A stretch of DNA of 53,325 bases, taken from NCBI GenBank assembly GCA_005772855.1, contig SXIK01000184.1, positions 1 through 53,325 of the forward strand, given 5' to 3'. This document shows, in pieces, positions 1 to 53,325 of the stretch. Under the pieces are notes generated by a model. That model was not told the DNA's origin, did no database searches, and saw nothing but the letters and a program-made list of their open reading frames with translations. Position 1 is the stretch's first letter; every line of letters starts with the position of its first letter. The position numbers and the translations under genes were made by a program. This stretch comes from Planctomycetia bacterium. GTDB taxonomy: Bacteria; Planctomycetota; UBA8108; SXIK01.

Positions 1-272
1 GAGCCGCAAACGGCTCGGAGGGAGCCGGCGCCAGCGAGAGCTGGCGGCTCCCGAGAGCCTGGCCCGGAGGCGCACGCGCAGCGCGCGACCGGAGGGGCCG
101 CGTGTCGTTGTTGCCTCCACCCTCGCTCCACCCTCGCTCCACCCTCGCTCCGCTCGGAGGCGAGCCGTCGTGGGGGAGGGTCCGCCTCCCCCACCAGTAG
201 AAACGAGCAGCAGACTTGAGATGGTCCTCCTCTGCCCATTCGGAATGTCTCACGTTTGGGCGCGCGAGGTAT
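1..272 (-). repeat. Dispersed structured repeat, copy 1 (cut by window start)
   Basis: Read on the minus strand from 272 down to 1, this matches 35454-35725 with only about a dozen differences, and its first part matches 53147-53325. It begins with ATACCTCGCGCGCCCA, 16 nt after the stop codon of the cytochrome/DUF1549/DUF1553 gene and in the same direction as that gene. Inside are a GTGGGGGAGG/CCTCCCCCAC hairpin, three 11-nt tandem units (119-129, 130-140, 141-151 on plus), a GC-rich stem at 60-95, a 13-bp bulged hairpin at 20-52 and GAGCCG/CGGCTC at 1-16. It continues beyond the left edge. No protein family was recognised in it. Confidence 0.9.
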
Positions 273-288
273 AGATGCTGATGGGGCG

Positions 289-3200
289 TCAGTCCACATA
301 GACAAATTCGTTCAGGCACAATACTGCATGGCAAAGCTCCACCAGCGCCTGGGCGCTGACAACGGACGCGTCACCCCCGGCGACCTTGCTCTGCTGGTGG
401 AAGAACTCGAGCATGCGACTGTGCTCCGATTCGCTGGGCAGCCGCCCGAGGGCAATCTGGTAGGCTCGGTTGAGGGCGGTGCCGGGCGCCACATCCTTTG
501 TGGGGCAAATTCGTTGCGCCAACCTCTCCGCCTGTTGTCGAACAAACGGTGAGTTCATGAACGCCAGCGACTGAGTTGGCACTGTCGTGCTGATCCGCTC
601 GCCAAAGCTCTGGGTTGGCTCCGGCGCGTCAAAAAGGGTCAACCAGGGTATGAGCTCACTGCGCTTCACGCGCAGGTAAATGCTCCGGCGCGGGTTGTCC
701 TCGAGAACGCTCGGACCGAACATGCTCGTATCGGAATTTCCACCGACGGCCAGCAGGGAGTCGCGGATGATCTCCGCGTCCAGCCGCCGGGGCTTGTAGT
801 GCCACAAGTAGCGGTTGTCCGGATCTATCTTGAGGTTCTCCTCCGAGACTTCGTTGGACTGCTGGTAGACCGCGCTGAGCAGGATCTGCTTGTGCAACGG
901 CTTGAGCTTCCAGCCTCCCCTGACCAGTTGAGCCGCGAGCCACTCCAGCAACTCCGGGTGCGTGGGCCGTTCGCCTTGAGCGCCGAAATCGTTTGGAGTG
1001 CGAACGATCCCATGACCGAAATGACGCTGCCAGAGTCGATTGACCATCACGCGCGCCAGGAGCGGGCCGGCTCCGTGCTCCACGTCCGTTATCCAGGCCG
1101 CCAGCGCTGCGCGCGAGTCGGCTGGACTGGCGCCAGGTTGCGGATTGGTCGGCGCCGCCGAATCATCGCCCCGCCAGAGCACCTGGATGATGCCGGGCTC
1201 CGCCTTGCCCTGTTTGTTGTCGACTTCGCCACGCCGCAGCAGAAAGACATCCTGCCCACCGGCGGCCGTCGAGTAGACTTCCGTGAGCGCCGGACGCGGT
1301 TCCGTCGCCGCTTGATCGCGTAGGGGCTGAAAGACTTTCGCCGTCTCCGCTTCGAACAGACTGAACCAGCGGACCATCGACGCGCGCATGGACTCGGGCA
1401 ACTTGTTCTCATTGGCCTGGAGGATTGCTCGAATTTCACCGAGGTTTTGCGGGGCGATATCGCCTGCCCATGTCGCTGGATTCGGCTCCGTGGTGAGCGA
1501 AAATCGAATCCGGCCCGGGGCGAGGTCGAGGAACTTCAGTTCGAACGCCAGCTCGGTGCCGCCCCGGAAGCCAGGCAGCGGTGTCTCGAGCTCGAAGACC
1601 GCTGCGTTGTCTTTTCCTGCCGTGGAGCGCACAACCCAGGCGGTCGTGGGCTGGTTGTCGACGGCGTTACTCAGAGGCTGGCCCACGTCCTCGAAGGCTG
1701 CGAAGACGGGTTTGAGATTCAGTTCTTGCGGCAGGTCCCAGGTGTTGGGGTCGAGTGGCCGTGCGGTCACTCTCAACTCGGCCAGTTGAAAGCTTCCGTC
1801 GCTGTTCAAGCCTGGCCCCCGCCGCGGCAGCGACTTGTCTGTGAACGCGTCCATCCGCAGAGCCGTGATGTTGTTCTGAAAGGTATGCACGGTCACGTGG
1901 TATTGCTCTTCGTTGCCGACCGTCCGGGGCTTGCCGCGTCTCGAAATCTTGGTGCCTGGAATCAGCGAGCCGTCGTGAGCGACGATGCCCCCCGGCAGCC
2001 ATTTCAGCCACGAGCGTTCCGCCTCGAGCGCCACGGGTTCCAGCACCTGCCAGTGCGGCGACTCAGGCTGTTTCGGCAATTCGGCCGCGCTCCATGCTTC
2101 GAATCGTTTCGGCAGCTCCTTGTCGGCGAACTTGCGCAGCGCATCGACCAGTGACTCTCGCTCCTGGCGGTGCCGCTCCAGAGCCTGCTGCGTGGCGGCC
2201 GGATCGGAATCAAGCTGTCGTGGACTCTGTACAGTACGCGCGAAAGCAGCCGCCAGCGCATAGTAATCCTGCTGCGGAATCGGATCGTACTTGTGGTCGT
2301 GGCAACGGACGCAACCGAGCGTGAGCCCCAGCATGGATCCGCCAACCGTCATCAGCATGTCGTCGAGCTGGTCGTAACGTATGCGCTCGATGGTCTTGGC
2401 CGTGATCTGCCCCGGGTAAGGTCCGGCGACGAGAAAGCCAGTGGCGGCGGCTGCGAGGAAGTCATCGGGCTGTCGCACGTCCCCGGCCAGCTGCATCCGC
2501 ACGAACTGGTCATAGGCCATGTCGCTGTTCAGCGCCCGCAGGACCCAGTCGCGATAGTGGTACGCACCGGGACGAAAAGCATCGAACTCGTACCCGCCGC
2601 TCTCGGCAAAGCGGGCGACGTCGAGCCAGTGCCGGGCCCATTTCTCGCCGTAGTTTGGACTCTCAAGGAGGCGGTCGATCACCTTCTCGAATGCCTGAGG
2701 TGACTCGTCCTTTACAAACTCCTCGATCTGCTCAGGCGTGGGCGGCAGGCCGACCAGGTCGAAGTATGCGCGGCGAATCAACTTTTCTCTTGAGGCCGGA
2801 ACGTTCCGGGTGAGCCGTTTTTTTTCTTGAGCGTCGATGACGAAGCAGTCGATGGGCGACTTGACGCTCTGCCCGTCCGGCACCGTGGGAGGCGTGACGG
2901 TCAGGAGAGGCTGGAATGACCACCACTTCCGGCCCTCGGCGATGTTGATCGTGCGCAAGGCCCTGGCTACCACGCCTCCTCGCCTCGGATCGGGGGCGCC
3001 CATGTCGATCCACTTCACAAAGTCGGAGATGACTTCGTCGGCGAGCTTGCCCCCTGGCGGCATCTCGGGGCCCTCATACCTGAGAGCCTTGATGAGCAGG
3101 CTCTCGGCGGACTTTGCCTTCACGATGGCTGGACCGCCATCGCCGCCTGTGAGCAGGCCTTCAGCCGAATCCAGGTAGAGTCCGCCCTTCAGCTTTTTTG

Positions 3201-3375
3201 CGTCCCGGGCCTGAGCCGAATGGCAACCGTAGCAGTGCTTCACGAGCACCGGTCGAATCTTCTGCTCGAAGAACACGATGCCCTCGTCGGCCTTCGTCTC
3301 CGCCTGTGCCGGCACAGCGATCGCCGCGAGTATCGCTTCCGCCAGGATCGCCATTATTGTCCATCGAGGGATCAT
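289..3375 (-). CDS. Planctomycete-type cytochrome C / DUF1549 / DUF1553 protein
   Basis: Large exported protein of 1028 residues. A hydrophobic signal peptide ends near AVPAQA. A planctomycete-type cytochrome C domain follows, with the heme motif CYGCH at 48-52 and a likely axial methionine in MPPGG at 105-109. A DUF1549 domain spans about 174-385 and contains a second CxxCH (CVRCH, 355-359). A DUF1553 domain fills the last 250 or so residues. Such proteins are abundant in Planctomycetes; an electron-transfer or polymer-degradation role has been proposed but the function is not settled. The ATG at 3375 was preferred to two upstream TTG codons; the ribosome site is weak, so the start is uncertain. 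The usual DUF1501 partner is not adjacent. The gene is third in a minus-strand run with the aldolase and the MDR dehydrogenase, after a 247-nt gap. A copy of the structured repeat begins 16 nt past its stop. Confidence 0.9.
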   Translation of the reverse strand: MIPRWTIMAILAEAILAAIAVPAQAETKADEGIVFFEQKIRPVLVKHCYGCHSAQARDAKKLKGGLYLDSAEGLLTGGDGGPAIVKAKSAESLLIKALRYEGPEMPPGGKLADEVISDFVKWIDMGAPDPRRGGVVARALRTINIAEGRKWWSFQPLLTVTPPTVPDGQSVKSPIDCFVIDAQEKKRLTRNVPASREKLIRRAYFDLVGLPPTPEQIEEFVKDESPQAFEKVIDRLLESPNYGEKWARHWLDVARFAESGGYEFDAFRPGAYHYRDWVLRALNSDMAYDQFVRMQLAGDVRQPDDFLAAAATGFLVAGPYPGQITAKTIERIRYDQLDDMLMTVGGSMLGLTLGCVRCHDHKYDPIPQQDYYALAAAFARTVQSPRQLDSDPAATQQALERHRQERESLVDALRKFADKELPKRFEAWSAAELPKQPESPHWQVLEPVALEAERSWLKWLPGGIVAHDGSLIPGTKISRRGKPRTVGNEEQYHVTVHTFQNNITALRMDAFTDKSLPRRGPGLNSDGSFQLAELRVTARPLDPNTWDLPQELNLKPVFAAFEDVGQPLSNAVDNQPTTAWVVRSTAGKDNAAVFELETPLPGFRGGTELAFELKFLDLAPGRIRFSLTTEPNPATWAGDIAPQNLGEIRAILQANENKLPESMRASMVRWFSLFEAETAKVFQPLRDQAATEPRPALTEVYSTAAGGQDVFLLRRGEVDNKQGKAEPGIIQVLWRGDDSAAPTNPQPGASPADSRAALAAWITDVEHGAGPLLARVMVNRLWQRHFGHGIVRTPNDFGAQGERPTHPELLEWLAAQLVRGGWKLKPLHKQILLSAVYQQSNEVSEENLKIDPDNRYLWHYKPRRLDAEIIRDSLLAVGGNSDTSMFGPSVLEDNPRRSIYLRVKRSELIPWLTLFDAPEPTQSFGERISTTVPTQSLAFMNSPFVRQQAERLAQRICPTKDVAPGTALNRAYQIALGRLPSESEHSRMLEFFHQQSKVAGGDASVVSAQALVELCHAVLCLNEFVYVD

Positions 3376-3384
3376 CAACAATCA

Positions 3385-3400
3385 CCGTCCCGAGGGACGG
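3385..3400. promoter_or_regulatory. 16-bp near-perfect palindrome upstream of the cytochrome/DUF1549 gene
   Basis: CCGTCCCGAGGGACGG has two perfect 7-bp arms separated by GA, and lies 9 nt upstream of the ATG at 3375. It could be a repressor operator or a small hairpin close to the ribosome site. The symmetry is plain in the sequence, but no regulator is identified and the role is inference. Confidence 0.3.
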
Positions 3401-3622
3401 AGCCTCCGCTCGGCACAGCCCTTTCTTTACATTTGAGGGGATTCCCGTCCAGTCAAGACCTTCGCATGCAGAATCAAAGGTAAACCTCCCGAAGCCCGCG
3501 GCACAAGCTCGTTGTTGAAAAAAGGCCGACAAGGGAACCGGGGAGGGTTTCGAGGCCCTGGTAGCGTTGCCGGGGGAGGCTCTTGCCGGCTCTGGGCGCC
3601 TGGGCCCCGCGCAAGATCGGTG

Positions 3623-4654
3623 TCAAGCGTGCCACTTGAAGATCACGCCGAGCATGGACTTTTCCCGGCGGTACGCCATCTCGTACGCTTCCGCCATATC
3701 TTTGTAGTGAAAACGGTGGGTAATCAGTTGGCTCGGTGCGAGCCGGCCGTCGGCCATTAACGAGAGCATGTGGGTAGCGTTGCGGTCCATCGAGTAGTGA
3801 TCCTCGATCGAGCGGGGTTCCTTGCAGGCGTTGGGGTAGAGATAGCCGGCAGTGCCGCTGACGGAGACCAATGAGATCCCCTTGAGGTAGAAATACTGCA
3901 TGGAGAGCGGGTTGAAGTCGAGCTCTGCTTCGCCACGACCCAGCAGGCTCACAATGGAGACTCGACCGTTCGAGCGCACAATGTCCACCGAGGTGCGATA
4001 GGCGGGCCAGGGGTTGGCTGTCAGCACCACCAAATCAATGCCGGTGCCACCCGTGAACGCCTCGAGCTTGGAGTGGAGGTCGGGGTCATCATAGCGCATT
4101 GCGGCATGCGCCCCGACTCGCCGCGCGAGATCCAGGCGGTAGGCGTCATTGCCAATCGCCGCCACCCGGGCACCAAAGAGCGGTCCAACCGCCACTGCTC
4201 CCAGGCCAAGAGTGCCAAGGCCAACCACAGCGACGTTCTCGCCTGGCTTGAATTGGGCCTTGTGATAACAAAGCGCACTGAGCGCGTAGAGGTGACAGTA
4301 GACTGCATCCTCGTCGGTCACATTCGGCGGCGCCTTGACCATGCTCGCGTTCTCGGTGAGGATGTACTCGGATTGATGCGGGCACCGTGTGATGACGCGG
4401 TCTCCCACTTGCACACGCGTCACCGCCTTGCCCACACCACGCACGACTCCCAGGTTGCTATCGCCGACCCAGCGTGGATAGTCGGGAGCACCCGGCACGC
4501 GTTCGGCACCTTCGTAGTTGCCGCGATCGGTGCCAATCTTCAAAGCCGAGATACGCGTCTCAACCCAGATCTCGTTGGGCCGCAAGTGGTCGGTGTCGAG
4601 GGGTTGATCTTCGATGCGGAGGTCACGAGGGCCATGCAATATTGCGATCTTCAT
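3623..4654 (-). CDS. MDR-family dehydrogenase lacking the zinc ligands
   Basis: A 343-residue medium-chain dehydrogenase/reductase. The GroES-like N-terminal half is followed by a Rossmann fold with the glycine-rich VVGLGTLGLG near residues 143-152. The family's catalytic zinc residues are not at their usual places. The usual Cys-Gly-Thr-Asp reads KIGTD, and the usual Gly-His-Glu reads GDSNLG. The four-cysteine structural zinc loop is also absent, so this is probably a zinc-independent NAD(P)-dependent oxidoreductase of unknown substrate. The start has AAAGGA about 6 nt upstream. It follows the aldolase gene by 39 nt on the same strand, so the two are probably co-transcribed and may act on the same carbon skeleton. 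Confidence 0.85.
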   Translation of the reverse strand: MKIAILHGPRDLRIEDQPLDTDHLRPNEIWVETRISALKIGTDRGNYEGAERVPGAPDYPRWVGDSNLGVVRGVGKAVTRVQVGDRVITRCPHQSEYILTENASMVKAPPNVTDEDAVYCHLYALSALCYHKAQFKPGENVAVVGLGTLGLGAVAVGPLFGARVAAIGNDAYRLDLARRVGAHAAMRYDDPDLHSKLEAFTGGTGIDLVVLTANPWPAYRTSVDIVRSNGRVSIVSLLGRGEAELDFNPLSMQYFYLKGISLVSVSGTAGYLYPNACKEPRSIEDHYSMDRNATHMLSLMADGRLAPSQLITHRFHYKDMAEAYEMAYRREKSMLGVIFKWHA

Positions 4655-4693
4655 GGGAATCCTTTGGAATGCATTCCTGGTTCAAGCGCCAGC

Positions 4694-5530
4694 CTAGTTT
4701 CGCCCGCCGCAACTTCCCTGCTGAATGGGGGCTGCTTGCGAAAGCGTTGCCGAGTCATCGACGGTATCGAGCTCCTTGCTACAAGTTTCGAGGATGCGCA
4801 CGATCGTAAAATCCCCCCCCCAGGGCAGCACCTGGGCGCCCATGGATCGATACCGCTTGAGCTGTTCGAGCGAGCCCACGGCACTGCCCCAGACCTTGTT
4901 GTGCTTCTGGCAGGCAGTGGCCACGGCCTCAATAGCCTTTTCAAGGGTAATTTTTCTGGAAGGTGGGGCCTTGTCAATGCGCAGCTTCAAATCACCCGGG
5001 CCCACGAAGAGCCCGTCGATGCCCTCGATCGAGGCGATCTCTTCGGCATTGGCCACGGCCTCAAGCGTCTCAATTTGCGGCAGCAAGAAAGTTTCGCGAT
5101 TGGCATCCGCCGGGAAGTCCATCCCGGGTCCCCAGGATGCAAGGCCGAAATCAGCGTCAAGCCCTGCAGCATCCAGCCCTCGGTTGCCGATGGGCGGGAA
5201 CTTGGTCGCCTGGACGAGGTCGTGCGCCATTTTCGGTGTCGAGATCAAGGGCACAAGAAACCCAGATGCGCCATCCTCCAGGTATCGGTACAGCTTGGTC
5301 GGCTCGAGAGTGGGCGGACGCAACATGCAATCGATGTCTGCGGCGTGACACATGGCCAGGAGTGTCTGCACTTCTCGATCGTTCATGGTGCGGTGTTCAA
5401 GGTCGAGCCAAATCCCATCGAACTTGAAATGCGCCGCATATCGCACAAAGAAAGGCAAAAAATGGCCCATGTTACAGACACGGGCAAGGCGTTTACTGCG
5501 GAATTTCTCCAATAATTTGCTCTTACGCAT
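4694..5530 (-). CDS. HpcH/HpaI-family aldolase
   Basis: A 278-residue class II aldolase of the HpcH/HpaI (2,4-dihydroxyhept-2-ene-1,7-dioate aldolase / citrate-lyase beta-like) family. Hallmarks are WLDLEH with the putative catalytic His near residue 47, the metal-binding Glu in PQIETLEAV and the metal-binding Asp in GLFVGPGDL. The expected reaction is reversible cleavage of a 2-keto-hydroxy acid to pyruvate or a glyoxylate-like product plus an aldehyde; the substrate cannot be named. It is first in a minus-strand group with the MDR dehydrogenase and faces the cytochrome/DUF1549 gene at 5754 across a 223-nt divergent gap that must hold promoters for both directions. Confidence 0.88.
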   Translation of the reverse strand: MRKSKLLEKFRSKRLARVCNMGHFLPFFVRYAAHFKFDGIWLDLEHRTMNDREVQTLLAMCHAADIDCMLRPPTLEPTKLYRYLEDGASGFLVPLISTPKMAHDLVQATKFPPIGNRGLDAAGLDADFGLASWGPGMDFPADANRETFLLPQIETLEAVANAEEIASIEGIDGLFVGPGDLKLRIDKAPPSRKITLEKAIEAVATACQKHNKVWGSAVGSLEQLKRYRSMGAQVLPWGGDFTIVRILETCSKELDTVDDSATLSQAAPIQQGSCGGRN

Positions 5531-5753
5531 GGTCGGTCTCGGGTGGTGGGTTCAGAAAAATACGCAACGAGTCAGGCTGGAATGTCTGCCAGGGTGGGGG
5601 GCCTGTCAGAAAAAAAGCCTGGACGCCGCGCGCGCCTGAGTATGCCATTTCACCTCATCCGAAGACAAGGGTCTCTCTCGGCGCCGAAGCTTCCCTTGAC
5701 TCCACGTTGACTCTCGTTGAGACTCTCCATAGATTTTTTTGGAGGCGCGCGCC

Positions 5754-8282
5754 ATGAAATTCAAACTTCTCATGCTCCGGACATTTGGCCTGGTGACCAC
5801 GGGGTTTCTGGGGGCTATAGGGTTGGCGGGAGCGGATCCCCGAGTGGACTTCCAGCGGGAAATCCAGCCGATCCTTCAAAAGAACTGCTTTGCTTGCCAC
5901 AGCGTCCAGAAGCACCAGAGCGGCTTGGTCCTGGAGACTCTGACCTCAATCCTTGACGGAGGTGGCCTCGATGGTCCCGCCGTGATCCCTGGTCACAGCG
6001 ACAAGAGCCCCCTGTTACTCCGGATCCGGGGCGTCAAGCACCCCAGGATGCCCCTGAATGGGAAGCCTCTGCCCGAGAACGAGATAGCTCTCATTGCCCG
6101 TTGGGTTGATGAGCTGGAACCAAGCACCCCGAGCCAGGCGAAGGCCCAGGGTGATTCGAGGACGCTGGTCTGGCCCTGGACGCCGCTCAAGGAGCCCGTG
6201 ATTCCAGAGGTTGAGCGCAAAGAATGGGTGAAGAATCCTATCGACGCCTTTGTCCTCGCCAAGCTGGAAGCAAGGAAGTTCCAGCCAGCACCGCGCGCCT
6301 CCAGGCACGCCTTGCTACGGCGACTCTACTTCGGGCTCATTGGCCTCCCGCCCACGCCGGAAGCAATGGAGCGGTTTCTCAAGGACGACTCGCCGGAGGC
6401 CTATGCCCAGGAAATGGAGAAGCTTCTGGCCGATTCGCGCCATGGAGAGCACTGGGGACGCCACTGGCTGGATCTGGCCCGCTACTCGGACACCCGAGGC
6501 GGTGCTCTCGATTATCCTCGACCCTACATGTGGCGCTACCGCGACTATGTTATCCGGGCCTTCAACGAGGATCGCCCCTTTGATCGCTTTATCAGGGAGC
6601 AGCTCGCCGGGGACGCCTTCCCGGCCTTTGGCGACGAGGGAAAGCTCGGTCTTGGCTTCCTGGGGCAGTGGGTTGCGATCGAGGAGGGAGCCGAGGAGGC
6701 GCGCAGAACCTACCTCTCGGACGTGGTGGGGACCACGGGCTCGGTATTCCTGGGCTTTACTCTCGGATGTGCAGGCTGCCACAACCACAAGTACGACCCA
6801 ATCCCTACCAAGGACTACTTCCAAATGGAAGCCTTCTTTGCGCCCACGACCGTGGATGTTCAGGAGGTTCCCTTCTCCCAGTACGAGAAGCCCCGTCTTG
6901 AGCCCGAGCGCTGGAGTCAAGCGAGCAAGGAATGGGAGCTGCTGCTTTCCGAAAGAAAGAAGGCTGGGGAGGAGTTTCTGGAGAAGCTAAAAGCTCGGGA
7001 GACGGAGCACCACATGCTCTGGGGTGCCCAGGACCCCAAGGACTGGGCGGAGCGCGGTCAGCGAAAGCTAACGTTCCCCGCAGATATGCTTCAGACCCAG
7101 GCGGAAAAAGATCATGTCAAATTGATTGAGCGGCAGACTTTCGTGTTCGCCAACCCCAACAGCCCCGAGTACTACAAGCCCAAGGCCTATGTGGTCAAGG
7201 ACGCCGAGCTGGCCCACAGTATCTCCACGTTTGTCTTGACGGGCGGCGATTTCAGGCTGCGTGCGGAGGAAGTGAAGCCTGGTTTTCTCAGCACGATTGA
7301 GGGTGCTTCGAGCACCGCCAATCTCGAAGGCCTGGTGGGCAGTCGTCGCCAGTTGCTGGCAAACTGGATTGCGAGCGGGGAAAACCCACTGACGGCGAGA
7401 GTCATGGTCAATCGGATCTGGCAGTATCACTTTGGCAAGGCTCTGGTCGCAACACCCAGTGACTTTGGAAGGAACGGCGGCGGCACTGTACAACAGGATT
7501 TAATCGACTGGTTGGCGCGAAAATTCATCGAGAGCGGCTGGAGCATCAAGGACATGCATCGGCTCATTCTGAGCTCGAATGTTTACCAGCAGTCCATGAA
7601 TCACCCCAGGGCTGAGGAATACGCAGCCATCGACCCTGATAACCTCTACTTGGGGGTCAGAGATCCTCTACGAATTGGCGTCGAATCCATTCGCGATTCT
7701 ATGCTGGCCGTCAGCGGGCAGCTGAACCCGTCGATGGGTGGACCTCCTTTTTTCCCGAAAGCGGACGACGAGCAGATGGCTCGCGCCAGCACGTGGTGGG
7801 AGCCATCGAGCCAGAAGGAGCGCAACCGGAGATCGGTTTACATGCTGCAGATACGATCGTTCCAGCTTCCCATGATGAAAGTTTTCGATGGGCCGAACAC
7901 GGACGAGAGCTGTACGGTCAGGGGAGTCACCACGGTCACCCCGCAAGTTTTTGCCCTGTTCAACAGCGAGTTTTCGAATGAGCAGAGCCAGGAGATGGCC
8001 CTTCGACTGGTCGCGGACGCTGGCAATGATCCTGAAAAGCAAATCGAGAGAGGGTTCCAGCTCGCCTTCCAGAGGCCCCCCTCAAAGGCTGAAATGGAGA
8101 AAAGTCTGGCCTTTCTCAAGCAGTCGCCCCCCGAGCCGCCCCTGGATCTCTCCCGGAAAGGGGTCGCCTACGTTCAGGCGACAGATGGCCAGACGGCGCA
8201 GCAGCCTTCAAGGAAGAGAAGCTCCCTTACGGACTTCTGCCTGGTCCTGTTCAACTCGAACGAGTTCATTTTCCTCGAGTAG
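5754..8282 (+). CDS. Planctomycete-type cytochrome C / DUF1549 / DUF1553 protein
   Basis: A second member of the family at 289-3375, with 842 residues. The signal peptide ends near GLAGA, the heme motif CFACH lies at 45-49 and the likely Met ligand is in MPLNG at 99-103. The DUF1549 region contains ARYSDTRGG and a second cysteine motif, CAGCH. The DUF1553 region contains LTARVMVNRIWQYHFG and IESIRDSML-like signatures. The ATG at 5754 is chosen because GGAGG sits 8 nt before it; an in-frame TTG at 5739 lacks a site. It is followed after 69 nt by a DUF1501 protein, the usual pairing in Planctomycetes. The pair is probably periplasmic; its biochemical role is unknown. Confidence 0.93.
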   Translation: MKFKLLMLRTFGLVTTGFLGAIGLAGADPRVDFQREIQPILQKNCFACHSVQKHQSGLVLETLTSILDGGGLDGPAVIPGHSDKSPLLLRIRGVKHPRMPLNGKPLPENEIALIARWVDELEPSTPSQAKAQGDSRTLVWPWTPLKEPVIPEVERKEWVKNPIDAFVLAKLEARKFQPAPRASRHALLRRLYFGLIGLPPTPEAMERFLKDDSPEAYAQEMEKLLADSRHGEHWGRHWLDLARYSDTRGGALDYPRPYMWRYRDYVIRAFNEDRPFDRFIREQLAGDAFPAFGDEGKLGLGFLGQWVAIEEGAEEARRTYLSDVVGTTGSVFLGFTLGCAGCHNHKYDPIPTKDYFQMEAFFAPTTVDVQEVPFSQYEKPRLEPERWSQASKEWELLLSERKKAGEEFLEKLKARETEHHMLWGAQDPKDWAERGQRKLTFPADMLQTQAEKDHVKLIERQTFVFANPNSPEYYKPKAYVVKDAELAHSISTFVLTGGDFRLRAEEVKPGFLSTIEGASSTANLEGLVGSRRQLLANWIASGENPLTARVMVNRIWQYHFGKALVATPSDFGRNGGGTVQQDLIDWLARKFIESGWSIKDMHRLILSSNVYQQSMNHPRAEEYAAIDPDNLYLGVRDPLRIGVESIRDSMLAVSGQLNPSMGGPPFFPKADDEQMARASTWWEPSSQKERNRRSVYMLQIRSFQLPMMKVFDGPNTDESCTVRGVTTVTPQVFALFNSEFSNEQSQEMALRLVADAGNDPEKQIERGFQLAFQRPPSKAEMEKSLAFLKQSPPEPPLDLSRKGVAYVQATDGQTAQQPSRKRSSLTDFCLVLFNSNEFIFLE

Positions 8283-8351
8283 TTCCCCCGATCAGGGTTG
8301 CCTTCGGCTCCATGGCAACCGTGGAAACGAGTCACACAGTAGGAGCCATCG

Positions 8352-9836
8352 ATGATTTCGGCAAGAAGCGAGAGGACAATGCCAAACAATAACTTTGAGC
8401 TTTGCAAGAACATAGAGCGTCCGGACCTCCGTCTGGGTGAGCTTGGCCGTCGTGACTTGCTCTACAGGTTTGGCACCGGCCTGGGAAGTTTGGCGCTCTC
8501 TTCCCTGCTCCATCGAGACGGCTTGCTGGCGGCTGCAGACCCCCAGATCGAAGATCCCTTGGCCGTCAAGCCTTCGCACTTCGAAGCGAAGGCCAAGTCT
8601 TGCATTTTCCTGTTCATGTCTGGTGCCCCAAGCCAGATGGATACCTTCGACCCCAAGCCCAAGTTGAACGAACTCCACGGAAAGCCAATTCTTCGCAAGT
8701 ATGGCGGCCTGGAAAAACGCATCTATGTTGGGAGTTCGTTCAAGTTCGCGAAGCACGGTAAGAGTGGGATGGAGATTTCAGATATATTTCCCCACCTGGC
8801 CACCTGTGCGGACGACATTGCAGTCGTCAGGGGTATGTACTCCAGCTCCGAATCTCACCCGACGGCAACGTTCTTCCTGAATACTGGCGTGGGGATCCCT
8901 GGTAGTCCTTCCATGGGCGCCTGGGTGGTGTACGGCCTGGGTACAGAAAACCAGAATCTGCCAGCCTTTGTGGTCTTGCCGGACACGCGTGGCGGGATAT
9001 TTGGTGGGGCCATCAACTGGGCGAGTGGCTATTTGCCCTCTCACAACCAGGGCACGCTATTGAACTCTGTGGGCGATCCGATTGTTGATTTGCTGCCTCC
9101 GGCAGGTGTAACTACTGAGCAACAGAAGAGAAACATAGGTCTTCTGAACAGCTTCAATGCGTCTCATCTGGAGGAGCAGCCGAGAAATCCCCATCTCTTG
9201 ACTCGTATGAAAAACTACGAGCTGGCGTTCCGGATGCAGTCGGCTGTACCGAATAGCTTGGATTTGACTCAGGAACCCCCGGCAATTCGTGAAATGTATG
9301 GCCTTGACGACAAGGTGAGCGAGCCCATGGGCCGCAAATGCTTGATGGCGAGACGCATGGTGGAGCGTGGTGTGCGTTTTGTCCAGATCTACTGTAATGG
9401 CTGGGACAATCACTCCAATATCCAGGAGCGGCACAAGACCCGGGGCCTGGAGACGGACAAGCCGATTGCGGGTCTCTTGAAGGACTTGAAGCAGCGTGGG
9501 TTGCTGAATGAGACGCTGGTCGTCTGGGGTGGGGAGTTTGGACGCACAGCGGATAACACGATGGACTTCTTCCGCAGCGGTCCTGGACGCGACCACAACA
9601 AGGACTCCATGGTGATGTGGTTTGCCGGAGCCGGAATCAACGGAGGAACCGTGGTTGGCCAGACCGACGAGCTCGGGATCAAGGGCGTTGAGGATACTTA
9701 TCACACCAACGATTTGCATGCCACCATGCTAAATCTCATGGGTATGGATCACTTGCGCTTGACATACTATCACTCCGGACGATTCAAACGCCTCACCGAT
9801 TTGGGAGGAAAACTCATCAAAGAAATTCTGGCCTAG
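8352..9836 (+). CDS. DUF1501 domain-containing exported protein
   Basis: A 494-residue DUF1501 protein. A twin-arginine-like N-terminus (GRRDLLYRFGTGLGS) suggests export of a folded protein. Family signatures are LFMSGAPSQMDTFDPKP near the start of the domain and, at the end, GGEFGRT, GRDHN and HATMLNLMGMDH, consistent with a sulfatase/alkaline-phosphatase-like fold. AGGAG 6 nt before the ATG supports the start. It lies directly downstream of the cytochrome/DUF1549/DUF1553 gene; this two-gene arrangement recurs in Planctomycetes and implies a shared function, still undefined. Confidence 0.93.
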   Translation: MISARSERTMPNNNFELCKNIERPDLRLGELGRRDLLYRFGTGLGSLALSSLLHRDGLLAAADPQIEDPLAVKPSHFEAKAKSCIFLFMSGAPSQMDTFDPKPKLNELHGKPILRKYGGLEKRIYVGSSFKFAKHGKSGMEISDIFPHLATCADDIAVVRGMYSSSESHPTATFFLNTGVGIPGSPSMGAWVVYGLGTENQNLPAFVVLPDTRGGIFGGAINWASGYLPSHNQGTLLNSVGDPIVDLLPPAGVTTEQQKRNIGLLNSFNASHLEEQPRNPHLLTRMKNYELAFRMQSAVPNSLDLTQEPPAIREMYGLDDKVSEPMGRKCLMARRMVERGVRFVQIYCNGWDNHSNIQERHKTRGLETDKPIAGLLKDLKQRGLLNETLVVWGGEFGRTADNTMDFFRSGPGRDHNKDSMVMWFAGAGINGGTVVGQTDELGIKGVEDTYHTNDLHATMLNLMGMDHLRLTYYHSGRFKRLTDLGGKLIKEILA

Positions 9837-10171
9837 CAGCCTGTCGCTTTGAATTTGTAACCGAGAGCGATAGCCGGCAATTCGGTCCACAGAGTCTGCG
9901 CCGGCGGCGCTCCTGACTTTGTTGTGCGGGCTTGATCACTCGGGCGTAAGGTCCAATCTCAAGGTCTTGTTTCGACTGCGGGGCAGACCGTACTCAGCCA
10001 CGGCGCTTTGCAGTAGTTCTTCGATTGGATCTTCTGCCCACGGTTTCGGGGCACTCGTCCTGCCCTGTGGCTTCAGCCCCAAGCCCGCAGTCCCCTCCCC
10101 ACTTTTCATTCCAGGCAAATCAAATTCAAACTGGCAACGGCCAGAAGCACTCGAAGTTACAGGAAATCAGG
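9837..10171. other. Intergenic region without recognised feature
   Basis: A 335-nt gap between the DUF1501 gene and the TIM-barrel glycosidase-like gene, both on plus. No convincing coding sequence, tRNA or terminator with a T-run was found. It may hold a promoter for the downstream gene, but no clear -35/-10 pair stands out. Confidence 0.5.
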
Positions 10172-11869
10172 ATGCAATTTGTCACCAGACGAGGGTTTAT
10201 TGCAATGGGGGTGGGGGGGCTTGTCCAGCTGGCGCATGCTGCGGATGAAGGCGCGCCACGGAGATCGGCGCCCAGAAAACGCCGATTATTGTTTAACTGG
10301 GATGGCTCTGCCATTCATACGTGGGGTCGGACCCTGCTGCCAGATTCAAAGGGGCCGCTCACCCGCGAACAGTTCACTTCTCTCGTCTTTACCCCCATCG
10401 AGAACACTGGTGTCGATACGTTGCTCTTCAGTTTTGGCAGTGGGAATGTGGCCGAGTACCAGAGTAATGTTCTTGAGTGGCCCGGGGAGGCAGATCGTTT
10501 TGAGTTTCCAGCGAGCAAGTCCTGGCATGGTGGCGTCGACGTGGATCCCAAGGACCAGTATCTGAACCCCAAGAGTCTTGCAGATGCTGGCCACAATCCT
10601 CCTGGCGTGATCGTGGAGGAATGCCGCAAGCGCGGTTTGGGTGCCTTTGTGTCTGTCAGGATGAATGATATCCATGATGGACAGCACCCGAAGGGGACTC
10701 TGCCGAATCCAGAATTGCCCACCTTCAAGAGAGTCAACCCGGATTGGCTTGTGGATGACCTGGACTGGTGGACCGCGCTGAATTTTGAGCACCCACGGGT
10801 GCGAGCCTTGAAGCTGAAAGTCATAGAAGAATTTTTTGACCGGTGGGATTTCGATGGAGTCGAGCTCGACTGGTTGCGGCACACACTTTATTTTCGTCGT
10901 GGCACTGAGCGTGAGAGCGGAAAGTATTTGACCGCGTTCATGCGCGACGTCCGCAAGAGTCTTCAAGCCAAGGCCGCCAAGCGCGGCCGACCCATTGAGG
11001 TGGCCGTGCGCATTCCGGAGCGAGTGCCGTGGTGTCAAGAGGGCGGGTTCGAGATCGACAAGTGGATCTCCGAAGATCTTGTGGACATGCTGATCCTGGG
11101 TCAGGGATTGACCGAGTTGCCGACCCTGGATGAGTTTCGACAGTTGATGAAGGCTCGGGAGCTGCCAATTTATCCAAGTCTTTACTGCTACGGAAACAGT
11201 TATCGCATTAGCCCTGACGAGGTAATCCGTGGCAGTGCAGCCAACTTGTGGAAGGACGGAGCGGACGGACTCTACACATTTAACTGGTTTTGCCATGGGG
11301 CCTGGAGAAAGCAGCTCCTCAATGAAATTGCCGATCCCATGGTCCTGCGAAACCTCGACAAGAATTACACCCTGGTCAGGGGTTTTGAAGCCGTTCCCAC
11401 AGCGCCCGGAGCGGATTTCGTCCGCTACAACACCACCATAAAGGAGGCGTCTGTTCCCTTTTTCCTGAGCGAGGCCGAAGGTCCGCACGATGTGTACGTG
11501 CCAATGGCTGACGATCTCAAGACGGGCGCGCCGAAGAGTGCAGAATTGTGGATTGCCATGGATTATTCTCAGCCCGGGGATCGATTGACCGTTTTGATCG
11601 GAGACACGCGGTTGGAGCCCGTTGAAGTTGACCTGGCGTCCAGCTGGCAGACCGTCGGTTATCAGTTGAACCTCCTGCCCGGGAATGGAATGATTTCGTT
11701 TCCTCCCACCCAATCGTACGACTTGCGTTTCAAGGCGATAAGTTTTCAGGTTCCGCTCAAGGCGCTCAAGCCAGGACGTAACAAGTTTTCGCTTTTGTTA
11801 AACAAGAGGGGGCCGGGCTCGGACAAGCCGCTCCGGGTGAATAGAATCGAGCTGTACTGCCGTGCATGA
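10172..11869 (+). CDS. Tat-exported TIM-barrel glycosidase-like protein
   Basis: 565 residues. The N-terminus has a twin-arginine motif (VTRRGFIAMG) and a hydrophobic stretch ending near LAHA, so export through Tat is likely. The body resembles family 10-like glycosyl hydrolase / putative glycoside hydrolase TIM barrels: NWDGSAIHTWG near the start of the barrel, VDTLLFSFGSG, then FDGVELDWLRH, where the acidic pair would fit an active site. A beta-rich C-terminal domain of about 150 residues follows. The ATG at 10172 is preferred to an in-frame ATG at 10025 because the upstream 49 residues look non-coding and AGGAAA lies in front of 10172. Substrate unknown; it may act on algal or bacterial polysaccharide together with its neighbours. 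Confidence 0.8.
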   Translation: MQFVTRRGFIAMGVGGLVQLAHAADEGAPRRSAPRKRRLLFNWDGSAIHTWGRTLLPDSKGPLTREQFTSLVFTPIENTGVDTLLFSFGSGNVAEYQSNVLEWPGEADRFEFPASKSWHGGVDVDPKDQYLNPKSLADAGHNPPGVIVEECRKRGLGAFVSVRMNDIHDGQHPKGTLPNPELPTFKRVNPDWLVDDLDWWTALNFEHPRVRALKLKVIEEFFDRWDFDGVELDWLRHTLYFRRGTERESGKYLTAFMRDVRKSLQAKAAKRGRPIEVAVRIPERVPWCQEGGFEIDKWISEDLVDMLILGQGLTELPTLDEFRQLMKARELPIYPSLYCYGNSYRISPDEVIRGSAANLWKDGADGLYTFNWFCHGAWRKQLLNEIADPMVLRNLDKNYTLVRGFEAVPTAPGADFVRYNTTIKEASVPFFLSEAEGPHDVYVPMADDLKTGAPKSAELWIAMDYSQPGDRLTVLIGDTRLEPVEVDLASSWQTVGYQLNLLPGNGMISFPPTQSYDLRFKAISFQVPLKALKPGRNKFSLLLNKRGPGSDKPLRVNRIELYCRA

Positions 11870-11924
11870 TCACGTCATTTGTTCAAGTAGAAGCAATATC
11901 TGATTAGCCATGAGGGAGCCTCAT

Positions 11925-13226
11925 ATGGGTACTGGCCAGGAACTTTGGAAACGTGCCAAGAAGGTAATTCCGGGCGGCAACATGCTGTTGTCGAAGCGAG
12001 CCGAGTTGTTCTTGCCCGAGCAATGGCCAGCCTATTTCAAGAAGGCGAAGGGTTGCAAGGTTTGGGACCTTGATGGCAAGGAATTTACCGACATGCTGTT
12101 TTCTGTGGGTCCAAGCACGCTTGGTTACGGACAGCCAGAGGTGGATGAGGCAGTTCTCCGGACGGTTGCGGCCGGAAACATGTGCAGCTTTAACTGCCCG
12201 GAAGAAGTCTATTTGGCGGAAAAGCTTGTCCAACTGCACCCCTGGGCTGACATGGCGCACTTTGCGCGCTCCGGGGGCGAGGCCAACGCCATCGCAATTC
12301 GTATCGCTCGTGCAGCCTCCGGCAAGGACAAGGTCGCGATCTGTGGCTACCACGGCTGGCATGACTGGTATCTTTCCGCCAACCTCGGTGATGAAGCCAA
12401 TCTCGCAGGCCACTTGATGCCTGGCCTTGAACCCCGGGGCGTACCGAAGAACTTGCGGGGTACCACATTACCCTTCAATTACAACAGGTTTGACGAGCTG
12501 GAGGCCCTGGTCAACGCCCATGACATTGGTGTCATCAAGATGGAGGTGCAGCGTACCTTCCCGCCCGAGGATAACTTCCTGCACAGGGTGCGGCAGCTTG
12601 CAACCGACAGGAACATTGTGCTGGTCTTTGACGAATGCACTTCCGGGTTCCGTCAGACCTTTGGTGGACTCCACAAGCTCCATGGCGTGGAGCCTGACCT
12701 GGCCATGTTTGGCAAGGCACTGGGAAATGGTTACGCCATTACGGCCACCCTGGGCCGCCGCAAGATCATGGAAGCGGCGATGTCAACATTTATCAGCAGC
12801 ACTTTCTGGACCGAACGTATCGGCCCCACCGCAGCGCTCAAGACCCTGGAGGTGATGGAGCGTACCAGGTCCTGGGAGAAGATCACCCAGACGGGAAAAG
12901 ACATCACTGCTCGCTGGAAGCAGTTGGCAGACAAGCACGGGCTAACGATTACTACCAGTGGGCTTCCAGCACTGACGGGTTTTGCTTTCCCGGGGGCCAA
13001 CGCCATGGCCTACAAGACTCTCATCACCCAGGAAATGCTCGCCAGGGGTTACATCGCCGGCAACATGGTATTCGTATCCACCGAGCATACTCCGCAGGTC
13101 CTCGATGGCTATTTCGGGGCACTGGATCCTGTCTTTGGGCTCATCAAGGAATGCGAAGAAGGCCGGGATGTGATGGGTCTCTTGAAGGGTCCGGTGTGTC
13201 AGAGCGGATTCAAACGGTTGAACTGA
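11925..13226 (+). CDS. Class III aminotransferase, glutamate-1-semialdehyde aminomutase-like
   Basis: A 433-residue PLP enzyme of aminotransferase class III, closest in appearance to glutamate-1-semialdehyde 2,1-aminomutase: RAKKVIPGG at the N-terminus, FARSGGEANAIAIR, YHGWHDW, the Asp of FDECTSGFR (about 236) and the PLP lysine in MFGKALGNG (about 264). The ATG at 11925 has GGGAG 6 nt upstream; the ATG at 11910 has no ribosome site. A catabolic context (next to a glycosidase-like gene and far from other tetrapyrrole genes) suggests it may instead be an aminotransferase or aminomutase for another amino aldehyde or keto acid. Family call firm, hemL function unproven. Confidence 0.85.
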   Translation: MGTGQELWKRAKKVIPGGNMLLSKRAELFLPEQWPAYFKKAKGCKVWDLDGKEFTDMLFSVGPSTLGYGQPEVDEAVLRTVAAGNMCSFNCPEEVYLAEKLVQLHPWADMAHFARSGGEANAIAIRIARAASGKDKVAICGYHGWHDWYLSANLGDEANLAGHLMPGLEPRGVPKNLRGTTLPFNYNRFDELEALVNAHDIGVIKMEVQRTFPPEDNFLHRVRQLATDRNIVLVFDECTSGFRQTFGGLHKLHGVEPDLAMFGKALGNGYAITATLGRRKIMEAAMSTFISSTFWTERIGPTAALKTLEVMERTRSWEKITQTGKDITARWKQLADKHGLTITTSGLPALTGFAFPGANAMAYKTLITQEMLARGYIAGNMVFVSTEHTPQVLDGYFGALDPVFGLIKECEEGRDVMGLLKGPVCQSGFKRLN

Positions 13227-13273
13227 GTAGGGTTCTTCCCGCGGAGGCTTGCCGGGCGGACTGTTGAATCCCC

Positions 13274-14443
13274 TCAGCGCACAGCCTCCAGGATGCTCAC
13301 ATAGTTGACGACAGCAGCGCCGCCCATGTTGAATAAACCGGCCAGGGAGGCGTCCTTGACCTGGATTCCAGCGGGCGCGCTGCCGGTTGCCTGCATGGCC
13401 GCCAGGACATGCATCGACACTCCGGTGGCGCCAATCGGGTGACCCTTGGATTTGAGACCACCGGATGGATTGACCGGCAAGACGCCCCCCTTCTCTGTCC
13501 AGCCTTCGAGGATCGCACGTGCTCCCTCCCCGCGGGGTGTAAGGCCCATCGCCTCGTACTCCATCAATTCAGCCATGGTGAAGCAGTCATGTGTCTCAAC
13601 CAGGTCGAGATCCTTGACGGAGACACCAGCTTCAGAGTAGGCCTTCTGCCACGCCATCTTCGCTCCCTCAAGGAAGGTCATGTCCCGCAGGCTCATGGGC
13701 AAGAAGTCGTTGACGTGAGCGGCGGCGCGGAAAGCGACGGCTTTCTGAAGGGTGAGCGCTGTATCCAGGTCGCAAAGCACTACAGCCGCAGCACCGTCCG
13801 AAATCGGTGAGCAATCGGTCCGCTTCAGCGGTGGGGCCACCATCGGGTTCTTTTCGGAAACGTTACGGCAGAAGTCGTAGCCCAGATCCTTCTGTAAATG
13901 CGCAAGCGGGTTCGAAGCCCCGTTGCGGTGGTTCTTGGCGGCAATACGCGCGAGCGCGTCGGATTGATCTCCATGGCGCCGAAAATAGGCCTGTGCAATG
14001 CCCGCGAAGATTCCGGCGAAGCCACCCTCGATGGTGGCTTCCTCCTTCATGTAGCAAGCGCGCTGGAGGATATTGGCGACCTCTGCAGACGGCAAGTGGC
14101 TCATTTTCTCAACGCCGACCACAAGAACAAAACGGCCCTGTCGAGCGCGTATGAAGTTGATGCCTTGATGAATCGCCGCGGAGCCGGTGGCGCAGGCATT
14201 CTCGACTCGCGTTGCAGGCTTGAACCGAAACGCCTTGTCTGCCTGAAGAACTAGTGAAGATGTGAAATCCTGGGTGCTCAACCCATTGTTGTAATGGCCG
14301 AGATAGACGGCGTCGATGTCGGAGGCGGCCAGGCCCGCATCGTCCAACGATTCTTGAGTAACTTTCTTGATCAGAGATTCCGCATCCTCGTTCTCTAGTT
14401 TCCCGAATTTGGTATGAGCCCATCCAACAATACATACTGTCAC
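13274..14443 (-). CDS. Thiolase, SCP2-type (acetyl-CoA acetyltransferase family)
   Basis: 389 residues, normal length for a thiolase. The nucleophilic cysteine is Cys84 in ENACATGS, and the catalytic His lies in GHPIGATG. Where biosynthetic thiolases carry a second cysteine near the C-terminus, this protein has FNMGGAAV, a feature of the SCP2/SCPx-like branch. The likely reaction is thiolytic cleavage of a 3-oxoacyl-CoA, possibly branched or cyclic. The start is GTG with AGAGG upstream. Last gene of a three-gene minus-strand operon with an acyl-CoA ligase and an SDR, which together can activate, oxidise and cleave an acid. It ends 47 nt from the convergent aminotransferase gene. Confidence 0.9.
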   Translation of the reverse strand: MTVCIVGWAHTKFGKLENEDAESLIKKVTQESLDDAGLAASDIDAVYLGHYNNGLSTQDFTSSLVLQADKAFRFKPATRVENACATGSAAIHQGINFIRARQGRFVLVVGVEKMSHLPSAEVANILQRACYMKEEATIEGGFAGIFAGIAQAYFRRHGDQSDALARIAAKNHRNGASNPLAHLQKDLGYDFCRNVSEKNPMVAPPLKRTDCSPISDGAAAVVLCDLDTALTLQKAVAFRAAAHVNDFLPMSLRDMTFLEGAKMAWQKAYSEAGVSVKDLDLVETHDCFTMAELMEYEAMGLTPRGEGARAILEGWTEKGGVLPVNPSGGLKSKGHPIGATGVSMHVLAAMQATGSAPAGIQVKDASLAGLFNMGGAAVVNYVSILEAVR

Positions 14444-14473
14444 GATGCACGACCTCTCGTTGTTGTATTTTCG

Positions 14474-15280
14474 TCAAACGGTAGGTGAAACGGCCTGGCA
14501 GGTAAAGCCCCCGTCGACGGGCAGCAGCACACCGTTGACATACTTCGCCTCGTCCGAGGCCAGGAATAGAGATGCATGGGCCACATCCCAGGCATCCCCC
14601 ATCTGCCCGGTTGGGCAGAGCTCGTTGCGCTTTCTGATTAACTCCGCTGAATTGGTGAACTGACTGTTGAATACTGCGTGCGCTGTGGGCGTGTGCATGA
14701 ATCCCGGCAAAACGACATTGCAACGAATGCCCTTTCGCGCGTACTCCATGGCGATCGCACGACTGAGCTGATTGACACCAGCCTTGGCGGCTGCATACGA
14801 AACATAGGATGATCCGAGCCAGCTGAGACTGGAGATGGAGGAGATGTTTACGATGGCACCTGCCCCTTGCCGCACCATGACAGGCAATACGTACTTGCAG
14901 GTCAAGAACATGCTCTTGAGATTCAGGTCGATCGCCTTGTCCCAGACTTCCTCGGAGAGCTCCACGGGTCCGCCCAGACTCGCAAACCCGACATTATTGT
15001 GAAGGATATCGATGCGCTGGAAATGGTGGACGGTCGCATCGACGGCGGTCTCGACCTGGCGCGCATTCGTGACGTCTGCCACGAGCGTCAGGCAATCGCC
15101 TCCTTCCGACCGAATCAGCCCTGCCGTCTCCTCAACAGCAGAAGGATTGCTGTCCACGATGGCCAGACGGGCCCCCTCCCGGGCGTACAGCACGGCCGTG
15201 GCTTTTCCATTACCCCATCCCGGGCCGATCGAGCCGGCCCCGAACACCAGCGCAACCTTGTTCCGAAGTCTTCCCGCCAT
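14474..15280 (-). CDS. Short-chain dehydrogenase/reductase
   Basis: A classical SDR of 268 residues: cofactor loop GAGSIGPGWG, NNVG of the central strand, catalytic Ser in VNISSISS and the catalytic pair in YAAAK (Tyr about 162, Lys about 166). The Asp in AIVDSN after the second strand favours NAD(H). The ATG at 15280 is chosen because GGGAGG is about 9 nt away; the earlier ATG at 15289 directly abuts that site. It sits between the acyl-CoA ligase and the thiolase, so a 3-hydroxyacyl-CoA or cyclic-alcohol dehydrogenase role is plausible, though not shown. Confidence 0.9.
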   Translation of the reverse strand: MAGRLRNKVALVFGAGSIGPGWGNGKATAVLYAREGARLAIVDSNPSAVEETAGLIRSEGGDCLTLVADVTNARQVETAVDATVHHFQRIDILHNNVGFASLGGPVELSEEVWDKAIDLNLKSMFLTCKYVLPVMVRQGAGAIVNISSISSLSWLGSSYVSYAAAKAGVNQLSRAIAMEYARKGIRCNVVLPGFMHTPTAHAVFNSQFTNSAELIRKRNELCPTGQMGDAWDVAHASLFLASDEAKYVNGVLLPVDGGFTCQAVSPTV

Positions 15281-15301
15281 TGTCTCCATCCTCCCTGTTA
15301 G

Positions 15302-16852
15302 CTAGATATTTCGAGTACGACCTGCCCAGAACTTCTGCCGGATGTCCTTCTTGAGTACCTTGCCGACGGGGCTGCGAGGAAGCTCCGACCAGATCTCAAC
15401 TGACTTGGGACACTTGAGTCCTCCCAATCGCTCTCTGCAGAAGGCAAGTAACTCAGTTTCTTGCACCCGGGATCCGGGCTTTAACTCGATGACCGCCTTG
15501 ACGGCCTCACCCCATTTTTCGTCCGGGACGCCGATGACCGCGCAGTCCTGGACTTCCGGATGGGACCAGATTACCTGCTCGATTTCGTTCGGGTAGAGGT
15601 TGAAGCCACCGCTGATGATCATGTCGTTCTTGCGGTCGACAATGTACACGTAGCCATCCCTGTCCTTGAATCCGACATCCCGGGTGTGATGCCAGCCAAA
15701 CCGTCGGATTTCTTCGGTCGCTTCAGGGTTGTTGTTATAACCGAGGCTTACCAGGTTACCCCTGACGACAATCTCTCCCTTCGCCTCGGGGGCCAGAATG
15801 TTCCCATTGTCGTCCATGATTTCGACCTGGGTAAACATGCTGGGTCGCCCACAGCTCGAGAGGTGTCGTTCCTTTTCCGGATCGCCGCTCACATTGTGGT
15901 CCGTGGGGGAGAGGTAGCAGCAGATCATTGGACTCTCCGCCTGGCCAAACGTCTGAGCCATGACAGGTCCAAAGACCTCGATGGCAAGCTTCAACTTCTC
16001 CGCGGACATTGGCGCGGCCGCATAAATAAAATATTTGAGGGACGAGTAATCAAAGTCTCGTATCCCCGGAGCGGCCAGCAGCGAATAAATTGCAGTGGGC
16101 GGTAGAAAGATGGTTGTTATCCGGTGCTTCTGTATGTTCGCTGCTATCTTGAGCGGGTCGGCCCTGGACATGAATACATTGGTGACGCCGATGCCCATGA
16201 GAGCGAAGATCACAACCCCTGCAGCGTGCGTCATCGGAGCTGCCACCAGGTGAACCGGAGGTTCGGAATAAGGCATTGCTGCGAAGAAGCTACTGATCAT
16301 TGTCTCCCAGTTCAGGTGCGTGGTCAGTACGCCCTTGGATCGCCCAGTGGTGCCGCCTGTGGGCCAGATGACGGAGACGTCCTGTGGCTGTCTCGGAAGA
16401 TAGGGAGAAATGGTGGAGTACTGCGCGGCCCACGAGTCCAGGAAAAGATCTTTACCCCCGTCTTGATCGACACAGATGAATTGCTTGATCCCTGGTGTCT
16501 CCCTCCGTATCTGGTTGACTTCGTGGGCGAAGTCGCTGTGGTAAAACAAGCACTCGCAACCCTGATCGGACAGGATGGCGATGTGGTCAGCTACCGAATT
16601 GCGAGCATTCAGCGGAAGCCAGAGGAAGGATCGCAAGGCACCCATCACGCACTGGAAGGCTCGCGGGTTGTTGGGACTCAAGACTCCGACAACCGATTTC
16701 CCTGGGGTAAGACCGCCGTCGATCAGCCCGTTCACTATCCTGTGGGACATGTCTTGCACCTCGCGATGCGATAAAGTGACATGTTCGTCCATGAGGAAGG
16801 GCCGGTCAGGAAAGAAGCTACACCCACGATCAAAAAAATCGATAATCCTCAT
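15302..16852 (-). CDS. Acyl-CoA synthetase (AMP-forming)
   Basis: A 516-residue ANL-superfamily ligase. The phosphate-binding motif WPTGGTTGRSKG lies at 163-174. The adenylate motif is near TRDVGFKDRDGYVYI, the hinge is RKNDMIISGGFNLYPNEIE, and the C-terminal catalytic lysine lies in PVGKVLKKDI. It forms an acyl-CoA from a carboxylic acid, ATP and CoA; acid type not determinable from sequence alone. First gene of the operon with SDR (gap about 20 nt) and thiolase. Divergent from the MFS transporter gene, which could import the substrate. Confidence 0.92.
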   Translation of the reverse strand: MRIIDFFDRGCSFFPDRPFLMDEHVTLSHREVQDMSHRIVNGLIDGGLTPGKSVVGVLSPNNPRAFQCVMGALRSFLWLPLNARNSVADHIAILSDQGCECLFYHSDFAHEVNQIRRETPGIKQFICVDQDGGKDLFLDSWAAQYSTISPYLPRQPQDVSVIWPTGGTTGRSKGVLTTHLNWETMISSFFAAMPYSEPPVHLVAAPMTHAAGVVIFALMGIGVTNVFMSRADPLKIAANIQKHRITTIFLPPTAIYSLLAAPGIRDFDYSSLKYFIYAAAPMSAEKLKLAIEVFGPVMAQTFGQAESPMICCYLSPTDHNVSGDPEKERHLSSCGRPSMFTQVEIMDDNGNILAPEAKGEIVVRGNLVSLGYNNNPEATEEIRRFGWHHTRDVGFKDRDGYVYIVDRKNDMIISGGFNLYPNEIEQVIWSHPEVQDCAVIGVPDEKWGEAVKAVIELKPGSRVQETELLAFCRERLGGLKCPKSVEIWSELPRSPVGKVLKKDIRQKFWAGRTRNI

Positions 16853-17027
16853 GCAGATGGCTCCGTATCGTTGTCTCTGCTCGGATTGTTCTGGAACACG
16901 AAATTAAGTTGACAGGTATCGCCGAAACTGTGACACAAGGGAGGCAGAGAAGCTGGACGCAGAAAGTGATGGTTATTCACCAGGACGAAGCGGAAGTTTC
17001 AGCCAACGAGTAGCGGGGTCAAGTCCA

Positions 17028-17052
17028 GAGCCACGGCTTGTGGCCGTGACTC
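17028..17052 (+). other. Hairpin in the leader of the MFS gene
   Basis: GAG-C-CACGGC-TTGTG-GCCGTG-A-CTC forms a 9-bp stem with one mismatch, about 55 nt before the ATG of the transporter. It may be a leader hairpin or a binding site. No T-run follows, so it is not an obvious terminator. Confidence 0.3.
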
Positions 17053-17106
17053 GAATGGGGAGGTAAAGCTTGACACCGGCGCTGCTCCCGGGCAAGAACC
17101 TTTTGA

Positions 17107-18807
17107 ATGAACGGAACGCTGCGTTCGAACGGGCCCTGGTGGCGAGAGTTAACGCCTTACATGTGGTGGGTGCTCGTCGTGGCATCCCTCGGGTGGCTCT
17201 TCGACGTCATGGACCAGCGAATCTTCGTATTGTCGCGGGCTTCGGCGCTCGACGAGCTCCTCAGCGTGCACGTCGATGACGGCCTCATGGCCCGTATCAC
17301 GAAGGGGGAGGCCTCGGCCCTGGAGGTGGCAAGGGCCCTCGGGACCGATCCGGGTGTCACTCCTGGACAAATAGTCACAATCGAGGGCGCCGACGCTGCG
17401 AAGCCCCGCCCGGTGATTGTCCTGCCGCCCAGGAGTGAGGGTGGAAAGCCGAGAAAGCTTGCCATCGTGCGCAGGGGTACTCCCCCGGAGACGTGGGTCT
17501 GTCCGGATCCCGACCGTAATGCCTTCATAGGTCGCATGGCGACTGCAATCTTCCTTGCCGGGTGGGCGACGGGCGGGATCTTCTTCGGCATCGTCGCGGA
17601 CAAGTGGGGACGAGTATTTACCATGATGCTCACGATCCTCATCTACGCGCTCTTCACGGGCCTCTCCGCGTTCAGCGTCTCGTGGATCGACTACAGCGCC
17701 TATCGATTCCTCACGGGTCTGGGAGTGGGTGGGGAGTTCGCGGCAGGGGCTGCCCTTGTCGCCGAGGTGATGACCCCCAGGGCGCGACCCTACGCGCTGG
17801 GCTTGTTGCAGGCGCTGTCCGCCCTGGGAAATGTTCTGGGCTCCGTTGTGGGGCTCATGATGAAGCCATCGGATCCGTTGGCGCACTGGGACCGGTGGCG
17901 TGGTCTGTACCTGGTCGGCATCATTCCCTCGATTCTCGTCCTTGTGATCCGGGGCCGGCTCAAGGAGCCAGAGCGGTGGCGGTCCGTCCAGCAGTCAACA
18001 GCCGGAGTTCTGGGACAAAATCTCGGGGCGATGGGGGATCTGTTCTCGGCCCGGTGGCGTCGTAATACGTGGGTCGGCCTTCTGCTCGGCACCGCGGGAG
18101 TGATTGGGATCTGGGGCGTGGGGTTCTGGACACCGGAGCTCGTCAAGAGCATGACGGCCGACCCGAGTATTCGAGCGTCCATGTTTGCACTGCAGGACGT
18201 TGGCGGGTTCCTCGGGCTCCTGGCGATCGCGCTCGTCACTGAAGGCGCCGCGCAATCGAGACGTGTTCCCGCCACGATCGGTCTTGTGGCTTCCTGCGGG
18301 CTTGCCGGGCTCCTTGTGTGGCTCGGAGGTGGTAGGGTCGAGCATCCGGTCCCTACCGCAATGCTCGGGATCGTCAGCTGCGGTGCTCTTTATTGTGTTT
18401 TCACGCTGCTGGGCGCCGTCACGGGTGGCATGGGTCGACGCCGTGGATTCCTCTTGAGTTTCATCCTGGCGCTCGCGGCCACGATCGTGGTCTTCAGATT
18501 CATGGTCGAGGAGGGGCAGATTTACTGGATGATTCCCATTCTCGGATTCTGTGTCTTGCTGCCCTTTGGCATGTACGCAATCTACTTTCCAGAGCTGTAC
18601 CCGACCCGAATTCGAACGACTGGATCGTCCTTCTGCTACAATGCATCGCGCTACCTTGCAGCCGGCGGGATTTTTCTCATGGGCTCCGTGGGTCACGTGC
18701 TTGACTTGCGAGAATCGGGACAGGTTTTCGCGCTGGTTTACGTCGTCGGGATGCTGGCGACATTTTGGGCCATTGAGACCAGGGGCAAGCCGCTTGTTGA
18801 GGAATGA
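17107..18807 (+). CDS. MFS transporter with a long first extracytoplasmic loop
   Basis: A 566-residue major facilitator family permease in the metabolite:proton-symporter style. The first membrane helix (about 17-38) carries GWLFDVMDQRIF. Helix 2 starts only near residue 140 (IGRMATAIFLAGWATGG) and is followed by the typical loop DKWGRVFTM. Helices 4-5 contain YRFLTGLGVGGEFAAG. Residues about 48-138 are a hydrophilic insertion between helices 1 and 2, much longer than the usual loop; it would face the periplasm. The final conserved segment is ELYPTRIRTTG, common in sugar and organic-acid porters. Divergent from the ligase/SDR/thiolase operon, suggesting uptake of that pathway's substrate. No strong ribosome site precedes the ATG. 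Confidence 0.9.
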   Translation: MNGTLRSNGPWWRELTPYMWWVLVVASLGWLFDVMDQRIFVLSRASALDELLSVHVDDGLMARITKGEASALEVARALGTDPGVTPGQIVTIEGADAAKPRPVIVLPPRSEGGKPRKLAIVRRGTPPETWVCPDPDRNAFIGRMATAIFLAGWATGGIFFGIVADKWGRVFTMMLTILIYALFTGLSAFSVSWIDYSAYRFLTGLGVGGEFAAGAALVAEVMTPRARPYALGLLQALSALGNVLGSVVGLMMKPSDPLAHWDRWRGLYLVGIIPSILVLVIRGRLKEPERWRSVQQSTAGVLGQNLGAMGDLFSARWRRNTWVGLLLGTAGVIGIWGVGFWTPELVKSMTADPSIRASMFALQDVGGFLGLLAIALVTEGAAQSRRVPATIGLVASCGLAGLLVWLGGGRVEHPVPTAMLGIVSCGALYCVFTLLGAVTGGMGRRRGFLLSFILALAATIVVFRFMVEEGQIYWMIPILGFCVLLPFGMYAIYFPELYPTRIRTTGSSFCYNASRYLAAGGIFLMGSVGHVLDLRESGQVFALVYVVGMLATFWAIETRGKPLVEE

Positions 18808-19063
18808 CCACCCGGAGGATTTTCGGCTGAGCCTATAAAGTCCAGGGCGTCTCGGGCCGATAGTCTACTGTGGTGAATGGTCATCTAACCCCCCAGTACC
18901 GCCCATTATCAGTGGGTCAGTCGCTTCGATCGAAATCGCCATCCGCCGGCTGCGACGCTGTAATCAGCAACGCCCGAGCGTGGCGGAGCAGGTTTCGAGG
19001 AGTGATGCCCCGGGGCTGACGGACACGAGTTGAGCGGTACCCAATCATTGGAGAACTGTAGAC

Positions 19064-19777
19064 ATGTGGCGCACACTGAAGTCCTTGATCATCCTTGCCA
19101 TTGTGCCCGGCGCTCTCTTCGCTCAGGTCTCGGCGACGCTGTTGGAGCGTAATGAGGGTCTCGACCCCTACTCCGCCGTGAGGGCGCTCGAGAGCTCGCG
19201 GGAGGCTCTACTCCAGGCACGGGAGGCTGTTGACGCCGCGCTCGGTGAGGTGGACGTGGCTCTCGAGGCCTTGCGGGCCGTGGCGTCCATCCAGGCGAAT
19301 CCCCCCCGCGTTGAACAGCAAGATCGGGAAGAGCAGGGAGCCTGGCTGCGATCCTTGACGGCCCTGTCGGCGAATGTCCGTGCGGCCCTGAACGAGCGAC
19401 TCGCATCCTTCCAGCCGGTCGTGGGTGACCTGCAATGGGCGGCCTTCAAGGCACTTGAGTTCCAGAAGGACTCCGAGGCGCCGCAGAGTGATGATGACTC
19501 GGGGGGTGAGAAGGAGGCTTTACTCCAGCCCGCCATCCTGGTGCGTGAAGAGGACGCACCGCCTTTCCCCCGGCAGGCCTTTCCGGGTGACACGCTTTTT
19601 CAGCAGGACACTGCATTCAGCGTCCCGGAGGCGCCACAACCTCCCGTGGCGATCCCAACTGCGAGTGTGACGGAAGCCGCCAAAGAAAGTGCCCCCTCAA
19701 CCGGCACGGTGGGTGACATGCCAACGATATCCGTGGATATCGAGCCGGCCTTGCCACTCGCACTCCCCGAGAAATAA
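19064..19777 (+). CDS. Hypothetical secreted protein with helical region
   Basis: 237 residues with no recognised family. A signal peptide is evident (hydrophobic LIILAIVPGALFA, probable cleavage after the Ala-rich end). Residues about 40-75 (REALLQAREAVDAALGEVDV and on) are amphipathic with heptad character, suggesting a short coiled coil. The last 100 residues are rich in Pro, Ala and acidic residues and look disordered. GGAG lies upstream of the ATG. Preceded by a 256-nt gap with no recognised feature; it converges on the dockerin-like gene. Function unknown. Confidence 0.6.
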   Translation: MWRTLKSLIILAIVPGALFAQVSATLLERNEGLDPYSAVRALESSREALLQAREAVDAALGEVDVALEALRAVASIQANPPRVEQQDREEQGAWLRSLTALSANVRAALNERLASFQPVVGDLQWAAFKALEFQKDSEAPQSDDDSGGEKEALLQPAILVREEDAPPFPRQAFPGDTLFQQDTAFSVPEAPQPPVAIPTASVTEAAKESAPSTGTVGDMPTISVDIEPALPLALPEK

Positions 19778-19793
19778 AGTCACGGGAACTGTC

Positions 19794-19831
19794 CTCCACC
19801 ACCCCACTTCGCAAGGAAAGGGGCGGTGGAG
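19794..19831. terminator. Strong hairpin between convergent genes
   Basis: CTCCACC-A-CCCC pairs with GGGG-C-GGTGGAG across a 14-nt loop. It lies in the 194-nt gap between two convergent genes, where it could end transcription from either side. There is no T-run after the stem, so intrinsic termination is uncertain. Confidence 0.4.
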
Positions 19832-19971
19832 TACAGCTTGGCGCAAGCTATCCGGCGGCTCCGTGTTCGATCAGAACGGCTTCTCTCATCTGCGCCAGCC
19901 TGGAGGCAAGAACCCTGGGAACCTTCGCAGAACACTGAAGGCGCATGGGACTTCAGCGTGACGCTGCTCTA

Positions 19972-20763
19972 TCAGTCCTGGGCTGGGCAAGGGACTGGAG
20001 CCGAGGGAAGTGCTGAGCCGCCCTGAAAGAGAAAGTTGAGAAGGAAGATGGCGTCTGAAAGATCCAACAGGGTATCCGAGTTGACCTCCGCAGCATTCGG
20101 GCACGCCATCGAACTGCCCAGGAAGAGCCCGCCAAGGATGGCAATTCCGTCGGAGAGGTCGATGTTCCTGTCGTGGTTGACGTCGCCCGGCTGGGCGTGG
20201 AGGTCGTCCAGCTTGTACTCGAACTTGGCCGAGGTGCGGCAGGTGTACGTGAAGGGGCTTCCGGCAACAGAGCCGCCGCCCTCCAGGAACATTCGGACCG
20301 TGCCGATGCTCCCTGCGCCATAGATACTGCCTTTTTCAGTTCCCTCCAGGGCGATCGGTGAGGCGAATCCAAACTCGCGAAGCTCGCTGTCGTCGAAGGT
20401 GATCAGGAAAGTGCCCGTCACCTCAAACTGGTTATCGGAGGGGTTGAAGGTTCCGGTGGCCTCTTGCGCCTGGTGCAGGGTTACGGTGATGTCTCCCGTC
20501 GATTTCCCGAAAATTTCGATCGGCGTGATTTCCTGGTGCCAGTTGAGGAGCTTGGCCGTCTTTTCCTCCGCGTTCGTCTCGAGCTCAAAGCTGCCTCCGA
20601 CAATCGGCATGAAGACTGTGCCGCCCCCCAGCTCTGGCGGGAAGTTGACCTCGTAGAAGTTGGGGCCAGCGGTGGGGTCGAAAAAACTCTTGAGCACGAC
20701 AGAGTCCGCGAATGCCGTGGACGACGTCATGAGGAGGGCAACCAGCAGGCTTTGATGGGTCAT
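19972..20763 (-). CDS. Secreted protein with C-terminal dockerin-like repeats
   Basis: 263 residues. Signal peptide LLVALLMTSSTAFA at the N-terminus, a beta-rich middle of about 170 residues without recognised family, then two calcium-loop repeats: GDVNHDRNIDLSDGIAIL and AEVNSDTLLDLSDAIFLL. These match the dockerin type I pattern DxNxDxxxDxxD, and the tail LFQGGSALPSAPVPCP is a proline-rich ending familiar from planctomycete secreted proteins. The ATG at 20763 follows AAGGACAAGGATC, so an upstream in-frame start at 20904 is rejected. No cohesin is visible in the window, so the repeats may serve cell-surface attachment or calcium folding rather than a cellulosome. Confidence 0.75.
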   Translation of the reverse strand: MTHQSLLVALLMTSSTAFADSVVLKSFFDPTAGPNFYEVNFPPELGGGTVFMPIVGGSFELETNAEEKTAKLLNWHQEITPIEIFGKSTGDITVTLHQAQEATGTFNPSDNQFEVTGTFLITFDDSELREFGFASPIALEGTEKGSIYGAGSIGTVRMFLEGGGSVAGSPFTYTCRTSAKFEYKLDDLHAQPGDVNHDRNIDLSDGIAILGGLFLGSSMACPNAAEVNSDTLLDLSDAIFLLNFLFQGGSALPSAPVPCPAQD

Positions 20764-20826
20764 GATCCTTGTCCTTTGAATGAAAGCAGGTTCGGGAAAC
20801 AATTGCGAGTTGAGTAAATTAACCGA

Positions 20827-22257
20827 GTGCGCAAGCGTGATCAAGAATCCCCTCCAAGGGATCGCTCGCGCCTCAAGCACCAGCCATTCCGCTTTCCTCT
20901 CCACCCGAGGTCACTTACAATCCTGCGCCGTGCCGTGAAAGATCATTCCGCCGAAGTCGACCGTATCTCTCAAGGCCGCTCCTTGTTGGTGCGAGCCCAG
21001 GCCGAGAAGCTATTGAGCCTTCTCCGTGCGGTCGTCGTGTCCAACCCGTTTTACAGGGGCAAACTCTCCGGCCTCGACCACGGAGGCGTCCCCGGTGAGG
21101 CGCTCGAACGCATTCTCGACCGGCTGCCCTTCACGACCAAGGAGGAGCTGCTCGAGGACCAAGCTGACGCGCCTCCCTTCGGGCGGAACTTGACCTGTCC
21201 ACTCGAGCGTTACACCCGGTTTCACCAGACTTCCGGCACGAGCGGCCGGCCGCTGCGCTGGATCGACACCCCGGAGAGCTGGGGTTGGGTCGTTTCCGCA
21301 TGGGAGGAGGTTTACCGCGCAGCCGGGGTTACCGAAAGCGACCGGGTCTTTTTCCCTTTCTCCTTCGGCCCGGTCCTCGGTTTCTGGGCTGCCTTCGAAG
21401 CCGCCTCCAGTGCCGGCTGCCTCTCCATTGCCGGTGGCGGACTCTCGACACTGGCGCGGCTCCGCCTTCTGCTCGACTCGCGCGCAACGGTCCTGGCGGC
21501 CACGCCCACGTACGCGCTCTACATGGCCCAGACGGCCCGGGCGCAGGGGATCGACATCACAAGCTCGGAGGTAAGGATGCTCATTGTTGCTGGCGAGCCC
21601 GGCGGGAGCATCCCCTCGACTCGCGCACGGATGGAGGAGGCCTGGGGAGCCCGCGTGTTTGATCACTGCGGTCTGACCGAGGTGGGTCCCTTCGGGCTCG
21701 AATGCCAGGCGGGCCCGGGTGGGATGCATGCTCTTGAGCGTGAGTTTGTCATCGAGGTCATCGATCCGAAGACCAGGAGCCGGCTTGAGCCCCAAGTCGA
21801 GTCGCAGGGAATGGTTGAAGGCGAGCTGGTCGTCACCAGCCTTGGTCGTACGGCGAGCCCCGTGATCCGTTATCGTACGGGCGACATCGTCCGCTGGAGT
21901 CTGCGGCCATGTCCCTGTGGTCGGCCATGGGGCCGATTCGAGGGCGGAATCCTGGCCCGCATGGACGACATGGTTTTTCTCAGGGGGAACAACCTCTATC
22001 CCTCCGCCGTCGAAGCGATTCTCAGAAAATTTCCGGAGATTGCCGAGTATCGCGTGACCTTGCGGAAGTTGGGCGAGATGACGTCGCTTGGGATCGAGGT
22101 CGAGCCACATCCAGGTTCGAGCGAGCAGCTTGGAGGTCGTGTCTCCAGAGCCGTTGAGAGCGAGCTCCTTTTTCGGGCCGAGGTAAAGCTGGTGCCCGAG
22201 GGGAGCCTTCCCCGTTTTGAGCTCAAAGGAAAGCGGTTTATCAAGGAAGGTTTCTGA
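20827..22257 (+). CDS. PaaK-like adenylate-forming ligase (phenylacetate-CoA ligase family)
   Basis: 476 residues, complete for the phenylacetate-CoA ligase / coenzyme F390 synthetase branch. The N-terminal helix ends in VVSNPFYRGKL; the phosphate loop is HQTSGTSGRPLRW; HCGLTEVGPFGLEC and YRTGDIVR bind the adenylate. A full C-terminal domain contains RMDDMVFLRGNNLYPSAVE. It should activate an aromatic or other acid to an acyl-adenylate and then a thioester. The first 36 residues look atypical and a GTG at 20935 is an equally likely start. First of ten closely spaced plus-strand genes ending at 35454. Confidence 0.85.
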   Translation: MRKRDQESPPRDRSRLKHQPFRFPLHPRSLTILRRAVKDHSAEVDRISQGRSLLVRAQAEKLLSLLRAVVVSNPFYRGKLSGLDHGGVPGEALERILDRLPFTTKEELLEDQADAPPFGRNLTCPLERYTRFHQTSGTSGRPLRWIDTPESWGWVVSAWEEVYRAAGVTESDRVFFPFSFGPVLGFWAAFEAASSAGCLSIAGGGLSTLARLRLLLDSRATVLAATPTYALYMAQTARAQGIDITSSEVRMLIVAGEPGGSIPSTRARMEEAWGARVFDHCGLTEVGPFGLECQAGPGGMHALEREFVIEVIDPKTRSRLEPQVESQGMVEGELVVTSLGRTASPVIRYRTGDIVRWSLRPCPCGRPWGRFEGGILARMDDMVFLRGNNLYPSAVEAILRKFPEIAEYRVTLRKLGEMTSLGIEVEPHPGSSEQLGGRVSRAVESELLFRAEVKLVPEGSLPRFELKGKRFIKEGF

Positions 22258-22265
22258 GTCCACCC

Positions 22266-24515
22266 ATGCCTATCACATCAGGATTTATCAAGAATTTACC
22301 ACGTTACTCTGTTCTGCTCGCCAGTCTCTGCGCACCCGTGACGGCGCCTGGCGCTGACTGGTCCAGCTGGCGCGGTCCCGAGCAGAACGGGGTGAGCCGG
22401 GAGACGAGCTTCCCGGAGACTTGGTCGAAGGAAGGGAAAGCAGGAGACAACGTCGTCTGGAAGCTGCCGCACGGCGGCCGATCGACTCCCATCGTCATGA
22501 ATGGCCGTGTCTATCTCGTGAGGCGCACCGGCTCGGGCAAGACGGAGCAGGAGGGTGTCCTGTGCCTTGACGCCGAGACGGGCCACCTCCACTGGGAGTA
22601 CCGCTTCAACATTTTTCTGACCGACATCCCTTCGAATCGCGTCGGCTGGGCTAGCCCCTGCGGCGACCCGGAGACGGGAAACGTCTATGTTCAGGGGGTT
22701 CAAGGCACGTTTCTTTGTCTGAACAGGGACGGCAAGGTGGTCTGGCAACGAAGCCTCCACGAGGAGTTCGGGGTCATATCGGGATATGGTGGCCGGACGA
22801 GCTCGCCCATCGTCGATGGCGACCTCGCAATCGTGAGCTTCATCAACTCGAGCTGGGGCGCGCACGGAAAGCCCAAGCATCGCTATCTCGCCCTCGACAA
22901 GCGCACCGGGCAAATCGTCTGGTGGGCCGATCCGGGGGATGGTTTTTTCGACACGACCTACTCCGTGCCAGTTGTTGGTGTCGTGAACGGTGTTCGTCTT
23001 CTTCTGGACGGCAACGCGGACGGCGGTGTCCACGCCATCAAGGTCCGGACCGGAGAGAAAGTGTGGGATTTCAAGCTCTCCGAGCGCGGTATCAACGCCT
23101 CGGTGGTCTTCTGGAAAGACCGTGTATTCGTCTGCCACAGCGAGGAGAACCTCGACTCGACCGCGATGGGACGAATTGTCTGCATTGATGCCACTGGCAA
23201 GGGCGATGTCACGAAGACGCACGAGAAGTGGCGCATCGACGGCGTCACGGCGGGATACTCGTCGCCTCTTGTCGTTGACGGTCGGCTTTATCTCTTCGAC
23301 AACTCTGCGAACTTGCTGGCGATGGACGGCGAGACTGGCAAGGTCCTCTGGAGGCACTCCGTGGGCACTGTCATGAAGGCATCGCCGGTCTGGGTGGACG
23401 GCAAGATTTACGTCGGCGAGGTCAACGGACGCTTTGTTGTTCTGAAGCCCGAGGATACGAGCTGCAAGACTCTGAGCGAGAACAACTGGACGACCCAGGA
23501 CGGCAGCGTCATTGAAGTAAACGGCTCGCCAGCGGTGTCGAATGGGAGGATTTACTTCACGACCCGGGATGAGACTTATTGCCTTGGTTTCAAGAACTGG
23601 AAGGGCGCGAGCGGGACGATTCCACCGTTGTCTCCGGAGGCCCCTCCTGACCCTGGCAGCGCTCCCGGCCACCTGCAGATCGTACCGGCCGACCTCGTTC
23701 TTCACCCGGGCCAGAGCGCCGTCTTGACCGCCAGGCTCTTCGATTCCATGGGGCGTTTCCTCGGGACCTCGAAAGGGACCTGGACCGTGAAGGGGCTCAA
23801 GGGGATGGTGAGCGAAACTGGAAAAATCGTTGTCGCCGCTGACGCAACTTTTGGCTCCGGGACCGTGGAGGCCAGGGTGGACGCTCTGGCAGGTGAGTCG
23901 AGGGTCCGAGTCCTGCCCACGATCCCCTTCAAGCTTGACTTCGAAAAGATCGATGACGGCAAGCCGCCAGCGGGTTGGGTCGGCTCCGGCCTCAAGTTTC
24001 TCGTGGGCACCCTGGGGGGTCAGAAGGCACTCAAGAAGGTGGCGAACGACGCGAGATTTGCCGACGGCGAGGGTTTCTTCGGCCTCCCCACCTGGAAGGA
24101 CTACACGATCCAGGCCGACATCCTCGGGACCGAAGCGCGTCGTCAAATGCCCAATGTCACTCTGGTCAACTCGGGCTATCAGCTCCTGCTGATGGGTGTC
24201 CAGCAGCGCCTCCGTATCGTGAGCTGGATCCCACAGCCTCGTCTGGACCAGACCCTCAGTTTTTCATGGAAACCAAGTGTTTGGTATACAATGAAGTTTC
24301 GTTACGAGATCGTCGGGGAAAAAGGCCTCCTGCGAGGGAAGGTCTGGCCCCGCGATGAGACCGAGCCAGCCGCGTGGACGATCGAGCTTGAGGATCCCAT
24401 CCCGAGTTCTGGCGGTAGCCCAGGCATTCAGGCCTACGCCGCTGGAATCACGGCCAAGTCACCCGGCGCCGAGGCCTATTTCGACAACCTCCAGGTGACG
24501 AACAACGAGCGATGA
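22266..24515 (+). CDS. Exported PQQ-like beta-propeller protein with C-terminal jelly-roll-like domain
   Basis: 749 residues. A signal peptide (LLASLCAPVTAPGA) precedes a beta-propeller of PQQ-like repeats: WSSWRGPEQNGVS, LCLDAETGHLHWEY, LALDKRTGQIVWW, LLAMDGETGKVLWRH. An Ig-like stretch follows (about 475-550: HLQIVPADLVLHPGQSAVL), then a lectin/jelly-roll-like domain to the end. Such propellers are common in Planctomycetes and usually act as scaffolds; enzymatic PQQ ligands are not evident. It begins 8 nt after the PaaK-like gene and precedes a second propeller gene by 14 nt, pointing to co-transcription. Confidence 0.88.
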   Translation: MPITSGFIKNLPRYSVLLASLCAPVTAPGADWSSWRGPEQNGVSRETSFPETWSKEGKAGDNVVWKLPHGGRSTPIVMNGRVYLVRRTGSGKTEQEGVLCLDAETGHLHWEYRFNIFLTDIPSNRVGWASPCGDPETGNVYVQGVQGTFLCLNRDGKVVWQRSLHEEFGVISGYGGRTSSPIVDGDLAIVSFINSSWGAHGKPKHRYLALDKRTGQIVWWADPGDGFFDTTYSVPVVGVVNGVRLLLDGNADGGVHAIKVRTGEKVWDFKLSERGINASVVFWKDRVFVCHSEENLDSTAMGRIVCIDATGKGDVTKTHEKWRIDGVTAGYSSPLVVDGRLYLFDNSANLLAMDGETGKVLWRHSVGTVMKASPVWVDGKIYVGEVNGRFVVLKPEDTSCKTLSENNWTTQDGSVIEVNGSPAVSNGRIYFTTRDETYCLGFKNWKGASGTIPPLSPEAPPDPGSAPGHLQIVPADLVLHPGQSAVLTARLFDSMGRFLGTSKGTWTVKGLKGMVSETGKIVVAADATFGSGTVEARVDALAGESRVRVLPTIPFKLDFEKIDDGKPPAGWVGSGLKFLVGTLGGQKALKKVANDARFADGEGFFGLPTWKDYTIQADILGTEARRQMPNVTLVNSGYQLLLMGVQQRLRIVSWIPQPRLDQTLSFSWKPSVWYTMKFRYEIVGEKGLLRGKVWPRDETEPAAWTIELEDPIPSSGGSPGIQAYAAGITAKSPGAEAYFDNLQVTNNER

Positions 24516-24529
24516 AGAGAGGAGCAACC

Positions 24530-26242
24530 ATGAATTCAATTTATTTTCAGTGGCTGTCGATTCGAGCCGCATTCTTGACCCTTCTGGTCTCGGTCCAGGG
24601 CTGCGGCGAGCCAGCCTTGCAGGCGCCGACGAGGAACGAGCCCTCGTTCGTCCCGTCTCCCGCGCCGGTGGAGGCCACAAGCCCCGAGCCACCGGCGAAG
24701 GACGAGGCCTCGCGGGCGTCGGCTCCCGGTGAGTCAGATCCTTTACCACCCCTGAGCGTGCACGCTTCCAACCCGGTGGCGCCAGCCTCGAAGCCCACCC
24801 GCGAGCTTCCGGCAGGGAAGCCCGCTCCGGTCCCTCTGGCCGACGCGGCGAGCGTGTTCACGGTGAAGCCCGGCGAGTGGCCCATGTGGGGCGGGACCCC
24901 GTCGCGTAACATGATGAACCCGTTGGAGAAGGCTATCGCCACGTCCTGGGACCTGAAGACAAAGAAGAACATCAAGTGGGTGGCTGAACTCGGGTCGCAG
25001 TCGTACGGCAACCCGGTCGTGGCGGGTGGGAAGATTCTCGTGGGCACCAACAACCAGGCGCTCCGCAACCCGGAGATCGCCGGGGACAAGGGCATCATCA
25101 TGTGCTTTAACCTGGAGGATGGGAAGTTTCTCTGGCAGGCGGTGCACGACAAGCTCGAGTCAGGCCGGGTCAACGACTGGCCGGAGCAGGGCATTTGCTC
25201 GACGGCCGCCGTCGAGGGCGAGAAATTTTACTACGTGTCCAATCGGGCCGAGCTGGTGTGCGCCGATCTGAATGGCTTCACGGACGGCGAGAACAACGGA
25301 CCGTTCAAGGAGGAGAAGTACTCGAGCCCCATCGACAGTGACTTCATTTGGGTCCTTGACATGATGGAGGAGCTGGGCGTCTTCCCGCACAACCTTGCCA
25401 CTTCCTCGCCGCTCATCGTCAACGACCTGGTTTACATACACACCTCCAATGGGGTGGAGAAGGATCACATCACGATCCCCTCGCCTCGTGCGCCGAGTTT
25501 CATCGCCGTCGACAAGCACACGGGCAAGGTTGTCTGGGAGTCAGCTGCTCCGGGCGATAAGATTATCCACGGGCAGTGGTCTTCCCCGAGCTACAGCGTG
25601 GCTGGAGGGCGACCGCAGATCATTTTCCCCGGTGGCGATGGCTGGGTTCGATCTTTCGAGCCGCTGAAGGGTGCCCTCCTGTGGGAGTTCGATTGCAACC
25701 CGAAGGACGCAGTCTACGATTTGGGTGGCAAGGGTACGAGGAACGAGATCATAGCGACGGCCGTCTGCGTCGGCGACCGTGTGTACGTCGGGCAGGGCCA
25801 GGATCCCGAGCATGGAGAGGGCATCGGACACTTTTACTCGATCGACGCCACGAAGTCGGGTGACATCACCCAATCCGGACGTGTCTGGCACATCGGCGAC
25901 AAGGAGTTCCGTCGTACGATCTCCACTGCCGCGGTCAAGGATGGCCTGGTCTACGCGGTCGACCTCAGCGGCTTTCTCCAGTGTCTTGACCAGGAGACGG
26001 GAAAGCCGTACTGGATGCACGACATGCTGGCCGCTGTCTGGGGGTCGCCCGTGTGGATTGACGGCCATGTTTACCTCGGAGACGAGGACGGGGACTTGGT
26101 CGTCTTGAAGGCGGGCAAGACGCTCCAGATTGTCAGCGAAATCAACATGCAGAACTCCGTCTACTCGACCGCTGTGGCCGCGGGGGGCGTCCTTTACATC
26201 GCCAATCGCACCAACCTCTTTGCCATCCAGGAGAAGAAGTAG
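24530..26242 (+). CDS. PQQ-like beta-propeller protein, possible lipoprotein
   Basis: 570 residues. The N-terminal hydrophobic stretch ends in VSVQGCGEP, where Cys25 could be lipidated, although the lipobox is weak. A Pro/Ala-rich linker runs to about residue 95. A propeller of PQQ-like repeats follows: WPMWGGTPSRNM, IMCFNLEDGKFLWQ, FIAVDKHTGKVVWE, LQCLDQETGKPYWMHD. The ATG at 24530 has GAGAGGAG close upstream and is preferred to the ATG at 24512 that overlaps the preceding stop. Likely anchored in the outer membrane or periplasm as a companion of the propeller protein encoded just before it. Function unknown. Confidence 0.87.
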   Translation: MNSIYFQWLSIRAAFLTLLVSVQGCGEPALQAPTRNEPSFVPSPAPVEATSPEPPAKDEASRASAPGESDPLPPLSVHASNPVAPASKPTRELPAGKPAPVPLADAASVFTVKPGEWPMWGGTPSRNMMNPLEKAIATSWDLKTKKNIKWVAELGSQSYGNPVVAGGKILVGTNNQALRNPEIAGDKGIIMCFNLEDGKFLWQAVHDKLESGRVNDWPEQGICSTAAVEGEKFYYVSNRAELVCADLNGFTDGENNGPFKEEKYSSPIDSDFIWVLDMMEELGVFPHNLATSSPLIVNDLVYIHTSNGVEKDHITIPSPRAPSFIAVDKHTGKVVWESAAPGDKIIHGQWSSPSYSVAGGRPQIIFPGGDGWVRSFEPLKGALLWEFDCNPKDAVYDLGGKGTRNEIIATAVCVGDRVYVGQGQDPEHGEGIGHFYSIDATKSGDITQSGRVWHIGDKEFRRTISTAAVKDGLVYAVDLSGFLQCLDQETGKPYWMHDMLAAVWGSPVWIDGHVYLGDEDGDLVVLKAGKTLQIVSEINMQNSVYSTAVAAGGVLYIANRTNLFAIQEKK

Positions 26243-27345
26243 TGACCACCCTCAGCCCCGACCGAGCAGCGCCGGTCGCGCCAGGTCAGGTTCGAGAGGC
26301 CCGGGAGCGCCTCGACGCCTGGGTGCGGGAGGTGGTTGCATGGCACTTTGGCCCCCAGACGGGCTCTCCATTCTGGCTTGACTACGCAAGGCGACTGGAC
26401 TGGGATCCGCGCACGGAGATTCATGCCCTGGATGATCTGAGGCGCTTCGAGCCGTTTCAGGATGAGTGGCTGCGCGGCGGCCCTGTGAGCCGCTGGGTTC
26501 CGATGGCCTACAAGGGAAAGCCCGTCCACGTCTTCGAGACCGGTGGCTCCACGGGTGTGCCGAGGAGCCGGATCGACATCGAGGACTTCAGGATTGATTA
26601 TTCGATGTTTTCAGCGACGCTGAACGATGCGGCCTTTCCGCCGGGCTCGGATTGGCTTGCGTTGGGCCCCACGGGTCCCCGCCGCCTCCGCCTCGCAGGT
26701 GAGCACCTGGCCCAGGTGCGCCGGGGAATCTGTTTCTTGCTCGACCTCGACCCCCGGTGGGTAGTCAAGTGCCTGAAACGCGGTGCGGTTGACTCCGCTC
26801 AGGCCTACACCGTGCACGTTATTGATCAGGCGCTGACGATCATCCGAGCCCACCCGAACATCCGGTGCCTCATCACGACGCCAAGGCTGCTCGAGGCGTT
26901 ATGCCAGAAGATCTCGCTGCATCACGCCGGGATCACGGGAGTCTTCTGTTGTGGCACCCAGATGACACCGGAATTTCACCGGCTGGCCCGCGAGGAGCTT
27001 TGCGTTGGCGCCGAGTTCGTGCCGGCCTATGGCAACACGCTCATGGGCCTGGCTTGCCACAAACCCTTCGTGCCGGAGGACCAGTACAGCATCATTTATC
27101 ACCCCCCGCTCCCGAGGGCCGTGCTCGAGGTGGTCGATCCCGACCGGCCCGAGCGCGTCGTCGGTTACGGGCAGCGTGGGCGCATCAAGCTCACGACGTT
27201 GACCCGCGAGTTCTTCATGCCGGGTTTTCTCGAACGTGACGAGGCCACCCGCACGCCACCGATCGGCCTCTACCCCTGGGACGGCGTCGGCGACGTGAAG
27301 CCCTTCAGTCGCCTCAACGCGCACGTGTTGGAAGGCGTCCACTGA
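26242..27345 (+). CDS. Short adenylate-forming enzyme, LuxE/CoF-synthetase-like
   Basis: 367 residues with the phosphate loop FETGGSTGVPRSR near 100-112, related to acyl-protein synthetase LuxE and to short coenzyme F390-synthetase-like proteins. Unlike the full-length PaaK-like protein encoded at 20827, it stops soon after YGQRGRIKLTTL and so lacks the mobile C-terminal domain. LuxE-type enzymes activate a fatty acid as acyl-AMP and pass it to a cysteine for reduction. Start GTG overlaps the stop of the preceding gene by one base. The next gene is an alcohol dehydrogenase, which fits reduction of an activated acyl group. Family call moderate, function inferred. Confidence 0.75.
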   Translation: MTTLSPDRAAPVAPGQVREARERLDAWVREVVAWHFGPQTGSPFWLDYARRLDWDPRTEIHALDDLRRFEPFQDEWLRGGPVSRWVPMAYKGKPVHVFETGGSTGVPRSRIDIEDFRIDYSMFSATLNDAAFPPGSDWLALGPTGPRRLRLAGEHLAQVRRGICFLLDLDPRWVVKCLKRGAVDSAQAYTVHVIDQALTIIRAHPNIRCLITTPRLLEALCQKISLHHAGITGVFCCGTQMTPEFHRLAREELCVGAEFVPAYGNTLMGLACHKPFVPEDQYSIIYHPPLPRAVLEVVDPDRPERVVGYGQRGRIKLTTLTREFFMPGFLERDEATRTPPIGLYPWDGVGDVKPFSRLNAHVLEGVH

Positions 27346-27365
27346 TTTCAGGGGCCCAAGACTCA

Positions 27366-28484
27366 ATGCCTTTCGCATCCTTCGACCACGATCCCAGGAC
27401 TCGACTGGTTTTCGGACCCGGATCGCTCGCCCGTCTGGGCGTGCTGGCACGTGAGCTCGGGGCCCAACGAGTCCTCGTTGTCACGGACGCCGGCATTCGC
27501 AAGGCGGGGCATGTTGAGAGAGCGACGCGCCTCCTCGCCTCCGAGGGGCTCGACTTTCGCGTGTTCGACGGCGTCGAAGAAAACCCGACCACGCATCATG
27601 TCGAGGCCGGGGCGGCGCTGGCTCGGGGTCACAAGGCTGACTTTCTCGTGGGGCTGGGCGGCGGCAGCTCGATGGACTGCGCCAAGGGAATCAACTTCGT
27701 CTTGACGCAGGGCGGGGAGCTCCACGAGTACCGTGGAGTTGGAAAGGCGACATTGCCCATGTTGCCCTTGATCGCGGTGCCCACCACGGCGGGGACGGGA
27801 AGCGAGTCGCAGTCTTTCGCGCTCATCTCCGATCCGGTGACTCATCTCAAGATGGCTTGCGGAGACAGGAAGGCGGCGGCCCGAATCGCGATCCTCGATC
27901 CTGAGCTGACGCTGACGCAGCCCACAGTGGTGGCCGGTTCCACGGGCATCGACGCCGTCAGCCACGCCGTCGAGACGCTCGTCACCCGGAAGCGAACGCC
28001 GCTTTCACGAATGTTCAGCCTCGAGGCATGGAGGCTTCTGGAGGCCAACCTCGAGAGCGTCCTGAAGGATCCGAATGACGTGGATGCACGCTCCGGGATG
28101 CTCCTGGGTGCCTCGTTGGCAGGAGCCGCGATCGAGAATTCGATGTTGGGGGCTACTCACTCTGCCGCCAACCCCGTGACGGCCCGCTTCGGGGTTGTTC
28201 ATGGGCAAGCCGTCGGCATCCTCCTTCCGCACGTGGTGCGATTCAACGCGCCTGAGTGCGAGCCGGAGTACCGCGCCCTCGCCTCGACATCCGAGCTCCT
28301 GGCGCGGCGTCTGGAGGCCCTTTATGCTGCGACGGGACTTCCACGCACGCTCAGAGACTTTGGCGTTGAGGCCTCGGACTTATCCAAGCTTGCCCGGGTG
28401 GCCGCGACCCAGTGGACTGCACAGTTCAACCCCCGCACCGTGACGGAGTCCGACTTCCTGGAGATCTATCAATGCGCTCTGTGA
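27366..28484 (+). CDS. Iron-containing (group III) alcohol dehydrogenase
   Basis: 372 residues, standard length. The cofactor motif GGGSSMDCAKG lies near 98-108. The four metal ligands of the family are all in place: Asp196 and His200 in GIDAVSHAVE, His265 in ATHSAANP and His279 in VVHGQA. It interconverts an alcohol and an aldehyde with NAD(P). The gene starts 20 nt after the LuxE-like gene and its end overlaps the next gene by 13 nt, so the three are almost surely co-expressed. Paired with acyl activation it could complete acid-to-alcohol reduction, but no acyl reductase is visible nearby. Confidence 0.92.
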   Translation: MPFASFDHDPRTRLVFGPGSLARLGVLARELGAQRVLVVTDAGIRKAGHVERATRLLASEGLDFRVFDGVEENPTTHHVEAGAALARGHKADFLVGLGGGSSMDCAKGINFVLTQGGELHEYRGVGKATLPMLPLIAVPTTAGTGSESQSFALISDPVTHLKMACGDRKAAARIAILDPELTLTQPTVVAGSTGIDAVSHAVETLVTRKRTPLSRMFSLEAWRLLEANLESVLKDPNDVDARSGMLLGASLAGAAIENSMLGATHSAANPVTARFGVVHGQAVGILLPHVVRFNAPECEPEYRALASTSELLARRLEALYAATGLPRTLRDFGVEASDLSKLARVAATQWTAQFNPRTVTESDFLEIYQCAL

Positions 28485-29629
28485 TGTTGTTGATCTGGAT
28501 CGCACCCTTGATGGCCCGCGCCGGCGAGCCGCAGCCGCTCTCGTCGTCCTGGAGTTGCTTTCGCGGGGACGAGCGCAACACGGGTCGTCGCACGGGTGCT
28601 GTCGCAAATGCTCCGAGGTTGCTTTGGACGTTCGACGTCAAGGCCCAGGTCCTCTCGACCGCGGCGATCGTCAAGGGAAAGGTTTACCTTGGCACTTCTG
28701 AGGCCGGACTCCTGTGCCTCGAGCTCAAGGCGCCCGAGAAATCTGGCAAGGAGGCCTGGCGATTCAAGCTCGCCTCGAGGATCGAATCTTCTCCGACCGT
28801 CCAGGATGACCGCGTCTACTTCGGGGACCACGCGGGCGTCTTTCATGCGCTGGATGCGCTCAGCGGGGCCGAGCTCTGGAAGTTCGACACCGCGTCCACA
28901 GGGGCGGGCGGGCAGGAGATCATTTCCTCGGCGGTGATTGTGGGCTCCAGGGTCATCTTCGGGTCCTATGACCAGAACCTCTACTGCCTGGCGCTGAAGG
29001 ATGGCGCGCTTCTCTGGCATCTTGAGACCCAGGGGCCGGTACACGCGACGCCAGCCCTCGTCGACGGCCGCACCTTTGTCGCCGGCTGTGACGAGCACCT
29101 GCGCACGATGGACCTTGCCACGGGCAAGCAGACGGCCGCGCTCGAGCTGGGTGGTTTCAGCTCCGGCTCGCCCGCTGTGTGGGGGGACAGGCTTGTCGTG
29201 GGCACAAGCGACGCGCAAGTTCTTTGCGTGGATTCGAAGGGCGCCAAGGTCCTCTGGAGGTATGAGCCACCGGACCGAAAGTTTCCTTTCCAGTCGGGCC
29301 CTGCCGTCACGGTGCTCAACTCGAGCGAGGCCGTGGCCATCATCGGTGGCCGCGACAAGCTTGTGCATGCGGTGCGGCTCTCGGATGGAAAAGGCCTCTG
29401 GACATTTCCGACGAAGGCCAAGGTGGATGCCTCCCCGGTCGTTGTGGGCTCTCGAGTATTCGCAGCGAGCATGGATGGCAATGTCTACCTCCTGGAAGTG
29501 GAAACGGGCAAGGAGGTCTGGAGGTTCGCTGGCGGTGGCGGTTTTGTGGCCTCGCCAGCCGTGGGAGAGGGTCGCCTCGTGATCTCAAATGATGAAGGCT
29601 TGGTCTACTGCTTCGATCTTGCGCCATGA
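28472..29629 (+). CDS. PQQ-like beta-propeller protein
   Basis: 385 residues. Signal peptide MRSVMLLIWIAPLMARAGEP, then a seven- or eight-bladed propeller of PQQ-like repeats: WSCFRGDERNTGR, FHALDALSGAELWKFD, LRTMDLATGKQTAAL, VHAVRLSDGKGLWTF, VYLLEVETGKEVWRF. Resembles BamB-like scaffold proteins, but no outer-membrane assembly genes are near. Its ATG lies inside the end of the alcohol dehydrogenase gene, and its own stop overlaps the glycosyltransferase start (ATGA). Third propeller gene of this operon. Confidence 0.9.
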   Translation: MRSVMLLIWIAPLMARAGEPQPLSSSWSCFRGDERNTGRRTGAVANAPRLLWTFDVKAQVLSTAAIVKGKVYLGTSEAGLLCLELKAPEKSGKEAWRFKLASRIESSPTVQDDRVYFGDHAGVFHALDALSGAELWKFDTASTGAGGQEIISSAVIVGSRVIFGSYDQNLYCLALKDGALLWHLETQGPVHATPALVDGRTFVAGCDEHLRTMDLATGKQTAALELGGFSSGSPAVWGDRLVVGTSDAQVLCVDSKGAKVLWRYEPPDRKFPFQSGPAVTVLNSSEAVAIIGGRDKLVHAVRLSDGKGLWTFPTKAKVDASPVVVGSRVFAASMDGNVYLLEVETGKEVWRFAGGGGFVASPAVGEGRLVISNDEGLVYCFDLAP

Positions 29630-30930
29630 GGATTGCATTTGTCGCCGCCGGAGCTGCCGGCATGTACTGCGGGAGCTGTCTACGCGACAACGCGCTCGCC
29701 AACGCGCTCCACAAACTCGGCGAGGAAGTCATCCTCATTCCGACCTACACTCCGCTCAAGGTCGACGAGGCGACTCTCAGCGGCGATAGAGTCTTCTTCA
29801 ACGCCATCGAGGTTTACCTTTACCAGAGGTTCCCCGCCCTGGACGGGCGCCGCGGACTCTTTCGCCGGTTTCTCGGCTCGGGGCGGCTCCTGAAGTGGAT
29901 CTCCCGTTTCGCTCTCGGCGCTGGCCCCCGGGAGCTCGGGCGCCTCACGATCAGCATGCTTGAGGGTGAGGCTGGCAACCAGAGGCGGTTGCTCACCGAG
30001 CTCGTGGACTTCCTCGAGCAACACGTCCAGCCCGATGTCGTCCACCTCTCGAACTCTCTGTTCTCCGGGTTTGCTCGTGAGATCAAGCGCAGACTTCAAG
30101 TGCCTGTGGTTTGCGGCCTTCAAGGCGAGGCGCTCTTCCTGGAGGGGCTCCCCCAGCCCTTTCAGTCTCGAGCGATCGCGCTCCTGAAGGAACGCGGCGC
30201 CGAGGTGGACCGTTTCTCGGCATCCAGCGCTCACGAGGCGGATCACATGGCTGCCTGGATCGGTCTCGACCGATCCAGGATCGACGTTGTCTACCCGGGA
30301 ATCGATGTCGAGGATTTCGCAGCCCGCGAGCCGTCCAGGGATCCAGGCCGTCCGCTCACGATCGGGTTTCTTGCCCGAATGTCCAGTGAGAAGGGGTTTC
30401 ACGTTCTTGCGGAGGCCTTCGTGCGACTCGTCGATTCCGGCGAGTTCCCGGGCCTTCGATTGAAAGCGGCTGGTTACCTCGGAGGAAAGGGCATCGAGTA
30501 CGTGGCGCAAGTCAGGCGCGCGCTGGCGCGGCGTGGCGTGAGGGAGCAGCTCGAGGTGCTCGGCACTGTGAGTCGACGCGAGAAGCTCGAACTGTTGCGG
30601 CAGTTCGACGTCTTCAGCGTGCCCACGGTGTTTCCCGAGCCGAAGGGCATCTTTCTCCTCGAGGCGATGGCGAGTGGAGTGCCCGTGGTCGAGCCCCGGC
30701 ACGGATCCTTCCCCGAGCTTCTGGGGGCGACGGGCGGCGGCATCCTCCATGACCCTTCCAGTGTGGAGGCTCTGGCCGGAGCGCTGGCGGTTCTGCTTCG
30801 AGATGCGGAGCTGCGCCGGAATCTTGGCCGCAAGGGGCGCGAGGGCGTGCTCGAGCGGTTCACCTCGAAGTGCATGGCGGAGCGGACCCTCGAGCTCTAT
30901 CGCAAGGTTGTTCCCCATGGAGTACCTTGA
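29626..30930 (+). CDS. GT4-family glycosyltransferase
   Basis: 434 residues with two Rossmann-like lobes (GT-B fold). The N-terminal lobe has FVAAGAAGMYCGSCLRDN and a loop facing the acceptor. The C-terminal lobe contains IGFLARMSSEKGFHVL and the GT4 donor-binding motif EPKGIFLLEAMASGVPVVEP, with the two glutamates eight positions apart. It transfers a sugar from a nucleotide sugar to an unknown acceptor, perhaps the product of the acyl-activating genes upstream. The ATG overlaps the preceding stop by 4 nt, and the following thioesterase gene may start within its last codons. Confidence 0.92.
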   Translation: MRIAFVAAGAAGMYCGSCLRDNALANALHKLGEEVILIPTYTPLKVDEATLSGDRVFFNAIEVYLYQRFPALDGRRGLFRRFLGSGRLLKWISRFALGAGPRELGRLTISMLEGEAGNQRRLLTELVDFLEQHVQPDVVHLSNSLFSGFAREIKRRLQVPVVCGLQGEALFLEGLPQPFQSRAIALLKERGAEVDRFSASSAHEADHMAAWIGLDRSRIDVVYPGIDVEDFAAREPSRDPGRPLTIGFLARMSSEKGFHVLAEAFVRLVDSGEFPGLRLKAAGYLGGKGIEYVAQVRRALARRGVREQLEVLGTVSRREKLELLRQFDVFSVPTVFPEPKGIFLLEAMASGVPVVEPRHGSFPELLGATGGGILHDPSSVEALAGALAVLLRDAELRRNLGRKGREGVLERFTSKCMAERTLELYRKVVPHGVP

Positions 30931-31375
30931 CGCCATGGCCCACGAGCATCGTTACGAGCGGCGTGTTCAATTCGCGGACACCGACATGGCCGGCCTGGTC
31001 CACTTCTCCTGGTACTACCGCTATGCGGAGGAGGCCGAGCACGACTTTTACAGGAAACTGGGTTTTTCGCTTCACTCTCGCGGCGAGGGCTGCTCACTTG
31101 GCCTCCCGCGCCTCGCTGCCCGCATGGAGTTCCTGCGGCCGCTTCGCTTTGACGACAAGGTGGAGGTGCATATCTGGGTCCGACGAAAGGGGCCGCGATC
31201 GATCGTCTATCAGCTTCGCATGCAGAAGGGCGACGAGACGGTTGCGCAGGGCGAGATGGCCGTCGTGAGCTGCCGCACCTACCCCGATGGGCGCGTGGAA
31301 GCGGTCCCGCTCCCCGAACACCTTGCCCGCGAGATCGCGGAGGCGCCGTACCCTCCCCTGGAGTTCAGAGGCTGA
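30917..31375 (+). CDS. Hotdog-fold acyl-CoA thioesterase (4HBT family)
   Basis: 152 residues. The hotdog signature VQFADTDMAGLVHFSWYYR contains the probable catalytic Asp of the 4-hydroxybenzoyl-CoA thioesterase group; the central helix follows (AEEAEHDFYRKLG), then MEFLRPLRFDDKVEV. It hydrolyses an acyl thioester. The ATG at 30917 overlaps the glycosyltransferase end by 14 nt, while ATG 30935 would start 4 nt after it; either is plausible. It directly precedes an ABC transporter gene pair, an arrangement comparable to the E. coli tesA-ybbAP neighbourhood, though this enzyme has a different fold from TesA. Confidence 0.9.
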   Translation: MEYLDAMAHEHRYERRVQFADTDMAGLVHFSWYYRYAEEAEHDFYRKLGFSLHSRGEGCSLGLPRLAARMEFLRPLRFDDKVEVHIWVRRKGPRSIVYQLRMQKGDETVAQGEMAVVSCRTYPDGRVEAVPLPEHLAREIAEAPYPPLEFRG

Positions 31376-31379
31376 GCCC

Positions 31380-32057
31380 ATGGGAGCTCTCTTGCGCGTG
31401 ACAGGGCTTCGAAAAGCCTACAAGACGCCCGCCGAGGATCTGGTTGTCCTCGACGGGATCGACCTCGAGCTCCCCGGCGGCAGCTCGCTCGCCGTGACAG
31501 GCCCCTCGGGCTCCGGCAAGAGCACGTTGCTGCATATTCTGGGAACGCTCGACAAGCCCACGTCAGGTTCGGTGGAGCTTGATGGCCAGAATCCTTTTGG
31601 ACTCGAAGATCGCGAGCTCGCTTCGTTTCGAAACAAGCGCATCGGTTTTGTCTTCCAGGACCATCACCTCTTGCCGCAGCTCACCGCGCTCGAGAACGTG
31701 CTCGTGCCCGCGCTCGTGGGGGCTGGTGTCACGCCGGAGGCGGAGTCGTGGGGGAGAACCCTGCTCGAAAGAGTCGGACTTGATCAGCGGTTCGATCATT
31801 TTCCGGCCGAGCTCTCGGGCGGAGAGCGGCAGCGTGTTGCGATCGCTCGAGCGCTCCTGAACAGGCCAAGGCTCCTCCTGTGCGATGAGCCAACGGGCAA
31901 CCTTGACGCGCACTCGGCGAGAGCCGTCCGAGACCTCTTTCTCGAGCTCCACCGGGAGCAGCAAAACGTGCTGGTGGTGGTGACGCACTCCGAGGAGCTC
32001 GCGAACGCATTCGAGCGCCGTCTTGCGCTGCGAGGCGGAAGCCGGGGGGGAGTGTGA
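31380..32057 (+). CDS. ABC transporter ATP-binding protein (LolD/YbbA/MacB type)
   Basis: 225 residues. Walker A GPSGSGKST at 41-49, Q-loop Gln93 in FVFQDHHLLPQ, signature LSGGERQR at 145-152 and Walker B LLLCDE at 165-170 followed by PTGNLD, the form typical of the LolD/FtsE/MacB branch. It powers extraction or mechanical transfer of lipids or lipoproteins by an FtsX-type permease. It begins 4 nt after the thioesterase stop and is followed 16 nt later by the permease gene. Confidence 0.95.
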   Translation: MGALLRVTGLRKAYKTPAEDLVVLDGIDLELPGGSSLAVTGPSGSGKSTLLHILGTLDKPTSGSVELDGQNPFGLEDRELASFRNKRIGFVFQDHHLLPQLTALENVLVPALVGAGVTPEAESWGRTLLERVGLDQRFDHFPAELSGGERQRVAIARALLNRPRLLLCDEPTGNLDAHSARAVRDLFLELHREQQNVLVVVTHSEELANAFERRLALRGGSRGGV

Positions 32058-32073
32058 GGAAGGCTCGGAGGAG

Positions 32074-35000
32074 ATGAGGCTCACGAGGGGTCGCCTGACG
32101 ATCCGAACGCTCCAGTATCACGCTCGAGCGTACGCGCTTGTCATGATCGTCACCGCTGTGGCCGCCGCAATCATCACCGGCGCCCTCTTCGTGGGGGACT
32201 CGGTACGGGGCAGTCTGCGGGCCCGTGTCGAGGATCGGCTCGGTGACATCGAGTTTGCTCTCACGGCCCCAGGTTATTTTCGTGAGGCTCTGGCGGCCGA
32301 GCTTCAGGCCTCGAGCCCCACCACGATTCTGCGGTCCGTGGCGATCCTTCTGGTGAAGGGGACGGTCACGCACGCAGACACGGGTGCGCGGGCCAGTGAA
32401 GTCAACGTGCTCGGGGTGCCTCGGGAGCTCTGGGGCTTCTGGGCAGATCGATTCACGTTTCCCGCCGGGGTCCTTGACTCGCTCAGGGAACGTGCCGTCG
32501 TCATCAATGAGAGCCTCGCGGAAATGGTGGGAGCGGGGGGCGGCACGGCGATCCTGGTGCATGTCTCGAAGGACAGTGACGTGCCCGCTGAACACGCGCT
32601 CGGCCGCAAGGCCGGCACGGTGCGGCCCATTCGCCTCGAGGTCGGGGGGGTGCTTCCGGACCACGGCCCGGGGCTCTTTGCTCTCGAGAGCTCGCAGGTG
32701 CCCGTGCGTAACGTCTTCGTGCCGCTCGAGACGCTTCAGCGCTCGCTGGGGCGAGAGGGGCAGGCAAACAGTCTGCTCGTGAGCGCCCGTGCCTCCCCCC
32801 AGGCTCTCCAGACTCTTCTCGGGCTCACCTGGAAGATCGAGGATGCCGGCCTCCGATTCAGGGTCGATGACGCGATTCAACGCGTTGTCGTCGAGTCCAG
32901 GGCGCTCCTCTTGCCTGCGGGCGTCTCCACCCTGGTGAAGATGGCTGCGAGTCGGCGTCAGATGGGCGCTTCGGAGACGCTCACTTACCTTGCCAACACG
33001 ATAGCCCTGGGAAGTCGTGAAATCCCTTATTCCACGGTGGCGGCTTGCGATCAGATCCTTGACCACAGCCTCCAGGCCGGCACGATCGCGCTCAACCAGT
33101 GGGCGGCAGACGACCTTGGGGCCAGGGTGGGGGACACCCTCCGGCTCAAGTATTTCATTGCGGACGACGACCACCGCCTCCGGGAGGTCGAGGCTGCGTT
33201 TCTGCTCTCGGAGATCGTGCCCATGGAGGGCGACACGGCCGACCCGGGCTGGACCCCCGAGTACCCAGGAATCTCAAACGCGAGGAGCCTGCGGGCCTGG
33301 GATCCGCCCTTTCCGGTCGATCTTGACCGCATTCGCGAGAAGGACGAGGACTACTGGCGTGACCACCGGACGACCCCCAAGGCCTTCCTGCCGATCGCCG
33401 ATGGCAAACGGCTGTGGGCCAGTCGCTTTGGAGACCTGACGTCGCTTCGATTGCGGCCGCTCTGGAAAGATGGGGACCCAGTCAGCCATCGCGCGAAGGG
33501 CCTCGACGACGAGATCGCACGGGCAATCAAGCCCGAGTCCCTGGGCCTCACGTTTCGTGCCGTCAAGGCCGACGGGCTCAGGGCAGCCCAGGGAGGCACC
33601 GACTTCGGCGGCCTCTTCGTGAGTTTCAGCTTCTTCCTGATTGCGAGCGCGCTCATCCTCCTTTCCATGGTATTTCGCATCGCCTGCGACCGGCGAGCGC
33701 GGGAATTGGGAATCTTGAAGGCAGTGGGTATCGACCGGGGGGCTCTCTCCAGGCTCCTGCTCGTTGACGGTGCCATTGTGTCTCTGACTGGATCGGCGCT
33801 GGGTTGTTGGCTCGCTCTTGCTTACGCGAGTTTACTGCTCCTTGGACTTCGGACGATCTGGAGGGGCGCCGTGAACGCGCCGTTCCTCGAGTTACACACG
33901 ACGTGGGGCAGCTGGCTGCTTGGCTGTGGGATTACCCTGGTCTGCGCCCTGGGCGCCGTCGGCCTGGTCGGCCGTCGCGTCGCAAGCTCGATGCCACGAA
34001 GCTTGCTCGCGGGATCGATTCCCGAGGACAACGCCGACGGCTCGAGCGGGGCACGGCTGCAACCCCCCGGGCGCTTGAGCTTCGCGATTGCGGCCGCATC
34101 GCTCCTGGCGGGATTCGCGCTGGTTGTCTGTGGCGCCCTCGGCTTGATCGCCGCCGAGGCCGGCTTCTTCGGAGGAGGCGCCGCAATTGCACTGGGTGCT
34201 CTGGCGTTTTTCCGAGCCTGGCTTCGAGCACCTCGTGGGCACGTGGCGACCCGGCCCCGGGCACGCTCCATTCTGCTCCTGGGGGCCATGAACGCAAGAC
34301 GCTCTCCGTCGCGGAGCCTTCTCACCACGTCTCTCATCGCTTCCGCCTCGTTTGTCATCGTCGCCGTGGCCGCCATCGGGCGTGATCCCGGTTCCCTCGA
34401 GCCGCGGAAGAGCTCCGGGAATGGGGGCTTTTCGCTGATCGGCAAGTCGTCCATCCCGATCACGGTATCGCTGTCGCTTCCGGAGGGTCGCGAGGCGCTT
34501 GGTCTGGGCCCGGAAGCCTCGCGAGTCCTCGAGAGAGCCCGGGTGTTCCCGTTTCGCGTTCGTCCCGGCGACGACGCGAGCTGCCTGAATCTTTACCGCC
34601 CACAGTCACCGCGGCTTCTCGGAGCGCCTCGCGACTTTATTGAGCGCGGAGGGTTCGCCTGGGCCTCGTCCCTTCACTTGACGAACGAGGAACGGGCGAA
34701 TCCATGGATCCTGCTCGATCGGCGCTTCAGCGATGGCGCGATTCCCGCGGTCGGTGATGCGAGCACGGTCCAGTGGATCCTTCACTCCGGCCTGTCCGAA
34801 GACATCGTGATCCGGGGAGACGATGGTCAAGAGATCCGGCTGCGGCTTGTTGGACTTCTTTCCCACAGCATCTTTCAGGGCGAGCTCGTCGTGTCGGAGG
34901 CTCGGATGCTGGAAGCTTTCCCTCGCATTTCAGGCAACCGCTGGTTTCTTTTCGAGGCGGCACAAGACGACGCTGGAGTCATTACCCGGGAACTGGAGTC

Positions 35001-35454
35001 GGGGCTTGAATCCCACGGCTTCGACGTCGAGGCGACAGGAGCTCTCCTTGCAGGCTACCAGGCGGTCGAGAACACCTACCTGTCGACATTTCAGTTGCTC
35101 GGCGGGCTCGGTCTCCTGCTCGGGACCTTGGGGCTCGCCGCGATCCTGGCGCGAAACGTGCACGAGCGCAGGGGCGAGCTTGCACTCCTCAGAGCCGTCG
35201 GAGCCTCAAGGAGTACTTTGGCCCGTCTGGTCCTTGGTGAAACGGCGCTCCTGCTCGCGGCCGGGCTTGCCTGCGGAGCGGGTAGTGCTGGCCTGGCGGT
35301 GCTTCCGGGCGCCCTGTCACGCTCCGGCAGCGTACCGTGGGCAGCGCTGGGCGCCACGTTCACAGCCATCGTGACGGCGGGTTTTCTGGCCTCCATTGTG
35401 GCAGTTCGCGCTGCCCTGCGTGCGCCGCTCGTTCCCGCCCTGCGAAGGGACTGA
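32074..35454 (+). CDS. Very large FtsX/YbbP-type ABC permease
   Basis: 1126 residues, larger than LolC/LolE or E. coli YbbP. TM helix at the N-terminus (VMIVTAVAAAIITGALFVG), then a large extracytoplasmic region of about 450 residues. The first FtsX domain is near 520-650 (LILLSMVFRIACDRRARELG and ILKAVGIDRGALSR), and another soluble region follows. A second FtsX domain forms the C-terminus (ARNVHERRGELALLRAVGAS). The duplicated domain layout fits YbbP-like exporters. Start at 32074 follows GGAGGAG and an earlier AGGAAGG. The stop codon TGA shares its last base with the first base of repeat copy 2. With the ATPase and thioesterase it probably handles a membrane-embedded acyl compound. Confidence 0.93.
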   Translation: MRLTRGRLTIRTLQYHARAYALVMIVTAVAAAIITGALFVGDSVRGSLRARVEDRLGDIEFALTAPGYFREALAAELQASSPTTILRSVAILLVKGTVTHADTGARASEVNVLGVPRELWGFWADRFTFPAGVLDSLRERAVVINESLAEMVGAGGGTAILVHVSKDSDVPAEHALGRKAGTVRPIRLEVGGVLPDHGPGLFALESSQVPVRNVFVPLETLQRSLGREGQANSLLVSARASPQALQTLLGLTWKIEDAGLRFRVDDAIQRVVVESRALLLPAGVSTLVKMAASRRQMGASETLTYLANTIALGSREIPYSTVAACDQILDHSLQAGTIALNQWAADDLGARVGDTLRLKYFIADDDHRLREVEAAFLLSEIVPMEGDTADPGWTPEYPGISNARSLRAWDPPFPVDLDRIREKDEDYWRDHRTTPKAFLPIADGKRLWASRFGDLTSLRLRPLWKDGDPVSHRAKGLDDEIARAIKPESLGLTFRAVKADGLRAAQGGTDFGGLFVSFSFFLIASALILLSMVFRIACDRRARELGILKAVGIDRGALSRLLLVDGAIVSLTGSALGCWLALAYASLLLLGLRTIWRGAVNAPFLELHTTWGSWLLGCGITLVCALGAVGLVGRRVASSMPRSLLAGSIPEDNADGSSGARLQPPGRLSFAIAAASLLAGFALVVCGALGLIAAEAGFFGGGAAIALGALAFFRAWLRAPRGHVATRPRARSILLLGAMNARRSPSRSLLTTSLIASASFVIVAVAAIGRDPGSLEPRKSSGNGGFSLIGKSSIPITVSLSLPEGREALGLGPEASRVLERARVFPFRVRPGDDASCLNLYRPQSPRLLGAPRDFIERGGFAWASSLHLTNEERANPWILLDRRFSDGAIPAVGDASTVQWILHSGLSEDIVIRGDDGQEIRLRLVGLLSHSIFQGELVVSEARMLEAFPRISGNRWFLFEAAQDDAGVITRELESGLESHGFDVEATGALLAGYQAVENTYLSTFQLLGGLGLLLGTLGLAAILARNVHERRGELALLRAVGASRSTLARLVLGETALLLAAGLACGAGSAGLAVLPGALSRSGSVPWAALGATFTAIVTAGFLASIVAVRAALRAPLVPALRRD

Positions 35455-35725
35455 TACCTCGCGCGCCCACACATGAGACATTCCGAATGGGCAGAGGAAG
35501 ACCATCTCAAGTCTGCTGCTCGTTTCTGCTGGTGGGGGAGGCGGACTCTCCCCCACGACGGCTCGCCTCCGAGCGGAGCGAGGGTAGAGCGAGGGTAGAG
35601 CGAGGGCGGCGGCAACAACGACACGCGGCCCCTCCGGTCGCACGCTGCGCGTGCGCCTCCGGGCCAGGCTCTCGGGAGCCGCCAGCTCTCGCTGGCGCCG
35701 GCTCCCTCCGAGCCGTGTGCGGCTC
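35454..35725 (+). repeat. Dispersed structured repeat, copy 2 (complete reference copy)
   Basis: It starts ATACCTCGCGCGCCCACAC at the last base of the FtsX-gene stop and runs in the gene's direction. Elements in order: TGAGA/TCTCA pairing (35474-35478 with 35505-35509); a 10-bp stem GTGGGGGAGG with CTCTCCCCCAC side (35532-35556); GCTCG/CGAGC; three 11-nt units (35575-35607); a nested stem GGCCC...CCGG-GCACGC/GCGTGC-CCGG...GGGCC; a 13-bp bulged stem at 35674-35706; and GAGCCG/CGGCTC at 35710-35725. Copy 1 matches through to its last base, so the true right end is unknown. The unit length of 11 is not a multiple of three, arguing against a conserved protein. Confidence 0.92.
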
Positions 35726-35845
35726 CGCCAGCGCGCCGCAAACCCCATCCTCGGCGCCTGATGGGCGCCGGGCGCCTCTGGCGCGAGCAGCCGCAACCTT
35801 TCGCAGGCTGCAAAAGGTCTCATCGCTGCCCGCGTGCGGTATATT
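35726..35845. other. GC-rich hairpin-rich spacer after repeat copy 2
   Basis: Contains GGCGCC/GGCGCC at 35753-35769 and a pair GCAGCC/GGCTGC enclosing ACCTTT...AAAGGT near 35788-35818. It lies between convergent FtsX and metallophosphatase genes. It may be a continuation of the repeat or a terminator region; copies 1 and 3 do not extend far enough in the window to decide. Confidence 0.4.
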
Positions 35846-36649
35846 TCACCACTTCCCTCTCGAGCGCTCCTTCGACGGCAGAACCTCGAGGCAGGTCGTC
35901 CACCAGCCGCTCTCGATCGTCTCGATGAATTCGGCTGGAAGTCCCTCGGCACGCATTTCTCTTGCGAGCTGCTCGTGGTCATACGCGACAGGAACAAACT
36001 CCACCTCGAGTCCATGCTCATCGGACGAGCGTAGCAGCGTGTACCCAACCTGGGTGGTGCCGTCGTTCTCCGGGCGGCCGAGCACTCCGACGTTGGCGAA
36101 AAGCTGACCTCCAGAAAGTCGCCGACGCCACTTGAGCCCAGTGTGGGTGGCGAGGATTACGTCTGCGTCGTGATTGCGGAAGAGCTTCAGGAGGAAGGCG
36201 TCCGGTGTTGTCGACTCCCAGAGAAACTCGTTCCTCTGGCGCGGGGAGCCGTGGCAGAGGAGCACTCGCTTCTCCGCCATCACGAAGCGGATCTCTCCAG
36301 GTAGAGCCGCGAGCCACTCCCGGTTCCGTGGCGATGTTTTCTGTAGAGTGTATTGATAACTGATGCGGGCGAAGTGGTTGTCGCGTGGGTCCGTGTAGCC
36401 GCACTGGCAGTCGTCGAGACCCCTTGCGATGCTGTCGTCGTAGTTGCCAGATAGGGTTTGAACGTTGTTTTCCCGCAGGATCGGGAAGACAAGATCCGGG
36501 TGGGGACCGAACGCACCGAGGTCTCCGAGGCAGTAGAAAGCCTTCGCTCCGCGGGTACGAGCGTCGGTGATCGCAGCACGAAGGGCCCAGTGGTTCGAGT
36601 AAATCCCGCCGAAAAGAGCCACGGGGGCTTCTGTGGAGCCCCCGCTCAA
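35846..36649 (-). CDS. Degenerate metallophosphatase-like protein
   Basis: 267 residues from a TTG start that overlaps the radical SAM stop as TTGA, with GGGAG 6 nt upstream. The pattern follows calcineurin-like phosphatases: CLGDLGAFGP, SGNYDD, LLCHGSP and LATHTGL. However, the usual SDxHGN opening reads GGIYSNHWAL, so the Asp and His are lost, and the final His of GHTH is Gly. The residues that would hold metal 1 are therefore missing, while those for metal 2 (Asp, Asn, His, His) are kept. It may bind one metal, have altered chemistry, or be a binding protein. Upstream in-frame codons up to 36847 overlap the radical SAM gene and are not taken as start. Last gene of the four-gene operon. Confidence 0.8.
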   Translation of the reverse strand: MSGGSTEAPVALFGGIYSNHWALRAAITDARTRGAKAFYCLGDLGAFGPHPDLVFPILRENNVQTLSGNYDDSIARGLDDCQCGYTDPRDNHFARISYQYTLQKTSPRNREWLAALPGEIRFVMAEKRVLLCHGSPRQRNEFLWESTTPDAFLLKLFRNHDADVILATHTGLKWRRRLSGGQLFANVGVLGRPENDGTTQVGYTLLRSSDEHGLEVEFVPVAYDHEQLAREMRAEGLPAEFIETIESGWWTTCLEVLPSKERSRGKW

Positions 36650-37545
36650 CAGTCTCTCCCGGAGAGCGCTGCGCCCGTGTTCGTGCAGATCGACCCAAAG
36701 AGGTAGCAAGTGTAACAGGCGGGTTGGTCGACTGCGAAAGGCCGCAGGGTTTCTTCGAGCGTGCTTCCCATGTGGGCGACGGGAGACTCGATCAAGATCG
36801 GGCAAATGGCGACGCCTTGATCGGTAACAATGCGGCTGTGACTGCAAATGAGCTGGCTCGTGTCGTAACCCTCAAGCATCTCACGTGTGATCCGTTCCTC
36901 GCTCAGGTAGCCGCGCGTCCGGGTCGCCTCCATGCCGATTCTCAGCGTGGGGAGGATCTTGAAGCGAGGGCGCACGCAGCCGCGGCGTTTCAGCTCGGCT
37001 CCGAATTGGTCGAGCACCTTGAGCGTGTCGGAGTCAGCCCATGTCTGCACCATGGTGATGATCGGCAGGAAGCCCGACTGTGCAAGCTGCTGGACGCCCC
37101 GCATCGCGTCCTCGAAGGATCCCTCGCCGCGGATCGGGTCATTGGTTTCCTTGTCAGGGCCGTCGATGCTCACTCGTATCTCGAGCGAATACTGGCTTCC
37201 TTCCGCGATGCGCCGAAGCTCGTTCACGAGGCGTCCCCGAAATACTGTGCCATTCGTGAGCACGGTGGCAGGGCCAAGGCGGAGCGTCTCTTCCAGGATG
37301 GGCACTATTTCTCTGTTGAGGAACGGCTCGCCGCCGGTGAAGTAGTATTCCTTGACGCCAAGCTTCACCGATTCCGCAAGGAAGGGCCTGATCTTGGCGA
37401 GGTCAAGGAACCCAAAGCTGTGATTGCCGGGGTTGCAGCTTATGAAGCAGTGATTGCACGAGAGGTTGCAGAGTGTCCCTGCTACCTGGAACCAGACCTC
37501 GTCCAGGCTTCGGAGATCCACACAGGGAGCATCGAGATCAAGCAC
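36646..37545 (-). CDS. Radical SAM protein with SPASM-like C-terminal cysteines
   Basis: 299 residues. The 4Fe-4S motif CNLSCNHC has Cys26, Cys30 and Cys33, followed by the SAM-binding YYFTGGEPFLN (70-80). The C-terminus holds an extra cluster of cysteines (Cys277, Cys280, Cys287, Cys299) after two more in ICSHSRIVTDQGVAICP, resembling a SPASM or twitch auxiliary Fe-S domain found in peptide-modifying and sugar-modifying radical enzymes. Start GTG with GGGGAGG 5 nt upstream. It overlaps the FAD oxidoreductase end by 8 nt. No precursor peptide gene was found nearby, so its substrate is unknown. Confidence 0.9.
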   Translation of the reverse strand: MLDLDAPCVDLRSLDEVWFQVAGTLCNLSCNHCFISCNPGNHSFGFLDLAKIRPFLAESVKLGVKEYYFTGGEPFLNREIVPILEETLRLGPATVLTNGTVFRGRLVNELRRIAEGSQYSLEIRVSIDGPDKETNDPIRGEGSFEDAMRGVQQLAQSGFLPIITMVQTWADSDTLKVLDQFGAELKRRGCVRPRFKILPTLRIGMEATRTRGYLSEERITREMLEGYDTSQLICSHSRIVTDQGVAICPILIESPVAHMGSTLEETLRPFAVDQPACYTCYLFGSICTNTGAALSGRDC

Positions 37546-38821
37546 GTGGGCCTCCCCGAGCCGATGCGGTCACTCCCTCCAGAGTGGCTCCGCTCGTGTC
37601 GTGGATCTTCGCGGCGAAGGATCCCTCCAGCAAGCCGAAGACGCCTCGCACCTGCTCTCTGCCGACTCGGAGGAGGAAGTCGTTGCGTCGTCCGTAGCTC
37701 TTCTGGCCGACGACGAAGAAGCCAGGCTCGGGATTCCTGAGAGTCTCCACTCCGGGGCTCTTCTGCTTCAGGCAGTCTCTGCCCGAGGCTCCCGGGAGGG
37801 CTGCAGCCAGCGCCATGGGGCCCTCGGTTGCATAGCACTGGTGGACTTGCAGCTCACGAAAGACCTCAAGATCGGGCCGGAAGCCGACCTGCGCGACGAT
37901 GCGGTCGACTTCGATGGCCCTTGCGATGCCTCCCCCCTCAACTGGCCGAAACTCGACGCGGATCTTTCCTTGTATGGGTGTCAGCCGCCCCACCGTGACT
38001 CCAGAGATCACCTGCAAGGAAGGTGGCGGCTTGGCTGCGAGCTGGTTTCCCTCCACGGCGAGCCGTGCGCGCTCGGGCAAGGGATCCTCGCTGTAGATTG
38101 GGAACGGGTCCGGGCCGGTTGTTCGCCTTGCCCAGATCACCCGGGTGCTGGGTGCTTGACGGGCAAGGTGAACCAGGCTCGACAGCGTGGTCAAAGCGCT
38201 CAAGCCTGCGCCCACAAGTAGCGTGGCACGTCCCTCGAACCTCAACCTGTCAACCCCGAGCACATCGGGCAGCTGGTAGTCGATGAAGCCCCGCAACGTT
38301 GTCTCGCCCAGGGCGGGGATGCCACCATCGCCCAGGCAGGATGGGTTTCCATAGACACCGGTCGCGTCGATCACGATGTCTGCCGCCATATCGCTGACTC
38401 CGGTTGCGTCTTCCAACAGAATCCGGAAAGGGGCTCTTCCGCGGCTTCTGTCCCCGGGATTGTCGCCCTTCAGGAGGCTGCTCCTCGCGACGCCGCGTAC
38501 GAGCGTGTGAGTCCTGATGCGATCGCCGAGGGACGCGGCTATCGGGTGCAGGTATTCGTCATGGAACTCCCTACCCGTTGGACACACATCTGCCCGTGGC
38601 TCGGGGCGCCCCAAACTCCGCAGGGTTTCGAGCCCGAGCGTCGAGACGTTCATGCTCCAGGGGGAGAAGAGTCGGACGAACCCCCAACGGCGCACGTTTT
38701 CCGCGACGCCTTCCCGTTCGAGCACGGTCACGTCATATCCGAGCATTCTCGCGTGGAGGGCAGCCTCGAGCCCAATGGGCCCCGCCCCCAGGATCGCAAT
38801 GCTTTGCTTCCTTTCCGTCAT
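37538..38821 (-). CDS. FAD/NAD(P)-binding oxidoreductase
   Basis: 427 residues. The dinucleotide fold opens at residue 9 with AILGAGPIGLEAALHA and ends with VLERE. A second motif, LLVGAGLSALTTLSSL near residue 210, suggests an NAD(P) site, as in flavin monooxygenases or thioredoxin-reductase-like proteins. ATGVYGNP matches the conserved ATG motif of these flavoproteins. It probably oxidises or hydroxylates a small molecule. AAAGG lies 6 nt before the ATG. It sits 18 nt after the gamma-glutamyltransferase gene and overlaps the radical SAM gene. Confidence 0.87.
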   Translation of the reverse strand: MTERKQSIAILGAGPIGLEAALHARMLGYDVTVLEREGVAENVRRWGFVRLFSPWSMNVSTLGLETLRSLGRPEPRADVCPTGREFHDEYLHPIAASLGDRIRTHTLVRGVARSSLLKGDNPGDRSRGRAPFRILLEDATGVSDMAADIVIDATGVYGNPSCLGDGGIPALGETTLRGFIDYQLPDVLGVDRLRFEGRATLLVGAGLSALTTLSSLVHLARQAPSTRVIWARRTTGPDPFPIYSEDPLPERARLAVEGNQLAAKPPPSLQVISGVTVGRLTPIQGKIRVEFRPVEGGGIARAIEVDRIVAQVGFRPDLEVFRELQVHQCYATEGPMALAAALPGASGRDCLKQKSPGVETLRNPEPGFFVVGQKSYGRRNDFLLRVGREQVRGVFGLLEGSFAAKIHDTSGATLEGVTASARGGPRA

Positions 38822-38839
38822 GCGTGCCTTTCTCTTGCC

Positions 38840-40459
38840 CTAGCCTCTGAATGCGGCACCCGGCTCACCGGGATCCACGGCCGCAATGGGGGGGCGCTTC
38901 CCTTCTGGATCGAGCTCCACTGCGTAGATGCGCCCTACGATCCCGAACGGTTTCGGACTCTGGGCGACATCCCAGCCGCGGGCGCGCAAGTCCCGCACGA
39001 GTGGCTGGGGGAAGCGCGATTCGAGCACGAGCTTTCGGTCGCCATATGCGTCGAAGCGTGGTTGGAGTACGGCCTCGGACACGGTCATGCCAAAATCCAC
39101 GACGTTCAGGATAGCTTGCACGAGCCCTGCGGTGATGCGCGCGGCCCCCGGAGAGCCAAGGACCAGCCGCGTACGGTCTCCCTCGAGCAGAATCGTCTCG
39201 GCCACGGCCGTGGTGCGAGCCTTGCCAGGACTGATCGAGTTCCGGTGACCAGGACGGGGATCAAACGCGCTCATGCAGTTGTTGTACATGAAGCCGAGGT
39301 CCGGCGTGAAGACCCCCGAACCATATCCCAGCGAATGGCAGAAGGTGATGGCTCCGCCGTTTCTGTCGACGATGGTGAGCTGCGTCGTGCTTTCCGAGTC
39401 AGCGCCCGCCTGAGCTCCGGGTCCAGTCGCGAGCATTCGGAGGTAGCTCTCGGAGAGTAGCTCATGTGCTGCGAGGCCGCCGAAGCCGGGGTCGCCATGA
39501 TTTGTGAGCCGGTCATTCCAGACCGACTGGAGGACGGGGCCAACGCGATCGATGTAGCTGGGTGAGTTGTGTCCGAGAGGCAGGAGATCCTGGGATTCAA
39601 GCAGCCCGAGCGCCTGGAGAAGGGCCACCCCACCCCCTGGGAGCGGTGTGGTTAGAATTCGGAGGCCTCGGTAGGCGCCTTCCAGTGGCGCATGAACTTC
39701 CGGGCGGTAGCTCGCGAGGTCTTCCCGTGTTACGAGGGCTCCGTTGCGCTCCCAGTCCCTGGTTATGCACTCGGCGATTTGGCCCCGGTAGAAGCTCTCT
39801 GGACCTTCCTCCGCGAGCCGACGGTAAGTGGCAGCAAGAAGTGGCTGGCGAAAGATCTCGCTCGACTTGTAGGTGTCGCCGTTCGCTTTCAAGCAGATCG
39901 ATCTGCCAGTTTCCGTCAGCGAGAGGCGCTCTCGGGTCGAGACTCGTCCGTGTAGCCCGGGCCGAATCCAGAACTCCGCCAGGTCGGGAGTGACCAGGAA
40001 CCCGTCCTCTGCGTACTGCGCGGCTCGAACCACAAGGTCTCGCCACGGCATCGTCCCGAATCTCCGGTGGATTTCGCCGAGGCCGGCCACCATGCCGGGC
40101 ACGGTGATGGCCTTGTAGCCAATGTCGTTCACTTTTCCCTGCACGACATAGCCGAACCCATCGGGTGCCTTGGATTCGAAGATGTCTTCCCACTGGTTTT
40201 CGCGGGCGTGTTGCCCGGCACGGCCATGGAAGTCGATGGAGAGTGCGGGGCCGTGCCCTTCGAAACGCATTGTGGCGCAACCGAAGCCGCCCAGGCCGCA
40301 GCGGTGCGGATCCACGATCCCCTGCACAAGGGCGGACGTGACGAGTGCATCGGCGGCGTTCCCGCCGTCGGCAAGGACGCGGGAGCCTTCGTAGGCGGCC
40401 TCCGACTGCGGCGCAGTGACGACTCCGCGCGGGAGAATTCTGGAGACTCGAGGCTTCAT
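38840..40459 (-). CDS. Gamma-glutamyltransferase family protein
   Basis: 539 residues, normal for the Ntn-hydrolase gamma-glutamyltransferase family, which matures by self-cleavage before a Thr. The probable nucleophile is Thr358 in DSESTTQLTIVD; the Gly-rich TPLPGGGVALLQALGL lies near 271-286. It transfers or hydrolyses gamma-glutamyl groups. No signal peptide is visible, unlike most periplasmic homologues, so it may be cytoplasmic and act in the pathway of the next three genes. A TATAAT lies 8 nt before the ATG, so the transcript could be nearly leaderless. Confidence 0.88.
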   Translation of the reverse strand: MKPRVSRILPRGVVTAPQSEAAYEGSRVLADGGNAADALVTSALVQGIVDPHRCGLGGFGCATMRFEGHGPALSIDFHGRAGQHARENQWEDIFESKAPDGFGYVVQGKVNDIGYKAITVPGMVAGLGEIHRRFGTMPWRDLVVRAAQYAEDGFLVTPDLAEFWIRPGLHGRVSTRERLSLTETGRSICLKANGDTYKSSEIFRQPLLAATYRRLAEEGPESFYRGQIAECITRDWERNGALVTREDLASYRPEVHAPLEGAYRGLRILTTPLPGGGVALLQALGLLESQDLLPLGHNSPSYIDRVGPVLQSVWNDRLTNHGDPGFGGLAAHELLSESYLRMLATGPGAQAGADSESTTQLTIVDRNGGAITFCHSLGYGSGVFTPDLGFMYNNCMSAFDPRPGHRNSISPGKARTTAVAETILLEGDRTRLVLGSPGAARITAGLVQAILNVVDFGMTVSEAVLQPRFDAYGDRKLVLESRFPQPLVRDLRARGWDVAQSPKPFGIVGRIYAVELDPEGKRPPIAAVDPGEPGAAFRG

Positions 40460-40467
40460 GAGCGCAG

Positions 40468-40473
40468 ATTATA
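40468..40473 (-). promoter_or_regulatory. Possible -10 element for the gamma-glutamyltransferase operon
   Basis: On the minus strand this reads TATAAT and its downstream end is 8 nt from the ATG at 40459. This spacing fits a leaderless or near-leaderless transcript. No good -35 match is found at 17 nt, so the call is tentative. Confidence 0.3.
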
Positions 40474-40733
40474 CTCCTGGCGGGGGAGGAAGACCTCCCC
40501 CGCACCGAGGCGTCTGGCGGCGTGCCCTCACGGGGCCGGCGTCGAAATGTCTTCTTCGTGGCCCCGTGGGCTACGTACCGCTGCGACGAGCCGGGGTCAG
40601 GCCGCTCCAGGTCGCAAGGGTCGCCGCTCGATTCGACACGAGCGACGCAGAATTCGTCTTGAAGCAACACCAAAGTAGCACATTGAGTCTCAACTCGAAT
40701 GCATTTATTTCGAGCGGTGATGCTTTCGAAATC

Positions 40734-40761
40734 TTGACCCAGCCTTCTCGATCTCTATAAT
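40734..40761 (+). promoter_or_regulatory. Sigma-70-type promoter TTGACC-16-TATAAT
   Basis: TTGACC at 40734-40739 and a perfect TATAAT at 40756-40761, separated by 16 nt, with AT-rich sequence upstream in an otherwise GC-rich region. Start of transcription would be near 40768, which is 295 nt before the DedA gene and just before two hairpins. Confidence 0.65.
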
Positions 40762-40767
40762 GCCCCG

Positions 40768-40850
40768 CTCGTTGGGTCTGCCGGGAAGGAGATCAAGAAC
40801 GAGAAGGCAAGGGAAGTGTGCGCTGGTGGTTCACACTTCCCTCCTTTATG
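40768..40850 (+). ncRNA. Candidate small RNA or structured leader
   Basis: Directly after the consensus promoter, CTCGTT (40768-40773) pairs with AACGAG (40798-40803). The stem encloses a loop with GGGAAGGAGA, which resembles a ribosome site. A second hairpin follows: GGGAAGTGTG (40811-40820) pairs with CACACTTCCC (40832-40841), extended by an A-T pair and AAGG/CCTT. The RNA could end after this hairpin or continue as the DedA leader. The structure is read from sequence; existence of the RNA is inference. Confidence 0.4.
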
Positions 40851-40877
40851 CACTGTGTCGAAATGCACTGTGTCGAA
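40848..40877 (+). repeat. Perfect tandem duplication of a 15-nt unit
   Basis: ATGCACTGTGTCGAA occurs twice in a row (40848-40862 and 40863-40877) just after the hairpin. Origin and role unknown; replication slippage is the simple explanation. Confidence 0.8.
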
Positions 40878-41062
40878 GTCCCGGCCAGCCGGCGTGGAGT
40901 GGAGATACGCCTCGCTGAAGCTCATGCCGCCAGGTTTCGGGTGCTGGAAGCTCTCGGGTAGCCGTCGTCATTTTGTGATCCCGACACGAAACAATCTTGG
41001 CATTGCTCGCGCGCCTCGGTAGCATTCGCAAAAGGTTTTTTTGCAAGAGAGACCGCCAGAGC

Positions 41063-41818
41063 ATGTTCAGCGTCGATAGCCTCTTGAACTTTCTCGGGAA
41101 GTACAAGTACTTCGCCATGTTCGGTATGCTCCTCGCTTGTGGTCTGGGCTTGCCTCTGCCCGAAGAGGTTGTGCTGATCCTGAGCGGATTGGCCGTCGGG
41201 TGGGAGACCGCGAATTTTTGGCTCGCCTCACTCGCCTGCGTGGCAGGAATTTTGGTGGGAGACTCCTTCATCTTCGCGATGGGGCGATACCAGGGCCGTC
41301 GCTTTCTCCAGTCGAGGCCGATGCGCATGCTCCTCAACGAAAAGCGCCAAATGAAGATTCATGTGCTGTTTGCCCGCCGGGGCAATGCTGCCGTCTTCTT
41401 TGCGAGATTTATTGCGGGTCTTCGTATCGGAGTCTATGCCTACGCGGGACAGCACGGCATGAGCTGGGCACGCTTCCTCTTGCTGGACTTCCTGGGCGCG
41501 TTGGCCTCAGGGCCAACGTCGATCTGGATTGGTGCTTACGTGGCAAGGAAGCTGGCTGAGCCGGCGGATGCGGTCAGGGAGGCCAGGCGGCTGATTCATG
41601 AAGGCAGCTACGTGATCTACTCGGTCATCGGTCTCGCGCTGCTATTTGCCGTGGGCCACTGGTGGTGGTCTCGCCGGGGTGATCGTCGGGGTCGTGGACT
41701 TGAGCAGAAAGGCCGTGAGCTCCCCGATGGCCCTCCCATGGGTGTCACGACGGTGTTGAGCGGCCCTCAGATTCATACGCACGATCCAGGAGCTCGACGG
41801 GGTGAAGGATTTCAATAG
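41063..41818 (+). CDS. DedA-family membrane protein
   Basis: 251 residues with about five hydrophobic segments. The family motifs are LGLPLPEEVVLILSG after the first helix and FFARFIAGLRIGVYAYAG in the middle. DedA proteins act in membrane lipid flipping and homeostasis. The ATG at 41063 is chosen, because a TTG at 40997 would add a charged, atypical stretch. The last 40 residues are hydrophilic and encoded in the region that overlaps glcF on the other strand by 74 nt. A stem GCAAAA/TTTTGC at 41028-41044 precedes the start and could influence translation. Confidence 0.88.
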   Translation: MFSVDSLLNFLGKYKYFAMFGMLLACGLGLPLPEEVVLILSGLAVGWETANFWLASLACVAGILVGDSFIFAMGRYQGRRFLQSRPMRMLLNEKRQMKIHVLFARRGNAAVFFARFIAGLRIGVYAYAGQHGMSWARFLLLDFLGALASGPTSIWIGAYVARKLAEPADAVREARRLIHEGSYVIYSVIGLALLFAVGHWWWSRRGDRRGRGLEQKGRELPDGPPMGVTTVLSGPQIHTHDPGARRGEGFQ

Positions 41819-43061
41819 CCTTGCCGGCGCTTGAACGCTCGAGTCCTGACTTGACCTGCATCGCACAACCGGGGTTTCCAGTGACGATGATCTCTGCGCC
41901 GCTCTCAAGGATTGTGCGTGTCTTCTCGGAGAGGATCGGTTCGGCCATCTCGGGGTGGAGCAGGTTGTAGACACCGCCCGAGCCGCAGCATCGGTCGCTA
42001 TCCTCGATCGGCACCAGCTGGAGGCCCGGGATTTTCCGCAGGAGCTCCTCCACTGCGCGTGGCCCGATTTTCTGGCCATGGACAAGGTGGCAAGGCTGGT
42101 GGTAACCGACGCGCTTCTCGATGCGTCCCTTCGGCGCAACGAGTCCGATCTCATCGAGGAACTCGCAGATGTCCCGCACGGGAGGTCCGAGGCCGGCGGG
42201 GAATTGATGCGGAGGCTCCTTGAGCGCGGCGCCGCAGCCGGCTGCGTTGACGATGACCACGTCGACGCCCGACCGCGAGAAGATCTCCGCGTTCCTTCGG
42301 TAGAGCTCGCCGGATTCGGCGAGAAATCCACCGTGGCGATGGAGCGCACCGCAGCAAGTTTGCTCCTCGGGCAGCACGACATCGCAGCCGTTCCTCTGGA
42401 GCACACGGATCGTGGCGCGATGCGCCGGAGCGAACCACTCACTGGTAATGCATCCCAGGAAGAGGCCGACGCGCATGCGAGCTTTGCCTTCACTGGGGTA
42501 ACCACCGGGCAGTGTTCGATCGGTCTCGATCCTGCGGAGACGGGGTTCGGGGATCTCCGGCTGGAGACGATCGAGCTCCGAGAAGCGCTTCGAGAGCCGG
42601 CCGAGAGTCGCATTCGCGAGCTTCCTCAGCCCGGAGCGCTGGTACATGTAAATCAGGTCCGAGATGGCCGCGATCCGACCCCGAAAGGGCAGGACGTGTC
42701 GTAGGAGCAGCTTCGCGAGCCAGAAGCCGGGTCCCTTGACCTTGTGGGCGCGGTTTAACTCCTCTCTGAAAGACTCCATCATGTCACCCATGTGGATGCC
42801 CGACGGGCAAACGGTCTCGCAGGCCCGGCATACGATGCACTGAAGGATGTGCTGCTCGGCCTCGCGCGAGATCCCTTCGCCATCTTCCGCGTAGCCTCGC
42901 ATGAGGTAGATTCGGCCTCGCGGGGAGTCGGACTCACGTCCAGTCACCCCATGGGTGGGGCAGTAGGGGATGCAAAGCCCACAGTGGACGCAATCGAGCG
43001 TCCGAGTGTACTCGTGGAATCGCGAGGTGAACTGCAACTCCTTGTCCTTGGCAATGGTCAT
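41745..43061 (-). CDS. glcF: Glycolate oxidase iron-sulfur subunit GlcF
   Basis: 438 residues. Two 4Fe-4S ferredoxin motifs, CVHCGLCIPYCP (Cys24, 27, 30, 34) and CIVCRACETVCP (Cys75, 78, 81, 85), are followed by two CCG domains (TCCGALHRHGG and RCCGSGGVYN). It passes electrons from the flavin subunits to the quinone pool in glycolate or D-lactate oxidation. Third gene of glcDEF, 44 nt after glcE, with GAGG before its ATG. Its 3' end overlaps the convergent DedA gene by 74 nt. Confidence 0.93.
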   Translation of the reverse strand: MTIAKDKELQFTSRFHEYTRTLDCVHCGLCIPYCPTHGVTGRESDSPRGRIYLMRGYAEDGEGISREAEQHILQCIVCRACETVCPSGIHMGDMMESFREELNRAHKVKGPGFWLAKLLLRHVLPFRGRIAAISDLIYMYQRSGLRKLANATLGRLSKRFSELDRLQPEIPEPRLRRIETDRTLPGGYPSEGKARMRVGLFLGCITSEWFAPAHRATIRVLQRNGCDVVLPEEQTCCGALHRHGGFLAESGELYRRNAEIFSRSGVDVVIVNAAGCGAALKEPPHQFPAGLGPPVRDICEFLDEIGLVAPKGRIEKRVGYHQPCHLVHGQKIGPRAVEELLRKIPGLQLVPIEDSDRCCGSGGVYNLLHPEMAEPILSEKTRTILESGAEIIVTGNPGCAMQVKSGLERSSAGKAIEILHPVELLDRAYESEGRSTPS

Positions 43062-43105
43062 GTGGCCTCGTGCGAAGCTTTATGGGGTATCTGTGCCGGG
43101 TGGAA

Positions 43106-44473
43106 TTATGGTCCGGGACCGAGCAATTTCTCTGGGCAGAAAACACTGTTCGGGTCAAAGACCTTCAGAAGCCGCCGCGCCAGCGACGCATTGGCGTCCG
43201 GAGTGAGAAGATAGTTGTGGCTCTGGCGCACCTGGGGCGGCAGATAGAGAAGCGTTCCAGTGCCTTGCTGCGCCAGAAGAGTCCTTCCGAGATCCGCGAT
43301 CGGTCGGTCGAGGCCGTTGGCTTCGGTGGCGTCCCGGCGAGGGGACCAGCGCAGTGTCACGAGGCCACTGAGAACGTCGCAGGCGGTCGCGGGCGCAAGC
43401 TCGGCCTCCAGGACCACGCGCTGCGCCTCGTCCTGGACGTGCCGAATCTGGTTCGGAAGCGCCGAGAGCTTCGCTATGGCCAGATCGACCCGTGGTCCGG
43501 CGCCGGGGGAATCAAAATCGGCGAGGAAATCGATCAAGAGGTCAAGCTCGGACCCTGACACCGCTGAATGTCTCGATGGGGCCTGTTCGTCAAGGATGGA
43601 GCCAGCCTGGCTCTCTTGCCAGGCGACGCGGCCAGATTGCCCTTCGAAGAGCCAGAAAACGGCGACCCCGTCGCCATTCAGGGACTCGAGCATCCGAGGG
43701 GCCTGTCTTCGAGCCTCATCGTTGAGGACCCAGATGGCGGCCGGCTCCCGGCCTCTTGAGCGTAAGTTGTCCGCAAAGCGCCATGCGGCGTCAGGATCCT
43801 GAAAGACGGCCACATGGGCAGCACGACGCTCGGGGAGCGGGCGCAGCTTGAAGTTCACCTCCACGATGGGACCCGCGGTCCCCAGGGATCCGGTCAGGAA
43901 CTTCATGACTTCGTATCCAGCCACGTTTTTCACGACCATGCCGCCGGTCTTGTAGCGAGTGGCGCCTCCCCGCAGCGCGTGGGCTCCGATCACGTAGGCC
44001 CTCACCGGCCCATGGCGGCCGCGGCGCAGACCCGATGGCGCAGCGGCCACGAGACCGCCCACAGTGCCACGCGCTGCCGAGGGAAGGTCGAGTGGGATTT
44101 CCTGCCCGTTGGCTTCAAGGGTGGCGCGCAGCTCCGAGAGGGTCAAGCCCGTCTCCACGCCGACGGTGAAGTCGCCCGGCTCGTAGCGCAGAATACGGTT
44201 CAGCTTCCTGAGGGAAACGACGAGAACGTTTCCGGGCGGTGGGTTGCCCAGGTAGGCATGGGCACCGAGGCCGGCGGGGATCATGTGTCTGCGTTCTCTC
44301 TCGGCGTCACGCACGATCGTCTCAAGCTCCTCGTACGAGTCGGGCGCGACGATCCGCGCTTCGGATCCGTAGAAGGCGTGCTCGTGCGGGGAGAGGCTCA
44401 GTGCTGATAGGTGGTCCGAGGCGGGAGCTTCTTGCATGGAAGATGACGGGGGCGAGGCGAGAGTATAAACCAT
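43106..44473 (-). CDS. glcE: Glycolate oxidase FAD-binding subunit GlcE
   Basis: 455 residues, slightly longer than typical GlcE. The PCMH-type FAD domain contains PAGLGAHAYLGNPPPGN and RGTVGGLVAAAPSGLRRGRHGP, and the C-terminus has the family ending HNYLLTPDANASLARRLLKVFDP in pieces. It works with GlcD and GlcF as membrane-linked glycolate dehydrogenase. Start at 44473 could instead be the ATG at 44437. It follows glcD by 27 nt. Confidence 0.9.
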   Translation of the reverse strand: MVYTLASPPSSSMQEAPASDHLSALSLSPHEHAFYGSEARIVAPDSYEELETIVRDAERERRHMIPAGLGAHAYLGNPPPGNVLVVSLRKLNRILRYEPGDFTVGVETGLTLSELRATLEANGQEIPLDLPSAARGTVGGLVAAAPSGLRRGRHGPVRAYVIGAHALRGGATRYKTGGMVVKNVAGYEVMKFLTGSLGTAGPIVEVNFKLRPLPERRAAHVAVFQDPDAAWRFADNLRSRGREPAAIWVLNDEARRQAPRMLESLNGDGVAVFWLFEGQSGRVAWQESQAGSILDEQAPSRHSAVSGSELDLLIDFLADFDSPGAGPRVDLAIAKLSALPNQIRHVQDEAQRVVLEAELAPATACDVLSGLVTLRWSPRRDATEANGLDRPIADLGRTLLAQQGTGTLLYLPPQVRQSHNYLLTPDANASLARRLLKVFDPNSVFCPEKLLGPGP

Positions 44474-44500
44474 CGCTTCGGTGGTGGTGTTAACGGGCTG

Positions 44501-45976
44501 CTAAAGGGGGACTAGTGTCGCATGCCTCTTGCCCACTTCCACGCATGACTTTGAGTCGGGGAATATCTTTGCTGGATTCGAGAGGTTCCGTGGATCGACT
44601 GCGCGGCGCAGGTCTTTTTGAAGCTGCAGATCCTCCTCGGTGAAGCACAGGGGCATGAAGTCCATCTTCTCGAGACCGATCCCGTGCTCGCCGGAGATGC
44701 TGCCGCCAGCCCGCACGCAGGCCTCGAGAATTTCACGACCCGCCAGGAGCACTCGGGAGCGCTCGTCCGGGTCTCGGCCGTCGTAGGAGATATTGGGGTG
44801 TAGATTGCCGTCTCCCGCGTGGAAGACGTTGGCGAGCGTGACTCCGTGGCGCTTGGCGATTTCGTAGACTTCATTGAGTACGTTTTCCAGGCGCGTGCGA
44901 GGCACGACGCCATCGAGCACATAAAGGTCTGTATTGACCCTGCCCATGGCCCCGAAGGCTCCCTTACGTCCCTTCCAGAGCTTCAGTCTCTCAGTTTCAT
45001 CTCGGGCCGTACGGAACTCGATGGCCTCGTTTTCCTTCGCGATCTGGCGGATTTTTTGCTCTTCTTCGTCCATTCCGGCATCAAGGCCATCGATTTCGAT
45101 GAGGAGTACCGCTGCCGCGTCCTGGGGGTATCCCGCCTTGAAGACGGAAGCCTCAACGGCACGGATCGTCAATTGGTCGAGGATCTCGAGCGCCGCGGGC
45201 AAGATCCCCTGGCGTGTGATCTCTGCCACAGTACGGCAGGCAAGGTTCATTCGCGGAAAGATCGCCAGGAAGGTTCGGATCGACTCGGGGTTGGGGACCA
45301 GGCGCACTGTGATTTCCGTGACGATTCCAAACGTGCCTTCGGTTCCAACAAAGAGGCCGGCCAGGTCATAGCCGGAGTTTTCGGCAAGTGGACCCGAGAG
45401 TCGTGCAGTCTCTCCATCGGGAAGCACAACCTCGAGGCCGAGGATGTGGTCCGTCGTCATGCCGTACTTGAGGCAGTGGGGTCCTCCTGCGTTCTCCGCT
45501 ACGTTGCCGCCAATGGTGCAAGCCTTCTGGCTCGAAGGGTCGGGAGCGTAGTGAAATCCGTCAGCATGGACCTCGTGCGTTAGCTTGATATTGATGACCC
45601 CGGGCTCGACGACCGCGTACCGATTCTGCAGATCGACGTGAAGCACGCGGTTCATGCGGTTCAGGTCGAGCACAACCGCGCGGGCGGTGGGAGTCGCGCC
45701 TCCCGAGAGTCCGGTGCCTGCGCCCCGAGGGACAAATGGAACGTTCTTTTCGTTGCACCAGCGTACGACTGCGATCACCTCCTGTCGTGATGCGCAGAGC
45801 GCCACGGCACCCGGCAGCTCCTTGTGGAGCGGAAGTCCATCACACTCATAAACTTTGAGCTCCGAGTGGTCGAGGACGAGCCGCTCGGGGGGAATCCAGC
45901 GGGCAAGCTCAGCGTAGATGCCAGCCCCGGCAGGGTTGGAAGTTACCGTCGACCTTGGCTGTCGTCGAAAAAGCAT
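44501..45976 (-). CDS. glcD: Glycolate oxidase catalytic subunit GlcD
   Basis: 491 residues of the FAD-linked oxidase family. The FAD loop is VPRGAGTGLSGGATP and the C-terminal motif SGEHGIGLEKMDFMP is the one that characterises GlcD and D-lactate dehydrogenases. It oxidises glycolate, or possibly D-lactate, and feeds electrons to GlcF. The ATG at 45976 is preferred to a TTG at 46069, though no clear ribosome site is seen. First of glcDEF; a long 786-nt divergent gap separates it from the gene at 46763. Confidence 0.92.
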   Translation of the reverse strand: MLFRRQPRSTVTSNPAGAGIYAELARWIPPERLVLDHSELKVYECDGLPLHKELPGAVALCASRQEVIAVVRWCNEKNVPFVPRGAGTGLSGGATPTARAVVLDLNRMNRVLHVDLQNRYAVVEPGVINIKLTHEVHADGFHYAPDPSSQKACTIGGNVAENAGGPHCLKYGMTTDHILGLEVVLPDGETARLSGPLAENSGYDLAGLFVGTEGTFGIVTEITVRLVPNPESIRTFLAIFPRMNLACRTVAEITRQGILPAALEILDQLTIRAVEASVFKAGYPQDAAAVLLIEIDGLDAGMDEEEQKIRQIAKENEAIEFRTARDETERLKLWKGRKGAFGAMGRVNTDLYVLDGVVPRTRLENVLNEVYEIAKRHGVTLANVFHAGDGNLHPNISYDGRDPDERSRVLLAGREILEACVRAGGSISGEHGIGLEKMDFMPLCFTEEDLQLQKDLRRAVDPRNLSNPAKIFPDSKSCVEVGKRHATLVPL

Positions 45977-46063
45977 GACAGAGAGAATAACAAAGCAAGG
46001 ACGACGTTGCAGCAAAGAATATGGATCAGAACACGCTGGCACATAGTGCTGGAATTGCCAACA

Positions 46064-46106
46064 CGCCAACGAGTGTCCACCCCGCCAAGGGCGTCACTCG
46101 TTGGCG
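46064..46106. repeat. Perfect 12-bp inverted repeat
   Basis: CGCCAACGAGTG (46064-46075) and CACTCGTTGGCG (46095-46106) are separated by 19 nt. It lies about 90 nt upstream of glcD on the minus strand. It could be an operator, a hairpin or an end of a degenerate element. No flanking duplication was identified. Confidence 0.6.
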
Positions 46107-46509
46107 CAGGGGAGTGTTACGGAGCCACCCAGAGCCGCCAGCTTGATAGCCAGTTGAGGGTGTTCCTGAAGAGGGCCATTCGCGGCGGGGGTTCTGCGCG
46201 GCGGGTTCTCGCTCCTCAGCCCAGAAAAAAAGCCGGCAAGTGACTTGGGTCGCCACCAGCCGGCTTCGTCAACGCGGGCGCGCAAAAAACCTATTTCAAC
46301 TGCGGGCCTACTCCCCTCCAAGCGGAAGGGCTCCTTCACCTCTCCTCCTTCGAACTCCGAAGGACTCGAGCGATCGCTTCTCATAAAGCAATCCTCGTAC
46401 CACATGCGAGGAGAAGCTCAGAGCGCAATCATTCTTGCGGTAAATGCTCCTCTTGCTCCTACCCTTGACTGCATGGAGAGGGCTGGCTGCAGATGTCGTG
46501 TCGAAAAAT

Positions 46510-46534
46510 CCAGCAGCCCTGCAAGGGCTGCTGG
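46510..46534. other. Perfect 11-bp hairpin, loop GCA
   Basis: CCAGCAGCCCT (46510-46520) pairs fully with AGGGCTGCTGG (46524-46534). It lies 230 nt before the ATG at 46763 and no T-run follows. Possible leader structure. Confidence 0.6.
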
Positions 46535-46762
46535 AGGCTATGCCCTGGCGCCATCAATACTTTGCAAACTCCTCGGGTGCTCGGCTGCTTGAGCCGAGAC
46601 GCCCTCAAGAGATATCGCTTGCGCCGCATCCGGGAGGCACCTAAGATCCAACCCGTTTGCCCGAGTCAGCGCCACCGAGACGAGACTCGAGCTCCTTCGA
46701 GCTCGAAATGTCGAAAAGTATCTCCGTCCGACCCAAAGAACCTCGAGAGACAGGAGTCATTC

Positions 46763-48757
46763 ATGCAACGGCGGGTGTTTGCCATCAATACAGAGATCTC
46801 ATGGATTCTGATTGCGAGTTCCCTTCTGATCGCCCCATTGTTTTCGCAGGAAAAGGCTGCCGCGGAGAAACCGGCCGCCGAGAAACCTGTCCCCAGGGGG
46901 GCTTTTCAGGGCTCATTGCTCAGCGCGATGCCGGCAGATATGACCCTCCTGGTGCGAGTGTCGAGCGCCAAGGGCTTCGTTGAGAAGGTAAAAAGCTCTC
47001 CACTTGGGCAGCTACAGAACCACCCCGACGTCAAGAAGTTCCTGGAAGACTTGAAAAAAAAGACCGGACCCCAGATGGCCAAGGCCGAGCGAGACCTGGG
47101 TTTTCATCCCATCGACACACTCCTTTCGATCCACGGCGAGTGGGTTCTGGGGATCGGCAACTTGAATGCTCTGGCCTCCGCGCTCGGCGAGTCGCTTCAG
47201 CAGGGACAAATGCCCTCATCTTTGAGCCCCGAATCGATCCCACTGATCATCGCAGCCGATGCCGGCGGCTCAGCGGGCAAGGTCCACGAGGCGTTGGAGA
47301 AACTTTTCGCCTTCGCCAAGAAAGATGGCGCCGAGCTGGAGTCCACCGCTTTCAACGGCGGCACAATCACTCACCTGAGCGAGCCCCGAGTGAAAGGGGC
47401 AGGAGCTTCGCCCAAGCCAAGCGACAGGAAGGATGGAGCCGGCGAGAAGGCCGAAAAGGATGCAAAGCCCAAGACAGACAAGGGGAAATCGGATCTCGCC
47501 TCCCGGCCTGAAGACGACGAGAAAAATGAAAAAGATCCAGGCAGCGATGACGACGATGGCGATGACGACGACAATAGCGATGACGCTGACGGCGATGCTC
47601 CCAGTAAGGAGCCCATGGGAATGTATGTCGGCGAGCTCGGCAGTCGATTCTACATGAGCCTTGACCGCCAGCTTCTCGAGGGGTCGATGCAAAAGGCCGA
47701 TGCGGAGCGGGCGGACGGGCTTGTGAAGAACGCCCTCTTTCAGGAGACTCACGCTGCCACTGGCACCGGAGATCTCTTCGTGTTTGTCAACGCCAAGCAG
47801 CTAACCTCCTCGATCGGTACTGGGTTGAGCGCAACGTTCTTTGCCTTCTTCTGGCAAAAGTTTGAGGCGATTTTCCTCGGGGCGAGCCTGAACAATATTG
47901 GCTTGGCCTACGTGCTTGAGAAGGACGCGCTGAGTCAGTCAGCCTTCGTGCACAACTCGGGTGCCTCGGATGGTTTACTTGGCGTCTTCAAGGGGGACAC
48001 TTTTTCACCCTCCACGGCCCCGCCGGTGCCATCCGATGCTCAAAACTTCAGCAGCTTCTCCTTCAAATCAAGCCACCTCTCGAAGTTGGTGAAGGATACC
48101 GTGCAACTCATCTTGAGCTTTCAGGGACAGCCCTCCGACATCGATACCCTGGTGGAAGGGAAAGTGGGAGTAAAGTTCACTGACCTCATGTCCGCTCTGG
48201 GCAAGCGGATCCATACATTCACAGGCGCCGTCAAGGCGGACAACCCGCTTGCGAGCATCAACTACGTTGTTGAGCTCAAGGATGAATCCCCGCTCAAGAA
48301 GGCGTTGAAGAAAGTCTCCGAGTTGGCCCAGGGAGAGTTTGATGCAGCGAAGTTCAAGGACCACGATATCTACACGCTCAACACCGGGAATTCTGGTATG
48401 AACGTGACGGCTGCTGAAAAGCTCCTGATTTTCACGGGTAGTCGAGGCGCAACGGAGAATGTGATCAGCCGCGCCGGCGATGTCAGCGCGATCCCACCGG
48501 GAGGAGAGTCCTTCAAGAAGGCCGCCATGGGTATGCCACCGCAAGTCTCACTGCTGGGCTTCAGCTCGTCCGAGTACATGAGAAACCTCGTCAAGTCCCT
48601 CATGGATCAAATGGGGGGGCAATTGGATACCGAAGCGCAGCCTTTCTTCAAGTCTATTGGAGCTCTCGCGGAGCTGTTGGGTAGCGGTTCCGTTTACGGC
48701 CTCTGGAAAGACAAGGGCTTTTATTCAACGTCCAGGACCGAGCTCGTAAAGAAATAA
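46763..48757 (+). CDS. Secreted hypothetical protein with acidic linker
   Basis: 664 residues. Signal peptide ISWILIASSLLIAPLFSQ, then a repetitive AEKPAAEKP stretch and a globular region (about 45-235: PADMTLLVRVSS, LGFHPIDTLLSIHGEWVLG). A strongly acidic Asp/Asn/Glu-rich linker follows at about 250-280, then a second globular region to the end. The two halves may be related to each other and resemble DUF3352-like secreted proteins, but the family is not certain. AGGAG 6 nt before the ATG fixes the start. A terminator-like hairpin follows the stop. Confidence 0.75.
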   Translation: MQRRVFAINTEISWILIASSLLIAPLFSQEKAAAEKPAAEKPVPRGAFQGSLLSAMPADMTLLVRVSSAKGFVEKVKSSPLGQLQNHPDVKKFLEDLKKKTGPQMAKAERDLGFHPIDTLLSIHGEWVLGIGNLNALASALGESLQQGQMPSSLSPESIPLIIAADAGGSAGKVHEALEKLFAFAKKDGAELESTAFNGGTITHLSEPRVKGAGASPKPSDRKDGAGEKAEKDAKPKTDKGKSDLASRPEDDEKNEKDPGSDDDDGDDDDNSDDADGDAPSKEPMGMYVGELGSRFYMSLDRQLLEGSMQKADAERADGLVKNALFQETHAATGTGDLFVFVNAKQLTSSIGTGLSATFFAFFWQKFEAIFLGASLNNIGLAYVLEKDALSQSAFVHNSGASDGLLGVFKGDTFSPSTAPPVPSDAQNFSSFSFKSSHLSKLVKDTVQLILSFQGQPSDIDTLVEGKVGVKFTDLMSALGKRIHTFTGAVKADNPLASINYVVELKDESPLKKALKKVSELAQGEFDAAKFKDHDIYTLNTGNSGMNVTAAEKLLIFTGSRGATENVISRAGDVSAIPPGGESFKKAAMGMPPQVSLLGFSSSEYMRNLVKSLMDQMGGQLDTEAQPFFKSIGALAELLGSGSVYGLWKDKGFYSTSRTELVKK

Positions 48758-48787
48758 GGGCTCTCCCCGCGATTCACGAAACTCTTT

Positions 48788-48822
48788 GGGCCGCCTCTCG
48801 CCGAGGGGCGGCCCTCTTTGTT
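48788..48822 (+). terminator. Rho-independent terminator-like hairpin
   Basis: GGGCCGCC (48788-48795) pairs with GGCGGCCC (48807-48814), with an inner TC/GA pairing, and is followed by TCTTTGTT. It lies 31 nt after the stop of the secreted-protein gene, between convergent genes. Confidence 0.75.
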
Positions 48823-48863
48823 GGTTGAGTTGCCGTGCTCCTTGTGCCACGCGATGGAGCGGA

Positions 48864-49415
48864 TCAAACGAGCCCGCTGAACGTGGGGTTGAGATCCATG
48901 TCGGCGGGGACTCCGGGGAAGTTATTCTCCACGAAATCCTGCTGGGCCTCGCGAGTCTTTCTCGAGAGCCCCGCCTGCAACTTTTCGCTGCAACGATCGC
49001 AAAGGACGATGGGCGGTACGAGGAGGCAGGAGGCCTTGCAAGCTCCCACAATGGTGTACCCCGAGGTGAGAGCCCGGGGAAACCCACAAAAATGGCAATG
49101 CACGGTCTCGCGGGCTGGCTTGAAGTTGGAGAGGAGGAAGCCCTTCAGGGCATCCATTGACTCCTCCGAGAACTCCCGGGCAGTTGCCTCGGCACATTTC
49201 TGACAGACGGCCATCTCAAAGACGACCTCCTTGCCCCGATAGACCTTCTGCAGTTCATACAGGCCAGCCGAGGAGAGGTCCACGCTGCACACGCTACATT
49301 TCCTGAAGGGGCCCCTCTCGTAAGCTGAATGGAGTTCCGAGGGGATGATGATGTGCTGCGCGCCGCGGCACTTACCCTCAGGGTGCTCGGGTGGCGGTTC
49401 AGCTTCAAATTCCAA
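48864..49415 (-). CDS. Double zinc-ribbon protein
   Basis: 183 residues, family not recognised. Two Cys4 sites are evident: Cys40/Cys43 with Cys71/Cys74, and Cys107/Cys110 with Cys139/Cys142. A short helical segment (REFSEESMDALKGFL) lies between them. The spacing of each ribbon is similar, suggesting internal duplication. The start is TTG with GGAGGT 7 nt upstream. No signal peptide, so it is probably a cytoplasmic nucleic-acid- or protein-binding factor. It is divergent from the large TPR/FG-GAP gene (254-nt gap). Confidence 0.7.
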   Translation of the reverse strand: MEFEAEPPPEHPEGKCRGAQHIIIPSELHSAYERGPFRKCSVCSVDLSSAGLYELQKVYRGKEVVFEMAVCQKCAEATAREFSEESMDALKGFLLSNFKPARETVHCHFCGFPRALTSGYTIVGACKASCLLVPPIVLCDRCSEKLQAGLSRKTREAQQDFVENNFPGVPADMDLNPTFSGLV

Positions 49416-49669
49416 GCAAGTACCTCCGTTTCATTCAACAAGTCTTCGGGAGCACTGTGGCATTTTCCACAGGATAGCCGTAGAAGAATCGAGTCAACAC
49501 CCCCTTGGAATGGAGAACTCGCTTGTGGAGACTTTAAGGCAATCCTCAGGAGTCGGCAAACAGTGGATGCAAACCCCGACGATATTATAGGCGTTTGTAC
49601 TGAAGGTAGCTCCGTCAGTCGGAGCCAGGGCGGAATTTCTTGGGAAAGGCCCCCAGGCTGCATCAACAC

Positions 49670-52600
49670 ATGATACCTCGTAGTTGGCTCAAGATATTGG
49701 CACTGGCTCACAGCCTGTTGGACACCACCCTGGCTGCTCCACTGCTCAAGGACGACCCTGTCCAGCTCATGAACTACGGAATTGGACGGCTGGAGGAGTA
49801 TAGCTATCTGGAGGCGTACGGAATTTTCGACCGTCTGGCAACCGCCTATCCCGGCTGGGAGGCAGCCCATGCGAACCGCGGCATGGCTGCGTTGAACGTC
49901 CAGAAGGATGAGAAGGAAGGTGTCGATTATCTTCCCATCGCCGAGAAAGCTTTTTCGAGGGCGCTTGAGATCAATCCCCGGTGTGTTCAGGCGCTGGTAG
50001 GCCGCGGCATCCTCTACTACCACACAGGCCGGATCGATCTCATGCTGGAGGACTACGTCGCCGCGGCCGCGATCGAACCCGACGATCCCCACATCCTGTG
50101 CCAGAAGGCCGTGGCCCTCATCGAGAAGGGCCGAACGGAAGAGGCTCTCGTCGCCTTCGAGCGGGTTCTGAAGCTCCAGCCGTCCTTCTCGACAGCGATG
50201 TATCGTCTGCGGGAGCTTTTTGCCCGCAAACGGCAGCTTGACCGCATGAAGGATGTCCTCCGCCGCTTTGCGAAGCTTGAAACGACTGAAAGCGGGATCA
50301 AGACCGGGGTCAAGTACGGCGAGTGCGGCAAGTACAGCTTCGCGCTCGCCGGCACGGTTCCCCCCGGGTGGAAGGCCGCAGCACCACAGTGGCGCCCTGC
50401 CCCGGCGCCGTCCTTCTCGACACCGGTGAAGATCACTCAAAAACCTGCCCTCAAGAGGATTGGCCCCAACGGCAAGTCGCGGGCCCCTGCCTTCGCTGTC
50501 GGCGACCTGGACCGTGACGGGGGGCTTGAGCTCGTTTTTTGCGGCGAGAAGGACGAAAACGATGCCGGCTCGGTTACTCTCTACGGCCTCGACGATTCGG
50601 GGGCGTGGGGTTTGCGGGAGCGCTTCCCTTTCGCCGATGCCGAGGTGTGTGCGATGGGCGATCTCGACCTGGACTTCGACTCGGACATCGTCCTTGCCGG
50701 ACCGGGGTGGCTCAAGCTTCTCGAGAATGACGGCGGAGGCAAACTGTCTGTCAGGGAGCTCGACGTGAAAGGCACTGACTTCGCAGGTTTGCCAATGCGG
50801 CTGACCCTGGTGGATGCGGACAGCGACGGGGACCTTGACATAGTCTCTCTCCGGGTGGAGCGTCAGGCGGAGAAGTGGCGGTCGCGCGTGGAGATCCTGA
50901 GCAACGATCGAAAGGGCAAGTTTCAGGAGATCGCGGCCAGAGCCAGTGTCGGTCCGTTCGATTTTCCCGCTGCGGAGCTGGTAGTCGCGGACCTGGACAG
51001 TGATGTCGACCTTGATCTCCTCGTCTTCGATGGCTCGACCGGCGTGGTGCGAACCTTCGCCAATGACCGAGCCTGGGATTACCATGAGGTGAACCGGGGC
51101 CCCAATGCGCCGAGCGCGCCGGGCCTTGTCTCGACGACAGGCGGCGACTTCGACGGTGATGGCGATGAGGACCTCGTTCTTTTTTGCGGTGATTCCCTTC
51201 GATTCTGGCGGAACGTGGGCGGGCTCGTGCTGGAAGAGGAGGGCGAGTTCACCAGGCGCTTTGGCGCCCTGGGCGGAAACGCGGGAGTGCTCGCTGACTT
51301 CCGTGGGGCGTTTGAGACGAGCCTCCTGGCCCTTGGCACGGGGGGAGGCAGAGAGAGCGCGGCTTTCCTGGCCTCGCCGACGGCTGAGAAGGCGGTCCAG
51401 CTCGAGTGGACGGGTAAGGGGGCGCCGGCGGACCGAAGTGCTCTCGTGACCGTGATCCGTGAGGGGCGTGCCCCGGAGTTGGTGGTCTACGACACAGTGG
51501 AGGGCGGACACTCTCTTGCCCTGCCTTCAGCTCAGGGCTGGTTTGTCCTGCAGCTTGAAGGATCGAAGCGATGGACTTCGAAAAAGGAAAGGTCGAACTT
51601 TGATGGTATTGGAGCCTCGGTTGAAATACGCAAGGGCACGAAGGCCTTGCGCTACTGGCTCCACGGTGGAGCCGGCGGAGCCGGGCGGCAGTCCGTGCGC
51701 GGGTTCTGTGGCCTCGAGGGCGACACTTCCGCCGATTTCGTACGAATCATCTGGCCCGACGGCGTGCTTCAAGCAGAGAAGGGGCTCACCAGGGGCCGCG
51801 TAAATGTCGTTCAGGAGATCGAGCGAAAGCCTACCTCGTGTCCCATCCTCTTCGCCTGGACGGAGAGTGGCTTTGAGTTTGTTGCGGACTTTCTCGGCGT
51901 CGGTGGGCTGGGTTATCTTGAGTCTTACAGAGTCTACTCAAAGCCGGATCCAAGTGAGTACGTGCTCTTGCCAGATCTCGGAGCCGAGGATGGTTTCTAC
52001 AAGCTCGACATCCTCGAGCCGCTTGAAGAGTGTACCTACCTTGACGAGTTGAAGCTCACGGTCGTCGAGCACCCGAGCGAGGTGAATGTGATTCCCGATG
52101 AGATGTACGCGATTCGGGGTCCTCAGCCGGGATACAAGCTTCTTTCATTCCGGGAGCGAAACTTTCCCGTTCGCGCCTCGAACGACGCAGGTAACGACGT
52201 GACCCAGGAGCTAAGAGAGGCGGATCGGCGGTACGGAAACCAGGTCCAGCCAGATCCGGCCTTTCTCGGGCTCTGTCTGCGCACACATGCCATCGAGCTC
52301 GACTTCGAGAACCGTATTCGCGACATGCTCGAGGGAAATCCCGGGGCGAAGCCTTGCCTCTTTCTGTACGGGTTCGTCAAGTACGGTTACTCGACAACCA
52401 ATTTTGCCGCCTGGCAAGCGAGCGCGGCGCCCAGCGCGCCAAGCGTCGGGGTGGAGCGCGAAGGGAAGTGGGTCACGTTGAGAGAGGAGTGGGGATTTCC
52501 GGCCGGATATCCTCGCTACATGTCGATTGACTTGAGCGGGCTCCTTGGCCGAGGTGACCGGCGCCTGCGTGTTGACACGAACCTCGAGATCTACTGGGAT

Positions 52601-53101
52601 CAAGCCTTCCTTGCGGATGTCAGCGTCGCGGACTTCACGGTGGTGGAGCTGAGCTGGGACGCAGCAGAGCTGGCTTTCCGCGGCTTTCCGCGGGAAGTAT
52701 CTCCCGATGGCGCGTTGCCGGGTATCTACCTGCACGGCGAATTTGAACCCGAAGCCCAAATGAAAGCTTTCCCTGGTCGCTACACCCGCCATGGCGATGT
52801 TCGTGGGCTGCTCCAATCCGCAGATGATCGTCTCGCGATTCTGGGACCGGGCGACGGCCTCGAGCTGAAAGTGAGAGCCGATCGACTCCTGCCGCTTTCG
52901 TCAGGCCGGCGCCGCACCTTTCTGCTCAAGGCCTTTGGTTATTGCAAGGACATGGACCTCTACACTGCGCACCCCGAGCGCATAGAGCCCTTGCCGTTCA
53001 AGGCGATGAGCGGCTATCCGTTTCGGCCGGAAGAGGCGGCGGCCTCCAGAGCCGCGCACGCGGACTACACCAACGAGTGGAACACTCGAGAGGTGAAGTA
53101 G
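49670..53101 (+). CDS. Large TPR / FG-GAP / UnbV-like surface protein
   Basis: 1143 residues. A short hydrophobic N-terminus (WLKILALAHSLLDTTLAA) may be a signal peptide. TPR repeats cover about 30-200 (YGIFDRLATAYPGWEAAHAN, AFSRALEINPRCVQALVGRG, AVALIEKGRTEEALVAFERV). An FG-GAP/VCBS-like propeller follows (about 255-530; AVGDLDRDGGLELVFCG, VVADLDSDVDLDLLVFDG). An ASPIC/UnbV-like segment (about 640-710: GIGASVEIRKGTKALRYWLH, FVRIIWPDG) leads to a long C-terminal region of unknown fold. The ATG at 49670 was preferred to TTG 49640. Probably cell-surface binding; repeat copy 3 starts 45 nt after the stop. Confidence 0.88.
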   Translation: MIPRSWLKILALAHSLLDTTLAAPLLKDDPVQLMNYGIGRLEEYSYLEAYGIFDRLATAYPGWEAAHANRGMAALNVQKDEKEGVDYLPIAEKAFSRALEINPRCVQALVGRGILYYHTGRIDLMLEDYVAAAAIEPDDPHILCQKAVALIEKGRTEEALVAFERVLKLQPSFSTAMYRLRELFARKRQLDRMKDVLRRFAKLETTESGIKTGVKYGECGKYSFALAGTVPPGWKAAAPQWRPAPAPSFSTPVKITQKPALKRIGPNGKSRAPAFAVGDLDRDGGLELVFCGEKDENDAGSVTLYGLDDSGAWGLRERFPFADAEVCAMGDLDLDFDSDIVLAGPGWLKLLENDGGGKLSVRELDVKGTDFAGLPMRLTLVDADSDGDLDIVSLRVERQAEKWRSRVEILSNDRKGKFQEIAARASVGPFDFPAAELVVADLDSDVDLDLLVFDGSTGVVRTFANDRAWDYHEVNRGPNAPSAPGLVSTTGGDFDGDGDEDLVLFCGDSLRFWRNVGGLVLEEEGEFTRRFGALGGNAGVLADFRGAFETSLLALGTGGGRESAAFLASPTAEKAVQLEWTGKGAPADRSALVTVIREGRAPELVVYDTVEGGHSLALPSAQGWFVLQLEGSKRWTSKKERSNFDGIGASVEIRKGTKALRYWLHGGAGGAGRQSVRGFCGLEGDTSADFVRIIWPDGVLQAEKGLTRGRVNVVQEIERKPTSCPILFAWTESGFEFVADFLGVGGLGYLESYRVYSKPDPSEYVLLPDLGAEDGFYKLDILEPLEECTYLDELKLTVVEHPSEVNVIPDEMYAIRGPQPGYKLLSFRERNFPVRASNDAGNDVTQELREADRRYGNQVQPDPAFLGLCLRTHAIELDFENRIRDMLEGNPGAKPCLFLYGFVKYGYSTTNFAAWQASAAPSAPSVGVEREGKWVTLREEWGFPAGYPRYMSIDLSGLLGRGDRRLRVDTNLEIYWDQAFLADVSVADFTVVELSWDAAELAFRGFPREVSPDGALPGIYLHGEFEPEAQMKAFPGRYTRHGDVRGLLQSADDRLAILGPGDGLELKVRADRLLPLSSGRRRTFLLKAFGYCKDMDLYTAHPERIEPLPFKAMSGYPFRPEEAAASRAAHADYTNEWNTREVK

Positions 53102-53146
53102 GGAACCGAGCACGCGGAGTCCACTTTGTAGGTCCTCAGAAGAGAT

Positions 53147-53325
53147 ATACCTCGCGCGCCCACACGTGAGACATTCCGAATGGGCAGAGGAGCACCATCT
53201 CAAGTCTGCTGCTCGTTTCTGCTGGTGGGGGAGGCGGACCCTCCCCCACGTCGGCTCGCCTCCGAGCGGAGCGAGGGTGGAGCGAGGGTGGAGCGAGGGT
53301 GGAGCGAGGGTGGAGCGAGGGTGGA
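53147..53325 (+). repeat. Dispersed structured repeat, copy 3 (cut by window end)
   Basis: Matches the first part of copies 1 and 2 from ATACCTCGCGCGCCCACAC through the GTGGGGGAGG/CCTCCCCCAC hairpin to the tandem array. Here at least five complete GGAGCGAGGGT units are present (53268-53322) before the window ends, compared with three in each of the other copies. It lies 45 nt downstream of the TPR/FG-GAP gene stop in the same direction. Confidence 0.92.

Follow-up and report, generated by a model that had tools for sequence, protein, structure and literature searches.

Locus and anatomy of the repeat

The stretch of DNA analyzed here (the window, 53,325 nt) is the whole of contig C169 in a 5.03-Mb draft genome (244 contigs, 96% complete). 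Its gene content marks the host as a planctomycete, with two genes of the window carrying PSCyt1, PSCyt2, and PSD1. It holds three copies of a repeat, which an earlier note on this DNA had described as a structured element placed in sense orientation at gene 3′ ends (Table 1). All three copies are present and are 95-96% identical over their common part. The distances to the neighboring stop codons were also given correctly: the TGA at 35452-35454 abuts the middle copy, the gene at 289-3354 (minus strand) ends 16 nt from the first copy, and the gene at 49670-53101 (plus strand) ends 45 nt before the third one. The extent of 35454-35725 assigned to the middle copy covers the larger part of the element but needs correction on both sides, as the first base of its own is T35455, with A35454 belonging to the flank, and its true end lies at 35841. 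Delimited in this way, the element starts with TACCTCGCGCGCCCA and finishes with TGCCCGCGTGCGGTA. The first and the third copy are incomplete, as the contig begins in one and ends in the other.

Table 1. Features of the window that bear on the repeat
Feature	Position	Strand	Basis
FtsX/MacB-type permease gene; stop abuts the element	32074-35454	+	gene call, domain search
Probable MITE, complete copy, 387 nt, TACC...GGTA	35455-35841	+	right end common to 81 copies
Left terminal inverted repeat, TACCTCGCGCGCCCACACATGAGACATTC	35455-35483	+	family consensus against the IS630 transposase-gene end: L151 24/29, L164 22/29
Internal 11-nt tandem units of the GAGCGAGGGTA type	35575-35609	+	unit number differs between copies
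Right terminal inverted repeat, TACCGCACGCGGGCAGCGATGAGACCTTT (reading inward)	35813-35841	-	family consensus 22/29 against L151_R, also against L164_L
Right-flank TA (probable target-site duplication)	35842-35843	.	flanking dinucleotide count
Calcineurin-like phosphoesterase gene, convergent; stop 4 nt from the right end of the element	35846-36649	-	gene call, domain search
Second copy, truncated at the contig start, with its left end at 271	1-271	-	
Third copy, truncated at the contig end	53148-53325	+	

The terminal inverted repeats of the element are imperfect and 25-29 nt long, and the left and right ends of the family consensus agree at 19 of 29 positions, compared to 9 expected. The left flank of the window copy is GA, located inside the TGA stop codon, and the TA duplication is therefore not intact at this site. 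It is tempting to speculate that, if this flank was once TA, the permease gene read into the element and its present stop codon arose after the insertion. Both ends could be assigned in 44 copies of the genome, which are 176-409 nt long and mostly near-identical, with a mean column identity of 85% among 18 long copies when deletions are included. Differences in length among the 44 stem mainly from clean deletions of internal hairpins and from the number of 11-nt tandem units. With such short and variable lengths, the copies could not encode a transposase.

Copy number and flanking dinucleotides

Allowing up to two mismatches, we counted 90 instances of the left end and 81 of the right end in the host genome. 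The reversed control pattern gave 0 matches against the 90 of the left end, which places the repeat far beyond chance, and we put the family at some 90 to 100 copies. Of the 488 contig ends, 81 (a sixth) have an end of the element no more than 450 nt away, indicating that many copies were split by the assembly; accordingly, the window itself starts and finishes in copies. Immediately outside the element, the two adjoining bases are TA in 80 of 94 cases on the left and in 76 of 89 on the right (156 of 183 ends together), a pattern that is the mark of TA target duplication. The remaining ends (around 15%) have no TA and frequently show TTC/GAA instead. Under closer inspection, TC on the left or GA on the right, often as TTC/GAA, replaces TA mostly at one end only (TC in the left flank of L018, L030, L038, L074, and L087; GA in the right flank of L015, L034, L085, L102, and L105; also L150). 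Comparison of the joined flanks of intact copies with same-genome loci around copies gave no match spanning an empty site among the matches listed.

The earlier note had proposed a search of the host and of other planctomycete genomes, which yielded the roughly 90 copies in the host, whereas the complete left end including TATA is absent from the 391 further genomes of the phylum (392 scanned). In the relatives G001, G005, and G007, matches were limited to pieces of internal hairpins, none of them with the ends of the element. The repeats found in G007, a genome of the same order (L131, L141, L145, and L148), are mostly located at contig ends and have other flanks; what they have in common with the element is limited to the internal hairpin module CCTCGGCGCCTGATGGGCGCCGGGCGCC, as if repeat families swapped modules.

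The ends of the repeat are shared with IS630-family elements

Scanning the end pattern through 84,980 prokaryote genomes returned 17 contigs, 16 of them titled planctomycetes and 1 Acidobacteria. At 8 of these loci, an L151-like IS630 transposase, or a piece thereof, terminates within the terminal repeat. The L151 protein itself has 415 amino acids, scores 187.5 bits against the NCBIfam IS630 model (cut-off 100), and contains the Pfam domain DDE_3, and it is the final codons and the stop of this transposase gene that make up the TACCTCACGCGGCCAGCAGTGAGAC repeat. Likewise, locus L164 holds an element of 1,178 nt (1267-2444, TA-TACCGC...GAGGTA-TA) that has both ends and the TA flanks of our repeat and whose reading frame is interrupted. 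Over the 29 terminal positions, the ends of the repeat and those of L151 and L164 are identical at 22-24, while random sequences starting with TA match at a mean of 9 of 29 and only 2 of 200,000 reach 20. Short elements of ~128 nt with similar ends occur in other planctomycetes (L160 and L161).

These common ends lead us to regard the repeat as a miniature inverted-repeat transposable element (MITE) of the IS630/Tc1-mariner type, a reading to which we assign a probability of about 0.93. L151 and L164 resemble it in their ends and TA flanks and differ in coding for a DDE transposase, in L164 with an interrupted frame; the MITE retains the ends of such an element only, and its interior bears no relation to theirs. 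A second repeat family of the host genome, about 100 nt and longer, older, and more diverged (L041:3936-4037, window 40470-40568, and many further loci), has ends like TACTCCGCGCGGCCATGATTGGGAC / CCCGCGAGGAGTATA that resemble the same IS630 ends, and its TATA ends have served as insertion sites for copies of the first family.

The host assembly yielded no transposase with ends of this type, and the L151 protein had no match there. As the assembly is a draft, the missing partner is weak evidence of absence, and we infer that the MITE was mobilized in trans by an IS630-family transposase whose gene has since disappeared or escaped the draft assembly. The host genome does contain one DDE_3 gene, on contig C126 within an interrupted gene, with different ends (TTAGTGCCGTC...). 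This IS630 was ruled out as the parent, its inverted repeats being TTAGTGCCGTCTTTCATAAG; it corresponds to an unrelated IS630-type element with 35-nt inverted repeats (L129:797-2130), which lies within an apparently split macroglobulin-like gene. Similarly, the ends sought automatically around the transposases of the relatives G112, G129, G176, and others were not of the TACC type.

Placement relative to genes

To place the copies relative to genes, we used a simple codon-usage gene finder trained on the regions around them, whose calls are approximate, and compared the copies with intergenic TA sites without the element, for which the same calls were used. At first glance, the three window copies suggest that the repeat points the same way as the gene upstream, as had been claimed. 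Genome-wide, the left neighbor is sense to the element in 45 cases and antisense in 48 (p 0.84), and the right neighbor in 40 and 45 cases, respectively (p 0.66), so that orientation is random. Even the middle copy of the window, which was thought to follow this rule, has convergent genes on its two sides and runs antisense to one, the phosphoesterase gene. What the genome-wide tabulation does reveal is a milder enrichment at 3′ ends that is independent of orientation. Specifically, 43 of the 89 gene 3′ ends that face an element (48%) are located within 50 nt of it, compared to 24% at intergenic TA sites (p about 5e-7), while facing 5′ ends are depleted at this distance (10 of 88, 11%, versus 23%).

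Of 37 intact copies whose gene context was clear, 18 lie in tandem gaps (5 along the genes and 13 against them), 10 in divergent gaps, and 9 in convergent gaps, the latter compared to 11% expected (p 0.014). None of the 37 is gene-interior, although 79% of the TA sites in the sampled DNA are genic. Several genes extend 19-22 nt into the element, with only their last codons truncated and the stop codon supplied by the terminal repeat.

Origin of the placement and alternative explanations

We propose that an IS630-family transposase encoded elsewhere would recognize both ends (TACC...GGTA) and move the noncoding element of 0.2-0.4 kb into a TA dinucleotide, thereby duplicating the TA. Selection would then remove those copies that land in genes or just upstream of starts, and the survivors would be intergenic, densest right behind stop codons and in convergent gaps, and in either orientation. 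Most likely, the enrichment at 3′ ends is due to this purging of gene and promoter insertions, as for the RUP elements of pneumococcus (below), and a mild insertion preference could also be its source. Since selection against such insertions would produce the enrichment, no function is needed to explain it. The earlier suggestion of a selected 3′-end RNA element (a terminator, mRNA stabilizer, or regulator), kept in sense after genes, we consider very improbable. The repeat does form a very stable fold (z scores of -4.2 on the plus and -2.8 on the minus strand versus shuffles), and its copies are enriched close to stop codons, but such a fold is expected from a GC-rich element with inverted repeats, and its orientation is random toward the genes on both sides, with most tandem-gap copies even running against the genes. 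A terminator-like site (a stem followed by a T-run) was sought and not found, nor was there an Rfam match within the window. Compensatory change was seen at 1 of 114 pairs with an unfavorable covariation term, a comparison that has low power in copies this near-identical. Moreover, whole internal hairpins are freely lost among copies, and the left end is missing from the 391 other genomes of the phylum that were scanned.

The alternative that the earlier note offered, a mobile element that aims at gene ends, fares better in its first half than in its second. The inverted repeats, the flanking TA, and the ends shared with IS630 elements all speak for mobility, whereas targeting is not needed to account for the enrichment. 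A transposase that actively seeks out the 3′ ends of genes, rather than selection acting after random TA insertion, would fit the excess of nearby 3′ ends, the excess in convergent gaps, and the insertions that truncate no more than the last codons of a gene. We nonetheless deem it unlikely, because the loss of genic and promoter insertions through selection yields the same pattern and also predicts the observed depletion of facing 5′ ends, and because IS630-family transposases are known to require little beyond TA. The same convergent bias is moreover found in RUP (PMC3049150). A palindromic repeat of the REP/REPIN type, moved by a RAYT (Y1-HUH) transposase, would likewise be extragenic, numerous, and rich in strong hairpins, and REPs have been reported from planctomycetes (PMC3733652). 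REPs are 20-40 nt long and carry GTAG or CGTC tags, whereas here two defined ends of the TACC type lie 0.2-0.4 kb apart, flanked by TA and matching IS630, and this origin therefore has a next to negligible chance of being correct.

Relation to known elements and significance

The closest parallel to the IS630-type MITE is RUP, which is tied to IS630-Spn1, has TA ends, and is found in excess between convergent genes (PMC2229807, PMC3049150). Like the MITE, RUP is noncoding and intergenic and is present in about 110 copies with IS630-like terminal inverted repeats. It differs in being 107 nt long and AT-rich, whereas the MITE is 176-409 nt long, GC-rich, and modular, and in that the proposed partner of RUP, IS630-Spn1, resides in the same genome. 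The Correia elements, or NEMIS, of Neisseria are comparable by their description, with 24-nt terminal inverted repeats, TA ends, many copies, and, as in the MITE, more than one size class (PMC2229807), although their host belongs to a different phylum. A limited literature search found no prior description of this planctomycete family.

Taken together, the MITE represents a new family within a well-known class of elements, tied to an IS630 clade through its ends, and not a gene-ending signal of fixed direction. It also illustrates that three copies in a single window can hint at an orientation rule that 90 copies contradict. There is a slim chance that the element, after its insertion behind genes, has come to serve dozens of them as a GC-rich 3′ stabilizer or transcript end, whichever way it points, or else that the transposase prefers 3′ ends. 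If the former held true, a transposon family would have remodeled where transcripts end in this planctomycete.
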